This document shows positions 1 through 41,923 of a DNA stretch of 41,923 nucleotides, piece by piece. The notes below the pieces were generated by a model. That model was not told the DNA's origin. It made no database searches and saw nothing but the letters and a program-made list of their open reading frames with translations. Position numbers and translations under genes: made by a program. The DNA is from an uncultured Pelagibacteraceae bacterium (lineage in GTDB: Bacteria > Pseudomonadota > Alphaproteobacteria > Pelagibacterales > Pelagibacteraceae), in the NCBI GenBank assembly GCA_902615715.1, contig CACMQA010000006.1, forward strand, positions 1 to 41,923, read 5' to 3'. Numbering within the stretch: position 1 is the first letter of the stretch; each line of letters begins with the position of its first letter.

Positions 1-585
1 AGACCAGGTATTGTTCACAGAATTGATAAAGAAACTAGTGGATTATTAGTGATAGCTAAAAATAATTTAGCTCATGCGAATTTGAGTAATCAATTTAGCA
101 ATCACACTATTAAGAGAAAATATCTATGCTTGTCCTGGGGAGTTATCAGACCTCTTAATGGTAGAATTACTACACTAATATCAAGAGACAAAAGAAATCG
201 TCAGTTAATGACAGTAAGTGATATCAATGGAAAAAAAGCAATTACAAATTATAAAACAATCAAAGTTTTTAATATTAAAGATATTCCAAAAATAAGTTTA
301 GTTGAGTGTGAATTAGAAACAGGAAGAACACATCAAATTAGGGTGCATTTAAAATATAAGGGTGCTTCTATATTAGGAGATAAACAGTATGGTAAAAATA
401 ACGTTAAATTTAAAAAAATTAATAACGATTTTTTTATCAATTTAAATAATTTATCTGGTCAAGCTTTACATGCTAAAACTATTGAATTTTCCCATCCTTC
501 ATCTAAGAAACGGATTAGTTTAAATTCAGAATTACCAGAAGGATTTAAAAAATTATTAAATTTACTTGAAAATTTAACCAGTTGA
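1..585 (+). CDS. rluD: 23S rRNA pseudouridine synthase, RluC/RluD family (5' end missing)
   Basis: The reading frame is open from base 1, so the gene begins before the window. The first visible residues contain the family signature HRIDKETSG, whose Asp (codon at 25-27) is the catalytic residue that attacks uridine in RluA-family synthases. About 194 residues remain, covering the C-terminal part of the catalytic domain; a second conserved stretch, ELETGRTHQIRVHL, follows. The N-terminal S4 domain expected for RluC/RluD would lie upstream and cannot be seen, so RluD rather than RluC is a judgement from the RPGIVHRID wording. An internal ATG at 49 is not the start, because the catalytic motif lies before it. 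rpoH follows 30 bp downstream on the same strand, a pairing common in alphaproteobacteria. Confidence 0.88.
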   Translation, partial: RPGIVHRIDKETSGLLVIAKNNLAHANLSNQFSNHTIKRKYLCLSWGVIRPLNGRITTLISRDKRNRQLMTVSDINGKKAITNYKTIKVFNIKDIPKISLVECELETGRTHQIRVHLKYKGASILGDKQYGKNNVKFKKINNDFFINLNNLSGQALHAKTIEFSHPSSKKRISLNSELPEGFKKLLNLLENLTS

Positions 586-615
586 AAAAATAAATTTTAT
601 ATATAAATAAGAACT

Positions 616-1512
616 ATGAGTGAAAATAACCAAATAAGCAATCTTCCAATTCCTTCTGTTGGAGGTTTATCCATTTATTTAGCACAAATCAAAAAATTCC
701 CAATGCTAGATGCTGAAGAGGAATATATGCTAGCAAAAAATTGGAAAGAAAATGGAAACTTAAAGGCTGCACATAAGTTGGTTACTAGTCATCTAAGATT
801 AGTGGCAAAAATTGCGATGGGCTATCGTGGATATGGACTTCCAGTAAACGAGTTGATTTCAGAAGGAAACCTGGGTTTGATGCAAGCTGTGAAAAAATTT
901 GACCCAGATAAAGGGTTTAGACTTGCTACATATGCAATGTGGTGGATAAAAGCTGCAATACAAGAATATGTTTTAAGGTCTTGGAGTCTTGTAAAAATGG
1001 GAACAACTACAGCTCAAAAGAAATTGTTTTTTAACCTTAAAAAATTGAAAAATCAAATTGCACCAGGTCAAGAGGGTGATTTAAAAGATGAGCATGTTAA
1101 TGAAATTTCAAAAAGATTAGACGTAGAGTCTCATGAGGTTGTTAATATGAATAGAAGAATGATGGGGCAAGAAAAATCATTAAACGATCCTATTAAAAAT
1201 GGTGAAAAAGATGAATGGCAAGATTGGCTGGTTGACGATAGTTTAGACCAAGAATTAATTGTGTCTCAAAAGCAAGAATATGACGATAAAAAAGACTTAC
1301 TAAATAGCGCAATGAAAATTCTAAATGATAGAGAAAAGGAAATTATTTCAGCAAGAAGACTTTCGGAAGAACCAAAAACTTTAGAGGAATTAAGTAAAAA
1401 ATATAAAATAAGTAGAGAGAGAATAAGACAAATTGAAACAAAAGCTTTTGAGAAATTACAAAAAACTATGATTAATGCACGTAAATCAAAAAATTTATTA
1501 CCTTCTAACTAA
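616..1512 (+). CDS. rpoH: RNA polymerase heat-shock sigma factor (sigma-32)
   Basis: A 298-residue sigma-70 family protein of normal RpoH length. Region 2 is clear ([19 protein letters not shown], then the [15 protein letters not shown] stretch that contacts the -10 element). The RpoH box, [12 protein letters not shown] at about residues 134-145, separates sigma-32 from housekeeping and stationary-phase sigmas. Region 4 ([16 protein letters not shown]) closes the protein. It directs transcription of chaperone and protease genes; FtsH, encoded nearby at 6007-7902, is the known degrader of RpoH in E. coli. The TAA stop overlaps the stop codon of convergent purA by two bases, leaving no room for a terminator between them. 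Confidence 0.96.
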
Positions 1513-2801
1513 TTATTAAAAGGATCCTCTACCAAAATTGTATCATCCCGTTCAGGACTAGTGGAAATACTTGAGATTCTAGCACCAATAAAATCTTCCA
1601 AAGCATGGACATATATCTTAGCTTTATCAGGGAGATCTTTTAAATTTCTTATACCTTGAGTTTTTGATTTCCATCCTGGGAAAGTTTTATATATTGGCTT
1701 CACATTAAATTGATCTTCAGAGGTAGCTGGTAAATAATCTATTTTTTTATTATTTAATTCATAACCAACACACATCTTTATTTCATCTAATTCATCCAGT
1801 ACATCTAATTTAGTCAAAGCAATACCGTTTATTCCTGAGATTTTAATTGTTTGTCTTACTAAAACTCCATCGAACCAACCACATCTTCTTTTCCTTGCTG
1901 TCACTGTCCCAAATTCTTTACCTCTTTTACCTAAACTTTCTCCAATATCATCATCTAATTCTGTTGGAAAAGGTCCGCTTCCTACTCTTGTCGTATAAGC
2001 TTTTGTAATACCTAAAATATAATTAATTTTATTAGGTCCAGATCCTGATCCAGTAGCAGCCATTGCAGGCACAGTATTTGAGGATGTTACAAAAGGATAA
2101 GTGCCATGATCTACATCTAAAAGAATACCTTGCGCACCTTCGAATAATATTTTTTTTCTTTCGTTATTATATTGGTCAAGTTTTAACCAAACTGGCTGAG
2201 CGTATTTTAAGATCTCTGGTGATATTTTTAATAATTCTTGTTTAAGTTTATCCTTTTCATAAATTTTTTTACCAAGACCTTTTCTAATAGCGTTATGATG
2301 TAACAAAACGTTTTCAAGTCTATTATTTAAATTAGTTTCTGATCTTAAATCCATTACTCTAATTGATCTTCTACCAACTTTATCTTCATAACAAGGACCA
2401 ATACCTCGCCTAGTAGTTCCAATCTTTTCTTTTCCAGCAGCATCTTCTCTTATTTCATCCATTTCCTGGTGAAATGGCAAGATAAGTGATGCTGACTCTG
2501 AAATCATAAAGTTTTCTGGAGTAACTTCGACTCCAAGTTTTTTTATTTCTTGAATTTCATTTAAAAGTGCCCACGGATCAATAACAACGCCATTTCCAAG
2601 AATTGAAATTTTTCCTTTTCTTACAATACCTGATGGCAACAATCTCAATTTGAATACCTTTTTATCGATAACCAAAGTATGCCCGGCGTTATGACCTCCT
2701 TGAAACCTTACAACGATATCAGCTTCACTTGATAGCCAATCAACTATTTTTCCTTTCCCCTCATCCCCCCATTGTGATCCTACTACAACAACATTTTTCA
2801 T
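1509..2801 (-). CDS. purA: Adenylosuccinate synthetase
   Basis: Joins IMP and aspartate using GTP, the first committed step from IMP to AMP. The 430-residue length is standard. The N-terminal loop WGDEGKGK (residues 11-18) carries the catalytic Asp, and the second signature GIGPCYEDK and the region [14 protein letters not shown] are both present. The ATG overlaps the TAA of upstream thiD as TAATG, so translation is probably coupled. It is the last gene of the long minus-strand series and meets rpoH tail to tail with overlapping stop codons. Confidence 0.97.
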
Positions 2802-3613
2802 TATTTAAATTTTTTATTTATTTTGATTGAATTCAAATGATTAATCGGACCATTTCCTTTTCCTAAGTTCAGATTAGATTTTATTGCTTCATTAACATAT
2901 TTAATTCCAAGCTCACAAGATTTAATCAAATCTTTTCCACATGATAAATATGTTGCTATTGCAGAAGATAAGGTGCATCCAGTTCCATGAGTATTTTTTG
3001 AGCTATATTTTTTACTTCTAAATACCTTAATAACTTTTTTATTTAATAAAATATCATTCATTTGTTTCGATTTTAAATGTCCGCCCTTAATCAAAACATT
3101 TTTAGCACCTAGCCTTATTAAAATTTTTCCTGCTTTTATCATATCTTGAATGGAATTTATTTTTGTTTTTGTTAAAATTTCAGTTTCAGGAATATTTGGG
3201 GTAATTAAAAAAATATTTTTTATTAATTTTTTTTTTATATAACTAATAGCAGAATTATTAATTAATTTTGCACCACCTTTAGCGACCATAACTGGGTCCA
3301 GAACTATTTTTTTAACTTTAGTTTTTTTTAAAGATATTATTACGGCTTGAATTACTTGTTTTGAATGCAGCATTCCTATCTTGATTGCATTAGGTTTAAT
3401 ATCTTCAATTGAAAAATTTATTTGATTAGATATCTCTTTTGGTTTAATTGGCACTATTGATTTTACCCCAGTAGTATTTTGAGCAGTTACGGCAGTAATA
3501 GCAGTCATTGCATAACTGCCCAGCGACGTAACAGTTTTTATATCTGCTTGAATACCCGCACCTCCTGAAGAGTCTGATCCTGCAATAATTAAAACTTTGG
3601 ATTTCGGTTTCAT
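2801..3613 (-). CDS. thiD: Hydroxymethylpyrimidine/phosphomethylpyrimidine kinase
   Basis: Ribokinase-fold kinase that phosphorylates HMP and then HMP-P on the way to thiamine. The N-terminus [18 protein letters not shown] is the ThiD signature, and the C-terminal anion-hole motif [14 protein letters not shown] contains the catalytic Asp-equivalent region. At 270 residues it is a stand-alone ThiD, not fused to ThiE. It lies one base after glmM and overlaps purA by one base, so there is no leader that could hold a TPP riboswitch. Known SAR11 strains lack ThiC and import HMP; a kept thiD fits that salvage route, but absence of thiC cannot be judged from this window. Confidence 0.95.
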
Positions 3614-3614
3614 T

Positions 3615-4946
3615 TTAATGAACTGTTTTTTTTACCATAGCTAAACACTTGTTCATCAAAGAAACATTAAATGATTCACACATAATTCTCACTTTTTGTT
3701 CTGTCCCAGAGGCTCTTACTAATAGTCTGCCTTTATTTTTAATTAATACATTTGCGGTTTTAATAGCTTTTTTACATCTGGCGGAATTAATTATTTTTTT
3801 ATCTTTTACCCTAATATTTAAAAGTTTTTGAGGTACTGATTTATAAACCTTAAATATTTCACTAGCTAGCTTGCCTTTTCTCAATGCAAACAATATTTCA
3901 AGAGCAACTAATAGACCATCACCTGTAGTTGCAAATTTACCCAAAATTATATGACCTGATTGCTCTCCACCTAAATTATAATTATTTTTTTTCATCAATT
4001 CTTTCACATACCTATCGCCTACTTTTGCTCTTTTAAAATTAATTCTCTCACTTAAAAAAAAATTTTCTAAGCCATAATTAGACATTAGTGTTCCTATTAC
4101 TCCACCTTTTAGAATTTTTTTTGCTTTCCACCTTTTGGCAATCATTGCAATAATTTGATCACCATCTATTATTTGTGCTTTCTCATCACACATAATTACT
4201 CTATCTGCATCACCATCAAGAGAAATGCCAAGATCTGCTTTGAACTTTTTAACATACTTTCTCAAAACTTCCGGAAATGTTGATCCACAATTATAATTGA
4301 TATTTAAACCATTAGGTTTTACGCCTATTGAGTGAATCTTCGCACCAAGATCTGAGAGTATTTTTGGTGCAGATTTATATCCTGCTCCATTTGCGCAATC
4401 TAAAACTATTCGCATACCCTTAAGACTGAAATCTCTTGGAAAATTATTTTTAAGTATTTTAATATATTTTTCATTTCCGTCCTCTAATCTTTTTACTCTG
4501 CCTAATGATTTAGGTTCGGATAAATATTTTGTAGTTTTATTATCAATTAAGTTTTCAATTTTTTTTTCAATCTTGTCAGACAATTTCAACCCATCCGGCC
4601 CAAACAATTTAAGTCCATTATCATGAAAAGGATTATGAGAAGCAGTTATCATTATGCCAAGATTAGCTTTCATCTTTTTAGTAAGCATGGCTAATCCATT
4701 TGTGGGCAATGGTCCTAAAGTAAATATATGCATGCCAGCAGAAGCTAAACCAGACACTAATGCTGGTTCAAGAGTATAACCAGATAATCTTGTATCTTTA
4801 GCAATAATCGCCACTTGTTTTTTTTTCTTTAAATTTTTGAAATATGTACCTGCTGCTAAACCAAACTTAAAAAATTTTTCTCCATTAATGTTTCCAATAT
4901 TAACTTTTCCTCTTATTCCGTCAGTGCCAAAATATTTTTTTTTCAT
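3615..4946 (-). CDS. glmM: Phosphoglucosamine mutase
   Basis: Interconverts glucosamine-6-phosphate and glucosamine-1-phosphate, feeding UDP-GlcNAc for peptidoglycan and lipid A. The 443-residue length is typical. The N-terminus KYFGTDGIRG, the phosphoserine loop TASHNPFHDNG (Ser at about 103), the metal-binding DGDADR and the sugar-binding GGEQSGH are all visible in the right order, and RASGTEQKVRIM near the C-terminus is the phosphate-binding loop. Its ATG overlaps the TGA of folP as ATGA, the folP-glmM arrangement seen in many bacteria. Confidence 0.97.
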   Translation of the reverse strand: MKKKYFGTDGIRGKVNIGNINGEKFFKFGLAAGTYFKNLKKKKQVAIIAKDTRLSGYTLEPALVSGLASAGMHIFTLGPLPTNGLAMLTKKMKANLGIMITASHNPFHDNGLKLFGPDGLKLSDKIEKKIENLIDNKTTKYLSEPKSLGRVKRLEDGNEKYIKILKNNFPRDFSLKGMRIVLDCANGAGYKSAPKILSDLGAKIHSIGVKPNGLNINYNCGSTFPEVLRKYVKKFKADLGISLDGDADRVIMCDEKAQIIDGDQIIAMIAKRWKAKKILKGGVIGTLMSNYGLENFFLSERINFKRAKVGDRYVKELMKKNNYNLGGEQSGHIILGKFATTGDGLLVALEILFALRKGKLASEIFKVYKSVPQKLLNIRVKDKKIINSARCKKAIKTANVLIKNKGRLLVRASGTEQKVRIMCESFNVSLMNKCLAMVKKTVH

Positions 4947-6001
4947 TTATTTAATATGTTCTCAAATATTAAAAGACCTTGTTTAACTTCTTCTACATTA
5001 TGAACTCTAAAAATTCTTATTCCCTGCAAGTAAGAATAAATTATTGACGATAGCGTTCCTCCAATTCTTTCTTTCGTATCATATTTTCCAGAAATTTGAT
5101 TAATAAATCTTTTTCTAGAAGTGCCAATTAATATAGGAAAACCAAGTGAATGAAATAAAGAAATTTTATTTAATATCATCAAATTATGTTTCAAGTTTTT
5201 TCCAAAACCTATTCCAGGATCTAGTATTATTTTTTTGTTATATTTGAATTTTTTGAGTTTTTTGATTTCTCTCTCAAAAAAATCGTAAATATCTAATAAT
5301 ACGTGATTATATTTCGGATTAATTTGCATAGTTTGTGGAGTTCCTTGCATGTGGTGAATTATTTTCCACAAATTTTTATTTTTTACGGTATTTAAGGAAG
5401 CTGGATCAAATTGAAAACACGATACATCATTTATAATATCTGCTTTATGTTTTATTGAAAAGTTCATAACCAGTGATTTTCTTGTATCAACCGATAATAA
5501 AGTTTTAGGATACTTTTTTTTAAATTTTTTAATTATTTGTTTAACTCTCTCTAGTTCTTTTTTTTCGGGAACTGTTTTTGACTTTGGTCTAGTGGACTCT
5601 CCTCCCACATCAATAATATCTGCCCCACTAACAATCATATTTTTAATTCTAATTAATGCTTTTTTGTTAGAGTTAAATTTACCACCATCAGAAAAACTAT
5701 CTGGTGTTAAATTTAAAACTCCCATAAGCATATGATTTCTTTTCTTTAAAAATTCTCTTTTAGAAGTAATATTCTTTATATCTTGTAATATCTTTTTTTT
5801 AATAACAGTAGGTTGTTTCTTAATGCTTTTTATATTTATGACTTTAGATGTTACTTTTTTTTTATCTTTGATAAAAATTTCAATTTGGTTGAAAGAGAAT
5901 GAATTATCTCCACATAAAGGTAGAGAAAGCTTTTTTTTTATAAGTTTCTTTGAATTTGATCCATAAAAAAAATTACACGCGCGAGTGTAATATTTTTTCA
6001 T
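4943..6001 (-). CDS. folP: Dihydropteroate synthase with alphaproteobacterial N-terminal extension
   Basis: Condenses p-aminobenzoate with the pterin pyrophosphate in folate synthesis. The catalytic TIM barrel starts at about residue 91 with MGVLNLTPDSFSDGG, followed by IIDVGGESTRP and, near the C-terminus, PILIGTSRKRFI. About 75 residues precede the barrel compared with the E. coli enzyme (352 versus about 280 residues). An extension beginning with a YY-containing stretch is familiar in alphaproteobacterial FolP, so the ATG at 6001 is accepted; its function is unknown to me. Five bases separate it from the stop of ftsH. Confidence 0.94.
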   Translation of the reverse strand: MKKYYTRACNFFYGSNSKKLIKKKLSLPLCGDNSFSFNQIEIFIKDKKKVTSKVINIKSIKKQPTVIKKKILQDIKNITSKREFLKKRNHMLMGVLNLTPDSFSDGGKFNSNKKALIRIKNMIVSGADIIDVGGESTRPKSKTVPEKKELERVKQIIKKFKKKYPKTLLSVDTRKSLVMNFSIKHKADIINDVSCFQFDPASLNTVKNKNLWKIIHHMQGTPQTMQINPKYNHVLLDIYDFFEREIKKLKKFKYNKKIILDPGIGFGKNLKHNLMILNKISLFHSLGFPILIGTSRKRFINQISGKYDTKERIGGTLSSIIYSYLQGIRIFRVHNVEEVKQGLLIFENILNK

Positions 6002-6006
6002 ACTTA

Positions 6007-7902
6007 TTAAACTGCTGGCTTAGGTTTTAATCCAAGTGAACCGAGAGCTGAAGAAGCTTTTCCATCATCTTCATTATCTTCTTTGAAAGATCTTGTCGGT
6101 TTAATATTTTTTAGAATTAAGTCTCTGATTTCATCGCCGGAGAGCGTTTCGTAAATTAATAAAGCTTTAGCTATTTTGTGTAAATCGTCAATTTTTTCTG
6201 TTAAGACCTTTCTTGCTCTTTCATAACCTTTGTCTACAATCTTTTTAACTTCTGCATCTACTTTTTTTGCAGTTTCCTCTGACATATTTTGTTGTTTTGT
6301 AACTGATCTCCCTAAAAAAACTTCTTCCTCATTTTCTCCGTATGCAACTGTTCCTAGCTCTGTACTCATACCGTATTTAGTAACCATATTTTTTGCCATT
6401 TTAGTTACCATATCAATATCTGATGAGGCTCCGGACGTAACTTTATCGTGACCAAAAATTATTTCCTCCGCTATTCTTCCTCCCATAGCTACAGCTATAT
6501 CTGAATGCATTTTTTCTCTTGTTACAGACAATTGGTCTCTTTCGGGTAATCTCATTACCATACCTAAAGCTCTTCCTCTTGGAATAATTGTGGCTTTGTG
6601 AATTGGATCGGAAGCTTTCTCGTTTAAAGCTACAATAGCATGGCCACCTTCATGATATGCAGTAAGTTTTTTTTCGTCCTCTGACATTACCATTGATCTT
6701 CTCTCGGCTCCCATCATTACTTTATCTTTGGCTTCCTCAATATCTGACATAGTTACAACTCTTTTATTTTTTCTTGCGGCAAGTAATGCTGACTCGTTTA
6801 TTAAATTCGCTAAATCAGCACCAGAAAATCCAGGTGTTCCTCTAGCAATCGTTCTTAATTTGACATCAGGTCCAGTGCTTATTTTCTTTACATGTACTTT
6901 TAGTATGGCTTCTCTTCCAATTATATCAGGATTGCCAACAACAACTTGTCTATCAAATCTTCCAGGTCTTAATAGTGCTGGATCTAAAACATCAGGTCTG
7001 TTTGTTGCAGCAATTAAAATAATTCCTTCGTTAGTATCAAAGCCATCCATTTCTACAAGAAGTTGATTTAATGTTTGTTCTCTTTCATCATTACCTCCAC
7101 CTAATCCAGCTCCTCTACTTCTCCCGACTGCATCAATCTCATCAATAAATATAATACATGGTGAATGTTTTTTTCCTTGCTCAAACATATCTCTTACTCT
7201 TGATGCTCCAACACCTACAAACATTTCTACAAAATCAGAACCTGAAATAGAAAAAAACGGTACGTTAGCTTCTCCTGCAATTGCTTTAGCTAATAAAGTT
7301 TTTCCTGTTCCTGGGGGACCGATTAAGAGTGCGCCTTTGGGAATTTTTCCTCCAAGACGGCTAAATTTTTTTGGATCTTTCAAAAATTCAACTATTTCTT
7401 CGACTTCTTCTTTAGCTTCTTCGACACCAGCCACATCGTTAAAAGTAACTTTTCCTTGAGCTTCATTTAATAATTTGGCTTTAGATCTACCAAATCCCAT
7501 CGCACCACCTTTGCCGCCTTGCATTTGACGCATAAAAAATATCCAAACTCCGATCAATAAAAGCATTGGAAACCATGATAATAATATTCCTAATAGTGAA
7601 GGCATTTTGTCCTCCAAAGGAGTAGCTACAATACTAATTCCTTTTGTTGAAAGTTTATCAACTAATTCTGGATAATTAGGAGAGTAAGTTTTAAATGTTT
7701 TTCCATCTGCTAAAACACCTGTAATGTTGTTTCCCTGAATTTGAACTTCAACAACTCTTCCTGCTTCAACCTCATCTAAAAAGTTGGAAAATGGTAATGA
7801 ATTTTTTTCTGAAGCTATTTTATTTGGATCTTGAAACATATTAAATAATCCTACTGAAAGTAAGACTATTATGACCCACATAATTAAGTTTTTTATATTC
7901 AT
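6007..7902 (-). CDS. ftsH: ATP-dependent zinc metalloprotease FtsH
   Basis: Membrane-anchored AAA+ protease that degrades damaged membrane proteins and, in E. coli, RpoH and LpxC. Two transmembrane segments (about residues 5-22 and 102-124) flank a small periplasmic domain. The AAA module has Walker A GPPGTGKT (195-202), Walker B FIDEID (252-257) and the second region of homology ending RPGRFDRQV. The zinc site is HEGGH (417-421). The 631-residue length is normal. It follows tilS after 105 bp, which hold a plausible promoter and an inverted repeat, and is followed closely by folP. Confidence 0.98.
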
Positions 7903-7944
7903 AATCTTTAAATAATCATTAAATATTTTTTAACAAGTATATAA

Positions 7945-7973
7945 AGTATATTGTATTGTCTAATAAGTTGTAA
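7945..7973 (-). promoter_or_regulatory. Candidate ftsH promoter
   Basis: Read on the minus strand, TTACAA (7968-7973) and TATACT (7945-7950) are separated by 17 bp. The -10 box matches consensus at 5 of 6 positions and the -35 box at only 3 of 6. Transcription would start near 7938, giving a leader of roughly 36 nt before the ftsH ATG. AT-rich DNA gives many chance matches, so this is a suggestion. An imperfect inverted repeat at 7956-7982 overlaps the spacer and -35 region. Confidence 0.4.
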
Positions 7974-7982
7974 ATAAGACAA
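7956..7982. repeat. Inverted repeat TTGTCT(N15)AGACAA upstream of ftsH
   Basis: The arms TTGTCT (7956-7961) and AGACAA (7977-7982) are perfectly complementary, and pairing resumes at the eighth position after one mismatch. The repeat is centred between tilS and ftsH and covers the -35 side of the candidate ftsH promoter. No T-run follows either arm, so it does not look like a terminator. An operator is possible. Confidence 0.4.
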
Positions 7983-8007
7983 AAATGGACGAATTTATCC
8001 TGAATTT

Positions 8008-9027
8008 TTATCGCTTTTCAACTTTTAGACATAGATTTTCCCCTTTTTTTGAAAAAATACAACCTCCTAAAGTAGATTTTTTAAAGTCTTTTTTGCCTAT
8101 ATTTTTAATCAAATTAATTACTTTCTTTGATCTTGAGTCATAGTAATTTTTTTTAAGTCGTCTTATAGACTCATTTATTAAAGCCATTTTTGCGTCATTA
8201 TTTAGTGCGTCATACTTCCTAAACTTAATTAAAATTTCACCTTTAGCTTTTTTTATTAAATTTTTAAAAGTAACTTCAAAGTACTCATCAAGAGTGGCTT
8301 TGCTAATAGATAAATTGTGTATTGATTTAAAAATTTTCTCGTAACTTATGCCACTATTTTCTAAAGGTTTCTTGAGATTTCTTACTTTTGTTCTCAAAAA
8401 TTTAATGTTTTTATTCGATGGATCTTTTATATAATTACCAAAAACATTTTTAGTAATTTTTATTAAAAATTTTTTTTTGATATCTAGCAAAGGTCTAAAT
8501 AGACTTGCTTGACCATCTAGTTTACTTAGTAATTTCATTGCTGATAAACCTCTCAGACCACTTCCTCTGGATAGCCTTATAAAAAAAGTTTCTACTTGAT
8601 CTTCCAAATTATGAGCTGTTATCAAAACTTTTATTTTATTATTTCTGCAATAATTGTTTAAAATCTTATATCTTGTATTTCTTGCTTCAGCTTGGATGTT
8701 TTGAGTGATCTTTTTTTTATTTTTAAAAATTTTAAGATTAATATTTATTTTTTTTAAGATTTTTTTTACTTTTTCCGCTTCCCGGTTAGAATTTTTTCTA
8801 ATATTGTGATTTACTAAAACATAATGGAATTTAGTATTTCTTATATAGGAGTAATATTTTGCTAATGCAGCTAAAGCTAAGCTATCTGGACCACCAGAAA
8901 CTGCTACTAAATAATTCTTTTTATTTAGACTATCAAGTTTCTTCCTGAAATTAATAAATATACCAGATAAATCATTAAAATTCTTAAAACCGTTTTTAAG
9001 ATTTACATTTGAATTTTTTTTGCTCAT
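8008..9027 (-). CDS. tilS: tRNA(Ile)-lysidine synthetase
   Basis: Converts the wobble C34 of tRNA-Ile(CAU) to lysidine so that AUA is read as isoleucine; AUA is frequent in this genome. The PP-loop SGGPDS at about residues 44-49 identifies an N-type ATP pyrophosphatase, followed by VLVNHNIR, TAHNLEDQVETFFIRLSRGSGLRGL and RPLL, all TilS landmarks. At 339 residues it is shorter than the E. coli protein (about 430), as in many alphaproteobacteria. The start chosen (9027) lies 32 bp inside cpoB; a later in-frame start cannot be excluded. cpoB-tilS-ftsH is a conserved order. Confidence 0.93.
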   Translation of the reverse strand: MSKKNSNVNLKNGFKNFNDLSGIFINFRKKLDSLNKKNYLVAVSGGPDSLALAALAKYYSYIRNTKFHYVLVNHNIRKNSNREAEKVKKILKKININLKIFKNKKKITQNIQAEARNTRYKILNNYCRNNKIKVLITAHNLEDQVETFFIRLSRGSGLRGLSAMKLLSKLDGQASLFRPLLDIKKKFLIKITKNVFGNYIKDPSNKNIKFLRTKVRNLKKPLENSGISYEKIFKSIHNLSISKATLDEYFEVTFKNLIKKAKGEILIKFRKYDALNNDAKMALINESIRRLKKNYYDSRSKKVINLIKNIGKKDFKKSTLGGCIFSKKGENLCLKVEKR

Positions 9028-9955
9028 ACTGAGCTTTTTGTAACACAGACTTATTAGCTTTTGGATATTCTTTTTTTAGACCAGAAATCATCTTACAACC
9101 TTGATCTTTTTCACCTAGTTGTACCATTGTGATACCAAGTTTCAAAAGATTATCCGGAGCTTTTTTACTTTTTGGATAATTTTGATATCCGTCTAAATAA
9201 GCTGTAGCGGCATCAGAATATAGTTGTCTAATTCTAAATGTCTCACCATACCAGTATTGTGCACTTCCTGCTAAATCATGATCTTTATTTTTATCAATGA
9301 ACTCTCTCAATGCAAACTCTGCTGTTTCATAATCTCCTATTTTCATAAAACTAACCGCAAACTCATATTGTTCTTTAGCGGGTTTATTCGGTAATAGTGA
9401 CTCTCTTTTTTCAGGTTCTTCTGCAATAACAGTTTGAGCGCCTTCGACAGAATTAATAGATTGTTCTTTAGGTAAATTTGAGGTTTGATAGCCTGGTGCT
9501 GCACCAAAATCTTGAGGCTTGCTTGACCCAGGAAGAACTGTTTGCTTCTCTACTGAACTATTCTTTGTTCCGTTTTCTAAATCTGAAAATCGTAATTGCG
9601 TATCTGACTGAATTTTAGTTACCCGGGTTGCCAATTTATCTAATTTAAAATTAACTTCTTCAAATTTATTAGTGAGCATTCTAAATTGATCTTCAATTTC
9701 ATTTAGTTTCAAAAGATGTTTAGTCATAATATCTTCATTTAATCCGTCTGAACTCGTAACATTTGAAGACTTAACAGAAACTACATCTGATTTTTGATAA
9801 ACAGCTTTTTCTAAAGTTTTAAGATCTTTTGTTATTACTTGAATTTGATCTGAGATAGATTTCAAGTAAATTTCCTCTTCTTCCGCTAAGATAATTTTAA
9901 AAGAAAATATAAATACTACTAAAATAAATATTTTAAATTTTAACTCATTTAACAT
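8996..9955 (-). CDS. cpoB: Cell division coordinator CpoB (YbgF), Tol-Pal associated
   Basis: A periplasmic protein of 319 residues. A hydrophobic signal peptide (about residues 5-24) ends at ILA before an acidic run. A coiled-coil segment of about 100 residues follows (trimerisation region in the E. coli homologue), then a low-complexity Pro/Ser linker, and finally tetratricopeptide repeats from about residue 195 (the AEFALREFIDKNKDH and AQYWYGETFRIRQLYSDA units). CpoB links peptidoglycan synthesis to Tol-mediated outer-membrane constriction in E. coli. It follows pal but is separated from it by a strong terminator, so it may depend on read-through or its own promoter. Confidence 0.92.
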   Translation of the reverse strand: MLNELKFKIFILVVFIFSFKIILAEEEEIYLKSISDQIQVITKDLKTLEKAVYQKSDVVSVKSSNVTSSDGLNEDIMTKHLLKLNEIEDQFRMLTNKFEEVNFKLDKLATRVTKIQSDTQLRFSDLENGTKNSSVEKQTVLPGSSKPQDFGAAPGYQTSNLPKEQSINSVEGAQTVIAEEPEKRESLLPNKPAKEQYEFAVSFMKIGDYETAEFALREFIDKNKDHDLAGSAQYWYGETFRIRQLYSDAATAYLDGYQNYPKSKKAPDNLLKLGITMVQLGEKDQGCKMISGLKKEYPKANKSVLQKAQYEQKKFKCKS

Positions 9956-9982
9956 ATTTATCTTTTAATTTCATAAAATGGC

Positions 9983-10021
9983 AAAAAAAAGACCCCTCAA
10001 TATCAAGTATTAAGGGGTCTT
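9983..10021 (-). terminator. Intrinsic terminator after pal
   Basis: Read on the minus strand, a 9-bp arm AAGACCCCT (10013-10021) pairs with AGGGGTCTT (989-997 of the 9 kb block, i.e. 9989-9997), with further A-T pairs inside, a five-base loop and an eight-T run at 9983-9990. This is a textbook rho-independent terminator, placed 22 bp after the pal stop and before cpoB. It is by far the most convincing such structure in the window. Confidence 0.92.
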
Positions 10022-10043
10022 AAATTTAATTATAATATTTAAA

Positions 10044-10520
10044 TTAGTTTACTTTAACTGTTACAGATCTTCTGTTTTGAGACCATGCTAAAGGTGTTGA
10101 AGCAGGATTAACAGGTTTTTCTTTACCGTAACTGATTACAGAAATTCTTTTTCCGGAAATTCCGTAAGTCATTAAATAATCTCTAGCAGCGTTAGCTCTT
10201 CTTTCGCCTAGTGCTAAGTTATATTCTCTAGTACCTCTTTCATCAGCATGACCTTCTATAGTCACAGTAAGATTTTTATTCTTCCTTAAGTAAGTCGCTT
10301 GTTTTCTTAAAGTTGCTCTAGAAGCTGTCGTTAATGAAGACTTGTTAGTAGCAAAAAATACTCTGTCTGGAACTCCAGAGGCTAAAAATTTAACTGTTTC
10401 TTTTCCAGTATAAACGTCACCTTCTATATTTCCTGATTTTTTTGCTGTTGAACACGCACTTAAGATTAACGTAGCAAAGATTACTAGCAATATATTTTTT
10501 AAATTCTTATTAAACATCAT
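10044..10520 (-). CDS. pal: Peptidoglycan-associated outer-membrane lipoprotein Pal
   Basis: A 158-residue lipoprotein. The N-terminus has a hydrophobic stretch ending in the lipobox LSAC, so Cys23 is the lipidation site. The C-terminal half is an OmpA-like peptidoglycan-binding domain: VFFATNKSSL, TIEGHADERGTREYNLALG and the ERRANAARDYL helix are visible. Pal ties the outer membrane to peptidoglycan and is pulled to division sites by Tol proteins. Two ATGs stand side by side at 10520 and 10517, preceded by an AGGGGA ribosome-binding site. The 77 bp upstream hold three 10-bp repeats and a palindrome that may control it apart from tolB. Confidence 0.97.
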   Translation of the reverse strand: MMFNKNLKNILLVIFATLILSACSTAKKSGNIEGDVYTGKETVKFLASGVPDRVFFATNKSSLTTASRATLRKQATYLRKNKNLTVTIEGHADERGTREYNLALGERRANAARDYLMTYGISGKRISVISYGKEKPVNPASTPLAWSQNRRSVTVKVN

Positions 10521-10545
10521 TTTTTCCCCTAGGTTTGTTAGTGTT

Positions 10546-10586
10546 TTATTTCAAATTATTCAAAGTTATTCAAGTGTAATTTACAC
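10546..10586. promoter_or_regulatory. Tandem 10-bp repeats plus 13-bp palindrome upstream of pal
   Basis: Three near-identical units on the plus strand, TTATTTCAAA (10546-10555), TTATTCAAAG (10556-10565) and TTATTCAAG (10566-10574), run head to tail with a 10-bp period, so they face one side of the helix. They abut a perfect 13-bp palindrome, GTGTAATTTACAC (10574-10586). On the minus strand each unit reads TTGAAT/TTGAAA, resembling a -35 box. Position (26-66 bp before the pal ATG) suits a promoter/operator, but no clean -10 box can be fixed. Confidence 0.4.
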
Positions 10587-10597
10587 AAAATAATCCC

Positions 10598-11935
10598 CTA
10601 TTTTGATAAAAGAGAGGACCAAGATGGGTCTGAGGCATCAGTTTCTGTTTTAAGTCTTCTCTCATTATATCCAGTAATATCAATGGACCACAATTTGGCT
10701 GAGAACCCCTCCCCTTTAGATCCAGATTTAGTTTCTCTATAAAAAACTAAAACTCTACCATTTGGTGACCAAGAAGGTGCTTCTTGATAGTAGTTTTCTG
10801 TCAGCAATCTTTCACCAGATCCATCAGTTCTCATTACACCAATATAAAATCTTCCTTTTCTCATTTTTGTGAATGCAATTAAATCTCCTCTTGGCGACCA
10901 AACAGGTGTACCGTAAATACCATTTCCAAAAGTAATTCTTTTCACTCCTGTTCCATCGCTCCGCATGACATAAATTTGCTGTAGTCCGCTCCGATCTGAA
11001 TTGAAAGCTATAAATTTTCCATCTGGAGAAAATGAAGGAGATGTGTCAATAGATGAATGGTCGGTTATTCTCTCTACAACCCTTGAGTCTAAATCCATTG
11101 TGTAAATATCTGAATTTCCATCTTTGGCAAAACTCATTACTATTTTTTTTCCGTCAGGAGAGAACCTAGGCGCAAATGTCATTCCAGGAAAATTTCCAAC
11201 TACTTCTTGAGTTCCGGTTTCAATATCAAGCAAATAAACTCTTGGCATGTTTCTAAAATACGACATGTAAGTCACCATCTGATTAGTTGGATTGAAACGC
11301 GGAGTTAAAACTAATTCGTTTCCTAAAGTTAAGTATTTCGTCTTTGCTCCATCTTGATCCATTATCGCAAGTTTTTTAATTCTCTGATTTTTGGGTCCAC
11401 TTTCTGCAACATAAATGATTCTTGTATCAAAATATCCCTCTTCACCTGTTAATCTTTCATAAATCTTATCTGAAATAATATGGGCTACCCTTCTCCAATT
11501 TGACGGTGTAGTTGTGAAAGCTAAAGCTGTCATTTCTTTAGCTGCAGCTAAATCCCAAAGTCTAAATTCTACTTTTAATTTTTCACCTTTTACTAAAAGT
11601 TTTCCTGTGACTAAAGCTTGGGCTTTTATTAATCTCCAATCTTCAAATCTAGGCTTTAAATGTGCAATATCTGGTTTTTGTACAAATGCCTCTTTTTTTA
11701 AAGGATTAAATAGTCCTGTACCTCTAAAGTTATTTTCTATTATTTTTGAAATATTCTCACCAAGTTCTTTAATTTTCATTCCTTCGTAATTCTCAGATTT
11801 TACGTCTACATGTAAGGGAGAGATTGCTATTGGTAATGGATCTAAGTTTCCTCTGGTAATATCTATTTCAATTAAAGCAGAAGAATTAGTTATTAAAAAA
11901 ATATTAAAAAAAAATATAAAAAAAAATTTTTTCAT
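10598..11935 (-). CDS. tolB: Tol-Pal system periplasmic beta-propeller TolB
   Basis: A 445-residue periplasmic protein. A Phe-rich signal peptide (about residues 1-20, ending at NSSA) is followed by the N-terminal alpha/beta domain and then a six-bladed propeller whose blades show the repeated motif FSPDGK or WSPRG (for example [47 protein letters not shown]). TolB binds Pal at the outer membrane. Length and order (tolA-tolB-pal) are typical. One base separates it from tolA. Confidence 0.97.
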
Positions 11936-11936
11936 T

Positions 11937-12746
11937 TTAACCTTTTAACATTTCCGTAGGATTGAAGTTTAATTGCAAATCTTTCCATTTATCATAACCA
12001 GTTGGTGGAACCTTTAATGGCTGACATAATCTAACTGCTCTTAACGCGCTTTCAGCTAAGACCTTGTAAAATTTTTGGCCAGGTCTGTTCATTCGCTGAT
12101 GGTCTAAAATCTCTGATTTCAATATTGTTCCATCTTTTTTCAATTTAAGTTTAATCCTCACAAGTAAATCTTCATCATATGGTAAACCTAATGGCACGCT
12201 CCAACAACCAAAAATTTGAGCCCTTAACGCATCCTCTTGTGAAAGAGTTAATCCCGTTGCAAAGGAATTTTTTCTTGTACTTTGAGTTATTTTATCAGTT
12301 TTCTTTTGTTTAACAGCTTCCTCCTCCTTAGCTTTATCAATTAAAGCTGCTATTTGGTTAGTGTCTATAATTTCTTTTTTTTCAAATTCGGAAGCTTGTC
12401 TGATTTCAGGTTTTATCTCTTCAGGATTTTGTTTTTTTTTAACAATTTGTTTTTCCTCTTTTTTTTCATTAGGCAGAGGAATTCGATCAGGTTTTTCTTT
12501 GGCTTTTGCTGCTGGTGGTGCTTGTTCTGATACTAATCTTTCTTCTTCCTTTTTTTTTGTCTCCTCAATTATCTTTCTTGCCTTAGGAGCATATGGAATA
12601 CTTGTTTTATCTGTAATTTGAATAAGCTCTACAGAAACTATTGGGGGAAGGTCAATTGGTTCTCTTATCATAAATGGTAAGCTTAAAATTGTTAATAGAA
12701 CTAAAATTGAATGAAATGTGATTGAATAAATTAAACTTCTTAACAT
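11937..12746 (-). CDS. tolA: Tol-Pal system inner-membrane protein TolA
   Basis: One N-terminal transmembrane helix (about residues 5-26) anchors a long charged Lys/Glu-rich helical stalk (about 60-170), ending in a globular TonB/TolA-like C-terminal domain ([20 protein letters not shown], then [10 protein letters not shown] and [14 protein letters not shown]). TolA uses the proton-motive force through TolQR to reach across the periplasm to Pal and TolB. At 269 residues it is short compared with E. coli (about 420), mainly in the stalk, as in other alphaproteobacteria. Identification relies on topology, the C-terminal motif and position. Confidence 0.92.
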
Positions 12747-12754
12747 AAATCATC

Positions 12755-13168
12755 CTAATTTTTATAAGGTTCTGATATCAGAGCTACTTTTGAAAAACCA
12801 GCACCAGAAAGTGTTCCCATAACTTCTAACACTCTTCCGTAATTTATATTTTTATCTCCCCTAACGTAAATTCTTGTGTCGGTTCTATTTTTTGCAATAG
12901 CAAGTAATTTTGGTATCATCTTTTGGTAAGTAACTTGATGCTCTTGAATGTAAATTTCACCCTTTGAATTAATACTCAAGGTTAATGGCTCTTGGTCGTC
13001 TGGCAGTGAGTCAGCTGCAGACTCTGGTAAATCAACTTGGACACCAACAGTTAATAAAGGCGCAGTTACCATAAAAATTATTAAGAGAACCAACATTACA
13101 TCAACGAAAGGAGTTACGTTTATTTCGCTCATAGGTTCCTTTTTTGAGCGTCTGAAATTAAAAGCCAT
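12755..13168 (-). CDS. tolR: Tol-Pal system protein TolR (ExbD family)
   Basis: A 137-residue ExbD/TolR protein: a short cytoplasmic N-terminus, the signature PMSEINVTPFVDVMLVLLII whose Asp in the single transmembrane helix carries protons, and a periplasmic domain ending near YGRVLEVMGTLSGAGFSKVAL. With TolQ it forms the proton channel that drives TolA. One base separates it from tolQ and eight from tolA, consistent with a single transcript. Confidence 0.97.
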   Translation of the reverse strand: MAFNFRRSKKEPMSEINVTPFVDVMLVLLIIFMVTAPLLTVGVQVDLPESAADSLPDDQEPLTLSINSKGEIYIQEHQVTYQKMIPKLLAIAKNRTDTRIYVRGDKNINYGRVLEVMGTLSGAGFSKVALISEPYKN

Positions 13169-13169
13169 T

Positions 13170-13850
13170 TTAAATTATCGACAAAAATCTTTTAGAAAAA
13201 TTATCTATTTTTGAGAAATATCTTTGTGAGTCACTATTAAATTTATTATAAGCAACAACAGCTGGAATAGCTGCCAATAATCCAAGAGCTGTTGCGAATA
13301 AAGCTTCCGCAATACCTGGGGCTACAATTGCTAAACTAGTGTTTCTAGATATTGCTATAGATTGAAATGAATTCATTATTCCCCAAACTGTTCCAAATAA
13401 ACCAATAAAAGGAGCTGTAGAGCCAATGGTAGCTAAATAGGTAAAATTTTTTTCAACTTTTTTCATTTCATCATCTGTAGCTATTTCTAATATTCTGCTA
13501 ACTCTAGCAGATTGAACAGCAGAAGATTGTCTTTTTGTTTTTATTAATTCAGCCATAGCTGTTTTAAAAATAAGTATTGCTGGATCTTTTGAGTTAGCCG
13601 GTAGACTATTATTGAAACTTTCTGCTGATTTTGCTTTCCAAAATTTTTTTTCAAAATCTACTATTGATTTGTTAATATTTTTAAACAATTTAAATTTATC
13701 AAAAATTAGTGCCCATGAAAAAATTGAAGAAGCTATTAGCAATATAATCACAAATTTTACTACAAAATCAGCTCTTAAAAATAATTTCCATAAAGAAAAG
13801 TCTGTCGCTCCACCTAATCCTACTACTTGTGCTGCTATATCTTGTTCCAT
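13170..13850 (-). CDS. tolQ: Tol-Pal system protein TolQ (ExbB/MotA family)
   Basis: A 226-residue inner-membrane protein with three transmembrane segments (about residues 30-50, 130-155 and 175-200). The conserved ATIGSTAPFIGLFGTVWGIM and the following IAEALFATALGLLAAIPAVVAYN segments are diagnostic. It is the first gene of tolQRAB. The 57 bp between it and the upstream resolvase gene is the likely place for a tol promoter. In many alphaproteobacteria ruvA, ruvB and ybgC stand between the resolvase and tolQ; they are missing here. Confidence 0.97.
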   Translation of the reverse strand: MEQDIAAQVVGLGGATDFSLWKLFLRADFVVKFVIILLIASSIFSWALIFDKFKLFKNINKSIVDFEKKFWKAKSAESFNNSLPANSKDPAILIFKTAMAELIKTKRQSSAVQSARVSRILEIATDDEMKKVEKNFTYLATIGSTAPFIGLFGTVWGIMNSFQSIAISRNTSLAIVAPGIAEALFATALGLLAAIPAVVAYNKFNSDSQRYFSKIDNFSKRFLSII

Positions 13851-13907
13851 AGAGGTTGATTACTTTTAGATTGTGTCATGAATTTGGCGTTATTAGTTAA
13901 TTTGGGT

Positions 13908-14399
13908 TTAATTTTCTTCAGCTAATCTTGTTTCGCTAAAAAATCTTGCAATTAAAATAGCGTCAGATTTATTAACATCTTTTTTTTTTGTAAGCTGATT
14001 TGATAATTTTGGATACATCTCAATAGCTTTTGTTCTGCTTGAGTCTTTTGATGAATTGATTAACTCAAAATGTTTTTTCCACTTTGAGGGTCTGACAAAA
14101 AAAATAGGTAATTCTAAAGCAGCACAAATTCCTTTAATAGCGCCAAAAGTTTGACCAAAATTAAACATGCTGGTTACGCCCTGACCAGGCATTGCATTAA
14201 CTTGCTCAACTACCACGACCGCTTCTTGATCTTTCACTATATTCTCTCTAAGTAAACTTACAAGTAAAGCACTATTCAACTGTTTTTTGTTTTTTTTTCC
14301 TTCAGACATTACTGGCATATCAAATATGTTTAATACTTTTTTATGTTCTAATATTGCAATTGCTCCGCTCAAACCAGGGTCTATTCCTATAATTCTCAT
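13908..14399 (-). CDS. ruvC: RuvC-like Holliday junction resolvase (divergent, phage-like type)
   Basis: A 163-residue RNase H-fold nuclease. It begins GIDPGLSGAIAIL with the first catalytic Asp (D7), has VVVEQVNAMPGQG with Glu65, and ends with DVNKSDAILIARF holding acidic residues at 141 and 146, matching the four-acid layout of RuvC. Between these, however, the wording (SMFNFGQTFGAIKG, FFVRPSKWKKHF, AIEMYP) is unlike E. coli RuvC and like the RuvC-type resolvases I associate with phages and some bacteria. It sits in the standard ruvC slot, overlapping yebC by one base, so it probably does the RuvC job. ruvA and ruvB do not follow it. The symbol is given by position and fold. Confidence 0.72.
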   Translation of the reverse strand: MRIIGIDPGLSGAIAILEHKKVLNIFDMPVMSEGKKNKKQLNSALLVSLLRENIVKDQEAVVVVEQVNAMPGQGVTSMFNFGQTFGAIKGICAALELPIFFVRPSKWKKHFELINSSKDSSRTKAIEMYPKLSNQLTKKKDVNKSDAILIARFFSETRLAEEN

Positions 14400-15127
14400 T
14401 ATTGTAATTTTTTTAAATCAGCGTTAGTAAAAATGTTCTGAACATCATCTAATTCCTCTAATGAATTCAAAACTTCTAGGATTTTCTCACTTTGATCTTT
14501 TTTAAAATTTACAAGATTAAGGGGTCGCCATTCAATAGAAGCATATTTTAAAGTTTCTATTTTTTTTTCTATTTCAGTTTTGATTTTGTAAAAATCCTCT
14601 TTTTCTGTTATTATCTCAAAAAATTCATCTAAATTTAAACAATCTTTTGCTCCTAAATTGATTGCTATTTCAAATATTTCATCTTCTTTAGTTTTATCTT
14701 TGTCTATATGAATAATTCCACAACTCGAAAACATATGAGTTGTTGATCCCGACTCTCCTAATCTTCCCCCATTTTTTTGTAGCACTGTTCTTATACTTGA
14801 TGCTGATCTATTTTTGTTATCTGTTAGAGTTTCAATTATCAAAGCAATATTAGCGGGTCCAAATCCCTCGTATCTTAGACTTTCATAATTTTTATCACCG
14901 CTCATTTCTGATTTACTAATTGCTCTTGAAATATTGTCTTTTGGCATATTAGCATGTTTTGCCGCTTGGATAGCAGTCCTTAAACGTGGATTCATGTCTG
15001 GATCTTTATCTCCAAGCTTTGCGGCAACAGTAATTTCTCTTGAGAGTTTAGAAAAAATTTTTGATCTCTCTTTGTCTGCTCTTCCTTTTTTATGCTTTAT
15101 TCCAGCCCAATGAGAATGCCCCGCCAT
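14399..15127 (-). CDS. yebC: YebC/PmpR family protein (translation/transcription factor TACO1-like)
   Basis: The N-terminus MAGHSHWAGIKHKKGRADKE is the family signature, followed by AAKLGDKDPDMNPRLRTAI and YEGFGPANIALIIE. The 242-residue length is typical for the three-domain family. Members have been described as transcriptional regulators and as factors that relieve ribosome stalling; the sequence does not decide between these. It lies two bases after the phosphodiesterase gene and overlaps the RuvC-like gene as TAATG. yebC beside ruvC is a widely conserved pair. Confidence 0.95.
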   Translation of the reverse strand: MAGHSHWAGIKHKKGRADKERSKIFSKLSREITVAAKLGDKDPDMNPRLRTAIQAAKHANMPKDNISRAISKSEMSGDKNYESLRYEGFGPANIALIIETLTDNKNRSASSIRTVLQKNGGRLGESGSTTHMFSSCGIIHIDKDKTKEDEIFEIAINLGAKDCLNLDEFFEIITEKEDFYKIKTEIEKKIETLKYASIEWRPLNLVNFKKDQSEKILEVLNSLEELDDVQNIFTNADLKKLQ

Positions 15128-15129
15128 AT

Positions 15130-15936
15130 TTATTGATTTAAACTACCACCTAAAATTAATCTCTTAACTTTTTTTGCCAAACCAGTATTATGATCACATT
15201 CTACTATCACTCCCGAAAGAGACCCTGAACCGTTAGCTGGAAAATTTTTTTCGATATCCTTTTCTTTTAAAAACTTTTTTAATGAAACATTTTTATTCAT
15301 TCCTATTACAGAGTCATAGTCACCGCACATCCCAATATCAGTTTGATAAGCAGTACCATTTTCAAGTATTCTAGTATCAGCAGTCGGAACATGAGTATGG
15401 GTACCAACTACGCAAGTAGTGGAACCATCAAAAAAGTGCCCTATTGCCATTTTCTCACTTGTAATTTCGCCGTGGAAATCAACAACTAAAAAATCTAAAT
15501 TTTTTTTAAGCAATAATTTTTCTTTAAGATTTTTAGCCACTTGAAATACGTTATCTGATTTTCGCATATAAACATTTCCCATTAAATTTATTACGCCAAT
15601 TTTAAATTTCTTATTTTTTGATAAAAAAATTCCACTTCCCTTTCCAGGTGAGCCTTCTGGTAAATTAGCTGGTCTCAGTAATCGGCTTTCAATATTAATA
15701 TAATCTACTGCTTCTTTTTTATCCCAAACGTGATTACCGGAAGTGATGACATCTGCACCATAATTAAAGAGCTCCTCTGCAGTTGATTTAGTAATACCCA
15801 ATCCATCATCAGCAGAGTTTTCTCCATTTATTATTACGAAGTTTAATTCTTCACTTTTTATTAAATTTGGTAAGTTCTTTTTTAATGCTATCCTTCCAGA
15901 TGGTCCCATAACATCACCTAAGACTAGTATCTTCAT
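15130..15936 (-). CDS. YmdB-type metallophosphoesterase (2',3'-cyclic nucleotide phosphodiesterase family)
   Basis: A 268-residue calcineurin-like phosphoesterase. Metal-binding motifs are in order: LGDVMG at the N-terminus, INGENSADGLG-like (INGENSADDGLG), SGNHVWDKKE, VDFHGEITSEK and VVGTHTHVPTAD. This is the family of Bacillus subtilis YmdB, which cleaves 2',3'-cAMP and influences RNA turnover; the unrelated E. coli macrodomain YmdB should not be confused with it. Its place between 5-formyl-THF cyclo-ligase and yebC is common in alphaproteobacteria. It overlaps the cyclo-ligase gene by 4 bp. Confidence 0.92.
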   Translation of the reverse strand: MKILVLGDVMGPSGRIALKKNLPNLIKSEELNFVIINGENSADDGLGITKSTAEELFNYGADVITSGNHVWDKKEAVDYINIESRLLRPANLPEGSPGKGSGIFLSKNKKFKIGVINLMGNVYMRKSDNVFQVAKNLKEKLLLKKNLDFLVVDFHGEITSEKMAIGHFFDGSTTCVVGTHTHVPTADTRILENGTAYQTDIGMCGDYDSVIGMNKNVSLKKFLKEKDIEKNFPANGSGSLSGVIVECDHNTGLAKKVKRLILGGSLNQ

Positions 15937-16487
15937 TTAATTAAGCCTTTTTCAGTTAAAATATAATCTAATTTTACATCTTTTTTAGTAATAGGAAGTT
16001 TATGATGTCTTTGAAAAGAAAATGCAACACCCACTGTTAAAATATTTTTAAGATTTTTTAGGTATTTGTTAAGATATCTATCGTAGAAACCTTTTCCATA
16101 ACCCAATCTATATTTTTTTTTGTCGAAGGATAAAATTGGAACTAGTATAACATCAGGAGTTTGAGCCTTTGATCTAACAGGTTCAAGCAAGCCAAATTTA
16201 TTTACTAATAAAACCTCATTTTTTTTCCAAGGATAAAAGTTCATAAAATTACTTTCTTCAATTAAAGGAATTAAAATTTTTGTATTTTTTAAATACTTAT
16301 TCTCTAATAATTTAAGAACATTAATTTCATAATTAGAGGGGTAATATAGAGCAATTTTAAAGTTTTTTTTTCTTAAATACGACCTTAACAATTTTTTAAT
16401 AGGTAAAAAAAATTCTTTTGTAATTTCAAAATATTTTTTTTTTCGTAGATGTAAATATTGCGCTCTTAACTGATTTTTCTCTAACAT
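15933..16487 (-). CDS. ygfA: 5-formyltetrahydrofolate cyclo-ligase
   Basis: Converts 5-formyl-THF to 5,10-methenyl-THF with ATP. The C-terminal signature LGYGKGFYDRYL is unmistakable, and LIPLIEESNFMNFYPW and DVILVPILSFDKKKYRLG match the substrate and nucleotide sites. The 184-residue length is normal. It directly abuts zapA with no spacer, unlike many proteobacteria where the 6S RNA gene lies between the two. Confidence 0.94.
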   Translation of the reverse strand: MLEKNQLRAQYLHLRKKKYFEITKEFFLPIKKLLRSYLRKKNFKIALYYPSNYEINVLKLLENKYLKNTKILIPLIEESNFMNFYPWKKNEVLLVNKFGLLEPVRSKAQTPDVILVPILSFDKKKYRLGYGKGFYDRYLNKYLKNLKNILTVGVAFSFQRHHKLPITKKDVKLDYILTEKGLIK

Positions 16488-16934
16488 CTACTGTATTTTA
16501 GACAAGGACTCTGTATTTGAAATTATCTTTTCCAAAGATTGAGCTGTTTTATCTAACATAGTTTCATACATAGAGTTATTCTTCTCTATAGTTTTTTTAA
16601 AGCTATCTAATTCTTCATGCAAATTTTTTATTTCGAAATCTTTATCTTCTTTATATTGTATTGCTAAAGATTTAATTTCTTTAAATTTATTTGAAATTTC
16701 ATCCAATTTATTTTTCTGATCTGTTACTTTTTGCTTCAAGTCAAAGTACTCATCGATTAATTGAATGGTTGTAATCAGTAACAGTTTATTTTCCCCAATA
16801 TTTCCAAGTTTATCTTTTAGCTCAGAATATTTTTTATCCAAAAATTTTGTAAGCTTTTTTAATGACTCCTCCTGTCCATCATCACAGGAAAGGAGATAAT
16901 CTTTATTATTGAATTTAATGTTTACATTTGCCAT
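16488..16934 (-). CDS. zapA: Cell division protein ZapA
   Basis: A 148-residue ZapA-like protein. The N-terminal domain (VNIKFNNKDYLLSCDDGQEE, then KKLTKFLDKKYSELKDKLG and LLITTIQLIDEYFDL) matches the ZapA head that binds FtsZ, and the rest is a long coiled coil. It is somewhat longer than E. coli ZapA (109 residues), the excess being coiled coil. The upstream zauP-like gene overlaps it by 13 bp, as in the Caulobacter zapA-zauP pair that focuses the Z-ring. Confidence 0.88.
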   Translation of the reverse strand: MANVNIKFNNKDYLLSCDDGQEESLKKLTKFLDKKYSELKDKLGNIGENKLLLITTIQLIDEYFDLKQKVTDQKNKLDEISNKFKEIKSLAIQYKEDKDFEIKNLHEELDSFKKTIEKNNSMYETMLDKTAQSLEKIISNTESLSKIQ

Positions 16935-17245
16935 TTATTTATTTCGCTAACCAGGTTTTCTGTTTCTTGACTAAGTTCATCAATATCTTGATTAAATTTA
17001 TCTTCTAATTCCGATTTTCTATGTACTTCTAATTGAAGTTTTTTAATTTTTTCCTTAAGATATTTATGTTCTCTAATCAATTCTTGATTTTGTTTCTCTA
17101 TTTCTTTTTTTTTAATGCTAAGCTCATCTTTTTCATTTTTTATTTTTTCAATTTCGTTGTTTGGCTGTGTATAACTTAAAGATAATGAGTTTAATTTATC
17201 GATAAGTCGGTTTAAATTTTGTTCTTTCTTTTCAAAACTTCTCAT
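16922..17245 (-). CDS. Small coiled-coil protein, ZauP-like (DUF4164 type)
   Basis: A 107-residue, almost wholly coiled-coil protein rich in Glu, Lys, Leu and Asn, with no membrane segment. Sequence alone is weak evidence because coiled coils are low in information. Position decides the call: it is the first gene of the minus-strand series and overlaps zapA by 13 bp, exactly where alphaproteobacteria encode ZauP (described in Caulobacter as a partner of ZapA). It would help condense FtsZ filaments. It is transcribed away from tkt; the 57 bp between them must hold both promoters. Confidence 0.68.
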   Translation of the reverse strand: MRSFEKKEQNLNRLIDKLNSLSLSYTQPNNEIEKIKNEKDELSIKKKEIEKQNQELIREHKYLKEKIKKLQLEVHRKSELEDKFNQDIDELSQETENLVSEINKWQM

Positions 17246-17264
17246 AATGTTTTATACCATAATA

Positions 17265-17293
17265 TTGATATAGTTAGTTTAAGTCTATATAGG
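17265..17293 (+). promoter_or_regulatory. Candidate tkt promoter
   Basis: TTGATA (17265-17270) and TATAGG (17288-17293) are 17 bp apart; the -35 matches consensus at 5 of 6 and the -10 at 4 of 6. The implied start would leave only a few leader bases before the tkt GTG at 17303 and would exclude the AGGT at 17291-17294 that could serve as ribosome-binding site. A promoter further upstream in the same 57-bp divergent gap is equally possible. Confidence 0.28.
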
Positions 17294-17302
17294 TAATTCA
17301 AA

Positions 17303-19285
17303 GTGACTGTAAAATTTAATCAATTATCAAACGCAATTAGATTTTTATCAATTGACGCTGTGCAAAAAGCAAACTCGGGTCATCCAGGTATGCCTATGGG
17401 AATGTCAGATGTTGCCACTGTACTATTTAAATACCACCTGAGGTTTAATCCAAAAAATCCTAACTGGATTAACAGAGATAGATTTATTTTATCTGCAGGT
17501 CATGGGTCCATGTTACTTTACTCTCTTCTTTATTTAACTGGTTATGAAAGTATTTCACTTGAAGACATAAAAAATTTTAGACAATTAAATTCAATTTGTG
17601 CTGGCCACCCCGAATATAAAAAAGGAACCGGTATTGAGACAACTACTGGTCCTTTAGGACAAGGATTAGCTAATGCAGTTGGTATGGCAGTAGCTGAAGA
17701 AATATTTAGAAAAAAATTTGGCTCAGGAGTTATTAATAACAAAACATATGTAATCGCCAGTGATGGTGACCTGATGGAAGGTATTAGTCACGAGGCAATG
17801 AGTTTAGCCGGGCATCTTAAATTAAAAAACTTAATAGTTTTTTTTGATAATAATAAAATTTCAATAGATGGCCCAACATCTTTAAGTGTTTCGGATAACT
17901 ATAAAAAAAGATTTGAGTCCTATGGATGGAGCTTTATGGAGGTTAATGGTCATAATGAAAAACAAATATCAAAAGCGATTACTAAAGCATCAAAGTCAAA
18001 AAAACCAACGATCATATCTTGTAAGACTATCATAGGATTTGGTTCGCCTAATAAATCTGGTAACGCTTCCTCTCATGGTTCCCCTTTAGGTGATGATGAA
18101 ATTGCATTAGTAAGGAAAAAATTAAAGTGGAACAGCGCACCATTTGAAATACCTCAAGAAATTTTAGATGAATGGAGTGAAATAGGAAATAAAGGTGAGC
18201 AATTAGAGAAAGACTGGTCGCAAATTATTAATAAAAAAAATCCAAAAATTAAAAATGAACTTAACAAATTTATAGAAAAATTAGACCTCTCAGATTTAGA
18301 AAGTTTATTACAAAAAGAGAAGGAGAAATATTTTGAGACTAAACCAAGTTTAGCCACAAGACAGTGCTCAATGGCAGCGATTGAAAAAATTTCTGCTTTT
18401 CTTCCGCAATTAATAGGTGGGTCAGCAGATTTAAGTGGTTCAAATAATACAAAAACTAAAAACTCTAAAATTATCAACTCTAAAAACTTTAATGGAAATT
18501 ACATTCATTATGGAGTTAGGGAACACGGTATGGCTGCAGTTATGAACGGTTTAGCGCTTTATGGAGGAATAACTCCTTATGGAGGAACTTTTTTAATTTT
18601 TTCTGATTATTGTAAACCTTCAATAAGACTTTCTGCTTTGATGGGTCTAAAAGTTGTTTATGTTTTTTCTCATGACTCGATTGGTCTTGGTGAAGACGGA
18701 CCTACTCATCAACCAATTGAACAACTAGCTGGATTAAGAGCTATCCCAAATTTAAACGTATTTAGACCTGCGGATATTAATGAAACTTTTGAATGTTGGG
18801 AAATAGCTTTAAAAAGCGAAAACACTCCAAGTGTGATTGCGTTATCTAGACAAAAAGTTCCTTACATAAATCCAAAAAACTCAAAAGAAAATAAATGTGA
18901 AAAAGGGGCCTATGTAGTTAATTTAACTTCGCATGAGAGCAATGTAACATTGGTTGCTTCAGGAACGGAGGTAGAGCTTGCCTTAAAAGTTCAAGATAAA
19001 CTCAAAGAAAATAATATTCACTCAAAAGTAGTTTCGATGCCATGTATGGAACTTTTTGATAAACAGTCTGAAGATTACCGAAAAGATATTTTAGAAGAAA
19101 ACTCATTGATCATCACATTAGAAGCTGGAAGTGTAATGTCTTGGCAAAAATATATTAAAAATAAAGGCGCCAATTTAGGTATAGATAAATTTGGTGAAAG
19201 TGCTCCTTATAAAGAAGTTTACAAACATTTTAAATTATCAGAGGAAGATATAACAAATTTTATTCAAAAAAGATTGAGAGAGTAA
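17303..19285 (+). CDS. tkt: Transketolase
   Basis: Thiamine-diphosphate enzyme moving two-carbon units between ketoses and aldoses in the pentose phosphate pathway. The 660-residue length is full. Visible landmarks: [11 protein letters not shown] near the N-terminus, the ThDP-binding [13 protein letters not shown]-type stretch ([19 protein letters not shown]) with NKISIDG, and the second-domain [25 protein letters not shown] and [15 protein letters not shown]. The start codon is GTG, giving MTVKFNQL. It begins the plus-strand series tkt-pgk-fba; gap, often found between tkt and pgk in alphaproteobacteria, is absent (9 bp separate the genes). Confidence 0.97.
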
Positions 19286-19294
19286 CAGAAGTCG

Positions 19295-20485
19295 ATGGGT
19301 GAAATAAATTTCTTTCCTGACGATTTAGAAATCAAAGATCAAAAGATAATTCTTAGATTAGATTTAAATGTCCCTATTAAAGATAAGGTTATAAGAGATG
19401 ATACTAGAATAACTTTATGCTTACCTTTTATAAATAGACTAATTGAAAAAAAAGCAAAAATTATAATTATTAGTCATTTAGGTCGACCAAAAGGAATTAA
19501 TGTCCCGGACCTGTCTTTAATACCTATCTATAAATATCTCAAAGATGTGCTTAAAACTAATGTTTATTTTTTTAGAGGAACTTTTGATGGTGATACTAAA
19601 GAAAAATTTTCCCACCTAAAAGGGGGTGAGGTTATATTAATTGAGAATATAAGATTTTTTAAGGAGGAAACCGAAGATGACCTAGATTTTTCAAAAAAAC
19701 TAGGTGAACTTGGAGATATTTATATTAATGATGCATTTTCATGCTCTCATAGAAAACAAGCTTCTGTGCATGGTATAACAAAATTTGTAAAAAAAAATTA
19801 TGCTGGTCCACTATTAAAAAAAGAAATAACGGCAATAAATCTTGTTATAAAAAATAAAAAAGAACCAGTTACTTGCATTATTGGGGGATCAAAAATTTCT
19901 ACAAAGATTAATGTTATTACTAATCTTTTAAAAAAAGTAAATAATTTAGTAATAGTTGGTGCAATGGCTAATAATTTCTTCGTTCATAAAAATTTAAAAG
20001 TTGGTAAATCTTTAATTGAAAAAAATACAAAAGAGATACTAGAAAATATTTATAAAAAAGCAGAGGAACATAATTGTGAAATATTAATACCTGAAGATTG
20101 CATGGTAGGTACAGACTTTGAAGGAATTGGTAAAAATAAAAATCTTGATGAGATTAAAGAAAATGAAATAATTTTAGATATTGGCTTCAATACAGTTAAA
20201 AATATTCAAAAAAAGATAAACGAATCAAATACTGTTCTGTGGAATGGACCAGCCGGATATTTTGAAAATGACAACTTTTCTAAAGGAACTATATCTATAG
20301 CAGAGAGTATTTCTAAGAATACTTTAGAGAGGTCTTTAATATCTGTGCTTGGAGGTGGAGATACTCTAGCAGCAATTAATAAGGGTAGTAACAAACTTAC
20401 TTTCTCTCACTTATCAACAGCAGGAGGAGCATTTTTAGAGTACTTAGAGGGAAAAGACTTGCCTGGTATAAGTGTTTTAAAATAA
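19295..20485 (+). CDS. pgk: Phosphoglycerate kinase
   Basis: A 396-residue kinase that exchanges phosphate between 1,3-bisphosphoglycerate and ADP. Motifs in order: LRLDLNVPI at the N-terminus, SHLGRPKG, ENIRFF, NDAFSCSHRKQASVHG, GGSKISTKI, VLWNGPAGYFE and the C-terminal GGGDTLAAI and STAGGAFLEYLEGK. All are standard. Nine bases separate it from tkt and nine from fba. Confidence 0.98.
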   Translation: MGEINFFPDDLEIKDQKIILRLDLNVPIKDKVIRDDTRITLCLPFINRLIEKKAKIIIISHLGRPKGINVPDLSLIPIYKYLKDVLKTNVYFFRGTFDGDTKEKFSHLKGGEVILIENIRFFKEETEDDLDFSKKLGELGDIYINDAFSCSHRKQASVHGITKFVKKNYAGPLLKKEITAINLVIKNKKEPVTCIIGGSKISTKINVITNLLKKVNNLVIVGAMANNFFVHKNLKVGKSLIEKNTKEILENIYKKAEEHNCEILIPEDCMVGTDFEGIGKNKNLDEIKENEIILDIGFNTVKNIQKKINESNTVLWNGPAGYFENDNFSKGTISIAESISKNTLERSLISVLGGGDTLAAINKGSNKLTFSHLSTAGGAFLEYLEGKDLPGISVLK

Positions 20486-20494
20486 ATAATCGCT

Positions 20495-21511
20495 ATGACA
20501 TTAAATGAAATTGCTAAAAAAATGTGCGCTAAGGGCAAAGGTATTCTTGCAGCAGACGAAAGTACTGGAACAATAGCAAAGAGATTTAAAAGTATAAATG
20601 TAGAAAACATTGAAAAAAATAGACTGAACTTTAGACAGACTCTTTTTAATTCAAGCGCAATGAAAGACTATATTGGAGGAGTAATTTTATTTGATGAAAC
20701 AATAAAACAAAAAACTACATTAGGTCCTTCAATTCCTGAATTAATTTCAAAACATGGTGCTGTACCAGGAATAAAAGTTGATAAAGGAGCAAAACCTCTT
20801 GCAGGATCTAATGACGAGACTGTAACAGAGGGTTTAGATGGTTTGCGTGAAAGATTAAAAGAATATTATAATTTGGGTGCAAGATTTACAAAATGGAGAG
20901 CTGTATATAAAATTTCAGATAATTTTCCATCATCTCAATCAATAAAGTCAAACGCACATGCTTTAGCTAGATACGCTGCTTTAGTTCAAGAAGCTAAAAT
21001 GGTGCCCATAGTTGAGCCTGAAGTTTTAATGGATGGCTCACATAACATTGATAAATGCTACCAAGTAACAACGGACGTTCTTAATGAGTGTTTTAATGAA
21101 CTTGAGATTCACAAAATTGATTTAAAAGGTACGGTGCTTAAACCTAATATGGTAATACCTGGTTCAGAATGCAAAGATAAACCTAGCTCTGAAGAAATAG
21201 CAAAAAAAACTTTGGATTGTTTGAAAAAAAATGTGCCAGATGAAGTGCCTGGTATAGCATTCCTATCTGGCGGACAGTCAGAAATAGAATCTAGTAAAAA
21301 CTTAAATGAAATAAATAAAATAAATGATAGTAATTTTTTAATTACTTTCTCTTATGGAAGAGGACTACAAGCAAGTGCCTTGAAAGAATTCGGAAAAAAT
21401 CAAGAAAATTTAGAAAATATTCAAAAGGCTTTTAACCATAGAGCTAAAATGAATGGTCTCTCATCTCAAGGGGAGTGGTCAGAAAAATTAGAGAAAGAGT
21501 TTGTGGCTTAA
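20495..21511 (+). CDS. fba: Fructose-bisphosphate aldolase, class I
   Basis: A Schiff-base aldolase of the animal/plant type (338 residues), not the zinc-dependent class II enzyme usual in proteobacteria. GILAADESTGTIAKRF holds the Asp that aligns with rabbit Asp33, KWRAVYKI holds the Lys equivalent to Lys146, and GTVLKPNMVIPG holds the Schiff-base Lys (residue 216, rabbit Lys229). FLSGGQSE and FSYGRGLQASALK complete the active site. The long C-terminal tail with the terminal Tyr of vertebrate enzymes is lacking. The end overlaps the open thiE frame. Confidence 0.95.
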   Translation: MTLNEIAKKMCAKGKGILAADESTGTIAKRFKSINVENIEKNRLNFRQTLFNSSAMKDYIGGVILFDETIKQKTTLGPSIPELISKHGAVPGIKVDKGAKPLAGSNDETVTEGLDGLRERLKEYYNLGARFTKWRAVYKISDNFPSSQSIKSNAHALARYAALVQEAKMVPIVEPEVLMDGSHNIDKCYQVTTDVLNECFNELEIHKIDLKGTVLKPNMVIPGSECKDKPSSEEIAKKTLDCLKKNVPDEVPGIAFLSGGQSEIESSKNLNEINKINDSNFLITFSYGRGLQASALKEFGKNQENLENIQKAFNHRAKMNGLSSQGEWSEKLEKEFVA

Positions 21512-21516
21512 AACCT

Positions 21517-22119
21517 TTGAGAAGATCATTATATTTAATTTCACCTAATAAAATTAATCAAAATTTTTACAATAGTTTAGATAAAGTATTGTCTTTTAAT
21601 AATGTAAATTTTTTTCAGTTAAGGTTAAAAAATGTAAGCCAAAAAAAAATTATTAATATCTCTAAAAAAATAAGAAGAATAACTGTCAAACATAAAGTGA
21701 AGTTTATTATTAATGATAATTATACTTTAGTTTCTAAGATTAAAGCTAATGGATGTCATATGGGTCAACAAGATGGTTCTTTTAAAATTGTAAGAAAAAA
21801 ACTTAAAGGAAAAATCTTAGGAATTACATGTCATAACTCCAAAGTCCTTGCAAATAAAGCTATTGATCATAATGCAGATTATATTGCTTTTGGGTCATTT
21901 TTTAGATCAAGACTTAAACCAGATGCTAAAAAGGCAAATTTAAATATTTTAAAATGGGCGAAAAAAAATATAAAAAAACCAATTGTTGTTATTGGTGGTA
22001 TTAATAATATTAACTACAAAAGATTGATTAAAGCTGGTGCAAAATATATTGCATTATCAAGTTTTATTTGGGATAACCCAAAATTAAAACCTGAACAAGC
22101 GATTAGGAAATTTAAATGA
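21517..22119 (+). CDS. thiE: Thiamine-phosphate synthase
   Basis: Couples HMP-pyrophosphate with thiazole phosphate. After the opening SLYLISPNK come FFQLRLKN, FIINDNYTLVSKIKANGCHMGQ-type residues (FIINDNY and GCHMGQQDG), and GITCHNS, ADYIAFGSFF and IVVIGGINNIN, matching the TIM-barrel layout of ThiE. The start is uncertain: TTG at 21517 fits the family N-terminus and lies 5 bases after the fba stop, suggesting translational restart, but the frame is open back to a GTG at 21475 inside fba. No clear ribosome-binding site supports either. It overlaps efp by 4 bp. It pairs functionally with thiD at 2801-3613. Confidence 0.88.
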   Translation: MRRSLYLISPNKINQNFYNSLDKVLSFNNVNFFQLRLKNVSQKKIINISKKIRRITVKHKVKFIINDNYTLVSKIKANGCHMGQQDGSFKIVRKKLKGKILGITCHNSKVLANKAIDHNADYIAFGSFFRSRLKPDAKKANLNILKWAKKNIKKPIVVIGGINNINYKRLIKAGAKYIALSSFIWDNPKLKPEQAIRKFK

Positions 22120-22679
22120 AAATTACAGCAAATGAAATAAAACCTGGAATGATAATAGAGCATAAAAATGACTATTGGAATGTTTTAAAAACTCAACATG
22201 TTAAACCAGGCAAAGGTGGAGCTTTTAATCAAGTAGAATTAAAAAGTGTTATTAAAGGAACGAAATTAAACGAAAGATTTAGATCAAATGAAACTGTTGA
22301 AAAAGCTGAGGTTGATGAAAAAAAATTTAACTTTTTATATATAGATGGAGAAAATTGTCACTTTATGGACAACAAAAATTTTGAACAAGTAGAAATACCC
22401 AAATCATTAACTGGAGAACAATACAAACTTTTAAAAGAAAATTTAGAAGTTACTATTTCATTTATGGAGGGAAAACCTATTTCAATTGAACTTCCAAATA
22501 ATATTGAATGTGTTATTGAAACTACAGACGCAGCAATAAAAAACCAAACGGCTTCATCTTCATATAAGCCAGCAATGCTTGATTGTGGGATAAAGATAAA
22601 TGTTCCTCCGTTCATTGAAAGTGGAGAAAAAATCATTATTGACACTCGATCATTAGAGTATGTTAAAAGAGTAAATTAA
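22116..22679 (+). CDS. efp: Translation elongation factor P
   Basis: A 187-residue EF-P with three OB-like domains. It relieves ribosomes stalled at consecutive prolines. The loop VKPGKGGAF holds Lys33, equivalent to E. coli Lys34, which is modified with beta-lysine by EpmA; a lysine at the tip rather than arginine implies the EpmAB-type route, though the modifying genes are not in the window. The C-terminal motif CGIKINVPPFIESGEKIIIDT is the family signature. Start ATG overlaps the thiE stop, and the stop overlaps the suhB ATG as TAATG. Confidence 0.97.
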   Translation: MKITANEIKPGMIIEHKNDYWNVLKTQHVKPGKGGAFNQVELKSVIKGTKLNERFRSNETVEKAEVDEKKFNFLYIDGENCHFMDNKNFEQVEIPKSLTGEQYKLLKENLEVTISFMEGKPISIELPNNIECVIETTDAAIKNQTASSSYKPAMLDCGIKINVPPFIESGEKIIIDTRSLEYVKRVN

Positions 22680-23467
22680 TGAGGTTGAATTCTCCTCAAA
22701 TAAATTTAATTACAAAAGCATGCATGAAAGCATCTAGATCGTTAATTAGAGATTTTGGTGAGATTGAAAACTTACAAGTTTCCTCAAAAGGTCCAGGAGA
22801 TTTTGTAACTTCTGCTGACAAAAGAACGGAAAAAATTTTATTAGAAGAATTGCAAAAAGCTCATCCTGATTATGGTGTTATAACTGAAGAAACAGGAATA
22901 ATTAATAAATCAAATACTAAAAATAGATGGATTATTGATCCAATTGATGGAACTTTTAACTTTATGAACGGTATTCCACAATTTGCTATTTCAATCGGAT
23001 ATGAAGAAGATAATGAAATTAAATGTGGTGTTATTTTTAATCCAATTATGAATGAGCTGTTTTGTGCGGAAAAAGGTAATGGTGCATATCTAAATAATTC
23101 TAGAATAAGAGTTTCAAATAAAAAAAATATTAAAGATGCATTAATTGTTACTGGAGGGCCAAAAGGCTCTAGTAAAATCAAAGATAAAATATTTTCAGAA
23201 TATATTAATGTTTCAAATAATGTTTCAAACGTAAGAAAGTTCGGAAGTGCCGCTTTGGACGTAGCTTATGTTGCTTGTGGAAGGTTTGATGGATATTGGC
23301 AAAGAGAACTTAATTATTGGGACATAGCTGCAGGTATTATAATTTTAAAAGAAGCTGGAGGTTATGTAGATTTTTTTGAAGAGGATAAAAACTTGCCTCT
23401 AAAAAAGAACATTTTGGCATCCAATTCCATTATTCATGAGGAATTAAGGGATTTAATTAATAAATAA
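22679..23467 (+). CDS. suhB: Inositol-1-monophosphatase family protein (SuhB-like)
   Basis: A 262-residue member of the FIG lithium-sensitive phosphatase superfamily. Metal-binding motifs are complete: VITEETG, WIIDPIDGTFNFMNGIP and, towards the C-terminus, YWDIAAGIIILKEAGG. In vivo it may dephosphorylate inositol phosphate; E. coli SuhB also acts in rRNA transcription antitermination, which cannot be read from the sequence. Translation is probably coupled to efp through the TAATG overlap. Confidence 0.95.
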   Translation: MRLNSPQINLITKACMKASRSLIRDFGEIENLQVSSKGPGDFVTSADKRTEKILLEELQKAHPDYGVITEETGIINKSNTKNRWIIDPIDGTFNFMNGIPQFAISIGYEEDNEIKCGVIFNPIMNELFCAEKGNGAYLNNSRIRVSNKKNIKDALIVTGGPKGSSKIKDKIFSEYINVSNNVSNVRKFGSAALDVAYVACGRFDGYWQRELNYWDIAAGIIILKEAGGYVDFFEEDKNLPLKKNILASNSIIHEELRDLINK

Positions 23468-23508
23468 AGATATTGAGTAAAAACTATTATTAATATAAAA
23501 CTCCGCAC

Positions 23509-23733
23509 ATGAAAAAAAACATACACCCAAATTATCACAAAATTAAAGTTGTAATGACTGACGGTACAGAGTTTGAAACTAGATCGACTTGGGGTAAAGA
23601 AAATGATGTTTTAAAATTAGATATTGATCCAAAATCTCATTTCGCTTGGACTGGTGGTACTCAAAAAATTTTAGATAAAGGTAGAGTGAGTAAATATAAT
23701 AAAAAATTTAGCAACCTAAGATCAAAAAAATAG
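23509..23733 (+). CDS. rpmE: Ribosomal protein bL31, zinc-free type
   Basis: A 74-residue bL31 beginning [19 protein letters not shown]. The four Cys of the zinc-binding form are all absent (the usual CxCG position reads MTDG), as usual for alphaproteobacterial bL31. The C-terminal [12 protein letters not shown] is the conserved rRNA-binding end. It lies 41 bp after suhB and 3 bp before trcR, so it may start its own transcript. Confidence 0.95.
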
Positions 23734-23736
23734 TTT

Positions 23737-24321
23737 ATGACTGAAACTCCATTCATGCCAAAAGCAACAGCTGTTTGGTTAGTAGAGAACACTACTTTAA
23801 CTTTTAAACAAATTGCAGAATTTTGTAATTTACATGAGTTGGAAGTAAAAGGAATTGCAGATGGGGATGTAGCTAAAGGAATAAAAGCTTATAATCCAAT
23901 ATTAGCTGGTCAATTATCTAGAGAAGAAATAGAAATTTGTTCGAAAGACCCGGAAAAAAAGTTAAAATTATTAAAAAAAATTGAAGAAATAGAGGTCAAG
24001 GAGAGAAAAAAACCGAAATATACTCCTTTATCAAAAAGACAAGACAGGCCCGATGCAATTTTATGGCTATGTAAAAACGCCTCTGAATTAACTGACGGAC
24101 AAATCTCTAAGCTTGTTGGTAGCACAAAAGGTACTGTTTCTCTTATAAGAAAAAGAAGTTATTGGAATTTTTCTAGTTTGAAACCAAGAGACCCTGTAAT
24201 CCTAGCTTTATGCACCCAAGAAGCATTTCAAAAAGCTCTGGATAAAGCAAAAAGAAGAGTTGAGCGAGAGAAAAAAGCTAAAATTAGAGAGGAAAAAAAA
24301 GCTCAAGCAGCTTCTCTCTAG
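23737..24321 (+). CDS. trcR: DUF1013 family protein, cell-cycle regulator TrcR-like
   Basis: A 194-residue soluble, basic protein restricted, as far as I know, to alphaproteobacteria and named TrcR (cell cycle transcriptional regulator) in public annotation. It starts with MPKATAVWLVENTTLTFKQIAEFC, which reads as a helix-turn-helix, and a second possible helix-turn-helix is DGQISKLVGSTKGTVSLIRKR. The last 35 residues are a charged Lys/Arg/Glu helix. Evidence for a DNA-binding role is the repeated helix-turn-helix pattern; targets are unknown. Three bases separate it from rpmE. Confidence 0.82.
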   Translation: MTETPFMPKATAVWLVENTTLTFKQIAEFCNLHELEVKGIADGDVAKGIKAYNPILAGQLSREEIEICSKDPEKKLKLLKKIEEIEVKERKKPKYTPLSKRQDRPDAILWLCKNASELTDGQISKLVGSTKGTVSLIRKRSYWNFSSLKPRDPVILALCTQEAFQKALDKAKRRVEREKKAKIREEKKAQAASL

Positions 24322-24372
24322 ACAAAAAGATCTTCTAATGATAACTACCAAGAAAATTAACTGGAGGTTTTT

Positions 24373-24567
24373 ATTAAAATAGACGTTAAAGATAACAATG
24401 TGGAGCAAGCTATAAGAGTTCTTAAAAGAAAGCTCCAAAAAGAGGGTTTTTTTAAAGTAATGAAGATGAAAAGTACTTATGAAAAACCATCCGAAAAAAA
24501 AAAGAGAGTTCAAACAGAAAATATTAAAAGAATAAAAAAACTTCAAAAACTAAAGAACAGGTACTAA
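24373..24567 (+). CDS. rpsU: Ribosomal protein bS21, start codon ATT
   Basis: Translation from ATT at 24373 gives 64 residues that open MKIDVKDNNVEQAIRVLKRK and continue KEGFFKVMKMKSTYEKPSEKK, matching alphaproteobacterial bS21 (VRDNNVxQALR and the YEKPSEKK motif). No ATG, GTG or TTG exists between the in-frame stop at 24358-24360 and the conserved start of the protein; the first GTG (24400) would delete the conserved DNN stretch. A strong GGAGG at 24363-24367 lies five bases before the ATT, which fixes the start. An upstream 14-codon frame (ATG at 24338, TAG at 24380-24382) runs over this start. Confidence 0.85.
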   Translation: MKIDVKDNNVEQAIRVLKRKLQKEGFFKVMKMKSTYEKPSEKKKRVQTENIKRIKKLQKLKNRY

Positions 24568-24593
24568 ATTTATTCAAAATGAGAGGATTAACA

Positions 24594-24797
24594 ATGCCAT
24601 CTGGTAAAATTAAATGGTTTAACGCCAAAAAAGGTTATGGTTTTATAACTGATGATGAAACTCAAAAAGATATTTTTCTTCATGTATCAGCTTTGGAGAG
24701 TTCAAAGCTTAGAGTTTTAAAAGAGGATCAGACAATAGTTTACGACATAAAAGAAGAAAAAGATAAACTTCAAGCAATAAACATAAAGAAAAAATAA
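24594..24797 (+). CDS. Cold-shock domain protein (CspA family)
   Basis: A 67-residue single cold-shock domain. MPSGKIKWFNAKKGYGFI holds the RNP1 motif and DIFLHVSAL the RNP2 motif, both used to bind single-stranded nucleic acid. ATG 24594 is preferred over the in-frame ATG at 24579 because GAGAGGA at 24581-24587 is at the right distance and CspA proteins normally begin three or four residues before GKIKWF. It follows rpsU by 26 bp and ends only 5 bp before the initiator tRNA, so the three must share a transcript unless a promoter hides in the coding region. Confidence 0.95.
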   Translation: MPSGKIKWFNAKKGYGFITDDETQKDIFLHVSALESSKLRVLKEDQTIVYDIKEEKDKLQAINIKKK

Positions 24798-24802
24798 TTT
24801 AT

Positions 24803-24879
<77 letters not shown>

Positions 24880-24881
24880 AA

Positions 24882-26705
24882 ATGGCAAATATAATTAGAA
24901 ATATTACAATTATAGCCCACGTCGATCATGGAAAAACAACTTTGATTGATAGTTTAATGAAGCAAAGTGGTACATTTAGAGAAAATGAAAATGTAGAGGA
25001 AAGAGTAATGGACTCTGGAGAATTGGAAAAAGAGAGAGGAATAACAATTCTCGCTAAACCTACATCTATAAATTGGAAAGATTCTAAAATTAATATTATC
25101 GATACTCCTGGACACAGAGATTTTGCAGCAGAAGTTGAAAGAGTATTACATATGGCTGATGGAGCATTATTACTAATTGATTCAGCCGAGGGAGTAATGC
25201 CACAAACGAAATTTGTATTATCTAAAGCTTTGAAACAAGGCTTAAAGCCAATTGTAGTAATTAACAAGCTTGATAAACAGGATCAGAGAGCAAATGAAGT
25301 ATTAGATGAAACTTTTGACTTATTTGTAAGTCTTGATGCAAATGAAGAGCAGTTAGATTTCCCGGTATTATACGCAAGCGGAAGATCTGGTTGGGCATCT
25401 AAAGAGATAGATGGTCCAAGAGAAAATTTGCAACCCTTATTAAATTTAATAATTGAACATGTCAAACCATCAACTTTTGATAAAACAAAACCATTCGCTA
25501 TGCTTTCTACACTTCTTTATGCCGACAGTTTTTTAGGAAGAAGCCTAGTAGGAAAAATTGCTCAAGGAATTGCAAAAGCAAATCAACAAATTAAAGCAAT
25601 AGATCTAAGTGGAAAAAAAGTTGATGAAGGAAGACTAACAAAAATATTTAGATATGAAGGAACAAAAAAAGTTCCTATCGAACAAGGTGAGGCTGGAGAT
25701 ATAGTAATTATTGCAGGGTTAGAAAAAGCTAACGTTGCTGATACAATTTGTGATTTAGAAATAAATGATCCAATCAATGCAACCCCTATTGACCCTCCTA
25801 CTATGTCAATAACAATTACCGTTAATAGTTCTCCTTTAGCAGGTACGGAAGGAAAAAAATTAACAAGTACACAAATAAGAGAACGATTAATTTTGGAAGC
25901 TGAAAACAATGTTGGGATCAACTTTGAAGAAAATGACAATAAGGATGCTTTCGTTATAAGTGGTAGAGGTGAGTTAATGTTAGAGATTCTTTTGACACAG
26001 ATGCGAAGAGAGGGTTTTGAAATGACCGTTAGCCCACCAAAAGTTTTAATTAGAAAAGACGATCAAGGTAATAAAATGGAGCCAATCGAAGAAATAACAA
26101 TGGATTTGGACGAAGAATTTTCTTCAAAAGTAATCGATTCAATGAATAGAAGAAAAGGCAAACTAATTGACTTAAAAGATACTGGAAAAAACAAAAAAAG
26201 ATTAATTTTTCATGCTCCAACTAGAGGGATGATGGGTTACACAAGTCGATTTTTAACTTTAACAAAAGGAACTGGTGTAATAAATAGAATTTTTCACTCT
26301 TATGGAGAATACACAGGAGATATGGAGGGAAGAAGAAACGGTGCTTTAATTTCCATGGAAAATGGTAAAGCAGTTGCCTTTGCTATTTTCAATTTACAAG
26401 CTCGAGGTGAAATGTTTGTGACACATAATGATCCAGTCTACGAGGGGATGATTGTTGGCCTTTCTTCAAAAAGTGGTGACTTGGAAATTAATGTTTTAAA
26501 AGGAAAAAAACTTACAAATATGAGAACTCAAGGAACTGATGAAAATGTAGTTTTAACACCAGTAAGAAAGATATCTATTGCCGAACAATTAAGTATGCTT
26601 AATACAGATGAAGCTTTAGAAATAACACCAAAATCTTGTAGACTTAGAAAGTTGATATTAGATCCTCATGAAAGAAAAAGGCAATCAAGAGCCAAGGCTT
26701 CTTAG
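24882..26705 (+). CDS. typA: Ribosome-associated GTPase TypA/BipA
   Basis: A 607-residue translational GTPase of the EF-G superfamily involved in ribosome assembly and stress. G1 AHVDHGKTT, the switch region RGITILAKP, G3 DTPGHRDF and G4 NKLDKQD are present, followed by the BipA-specific C-terminal domains (RGMMGYTSRFLTLTKGTG and RGEMFVTHNDPVYEGMIVG). ATG 24882 must be the start because the G1 motif begins about a dozen residues in. Only two bases separate it from the end of tRNA-fMet, and no ribosome-binding site exists. Its stop overlaps the stop of convergent tal by three to four bases. Confidence 0.97.
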   Translation: MANIIRNITIIAHVDHGKTTLIDSLMKQSGTFRENENVEERVMDSGELEKERGITILAKPTSINWKDSKINIIDTPGHRDFAAEVERVLHMADGALLLIDSAEGVMPQTKFVLSKALKQGLKPIVVINKLDKQDQRANEVLDETFDLFVSLDANEEQLDFPVLYASGRSGWASKEIDGPRENLQPLLNLIIEHVKPSTFDKTKPFAMLSTLLYADSFLGRSLVGKIAQGIAKANQQIKAIDLSGKKVDEGRLTKIFRYEGTKKVPIEQGEAGDIVIIAGLEKANVADTICDLEINDPINATPIDPPTMSITITVNSSPLAGTEGKKLTSTQIRERLILEAENNVGINFEENDNKDAFVISGRGELMLEILLTQMRREGFEMTVSPPKVLIRKDDQGNKMEPIEEITMDLDEEFSSKVIDSMNRRKGKLIDLKDTGKNKKRLIFHAPTRGMMGYTSRFLTLTKGTGVINRIFHSYGEYTGDMEGRRNGALISMENGKAVAFAIFNLQARGEMFVTHNDPVYEGMIVGLSSKSGDLEINVLKGKKLTNMRTQGTDENVVLTPVRKISIAEQLSMLNTDEALEITPKSCRLRKLILDPHERKRQSRAKAS

Positions 26706-27400
26706 AGACTGAATCTTGATTTTTTACTATCAGTTAGAAAACCTTTAACAGTATCAAGTGTCATAGATTTGAAACTTTTACCAAATCCTGTAATTTGATT
26801 TATTACTTTTGGCGGCATTGTAATTATATTACAATTTAATTGTTTTGCTTGAATAAAGTTGTAAGCTTCTCTCGTACTAGCCCACAGAATTTCAATATTT
26901 TTATTTTTCTTAGTTAAAGAGATGCTTTTTTTAAATATTGGAAGAGGGTCTTTGCCTTTATCAGCCATTCTACCTGCAAATATTGAAATTATTGATTTTG
27001 TTTTTTTATTTAATTTTTTAAAAATTTTTTTAGTTTGCTCAAATGTATAAACTGCAGTTATGTTGAGTTTAATTCCTTTATCACTCAATTCTTTGATTAC
27101 TGGTCCTGTAAATACTCCTTTAGAATTTACAACTGGAATTTTTACATAAACATTTTTACCCCAAGAGTTAATTTCGTAAGCTTGTTTGAGCATGTCTTTA
27201 AAATTATCTGCAAATACTTCAAAAGAAATAGGTTTTTTTTTGCAAGTCTTCAAAATTTTAAGAGAATACTGTTTATAATTTTTAGCTCCAGCTAATCGCA
27301 TTAAACTTGGATTAGTTGTAAAACCATCAACTAAGGATTTATTATTAAAAAATTTAATTGTCTTGTAGTCAGCAATGTCACAAAAAATTTTTGTTTTCAT
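26702..27400 (-). CDS. tal: Transaldolase (small TalC/Fsa-like type)
   Basis: A 232-residue Schiff-base TIM-barrel enzyme of the short transaldolase group. It opens KIFCDIADYKTIKFF with GFTTNPSLMR, has the catalytic Lys87 in NVYVKIPV, then GIKLNITAVYT and IFAGRMADKGKDP. The small size matches TalC/fructose-6-phosphate aldolase relatives rather than E. coli TalB (317 residues); transaldolase activity is the more likely because tkt is also present and the cell needs the pentose phosphate link. It is last in the pnt transcript, its ATG overlapping the pntB stop as TAATG. Confidence 0.88.
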   Translation of the reverse strand: MKTKIFCDIADYKTIKFFNNKSLVDGFTTNPSLMRLAGAKNYKQYSLKILKTCKKKPISFEVFADNFKDMLKQAYEINSWGKNVYVKIPVVNSKGVFTGPVIKELSDKGIKLNITAVYTFEQTKKIFKKLNKKTKSIISIFAGRMADKGKDPLPIFKKSISLTKKNKNIEILWASTREAYNFIQAKQLNCNIITMPPKVINQITGFGKSFKSMTLDTVKGFLTDSKKSRFSL

Positions 27401-28803
27401 TAGTCTAAATTTTTAACTATATCTTCTGTCATTTTTTTTGCATCTGCAAACAACATTAAAGTATTATCTCTATAAAAGAGTTCATTATCTATACCAGCAT
27501 ACCCTGGTGACAAACTTCTTTTAACAAATAAAACAGATTTACATTTTTCAACATCAAGCACGGGCATTCCAAATATTGGACTTTTTGGGTCTGTTTTTGC
27601 TACCGGATTTGTTACGTCGTTTGCTCCAATTACAAATGCAACATCAGAATTAGCAAAATCGTTATTTATATCTTCTAATTCAAAAACTTCATCGTAAGGA
27701 ACATTTGCTTCAGCTAATAAAACGTTCATATGACCAGGCATTCTTCCAGCTACAGGGTGTATTGCGTAAGTAACTTTAATGTCATTTTTTTTTAATTTAT
27801 CTACCATCTCTCGAAGAGCATGTTGAGCTTGGGCTACGGCCATACCGTACCCTGGAACTATAATTACAGATGAGGCATTTTTCATTAAAAAAGCTGCATC
27901 CTCTGCATTACCACTTTTAACTGGCTTTTGATCTTTCTTTTCTTTTTTATCATCGGTAGAACTGTCTGCTCCAAAACCACCTAGAATTACACTTACAAAA
28001 GACCTGTTCATTGCTTTACACATTATATATGAAAGTATTGCTCCTGAGGATCCGACAAGCGCACCTGTTATAATCAAAGCAGTATTTTCTAATGTAAAAC
28101 CTATTCCAGCCGCGGCCCACCCAGAATAGGAATTAAGCATTGAAATTACTACAGGCATATCTGCTCCTCCAATAGGAATAATTAATAAAACTCCAACAAG
28201 AAATGAGATTATAATTACAGTCCAGAAAATATTTGAAGACTGAGTTTTACATAGATAAAAAATTAAAACAAAAATACCTATTCCAAGTATCAAATTTAAA
28301 ATATGCTGACCACTAAATATAATAGGAGCACCAGACATTATTCCTCTTAACTTTAAAAAAGCGATTATAGAACCTGAAAAAGTTATCGCTCCTACTGCCG
28401 CTCCAATAGACATTTCAATAAGGCTTGCTAATTTTATATCACCAATATTTCCTAGATTAAAAACTGCGGGATTTAAAAAAGCCGCTATTGCAACAAAAAC
28501 TGCCGCTAAACCTACTAAACTGTGAAAACCAGCTACTAATTCTGGCATTGCTGTCATCGGAATTTTAATAGCTATAAAAGCGCCGATCGCTCCACCGATA
28601 ACTAAAAATATTATTACATAAACTAAAGAAGTTGAAAAATTTCCAATTGATAGGAATGTCACTACGATTGCGATTATCATTCCCGCAATTCCAAAGTAGT
28701 TCCCTTGTCTAGATGTATCTGGTGATGATAATCCTCTAAGCGCAAGAATAAATAATATTCCAGATACTAAATAAAAAATTGCTGCTAGATTAGCTGAGAT
28801 CAT
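27400..28803 (-). CDS. pntB: Proton-translocating NAD(P) transhydrogenase subunit beta
   Basis: A 467-residue membrane protein: about nine transmembrane helices over the first 270 residues, then the NADP(H)-binding dIII domain. dIII landmarks are VIIVPGYGMAVAQAQHAL, YAIHPVAGRMPGHMNVLLAE, DVAFVIGANDVTNP and the C-terminal KRSLSPGYAGIDNELFY. The enzyme uses the proton gradient to make NADPH. It overlaps pntAB by 4 bp. The alpha subunit is split into two genes, the usual alphaproteobacterial three-gene form. Confidence 0.97.
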   Translation of the reverse strand: MISANLAAIFYLVSGILFILALRGLSSPDTSRQGNYFGIAGMIIAIVVTFLSIGNFSTSLVYVIIFLVIGGAIGAFIAIKIPMTAMPELVAGFHSLVGLAAVFVAIAAFLNPAVFNLGNIGDIKLASLIEMSIGAAVGAITFSGSIIAFLKLRGIMSGAPIIFSGQHILNLILGIGIFVLIFYLCKTQSSNIFWTVIIISFLVGVLLIIPIGGADMPVVISMLNSYSGWAAAGIGFTLENTALIITGALVGSSGAILSYIMCKAMNRSFVSVILGGFGADSSTDDKKEKKDQKPVKSGNAEDAAFLMKNASSVIIVPGYGMAVAQAQHALREMVDKLKKNDIKVTYAIHPVAGRMPGHMNVLLAEANVPYDEVFELEDINNDFANSDVAFVIGANDVTNPVAKTDPKSPIFGMPVLDVEKCKSVLFVKRSLSPGYAGIDNELFYRDNTLMLFADAKKMTEDIVKNLD

Positions 28804-29111
28804 TTCTTTTTATCTTTCTTTTTTTTGTACATTTGAAGCATTCTTTGGGTCACCAAGAAACCTCCAAAAATATTTATTGCTGCTAAAATGATAGCTATAA
28901 ATCCAAAAATACTCGACGTATTAAAAATACTCTCTGAGGTTCCTGCTAAAGCTGCAATAATAGCACCTACAATGATAACTGATGAGATTGCATTAGTTAC
29001 TGACATTAAAGGAGTATGAAGAGATGGAGTGACACTCCATACAACATAGTAACCAATAAAAATTGATAAAATAAAAATACTCAATCTAAATATAAAAGGA
29101 TCTATTTCCAT
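28800..29111 (-). CDS. pntAB: NAD(P) transhydrogenase subunit alpha, membrane part
   Basis: A 103-residue protein with three to four transmembrane helices. HTPLMSVTNAISSVIIVGA is the PntAB signature, and the Lys-rich tail faces the cytoplasm. It supplies the helices that in E. coli form the C-terminal part of PntA. Two bases separate it from pntAA, and it overlaps pntB. Confidence 0.95.
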   Translation of the reverse strand: MEIDPFIFRLSIFILSIFIGYYVVWSVTPSLHTPLMSVTNAISSVIIVGAIIAALAGTSESIFNTSSIFGFIAIILAAINIFGGFLVTQRMLQMYKKKKDKKK

Positions 29112-29113
29112 GG

Positions 29114-30208
29114 TTAAACTTTTTTAATTAATGATTTATCTATTATTTCGTCCTCTAAATTAATATTAAAATCTTTCTTCTCTTTACTATACAAGTTACG
29201 TATGAAACTAAATAAGTTTTTGGCATATAAGCTTGAGGCAGTAAGTGGTAAGCTATTCATCAAACTTTTGACACCTATTATCTTTATACCATCAACTGAA
29301 TTAATCTTGCCTGCTTCTGAAAATGCAGAGTTTCCTCCTTGTTCTGCTGCTAAATCATAAACAATAGACCCAGGTTTCATTAGTTTTACTAAATCTTCAG
29401 ATAATATTCTTGGCGCGGGTTTTCCGGGAATTAATGCGGTGCATATTACTATGTCATTTTTTTTAAGAGCCTCTCTCATCATTTCAGCTTGTTTTTTTTT
29501 ATACTGGTCAGATACCTCTTTTGCATATCCGCCTTCAGTTTCCATATCTTCATTTTGTTCAACTGTTAAAAATTTTCCACCTAAACTTTCTACTTGCTCT
29601 TTTGATGCAGATCTTACATCTGTTGCTGAAACGATCGCTCCTAACCTTTTTGCGGTAGCGATTGCTTGTAAACCTGCTACACCTGCTCCAATAACTAAAA
29701 CTTTAGCTGCTGGTACAGTACCTGCAGCTGTCATCATCATGGGAACAGCTTTCTCAAATTCTGCAACACAATCAACTACTGCTCTATATCCAGCTAAATT
29801 AGATTGAGAAGATAAAACATCCATTGATTGAGCTCTTGTTATTCTGGGTAATAATTCTAAAGAAAAAGGCTTAATCTTTTTGTTAATCATTTTACTAATT
29901 TGGTTTTTATTTTTTGATGGATTAAGCATACCAATTATAATTGTATTATCTTTCAAAATTCCAATTTCATCTTCAGAAGGACAATTAACTTTTGTAATCA
30001 AGTGACTGGAGTTTAATACATCTTGTGGTGATACTTTAACCTCAACTCCAATATCATTATATTCACTGTCATCAATTCCAAGGTGAAGTGCATATCCTTT
30101 TTCAACACATACTTTTAATCCAAGCCCTATAATATTTTTTGCAGACTCTGGAGTAATTGAAATTCTTTTTTCTAATGTTGTATTTTCTTTAATTGAACCA
30201 ACTATCAT
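29114..30208 (-). CDS. pntAA: NAD(P) transhydrogenase subunit alpha, NAD-binding part
   Basis: A 364-residue soluble subunit with an alanine-dehydrogenase-like fold that binds NAD(H). MIVGSIKENTTLEKRISITPE at the N-terminus, the Rossmann motif VLVIGAGVAGLQAIATAKRLGA, the mobile-loop region and TALIPGKPAPRILSEDLV are in place. It follows the aa3-subunit-IV-like peptide gene after 18 bp with no clear ribosome-binding site. Confidence 0.96.
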   Translation of the reverse strand: MIVGSIKENTTLEKRISITPESAKNIIGLGLKVCVEKGYALHLGIDDSEYNDIGVEVKVSPQDVLNSSHLITKVNCPSEDEIGILKDNTIIIGMLNPSKNKNQISKMINKKIKPFSLELLPRITRAQSMDVLSSQSNLAGYRAVVDCVAEFEKAVPMMMTAAGTVPAAKVLVIGAGVAGLQAIATAKRLGAIVSATDVRSASKEQVESLGGKFLTVEQNEDMETEGGYAKEVSDQYKKKQAEMMREALKKNDIVICTALIPGKPAPRILSEDLVKLMKPGSIVYDLAAEQGGNSAFSEAGKINSVDGIKIIGVKSLMNSLPLTASSLYAKNLFSFIRNLYSKEKKDFNINLEDEIIDKSLIKKV

Positions 30209-30226
30209 TTTATTTATTTTTAGATG

Positions 30227-30337
30227 TTAAAGTAATGTTAATGCTAATATTACTAATATTACAATAACTGCAATTGTTCCCCACAATACAAACTTTGTAA
30301 AACCATTGTACGTTTTCTTGAAATCGTTATCGCTCAT
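30227..30337 (-). CDS. aa3-type cytochrome c oxidase subunit IV-like small membrane protein
   Basis: A 36-residue protein: MSDNDFKKTYNGFTKFVLWG, then a single hydrophobic helix to the end. The TYxGFxKF stretch directly before one transmembrane helix is the pattern of the bacterial aa3 oxidase subunit IV family (COX_aa3_subIV). That subunit is a tiny single-helix peptide of cytochrome c oxidase in Paracoccus and Rhodobacter. It starts two bases after the rpmJ stop and ends 18 bp before pntAA. I recall this peptide beside pntAA in other alphaproteobacteria, far from cox genes, so a link with the transhydrogenase is equally thinkable. Confidence 0.75.
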   Translation of the reverse strand: MSDNDFKKTYNGFTKFVLWGTIAVIVILVILALTLL

Positions 30338-30339
30338 CT

Positions 30340-30465
30340 TTAACCCTGACGAGCTTTAAATTTTGGGTTTTTCTTATTTATTACGTACAGCTTTCCCTTG
30401 CGCTTCACCAGCTTAGAGTTTAAATCTCTTTTTTTTAATGATTTGAGTGAACTTGCTATTTTCAT
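30340..30465 (-). CDS. rpmJ: Ribosomal protein bL36, zinc-free type
   Basis: A 41-residue protein beginning [18 protein letters not shown] and ending in the conserved NPKFKARQG. The Cys/His zinc ligands of classical bL36 are missing, as in most alphaproteobacteria. The ATG lies 14 bases after the 3' end of 5S rRNA, in a pure A/T spacer without ribosome-binding site or terminator, so its mRNA probably arises from the 5S transcript. The next gene starts two bases after its stop. Confidence 0.93.
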
Positions 30466-30479
30466 AATTTAAAATTTAA

Positions 30480-30595
<116 letters not shown>

Positions 30596-30600
30596 AGGAT

Positions 30601-30629
30601 CTTATATTATTTTTAAAATATTATGTAAA
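30601..30629 (-). promoter_or_regulatory. Promoter of the isolated 5S rRNA gene
   Basis: On the minus strand TTTACA (30624-30629) and TATAAG (30601-30606) are separated by exactly 17 bp; each box matches the sigma-70 consensus at 5 of 6 positions. Transcription would start within a few bases of position 30595, the mature 5' end of 5S rRNA. The quality of the boxes, ideal spacing and exact placement make this the best promoter in the window. It would also serve rpmJ, the subunit IV-like gene, pnt and tal. Confidence 0.7.
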
Positions 30630-30685
30630 TAGTAAAAGAAGCTTTATTTAGTCTATCTAAACCCCTCAATAGTTGATTTATTTTT

Positions 30686-30760
30686 TGGTGGGCGTGATAA
30701 GAATTGAACTTATGACCTCTACGATGTCAACGTAGCGTTCTACCACTGAACTACACGCCC
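30686..30760 (-). tRNA. tRNA-Val, anticodon GAC
   Basis: A 75-nt cloverleaf with encoded CCA. All stems pair perfectly: acceptor GGGCGTG/CACGCCC, D stem GTTC/GAAC, anticodon stem CTACG/CGTAG with loop TTGACAT (anticodon at 30726-30728 on the plus strand), and T stem ATAAG/CTTAT. It marks the edge of the variable region. The upstream glycosyltransferase gene runs ten bases into it, and 90 bp separate it from 5S rRNA. Confidence 0.97.
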
Positions 30761-31539
30761 AATATTTTTAAAAAATTTTTTAATCTTAATTTAAATAAAA
30801 GAATTTTAATATTTATAAGTGAAATTCCAAGTTTCTTATACCTTTTGTTATTATTTTTGATCCAATAATTTAATTCATTTATATAGACTCCTAGCTTCTT
30901 TTTAGAAAGATTATTTTCATGATCTCTATAAAAAGCTAAAGGTTTTTGTATACAACCTATATTGTAATCACAGCTTAATTTTACAAAAAAGTCAAAATCT
31001 CCAATAATATTTGTTTTTTCATCAAATAAAATATTTTCGAAAATCTTTTTTTTTATACAAGCCGTAAGAATACCAATCGAATATTTTTTTAACAAATCTT
31101 TTACAATTTTACCCTCAGGTAAATTATAATTATTTTGAATATATTTTGTATTATCTTTTTTAATTGTATAAAAATTTGAATAAACCATTTCAAAGTTTCT
31201 ATTATTTTCTAAAAAATTTACTTGTTCCTCGATTTTGTTTCTCTCCCAATAGTCATCAGTATCAAGAAAACATATATATTTACCCTTGGCTTTTTGAATT
31301 GCTTCATTTCTTGCATGATATAAATTTATAAATTTTTCAGATTTAAATACTTTAATCCTCTTATCATTGAAGGACTCAACAATTTCCAAACTATTATCAT
31401 CTGAAACATTGTCAAAGAAAATTAATTCCCAATTTTTGAAAGATTGATTAATTATACTATCAATACTCTGCTTCAAAAAAGTTTCTCCATTATGACAATT
31501 CATAATTATACTTACAATTAAACTGTTATCTTTCATCAT
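30751..31539 (-). CDS. Family 2 glycosyltransferase
   Basis: A 262-residue GT-A enzyme. VSIIMNCHNGETFLKQSIDS and WELIFFDNVSDDNS form the nucleotide-sugar site, and CFLDTDDYW (DxD-type, about residues 91-98) the metal site; YSIGILTACIKK and FDEKTNIIGDFDFF fit the acceptor region. Substrate unknown; a CDP-6-deoxyhexose from the neighbouring genes is a reasonable guess. The TAG stop is made of nucleotides 8-10 of tRNA-Val, so the last three residues are encoded partly by the tRNA. This suggests that the gene end was set by recombination at the edge of the variable region. It overlaps the next gene upstream by 14 bp. Confidence 0.9.
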   Translation of the reverse strand: MMKDNSLIVSIIMNCHNGETFLKQSIDSIINQSFKNWELIFFDNVSDDNSLEIVESFNDKRIKVFKSEKFINLYHARNEAIQKAKGKYICFLDTDDYWERNKIEEQVNFLENNRNFEMVYSNFYTIKKDNTKYIQNNYNLPEGKIVKDLLKKYSIGILTACIKKKIFENILFDEKTNIIGDFDFFVKLSCDYNIGCIQKPLAFYRDHENNLSKKKLGVYINELNYWIKNNNKRYKKLGISLINIKILLFKLRLKNFLKILGV

Positions 31540-32425
31540 AGGATTTTATTGTTTTTTTTAGGCCATCACTAAGCTTAATTTTTGGTTGCCAATTAAAATA
31601 TTTTTTAACTTTTTTAATTGAGGGATATAAATTCATAATTTCATCCTTTCTCATTTTAATAGATCCTAGTTCTGGATTACCTGAATTTGTAATAGTTTTA
31701 ATTTTTTTAATTACATCTTTTACATAAATAGGTTTGCCACTGCCAACATTGAAAATTTCACATCTAATTTTTTTAAGCTGCAAAATTTTTTTAATTAAAT
31801 CAACGAAATCTTTAATATAGATAAAATCTCTTTTTTGAACACCAGATGTACATTTAAAACTTTTATTTTTAAGGCATGAGTCAATCGTTTGAGGGATCAA
31901 TCTATTTAACTTTTGTTTTGGCCCGTACACTTGGTAAGGTCGCAAAATTATATATGGAATTTTATATTCTTTATTAATTTTTTCTAAATATTTTGACGCT
32001 TTTAATTTTGATGATCCATACCAACTTTTAGGATTACATTTTCTTATTTCTTGTTGAGGTGATTTTAAATCTCCATACTCCAAACTGCTTCCAATTTGAA
32101 TAAAAGTTTGAATTTCTTTTAATTTAAAAATATCTATTAAATTTTTTGATCCAACATAATGATATAGGTCATTTTCTTTTTTTTTCGAATGATCGATATA
32201 ACCACTGAGATTTATTACGTGATCAAAATTTTTTGATAATCTTTTTTTTAAATCTTTTTTATTAATTATGTTACAAAATATATATTTTACATTTTTTACT
32301 TTTCTATCGCTTTTGGGGTTATTTTTAGATAGAGAGTACAAAAAGTATTTTTTTAAGGATAGATTTTTTAATACGTGATATCCGATAAAGCCGGTGCCAC
32401 CTACAACTAGAATTTTTTCTTTCAC
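31526..32425 (-). CDS. NAD-dependent epimerase/reductase, probably acting on a CDP-keto-sugar
   Basis: A 299-residue extended SDR protein: GGTGFIG (residues 9-15) binds NAD(P), IGSSLEYG is the catalytic Ser region, and Tyr136-Gly-Ser-Ser-Lys140 is the YxxxK pair. RPYQVYGPKQKLNRLIPQ and VQKRDFIYIKDFVDLI are typical of sugar-nucleotide members. It follows rfbF with a 4-bp overlap, the place held by the final 4-reductase or epimerase in CDP-abequose/paratose-type clusters. Because rfbH (3-dehydrase) is missing from this cluster, its product is more likely a CDP-6-deoxyhexose than a 3,6-dideoxyhexose. Confidence 0.82.
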   Translation of the reverse strand: MKEKILVVGGTGFIGYHVLKNLSLKKYFLYSLSKNNPKSDRKVKNVKYIFCNIINKKDLKKRLSKNFDHVINLSGYIDHSKKKENDLYHYVGSKNLIDIFKLKEIQTFIQIGSSLEYGDLKSPQQEIRKCNPKSWYGSSKLKASKYLEKINKEYKIPYIILRPYQVYGPKQKLNRLIPQTIDSCLKNKSFKCTSGVQKRDFIYIKDFVDLIKKILQLKKIRCEIFNVGSGKPIYVKDVIKKIKTITNSGNPELGSIKMRKDEIMNLYPSIKKVKKYFNWQPKIKLSDGLKKTIKSYDER

Positions 32426-33108
32426 TTGTATATTTTTCTCTTAATAGCTTGTTCTAAAATTTCCTTATCTCTAATTGTGTCCACACATTGCCAAAAACCA
32501 AAATGTTTATAAGCACCAAGTTTTTTTAACTTACTAAGTTTTTCGAGCGGATATTGTTCAAGCACAGTTTGCTTGCCTTTGATAAATTTAATAATTTCTG
32601 GTTCCATTACAAAAAAACCCCCATTAATCCAACCAGCATCTAATTTCGATTTTTCCTTAAAATATTTTACTGTATTTTTTGAAACTTTAATTCCTCCAAA
32701 ACGTGCGGGCGGCCTAACTGCTGTTAAAGTTGCCATATATTTATTTTTTTTATGAAAACTAAGCAATTTTTTTAAATTTACATCACAAACACCATCTCCA
32801 TAGGTCAACATAAAAGATCCTTGAATATATTTTTTTAAAAGCTTTATTCTTCCTCCAGTCATTGAATTAATGCCAGTATTTACAATTTTTATATTCAAAT
32901 TACGCATATTTTTTTTAAAATAATCTTGAATAATTTTACTTTTATATCCTCCTGCAATTAAAAAGTCGTTAAAACCATATTTCAAATAATGATTAATTAT
33001 TCTTACGATGATTGGTATTTTAACTATTTTTACCATCGGTTTTGGGATGAGCTTTGTGTATTCAGATAATCTTGATCCCTTGCCGCCAGCTAATATAATT
33101 ACTTTCAC
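32422..33108 (-). CDS. rfbF: Glucose-1-phosphate cytidylyltransferase
   Basis: Makes CDP-glucose from CTP and glucose-1-phosphate. LAGGKGSRLSEYTKLIPKPM at the N-terminus is the nucleotidyltransferase signature. The RfbF-specific MTGGRIKLLKKYI, LTYGDGVCDVN (YGDG at 103-106), LTAVRPPARFGG and DAGWINGGFFVMEPE, as well as FGFWQCVDTIRDK near the end, match CDP-glucose pyrophosphorylases. At 228 residues it is about 30 shorter than the Salmonella enzyme, with the loss spread over loops. It overlaps rfbG by 4 bp. Confidence 0.94.
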   Translation of the reverse strand: MKVIILAGGKGSRLSEYTKLIPKPMVKIVKIPIIVRIINHYLKYGFNDFLIAGGYKSKIIQDYFKKNMRNLNIKIVNTGINSMTGGRIKLLKKYIQGSFMLTYGDGVCDVNLKKLLSFHKKNKYMATLTAVRPPARFGGIKVSKNTVKYFKEKSKLDAGWINGGFFVMEPEIIKFIKGKQTVLEQYPLEKLSKLKKLGAYKHFGFWQCVDTIRDKEILEQAIKRKIYK

Positions 33109-34166
33109 AATTTTCTCTCAAATTCCTGTATTTGTTTCGATGTAAAATTTACCATATTTTTTTTTTTGTAATACATTCTATACCACTCTGCGGTCATCTT
33201 AATTGTTTCATTAAATGATAATTTGTTTGTCCAGTTTAATTTTTTTTTAGCTTTAGTAGAATTAAGTTTTAAAAGTTTAGACTCACGAAACTTCTTATTT
33301 GTATTAATATTCCATTTAAAATTTGGTAAAAATTCATACATTTCGTTCAAAACATCAATTACTCTTTTATTTTGAAAATTTTTTGGACCAAAATTAAATA
33401 CTTCTCCATGATTATTTTTATTATTTTTTAAGTTTTTTGCTAATATTAGGTAACCTTTTAATACTTCTAGTACATGTTGCCATGGTCTTGTGGAGTTTGG
33501 GCTTCTTATTGTTACTGTTTTATTTTTCGACCACGACTTTAAGCAATCTGGTATTACTCTATAATCGGACCAATCTCCTCCTCCAATTACGTTTCCTGCC
33601 CTTGCCACCCCGAGTCTTAAATTTTTTTTATTTTTATAAAAACTCTTCACGTATGATTGAATTATAAACTCAGCACAACCTTTTGAAGCACTATAAGGAT
33701 CGAAGCCACCGAGTAGATCGGTTTCTCTGTAACCTCTTAAAATTTCTAAATTTTTATAACTTTTATCACTTGTGATAATAACTACGTTACATCTTTTTTT
33801 TAAAAATTTTACACTTTCTAAGACATTACAAGTACCTATAGCATTTGACGTAAATGTATTAACAGGATCATCATAAGACTTCTTAACTAATGGTTGAGCA
33901 GCTAAATGAAATAAAAAGTCTGGTTTAAAATTATTAATAGTTTTTTTTAATTTAGCTAGATCTCTAATGTCTATTCTTTTATCTATTATATTTTTTCTAA
34001 GACTTAAGGCTTCAAACAAAGATGGTTTTGTTGGAATATCTTTAGAAACTCCACAAATTCTGGCATTTAATTGTAGCAACCAAAAAGTTAACCAAGAACC
34101 CTTGAAGCCAGTATGCCCAGTAATAAGCACCTTTTTATTTTTAAATATTTTATAAAAATCTCTCAT
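33105..34166 (-). CDS. rfbG: CDP-glucose 4,6-dehydratase
   Basis: Makes CDP-4-keto-6-deoxyglucose. A 353-residue SDR with GHTGFKGSWL (Rossmann loop, about residues 17-26), HLAAQPLVKKSYDDPVNTF, the catalytic ITSDKSYKN and DPYSASKGCAE (YxxxK), RAGNVIGGGDWSDYRVIPD and TRPWQHVLEVLKGYL, all standard RfbG wording. It is encoded directly upstream of rfbF, reversing the usual rfbF-rfbG order, with a 4-bp overlap. Downstream enzymes decide which 6-deoxysugar is formed. Confidence 0.95.
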   Translation of the reverse strand: MRDFYKIFKNKKVLITGHTGFKGSWLTFWLLQLNARICGVSKDIPTKPSLFEALSLRKNIIDKRIDIRDLAKLKKTINNFKPDFLFHLAAQPLVKKSYDDPVNTFTSNAIGTCNVLESVKFLKKRCNVVIITSDKSYKNLEILRGYRETDLLGGFDPYSASKGCAEFIIQSYVKSFYKNKKNLRLGVARAGNVIGGGDWSDYRVIPDCLKSWSKNKTVTIRSPNSTRPWQHVLEVLKGYLILAKNLKNNKNNHGEVFNFGPKNFQNKRVIDVLNEMYEFLPNFKWNINTNKKFRESKLLKLNSTKAKKKLNWTNKLSFNETIKMTAEWYRMYYKKKNMVNFTSKQIQEFERKL

Positions 34167-34169
34167 AAT

Positions 34170-35483
34170 TTAATAAATATATTTTTTATAAATTTTTGAA
34201 TTTGAATTAAATATCAATAATTTGTTTTTCTCGATTTTTTTGTATTTAAACAAATTATCTTTAATTTTTATTGTGTTTAAATATTTCCAAATTTTTTTTG
34301 AATATGATTCTAATACTGGTTTTTCACAAATGTGAAAGACCTCAAGATTTCTTTCCAGTGCTTCAATTATAGAACCAGTAGGTCCTATAAATACTGAGAA
34401 ATTATTTTTATTCTTTTTCTTATAAATCTTTTTGGCAATCGTTTTTTTTAGTAATTCTATGAGTTTAATGTGCTTTTTTGAAGAAATACAACTTGGATGA
34501 TTCCGTATTTCAAAATTTGAAAAATCTGTTTTTTTATATTCTATAAGTTCTTCAAACGAATTGATAATTTTTTTATGATCAAAAATAGTGATTGGTAAAA
34601 AAATCTTATTTTTCATACTTAATTGAACTTTTTTTTTAAATCTTGCTGATGGAAAAATCTTAATTTCATTTTTCTTCCAGCCTAGATGGGTTACAAGCGA
34701 ATATTTTTGAGACAAACTATTAGCGATAAGTTTTTTTGGATGTCCAGGTCTTTTTGCAAGATTCGATGGTAAACCAATAGGGAATGAATGTATGTACCCA
34801 ACTGTTTCAATCTGCTTGCCTTTTTCACTCGTTTTTTTAAAAATTGCATTTTGATAAGGCTGACCCTCGTAAGGCATAATTATTTTTTTTACTTCATTAA
34901 TATATTTGCCAAAATCATGATAAATATAATTTGCTAATGTTGAATAGTGGGAAAACTCTTGATTTAGAAATTTTAACTTTTTTTTATTTTTGAAAAAATT
35001 GATGAAAATATTTTTATAAAGTACTAAGCTTAATTGCTTCTTTTCATGAACAATAACTATATTACTTGAAATTTTTTTTGGTAATACATTATCTAAATAT
35101 ATTATGTACCACATTACATCTAGACAGTTTTTTGAAGATACATTTAGATGTTTATCGTAAAATTCACCATTATTATTAAAATCTTTTAGATAACCCCAAT
35201 TTACGATGATAGTTTTATAATTTTTAAAATTTATTGGGGTAATAGTTGAATATCCTCCTGACTTTAAAAGTCTAATTAAATCATTTATTGTCGCGTAGAT
35301 ATAAATTTTTAAAGACTCTATTTTATTGAAAAAAAAAAATAATCTTGAATTTCCTTTTGTGGGAGCAAAAGGACATAGATAAAAATAACCTAACAAAGAA
35401 AACTCTAATTCTGAAAATTTTTTTAATTTGAAAAAAAATTTAACCGAATTTAAAAGATTTTTTTGTAATACCTCTATTTTCAT
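34170..35483 (-). CDS. Uncharacterised surface-carbohydrate biosynthesis protein, possible GT-B glycosyltransferase
   Basis: A 437-residue soluble, Lys/Phe/Ile-rich protein that I do not recognise with certainty. Visible features are MPYEGQPYQNAIFK (about 203-216), GYIHSFPIGLP (229-239), a run resembling a GT-B linker, NHPSC (328-332) and GPTGSIIEALERN (367-379). A His-Pro followed by a Gly/Ser/Thr loop and then a Glu helix is the pattern of nucleotide-sugar binding in many GT-B capsule enzymes. The YEGQP stretch recalls surface carbohydrate proteins of the O-antigen loci of Leptospira. Position inside a tight operon (4-bp overlap upstream, 3-bp gap downstream) supports a role in the same glycan. 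Confidence 0.6.
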   Translation of the reverse strand: MKIEVLQKNLLNSVKFFFKLKKFSELEFSLLGYFYLCPFAPTKGNSRLFFFFNKIESLKIYIYATINDLIRLLKSGGYSTITPINFKNYKTIIVNWGYLKDFNNNGEFYDKHLNVSSKNCLDVMWYIIYLDNVLPKKISSNIVIVHEKKQLSLVLYKNIFINFFKNKKKLKFLNQEFSHYSTLANYIYHDFGKYINEVKKIIMPYEGQPYQNAIFKKTSEKGKQIETVGYIHSFPIGLPSNLAKRPGHPKKLIANSLSQKYSLVTHLGWKKNEIKIFPSARFKKKVQLSMKNKIFLPITIFDHKKIINSFEELIEYKKTDFSNFEIRNHPSCISSKKHIKLIELLKKTIAKKIYKKKNKNNFSVFIGPTGSIIEALERNLEVFHICEKPVLESYSKKIWKYLNTIKIKDNLFKYKKIEKNKLLIFNSNSKIYKKYIY

Positions 35484-36202
35484 TCCCCGCCTGCAATAGT
35501 AATAGTCTCATTAGAAATGTAAGAATTTTTTTCAGACGCTAGAAAGAAAATCATATCAGTAATCTCATTTATTTTTGCCGCTCTTTTTATTGGAATTAAA
35601 TTAATTCTTTTATTTAAATTCTTATTTTTAATTTTTTTATGGATTTTTGTTTTTACAAATCCAACACGTAAAACATTGCTCAAAAGATTATACTGCGTAA
35701 GTTTTTTTATAAATGATGGACTAAATTCTAATAGATGTTTAGAGAGAGAATAATTAAAAGTATTCTCTCCACCTCCATATTTCACGCCAATGCTACTAAC
35801 ATGTAACATTCTTCCAAATTTTTTCTCTTTCATATTCTTTAACAAACTTTTTTGAATCAATATTGGAATTAAAGAATTTATTTGAAGAGAATTTATCAAG
35901 GGAATTAAACTTGTTTTTTGGTAACTGATATTATCGATATATCCTATTAAATTTACGAACGATAAAATGTTAAATTTTTTAATCTTTTTAAAAAACAAAT
36001 TAATTGCGTTTCTTTTTTTAAAATTTGCTGGAATTAAAAATAACTCTTTTGAATATATTTTTTTTAATTTCTTTAAACTATTATTGTTAGTATTGAAATG
36101 AGCGATAACTTTCCATCCTTTTGACAAAAACTTAGATGTAGTTTCTATTCCTATGTCCGAACTTCCACCGAGAATAAGTATTGTTTTATTTTTTTCTTTC
36201 AT
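35480..36202 (-). CDS. Short-chain dehydrogenase/reductase
   Basis: A classical SDR of 240 residues: GGSSDIG (12-18) for NAD(P), NLIG in place of the usual NNAG, catalytic Ser around 136-137 in HVSSIG, and Tyr151-Ser-Leu-Ser-Lys155. The C-terminal FFLASEKNSYISNETITIAGG is standard for FabG-like enzymes. The substrate is unknown. It lies between the radical SAM gene and the unknown 437-residue protein, each with a 4-bp overlap, and may reduce a keto group in the sugar or ulosonic acid made by the cluster. Confidence 0.87.
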   Translation of the reverse strand: MKEKNKTILILGGSSDIGIETTSKFLSKGWKVIAHFNTNNNSLKKLKKIYSKELFLIPANFKKRNAINLFFKKIKKFNILSFVNLIGYIDNISYQKTSLIPLINSLQINSLIPILIQKSLLKNMKEKKFGRMLHVSSIGVKYGGGENTFNYSLSKHLLEFSPSFIKKLTQYNLLSNVLRVGFVKTKIHKKIKNKNLNKRINLIPIKRAAKINEITDMIFFLASEKNSYISNETITIAGGE

Positions 36203-37086
36203 AAATTTCTAAAATAAGATGAGTTTTTTTTTCCCATAAATGTTCCCTCAACGTCGCACAAATTGCATGGAGAAAATTCTCTGTTAGAGTTTACAAGTTT
36301 ATTTCTAATAGTCATAGCTTTAGAACTAAACCAAATATCAATTAATTTTTTTGTATTAAGGTTTCCGAGAATAATTTTTTTACCCCAATCATGAGGACAG
36401 ATTAAAACATCTCCCTGATAATCTAAAAAAAAAGTGTAAGCAGGTATATAACATGGTTTTTTAAGTGGCTCAGTTAAAGATTTAATTTTATATTCTGCGT
36501 TTTCCATAGTCCCAGATCTATTACTTAAGGTAATACCAAAATCTTCACTTTCAGATAAATATCTATGTCTAACAATATATTGTTGAGTGGTTAAATTAGA
36601 GTCTTTACAAAGATTTTCTAAATCATTAGCTTCTTTTTTACCATCATAAGCGCTTATTAAAATCTTACTTAATCCTTTTGAAAATAATTCTTTTAAACGG
36701 TTCGCATTGAGGACATCACCATTTGTTACCATTTCAATATTACAATCAGGCAGTTTTTTTCTTGCCATATCAATTAAATTATAAATATTTTTATCTAGCA
36801 AAGGTTCTACGAATCCGCTGTATCTAATTGTTCCTTTGTAATTTAATGATTTAAGTTCCTCACACATTTTTGCATGAAGTTCATTTGATATGAACTCTTT
36901 TTTATCAATAAATTCTGGGGCACTTCTTGGACAAAAAGAACATTTTCTATTGCAAGTCCCGGACTCACTTATTTCTATCTCCGTTGGTAATGGCAGATCT
37001 TTATTTTCATATTTTATAAATTGTAATCTATCCTCAACAGTTTTAGATTTATTTTTAATATTTGGATCTATAAATTTTTTATTCAT
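36199..37086 (-). CDS. Radical SAM protein with SPASM-like C-terminus
   Basis: A 295-residue radical SAM enzyme. EISESGTCNRKCSFCPRSAP holds the CxxxCxxC cluster motif (Cys45, Cys49, Cys52). The barrel continues with YSGFVEPLLDKNIYNLI and MVTNGDVLN, and the C-terminal end has ICPHDWGKKIILGNLN and SPCNLCDVEGTFMG, the cysteine layout of SPASM/twitch auxiliary cluster domains. Such enzymes occur in glycan loci, where they may dehydrate, epimerise or deoxygenate a sugar; the sequence does not say which. It overlaps the KdsB-like gene by 4 bp and the SDR gene by 4 bp. Confidence 0.88.
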   Translation of the reverse strand: MNKKFIDPNIKNKSKTVEDRLQFIKYENKDLPLPTEIEISESGTCNRKCSFCPRSAPEFIDKKEFISNELHAKMCEELKSLNYKGTIRYSGFVEPLLDKNIYNLIDMARKKLPDCNIEMVTNGDVLNANRLKELFSKGLSKILISAYDGKKEANDLENLCKDSNLTTQQYIVRHRYLSESEDFGITLSNRSGTMENAEYKIKSLTEPLKKPCYIPAYTFFLDYQGDVLICPHDWGKKIILGNLNTKKLIDIWFSSKAMTIRNKLVNSNREFSPCNLCDVEGTFMGKKNSSYFRNL

Positions 37087-37811
37087 CTTTTCAAAATTTT
37101 CTCAACTTTTCTTAAATCCTTGAATTCATCAACAGCAATTGTATTAGCCTTAAGTTTTATCATTTTTACTTTAAAACCTAAATCAAAAAACCTTAAAATT
37201 TCAATATCTTCAATTTTCTCTACTTCTCCCTTTCTTTTATAATTCATAAATTTATAAAGTTCTCGTTTGTTAAAGGCATAAATACAAACTTGTTTAAGAT
37301 ATTTAATCTTATCTTTTTTATTTTTTGATGATGGAACTACAGCTCTCGAAATATATATAAGTTCATTAAACTTATTTAAAACTACCTTGGGAATATTTCT
37401 GCTGAACGGGTCTTCTTTTTTTGTAATCTCTGAAAAACCACATATAATATATTTAGGATATTTCTTTTTCGCTGCAATAATTTTTTTGATATCCTTAGGG
37501 CTCACAAGCGGTTCATCTCCTTGAACATTAATAAAAATATTTGATTTAACTTTTTTAGAAGCTTGAGCAACTCTATCAGTGCCAGTTAAGCATTTAGTTG
37601 AGGTCATTATAACGTTATAGCTGTTTTCTAAAACTTTTTTCTTTATTTTTTGTGAGTCTGTTGCAATATATAAATTCTCTGACCCAACTACTTTTGAACA
37701 CTTTTCTGCAACATGAATTATCAATTCCTTTCCACAAATCTTAGCTAGAGGTTTCCCAGGCAATCTTTTTGAATTAAACCTTGCAGGAATTATAATAGAA
37801 ATTTTAGTCAT
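37083..37811 (-). CDS. kdsB: CMP-ulosonate synthetase, KdsB-like
   Basis: A 242-residue cytidylyltransferase. IIPARFNSKRLPGKPLAKI, IATDSQKI, TGTDRVAQA and FINVQGDEPLV match 3-deoxy-manno-octulosonate cytidylyltransferase. Later positions diverge: YISRAVVPSS replaces the usual SRAxIPY stretch, and IEDIEILRFFDLGFKV replaces the common LEQLRALENG form. It may therefore activate a related ulosonic acid rather than Kdo, as reported for 8-amino-Kdo in some bacteria. Three bases separate it from the aldolase gene, which could supply its substrate. The symbol marks the family. Confidence 0.8.
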   Translation of the reverse strand: MTKISIIIPARFNSKRLPGKPLAKICGKELIIHVAEKCSKVVGSENLYIATDSQKIKKKVLENSYNVIMTSTKCLTGTDRVAQASKKVKSNIFINVQGDEPLVSPKDIKKIIAAKKKYPKYIICGFSEITKKEDPFSRNIPKVVLNKFNELIYISRAVVPSSKNKKDKIKYLKQVCIYAFNKRELYKFMNYKRKGEVEKIEDIEILRFFDLGFKVKMIKLKANTIAVDEFKDLRKVEKILKR

Positions 37812-37814
37812 ATT

Positions 37815-39428
37815 TTATTTGTAAATTTTTAAATTGTATTTTGTTGGAGTGATTGAATATAAGCCCAATTTTTTAAATCTTTTTTTTATAAGGTTAAAAA
37901 TTAATTGAGTCTCATCGTTTTTGGTGTCATCAATATTAAATCCATCAAAACCCGCTAAATAAATTTTTTGAGCTTTGCCAGCTATTGCAATTGCAAAAGA
38001 ATAGCTTATAGCTAGAGAATTAGGTATTATACAATAATTTTTTTTTATCTTTATTGATTTATTTAAATCGACTGAAATTCCGAAATCTTTTATATTTTTT
38101 TTTTTTATTTTTATTTTTTCTGTGATTGTTTTAGGCAACATCGAAAATGGAATAGCTAATTTAGTTCTATTTTCATAAATTCCAATATCAGATAAAATTC
38201 TAAATGGGTGGCAAGCTGTTCTTAAATTGATAAAACTCTCTTTAATATTTTTATTTGTGTTTAGACTAATCACAAATAATTTATTTTTTTTAACAAATTT
38301 TTCGATTTTTATACTGTGAGAATTTGCCGTTTTACCAGCTCCAATTATAAGAATATCTCTGCCAGCAATATCTGAAAATGGATTCCAATTACCTTTTGCT
38401 CTGCCAGAATAGATATTTGTTGGACTGATAAGTTTAAAAGGATTAAATTTTCTGCTATCTGTTAATTTTAGATTATTGAGAATATTTGAGTAAGATTTTT
38501 TCGGGTACCTTTTATCAGTTAAAATTTCTTGAATGTATGTAGGATGAATTTTATTTTTAGCTGCAAATTTGTAATATTTATTTGTACCCCAGTTGTACTT
38601 TTTTTTTAAAGCATGAAAATGATTTTTGATTAAAGTTTTTACAGACTTAATTTTACTTTTTTTACTTTTATCATTTTTACCGATATGTTTAATTAGTTCT
38701 TCTGTTCTTGTGTTACCAGGACCTCTCCCCATGCCTGAAACAGTGCTATCTAACCATTGAATACCAGAATTTTTTCCTTTTAAAGTATTTTTCAAAGCTA
38801 AATTAAGATTGTCGTGGGCGTGGATACCTATTGCACCTTTCCAATACCTGCTAAGCAATTTTTTGATAGTTTCAACATTTTTTGGTTTCAGACATCCTAG
38901 ACTGTCAGCAAAATACAAAATATCAAAATTTTTTTTTGATAAGAATTTTGAAACACTGAGTATTTCTTTATTTTTAAGTTCCGATATTTGCATTAAATTT
39001 ACAGCTACTAATACATCCTTTTCCTTTAACCAATTTATAATGGGTCCAATCTTAAATATTTCTTGATGATGGCAAGCAATTCTTACAAATTTAATCTTGC
39101 TTTTTTTTAAATTTGGAAAGGTTTCGTTACATATTTTAGATAAAATTAAATTATTTTTGAAAAAGTCCCCTGCATTTATCATTACGCCAATACTTAGATT
39201 TTTTGGAATACTTAATCTTTTAATAAATTTTTCGCTAGTGAATGCTGTCTCTCCTCTTAACTTATCTTTATTTAAAAATCTAAAACCAAGTTCAACATAT
39301 TTTATGTCTAGTAATGACATGCAATTTAAATAATCGTTTATAAGTGAAACGTTAAATTTCCAATTATTATGATATCCTCCGTCCCGCAAAGTACAATCAA
39401 TGTGTTTTATCTCATTATTATTAGCCAT
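37815..39428 (-). CDS. Two-domain protein: DRE-TIM pyruvate-type aldolase fused to an MptE/DUF115-like domain
   Basis: A 537-residue protein. Residues 1-270 form an HMG-CoA-lyase-like barrel: HIDCTLRDGGYHNNW with Arg15 and Asp16, metal-binding His203-Ala-His205 in GIHAHDN, and STVSGMGRGPGNTRTEELI. These match 4-hydroxy-2-oxovalerate aldolases, so catalytic residues are intact. A helical part (about 270-350) follows. Residues 356-537 form a second, Rossmann-like domain: GRDILIIGAGKTANSH, FVISLN, then IPNSLAISYSFAIAIAGK and IYLAGFDGF, the pattern of MptE-like/DUF115 domains found in Maf nonulosonic acid transferases. Pairing with a CMP-ulosonate synthetase suggests formation, and perhaps transfer, of a 2-keto-3-deoxy sugar acid. 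The function is inferred. Confidence 0.72.
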   Translation of the reverse strand: MANNNEIKHIDCTLRDGGYHNNWKFNVSLINDYLNCMSLLDIKYVELGFRFLNKDKLRGETAFTSEKFIKRLSIPKNLSIGVMINAGDFFKNNLILSKICNETFPNLKKSKIKFVRIACHHQEIFKIGPIINWLKEKDVLVAVNLMQISELKNKEILSVSKFLSKKNFDILYFADSLGCLKPKNVETIKKLLSRYWKGAIGIHAHDNLNLALKNTLKGKNSGIQWLDSTVSGMGRGPGNTRTEELIKHIGKNDKSKKSKIKSVKTLIKNHFHALKKKYNWGTNKYYKFAAKNKIHPTYIQEILTDKRYPKKSYSNILNNLKLTDSRKFNPFKLISPTNIYSGRAKGNWNPFSDIAGRDILIIGAGKTANSHSIKIEKFVKKNKLFVISLNTNKNIKESFINLRTACHPFRILSDIGIYENRTKLAIPFSMLPKTITEKIKIKKKNIKDFGISVDLNKSIKIKKNYCIIPNSLAISYSFAIAIAGKAQKIYLAGFDGFNIDDTKNDETQLIFNLIKKRFKKLGLYSITPTKYNLKIYK

Positions 39429-39435
39429 AGTTTAA

Positions 39436-40608
39436 TCAATTTAAATTTATTTTTATGTTATCAATAATTGACATTTCATTTGACATAGGGTGTTTAATAA
39501 ATTTCTCCATAAAAATCTCGTACTTGTTATCATTAATTTCTAAATTGAAATCTGTTGAATGAATATATTTATCATTATCCGAGTCTATATTTAATAATTT
39601 AGCGTCAAGAATTCTTGCATTACTGTGCACCCTATAATCGTCGTACGACTTAATAATTTCATTTGATGTCAAAAATATAATTGGTTTTTTAAATATAACG
39701 GCATATGAAATTGCTGTAGAGGTATGTGCAAGTACACAGTTACAATTTTTAACAAGGTCAATAGTTTTTGAATTAAATATTTCTCTTCCTTTAAAAAAAT
39801 TATCATAATCTGAAATATCAGCTCTTGGATGAGCTGCTACAACAATTTTACTATCAAATTTTTTTTCTATTTTTCTAAAAGTCATTGCCAATGAAGGAAA
39901 ATATTTTTTTGATGTAACTTGTGGTTTTTCACCTCTATAGAACTGTGCTGGATGAAATGGTAGATTTTGATCTAAAAATACAAAATAATTATTAAGGTTA
40001 ATTTTACTAAAAGAATAGTTGAAAGTATTTTCATAATCTGAGCTATGTGTAAAAATTTTTTTTACAGCCTTTTTAGCATAATCATTATCAACTCCTTTTG
40101 ATCCAGATATAAAAATATAATCATATTTGATTTTTTGAAAAATTCTATCTCTCAAACGAGTATTTAAAATTGAATAGATTTTTTTTAAAAATAAAAGTGG
40201 ATTTTTCAATAATCTTAAAAATCTCAAAATTTTTTCTTTATTAGTTCTTATAATATTTGGAACTAAACCAAATTGAAAATAAACTAACTTTATATCAATG
40301 CTTTTTAAAAACTTTTTAAAATAGAATGAATCTTTGTTTCTTGCTGAAATAAAGTCGAAAGCATAGCTAAAACTTTTTTTATTTTTGGCCAAAAAATCCT
40401 CAAACTCTTTAAAGTTTTTTACTTTGACATAATTCTTATATTTAAATATTTTTTGATCTTTTAAGGTTAAATTAAATATTTTTTTATTTAAATATGGTGC
40501 TAAATCTAATACCAGGACATCGTAAGCTTTACTCAATTTTTCAACAAAAAATCTATCATAATCTCTTTTAGAAAATCCTGTATCAGTTAAAATCATTATT
40601 TTTCTCAC
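39436..40608 (-). CDS. Putative GT-B-like surface polysaccharide glycosyltransferase
   Basis: A 390-residue soluble protein of unknown family. The N-terminal half starts KIMILTDTGFSKRDYDRFF with alternating hydrophobic strands; the C-terminal half has VVAAHPRAD (about 257-264), then CVLAHTSTAISYAVIFKKPI (291-310) and FLTSNE. His-Pro-Arg, a Thr/Ser loop and a Pro-Ile strand are typical of CDP-glycerol transferase-like and capsule GT-B enzymes at the donor site. It may transfer the CMP- or CDP-activated sugar of this cluster. Seven bases separate it from the aldolase gene. Confidence 0.6.
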   Translation of the reverse strand: MRKIMILTDTGFSKRDYDRFFVEKLSKAYDVLVLDLAPYLNKKIFNLTLKDQKIFKYKNYVKVKNFKEFEDFLAKNKKSFSYAFDFISARNKDSFYFKKFLKSIDIKLVYFQFGLVPNIIRTNKEKILRFLRLLKNPLLFLKKIYSILNTRLRDRIFQKIKYDYIFISGSKGVDNDYAKKAVKKIFTHSSDYENTFNYSFSKINLNNYFVFLDQNLPFHPAQFYRGEKPQVTSKKYFPSLAMTFRKIEKKFDSKIVVAAHPRADISDYDNFFKGREIFNSKTIDLVKNCNCVLAHTSTAISYAVIFKKPIIFLTSNEIIKSYDDYRVHSNARILDAKLLNIDSDNDKYIHSTDFNLEINDNKYEIFMEKFIKHPMSNEMSIIDNIKINLN

Positions 40609-40636
40609 TTAATTTAAAATATTCTGTTCATTGATA

Positions 40637-41629
40637 TTAAATATTATAATTATCTGGTTTATAATTTTTAGTATTTTCGGAATTAGCAAACCACTCTATA
40701 GTTTTTTTTAAACCCAGCACTAACCCTTTTTTATTTACGTATTTTGGTTTCCAATTTAATAATTTTTTAGCTTTTAAATTTTTTGATTGAAGTTTTAGAA
40801 CTTCACTTTTTTTTGGCCTTACCCTTTTTTTATCTAAAATAATTTTTACATTTACTGATAATATTTTTGATATTGTGTTTACTAAGTATTTAATTGAATA
40901 ATCGAAACCAGTTCCAAGGTTTATTACCTCTCCGTTATTTTTTTTATTTATTGATTTTATAAAACCATTAATTGTGTCATCAATGTAGGTAAGATCTCTA
41001 GTTGTTTCAATATTGCCAAGTTTAACAAAGTTTTTTCCAGATAAAATTTGAGTAATTATAGTTGGTATAACTGCTCTTGCTGATTGTCTTGGACCATAAG
41101 TGTTAAAAGGCCTTAGAACAGTAACTGGCAAATTATAGGTTTTATAAAAAGAAATAGCTAGTTGGTCTGCAGCAACTTTTGATGATGCATAAGGAGACTG
41201 TGAATTTATTGGATGTCTCTCATCTATTGGGGTGTAAATTGGAGTGCCGTAAACCTCGCTGGTTGAAGTATGAATAATTTTTTTTATCTTCAAATCTTTT
41301 GAGGCTTGTAAAATATTTAAAGTTCCTATCACATTAGTATCGTAATATGATCTTGGTGACTTATACGAATAAGGTATTCCTATTAGTGCTGCTAAATTAA
41401 TCACGACATCGCAACCTTTTAAACTTTCTTTTATAGAATTCTCATCTCTTATATCGCCAGAGATAAAATCAATTTTTTTTTTTATTTTTTCTTCTAAAGT
41501 ATCTAGCCAACCTAAAGAGTTAAAAGAATTATATAAAACAAATGCCCTTACTTTATGATTTGATTTAATAAGTCTTTCGACCAAGTGGGAACCTATAAAG
41601 CCTTCCGCTCCAGTTACTAAAATTTTCAT
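40637..41629 (-). CDS. legB: Nucleotide-sugar 4,6-dehydratase, LegB-like
   Basis: A 330-residue extended SDR. TGAEGFIGSHLVE (Rossmann loop Gly7, Gly10, Gly13), RAFVLYNSFNSLGWLDTLE, INLAALIGIPYSYKSPRSY, HTSTSEVYGTP, Tyr147-Ala-Ser-Ser-Lys151, and RPFNTYGPRQSARAVIPTII reproduce the wording of LegB-type dehydratases, which open the legionaminic acid pathway from an activated GlcNAc. The aminotransferase (LegC) and synthase (LegI/NeuB) that normally follow are absent here, so the 4-keto product may go elsewhere or those genes may lie beyond the window. It is separated from the regulator by 5 bp and from the next gene by 28 bp. Confidence 0.85.
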   Translation of the reverse strand: MKILVTGAEGFIGSHLVERLIKSNHKVRAFVLYNSFNSLGWLDTLEEKIKKKIDFISGDIRDENSIKESLKGCDVVINLAALIGIPYSYKSPRSYYDTNVIGTLNILQASKDLKIKKIIHTSTSEVYGTPIYTPIDERHPINSQSPYASSKVAADQLAISFYKTYNLPVTVLRPFNTYGPRQSARAVIPTIITQILSGKNFVKLGNIETTRDLTYIDDTINGFIKSINKKNNGEVINLGTGFDYSIKYLVNTISKILSVNVKIILDKKRVRPKKSEVLKLQSKNLKAKKLLNWKPKYVNKKGLVLGLKKTIEWFANSENTKNYKPDNYNI

Positions 41630-41634
41630 TAGAA

Positions 41635-41923
41635 TTATTTGCTATCTTTTTTTAAATTTTCGTACTCTTCGCTAATCCTCTTCATGAAACGTATAGTAAT
41701 TCTTGTTTTTTCCGAGAAACCTTTTGGGGTCAAATAATACATATATCGAAGTTTATTTTTATTTTTTTTAAAATTTTTTACCTTTATCAATCCCTTTTTT
41801 TTCAAAGCATTTAAACAATAGTTTATTTTACCTAAGCTTAGATTCAAATTCTTTGCCATATCTCTCTGATTTTGATCAGGATTTTCTTGTATTTTTTTTA
41901 AAATTTTTAAATGTTCAGATTTA
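41635..41923 (-). CDS. MarR-type EPS-associated transcriptional regulator (5' end beyond window)
   Basis: The frame is open to the window edge with no start codon, so the N-terminus is missing; the ATG at 41859 lies inside the DNA-binding domain. Visible residues include ILKKIQENPDQNQRDMAKNL, LSLGKINYCLNALKKKGLI (recognition helix) and YYLTPKGFSEKTRITIRFMK, a winged helix-turn-helix matching the small MarR-like regulators found at the head of exopolysaccharide clusters (TIGR04176-type). It is the first visible gene of the minus-strand cluster and is 5 bp from legB, so it probably regulates its own operon. Confidence 0.82.
   Translation of the reverse strand, partial: KSEHLKILKKIQENPDQNQRDMAKNLNLSLGKINYCLNALKKKGLIKVKNFKKNKNKLRYMYYLTPKGFSEKTRITIRFMKRISEEYENLKKDSK

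Follow-up and report, generated by a model that had tools for sequence, protein, structure and literature searches.

Where the biosynthesis of a bacterial CMP-activated ulosonic acid is known, it relies, to our knowledge, on a PEP-dependent synthase of the KdsA or NeuB kind. A contig of SAR11, a group among the most abundant bacteria of the ocean, raises the question of whether a pyruvate aldolase could take this role: a gene for an aldolase fused to a transferase-like domain is followed there by one for a CMP-ulosonate synthetase. The window is the entire contig (41,923 bases, from the 1.06 Mb genome of a SAR11 marine bacterium), so that the region past position 41923 lies outside view. Both the fusion and the partner gene are read from the minus strand and belong to a compact series of 11 genes, from 41629 down to 30751. 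The fusion (37815–39428, 537 residues; ORF, PF00682 match, AF2 model and fold comparisons) consists of a DRE-TIM (HMGL-like) aldolase barrel with a helical extension (residues ∼1–338, 38414–39428; profile, fold and alignment) and a C-terminal domain with a Maf/MptE/GT42-like fold (residues 340–537, 37818–38411; profile, predicted fold and alignment). Its stop codon occupies 37812–37814 and the partner ORF, which encodes a KdsB-type CMP-ulosonate synthetase of 242 residues (37083–37811; NCBIfam, PDB match and alignment), begins three bases on. The reading frame of the original prediction, with Arg15, Asp16, His203, His205 and the stretches GAGKTANSH and IYLAGFDGF, was recovered as described; the intact barrel and the adjoining KdsB-like cytidylyltransferase that it reported were likewise confirmed by the profile, alignment and PDB matches given below.

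We consider it probable (roughly 0.6) that the pair forms the core of a surface-sugar pathway in which a CMP-activated ulosonic acid, a 2-keto-3-deoxy sugar acid, is made with no PEP-dependent synthase. In this pathway pyruvate and a sugar aldehyde would be condensed by the metal-dependent barrel and, if the aldehyde were phosphorylated, a HAD phosphatase would strip the phosphate. The KdsB-type enzyme, or elsewhere a PseF-type enzyme, would, as its family suggests, use CTP to convert the acid to a CMP-sugar, which the C-terminal domain, judging from its fold, would bind and most likely transfer to a glycan acceptor, as do Maf and CstII.

Recurrence of the pair

The contig scan covered the best 80 of 575 confirmed matches, and the resulting 99 distinct loci (eight duplicate loci left out) therefore lean towards close relatives and Pelagibacterales. 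Some G+C-rich loci were misread by ORF calling and locus counts were taken from six-frame translations. A KdsB- or PseF-type gene lies within 3 kb of the fusion, on either side and strand, at 88 of the 99 listed loci (69 KdsB-type and 19 PseF-type, two of the latter being weak matches of 56 and 89 bits). At 82 of the 99 the gene follows the fusion downstream, on the same strand and no more than 3 kb away, with a gap of at most 150 bases in 67 of these, and in a separate ORF-based count the position of the cytidylyltransferase cluster relative to the fusion peaks at +1 (60 cases, with five at −1). Counted among the KdsB-type loci is a Bacteroidetes contig (L133) in which the aldolase and KdsB are a single polypeptide that carries both the HP.Y.Q and QVCIY motifs. 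At the remaining 11 listed loci no cytidylyltransferase occurs in the 3 kb on either side; three of these loci are 1.4 kb or less from a contig end, and L058, L059 and L126 are mutually 91–97% identical. A HAD phosphatase is present near the fusion at 54 of the 99 listed loci; no HAD gene accompanies the pair in the window.

Among 297 genomes of the order, 24 contain both the fusion and a QVC-type partner, six only the fusion, seven only the partner and 260 neither (Fisher P = 9.8e-24; the table was compiled by hand from match lists, with the partner taken as 170 bits or more). If the contig-edge fragments L222 and L223 are taken as present, these counts become 26, 4, 7 and 260, respectively. 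Chance adjacency of the fusion and cytidylyltransferase was rejected by this test and by the 88 of 99 listed loci. Of the 31 order genomes that contain the QVC-type partner, seven yielded no fusion, and two diverged fusions (G068 and G130) have no cytidylyltransferase in the surrounding 14.5 and 11 kb. Carriers among the matches listed include cultured Idiomarina, Halomonas, Marinobacter and Pseudomonas. None of the titles listed from open-access PMC, where absence carries little weight, concerns such an aldolase/transferase-like fusion.

The C-terminal domain

No Pfam family matched the C-terminal domain, PF01973 giving no hit at E values of up to 1, and at a threshold of E 0.001 PF01973 matched nothing in the host genome. 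The AF2 model of the whole fusion has a pLDDT of 92.2, with 95.7 for the model of the C-terminal domain. The best fold match of the latter is the Maf glycosyltransferase 5mu5 (Z = 13.9 over 178 residues), and the MptE pyrophosphokinase 8sd5 (Z = 12.8 over 165 residues) and the GT42 sialyltransferases CstII (Z = 12.0, 170 residues, r.m.s.d. 3.9) and Cst-I (Z = 11.7) are also similar. The fold is also that of SteA and thiamine pyrophosphokinase (Z = 9.3), which, like MptE, are not glycosyltransferases. A distant profile similarity accompanies the fold: hhalign of the C-terminal profile against 11 PF01973 domain sequences, one of which (L145) may be a wrong-strand read, gave a P value of 2.7e-6 and a probability of 88.5%, with controls (nine other families and 20 column shuffles) at 3% or less. 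An SDR-like NAD-binding Rossmann domain was rejected, with EPIM, SDR, LegB and CDP-glucose dehydratase giving no more than 3%. The domain differs from Maf and MptE of PF01973 in comprising only ∼200 residues, in being fused to an aldolase and in having no PF01973 hit. The original prediction had linked this domain to Maf and named, as a check, a search for the fusion beside a cytidylyltransferase in other genomes; a Maf/MptE/GT42 fold was indeed found and the association recurs many times, including as the natural aldolase–KdsB fusion. The interpretation given in that prediction is partly supported.

In an alignment of 52 sequences (the window copy and 51 of 68 candidate relatives), Asn390, Pro469 and Gly493 of the C-terminal domain are invariant (52/52), and a GxGP-like loop has Pro in 40 of the 52 and Lys366 in the window copy. 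Columns 364 and 470, likewise in this domain, differ most between 61 KdsB-linked and 17 PseF-linked fusions, in a comparison that is uncorrected for descent. The region around LAGFDGY aligns with a CstII stretch that ends in two tyrosines. In this weak alignment (sequence E 0.13), the columns of CstII Tyr156 and Tyr162, which we take to be the phosphate-contacting tyrosines, are occupied by Phe497 and Lys503 in the window copy and by Tyr (37) or Phe (12) and Arg (41) or Lys (4), respectively, in the family (n = 52).

The apparent absence of these tyrosines from the window copy is one reason to consider that, within the same pathway, the domain could be a CMP-sugar-binding sensor or scaffold that controls the aldolase and has no transferase activity. 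LeuA-type DRE-TIM enzymes carry regulatory C-terminal domains, like which the present domain would act, and the fusion of the first with the last step of a pathway is rare. A transferase might also be expected to occur alone; the domain is present in 30 of the 297 order genomes and is found outside the fusion only as a 97-residue fragment at a contig end. Nevertheless, the fold belongs to enzymes, CMP-sugar transferases among them, and three residues of the domain are invariant, and we regard a purely regulatory role as rather unlikely. In a sample of 299 genomes of the phylum the domain is found in one, that of the host, and with a single lone fragment among the order genomes the idea that it is common on its own was rejected.

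The aldolase barrel

Residues 7–254 of the fusion match PF00682 (E 1.1e-20, 74.6 bits, with a curated cut-off of 29). The catalytic arginine (Arg15) and the metal ligands Asp16 and His-x-His (His203 and His205) are invariant in all 52 aligned sequences and the motif is therefore not due to chance. The barrel profile matches DmpG (1nvm) with an E value of 5.5e-29, and the best acyl-CoA-using relative is weaker (3.3e-17). Among characterised groups, the DmpG-type aldolases come closest in both profile and fold, the 4-hydroxy-2-oxovalerate aldolases 1nvm and 8ih7 having in common with the fusion the TIM barrel, the Arg-Asp pair, the HxH metal site and a GMG.G.GN loop. By the NCBI criterion the barrel nevertheless falls outside the DmpG-type aldolases, scoring 69.2 bits where the equivalog TIGR03217 requires 286. 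His21 of DmpG, which is presumably catalytic, is replaced by Tyr19 (Tyr in 51 of the 52 aligned sequences and X in one), and the fusion, unlike DmpG, sits in a surface-sugar locus. BVU_2661 from Bacteroides vulgatus (PDB entry 3dxi, the N-terminal domain of a putative aldolase, the title of which implies a second domain) belongs to the same barrel subfamily, with a phmmer E value of 2.4e-39 over residues 7–321 and a Foldseek E value of 5.8e-20 against the fusion model. It differs in lacking the HP (NIPQKEV there) of the HP.[YF].Q motif, which is present at 96 of the 99 listed loci; His295-Pro296 of the fusion is conserved.

The DRE-TIM superfamily spans aldolases, Claisen synthases, lyases and carboxylases, and the barrel might accordingly use an acyl-CoA or a 2-oxo acid other than pyruvate, or act as a lyase, to give a branched or acyl substituent, with the partner activating an acid from elsewhere. 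The tyrosine in place of the DmpG histidine and the seven genomes with the partner and no fusion would be consistent with this, as would five listed loci that contain an aldolase of the HpcH/HpaI pyruvate-aldolase family, at which either that enzyme or the fusion may act otherwise. The proximity to DmpG-type aldolases in both profile and fold argues against it, and the aldolase–KdsB polypeptide and the two types of partner, KdsB and PseF, fit a shared 2-keto-3-deoxy product. A barrel that is not a biosynthetic pyruvate aldolase appears unlikely to us.

The synthetase and its substrate

The partner matches the CMP-Kdo synthetases KdsB and KpsU over its whole length, KpsU (1gq9) being its best solved relative (E 1.3e-38). 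It passes the NCBIfam KdsB subfamily NF009905 (269.2 bits against a cut-off of 255) and misses the KdsB equivalogs TIGR00466 (134.9 against 155.2) and NF003948 (151.8 against 281). KpsU and the host KdsB carry an HVGIY signature, the pocket histidine of which we assume to contact Kdo, whereas the partner has QVCIY (Gln174 and Cys176). Gln occupies this column in 58 of 63 partners, and, of 64 downstream KdsB-type partners, 58 have QVC or a close variant; a Bacillus KdsB that adjoins KdsA has Phe in the column of the histidine. Judged by this signature, Kdo is unlikely to be the substrate of the partner. A recent origin of the partner by duplication of the host KdsB was rejected (33% identity, with a gap between 170 and 142 bits in the order score list).

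KdsA and NeuB would fill the same step before a CMP-ulosonate synthetase and belong to a different enzyme family from the barrel. Ordinary kdsA and kdsB are described in PMC6008488. In six-frame translations a KdsA homologue was found at one of the 99 listed loci and nowhere in the window; at that sole locus (L127, Bacillus), one KdsB belongs with KdsA, and a second KdsB accompanies the fusion together with a HAD protein. KdsA is not part of the fusion loci. NeuB homologues are present at 13 of the 99, and the host genome encodes KdsA on another contig (C7) as well as two NeuB. An ordinary capsule Kdo locus, in which the partner serves as an additional CMP-Kdo synthetase of the KpsU kind, fed by the host KdsA, and an unrelated sugar is the product of the fusion, would agree with the NF009905 score, the closeness to KpsU and the presence of KdsA in the host, but is distinctly improbable given the signature unlike those of KpsU and the host KdsB, the 98 of 99 listed loci without KdsA, the PseF-type enzymes instead at 19 of the 99 and the single aldolase–KdsB polypeptide.

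The PEP-independent pathway proposed here may, we suggest tentatively, extend to a second class of ulosonic acid biosynthesis, in which a metal-dependent pyruvate aldolase fused to its own CMP-ulosonate transferase works with a dedicated synthetase. This class would have spread horizontally among marine and other bacteria, and its surface sugar would differ both from Kdo and from the nonulosonic acids made by NeuB. The module of fusion and synthetase recurs in many bacteria and resembles a hitherto unrecognised means of both making and attaching sialic-acid-like sugars. If this is correct, CMP-ulosonic acid synthesis would have a second solution, in the form of a pyruvate aldolase that has a dedicated synthetase and a transferase-like domain, and this solution would be present in SAR11 and in cultured genera. 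It would explain genes that are now named only ‘aldolase catalytic domain-containing protein’, point to a new surface sugar with which phages and grazers may come into contact and provide a source of new sugar-acid aldolases.

In the window, the genes at 34170–35483 and 39436–40608 have no match in Pfam, NCBIfam or the PDB. The partner gene overlaps by four bases with a gene for a radical SAM/SPASM protein of 295 residues (36199–37086, minus strand; ORF and Pfam), beyond which lies an SDR reductase of 240 residues (35480–36202, minus strand; Pfam). In some relatives the radical SAM/SPASM gene is again found next to the pair, and the SDR reductase recurs with it.

Linkage of the aldolase fusion and the cytidylyltransferase

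The fusion gene (37815–39428, minus strand) encodes an aldolase barrel joined to a C-terminal domain and is followed by the gene of a dedicated partner, a 242-residue KdsB-type CMP-ulosonate synthetase (37083–37811, minus strand), which passes the cut-offs of the NCBIfam models NF009905 and NF003952 but falls short of those for NF003950 and for two equivalog models. The pair was followed through 99 distinct loci; besides the window, these comprise 26 in genomes of the order and 72 among the best matches of a GTDB scan, eight duplicates having been dropped. A cytidylyltransferase lies within 3 kb of the fusion in 88 of them (69 KdsB-type and 19 PseF-type), a HAD phosphatase is near the fusion in 54 and the C-terminal domain was found in 96. 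An ORF-based count over 95 loci places the peak of the cytidylyltransferase cluster at offset +1 (60, versus 5 at −1). The recurrence in other genomes that the original prediction called for is thus confirmed, and the two-gene or three-gene module is real.

Among the 297 genomes of the order sample, 24 contain both genes, six the fusion only, seven only the partner with its QVC signature and 260 neither. In the fusion-only group, G002 and G029 have a PseF-type gene next door, G079 and G275 have a partner fragment at the contig edge, and no partner was found nearby in G068 and G130. No such barrel is present within the 6.6–15 kb examined around each of the seven partner-only loci. It counts against the proposed pathway that 11 of the 99 loci have no cytidylyltransferase within 3 kb; in three of these a contig end is no more than 1.4 kb away, and L058, L059 and L126 are mutually 91–97% identical. 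L058 and L215, both Pelagibacteraceae-type loci, have flanking genes of equal lengths and order, with the same B12/radical SAM gene following; between these flanks L058 carries the fusion, whereas L215 carries a QVC-type KdsB gene and a gene for 236 residues. Fusion and KdsB-type gene are each interrupted by in-frame stops at L047 (G189:C1), as if they had decayed together.

Two loci provide the strongest single pieces of evidence. One encodes a 592-residue protein from an uncultured Bacteroidetes (L133, CACCYT010000029.1), in which the barrel (24–276) is directly joined to a KdsB domain (351–588); it is without the C-terminal domain and carries both the barrel motif HP.Y.Q and the partner signature QVCIY. 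The other is that of Bacillus sp. ISL-41 (L127), in which a KdsB–KdsA pair lies ∼3 kb upstream of a separate set of fusion, KdsB and HAD genes.

The KdsB-type partners form one group, with Gln at position 174 in 58 and Cys at 176 in 57 of 63 aligned sequences (QVCIY), whereas the corresponding signature is HVGIY in KpsU and in the KdsB of the host itself. In a six-frame reading, QVC or a close variant was present in 58 of 64 downstream KdsB-type partners. The histidine of HVGIY, which contacts Kdo in E. coli KdsB, is replaced in most partners, so that an acid other than Kdo is likely and Kdo itself an unlikely product. The KdsB-type genes of L076, L105 and L114 have KAYH in place of QVC.

Structure and conserved sites of the fusion

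PF00682 covers residues 7–254 with 74.6 bits, and Arg15, Asp16, His203, His205 and Asn207 are invariant in all 52 aligned sequences, in agreement with the intact aldolase barrel originally proposed. Among characterised groups, a 52-member profile puts the barrel closest to the DmpG-type 4-hydroxy-2-oxovalerate aldolases (E values of 4.5e-29 and 5.5e-29), whereas citramalate, isopropylmalate and homocitrate synthases match far more weakly (3.3e-17 and weaker). Among solved structures, 3dxi comes closest; its title reads 'N-terminal domain of a putative aldolase (BVU_2661) from Bacteroides vulgatus'. Tyr19 of the fusion aligns with His21 of DmpG. The motif HP.[YF].Q (His295, Pro296 and Gln300 in the window) occurs in 96 of the 99 loci, the remaining three having an X at the aromatic position, HPMLLQ and a cut-off sequence; it is missing from 3dxi and from the diverged fusions of G068 and G130, both without a nearby cytidylyltransferase, and may supply part of an active site differing from that of DmpG.

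A Pfam search of the C-terminal domain (residues 340–537) gave no family at an E value of 1 or better. The AlphaFold2 model has a pLDDT of 92.2 for the whole fusion and 95.7 for this domain alone. Foldseek matched the domain model to the pyrophosphokinase MptE (8sd5; E = 5.7e-5), Maf (5mu5; 1.7e-4) and SteA (3.5e-4), and VIA-align gave Z scores of 13.9 for Maf (178 residues, 3.3 Å), 12.8 for MptE, 12.0 for CstII (170 residues, 3.9 Å), 11.9 for SteA, 11.7 for Cst-I, 9.3 for thiamine pyrophosphokinase and 7.6–9.2 for mammalian sialyltransferases. An hhalign comparison with 11 PF01973 domain sequences agrees (probability 88.5, P = 2.7e-6); none of nine unrelated alignments or 20 column shuffles exceeded 3%. 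The fold assignment is well supported, and the domain, a putative transferase, is predicted to have the fold of CMP-sugar transferases; MptE, SteA and thiamine pyrophosphokinase put the same fold to other ends.

Asn390, Pro469 and Gly493 are invariant in the 52 sequences and Asp495 is present in 51. The stretch YALA...LAGFDGY aligns weakly in HMMER (E = 0.13 for the sequence and 0.96 for the stretch) with a CstII segment ending at its two phosphate-contacting tyrosines, 156 and 162. The family has Tyr (37) or Phe (12) and Arg (41) or Lys (4) of 52 at the columns so aligned, and the window fusion has Phe497 and Lys503 there. Columns 364 and 470, both in the C-terminal domain, differ most between KdsB-linked and PseF-linked fusions when kinship is ignored, which would fit a CMP-sugar pocket.

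Gene run and distribution

The window spans contig C6 in full, and the host genome measures 1.06 Mb. Eleven tightly packed minus-strand genes, from 41629 down to 30751, make up what looks like a surface-polysaccharide island adjoining transhydrogenase genes. The first encodes a LegB-like 4,6-dehydratase (40637–41629; 449.9 bits, just below the 475 cut-off) and is close to the contig end, so the run may be cut. It is followed by a 390-residue protein (39436–40608) with no match in Pfam, NCBIfam or the PDB, the fusion, its partner, and a radical SAM/SPASM protein and an SDR (35480–37086). Next come a 437-residue protein (34170–35483), likewise without a match in these three databases, a CDP-glucose 4,6-dehydratase (33105–34166; 468.4 bits, cut-off 278.45) and a glucose-1-phosphate cytidylyltransferase-like protein (32422–33108; 247.1 bits, below the 300.25 cut-off), the last two being a likely CDP-6-deoxyhexose branch. 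An epimerase-like protein and a GT2 glycosyltransferase end the run. Relatives of the 437-residue protein are present in eight other fusion loci. The radical SAM/SPASM and SDR pair also adjoins fusion and partner in L036, L038, L042, L043, L056 and L057, and a partner without a fusion in L214; it perhaps carries out a radical modification of the sugar.

The full-length fusion occurs in seven of 61 near genomes, host included. Matches to its N-terminal and C-terminal parts were found in 27 and 30 genomes of the order sample, and in the phylum sample of 299 genomes it is confined to the host. This patchy spread is as expected for mobile surface loci. The barrel has at least 575 relatives in GTDB species genomes, the best 80 of which include Pseudomonas, Halomonas, Marinobacter, Idiomarina, Shewanella, Roseovarius, Bacillus, Prochlorococcus, a spirochaete and Omnitrophota. 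A relative is carried by a Leisingera plasmid, where the annotation gives an aldolase catalytic domain-containing protein, a 3-deoxy-manno-octulosonate cytidylyltransferase and a HAD family hydrolase, in that order. None of the papers listed by searches of open-access literature deals with the fusion, a weak indication that it has yet to be described.

A putative pyruvate-based route to a CMP-activated acid

The ulosonic-acid pathway of the original prediction stands as a good hypothesis. The barrel would condense pyruvate with a sugar aldehyde to a 2-keto-3-deoxy acid, the partner would convert the acid to a CMP-sugar, and the C-terminal domain would bind this product and probably transfer it. 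At HAD-bearing loci, the aldehyde would be a sugar aldehyde phosphate, with the HAD enzyme then removing the phosphate; phosphate removal and CTP use would pull the reversible aldol step forward. It speaks against this scheme that the window has no HAD gene beside fusion and partner and has the radical SAM/SPASM and SDR pair there instead, as in several relatives. That partners of two types occur, KdsB and PseF, suggests acids of different length. If this reading is true, the module makes a CMP-activated acid, hardly Kdo, from pyruvate.

Six-frame searches detected KdsA homologues in none of the 99 loci other than L127 and NeuB homologues in 13, the latter being consistent with other sugars made in the same islands. 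The host genome holds KdsA (C7), KdsB (C2) and two NeuB (C8 and C3), and therefore probably already makes other ulosonic acids.

A further point against the scheme is an HpcH/HpaI aldolase in five of the fusion loci. Enzymes of this kind may open a second way of making a CMP-activated acid by a pyruvate aldolase; one is also present at the partner-only locus of G169. Aldolases of this type were seen in L066 (PF03328) and, by similarity, in L070, L076, L105, L108 and L219.
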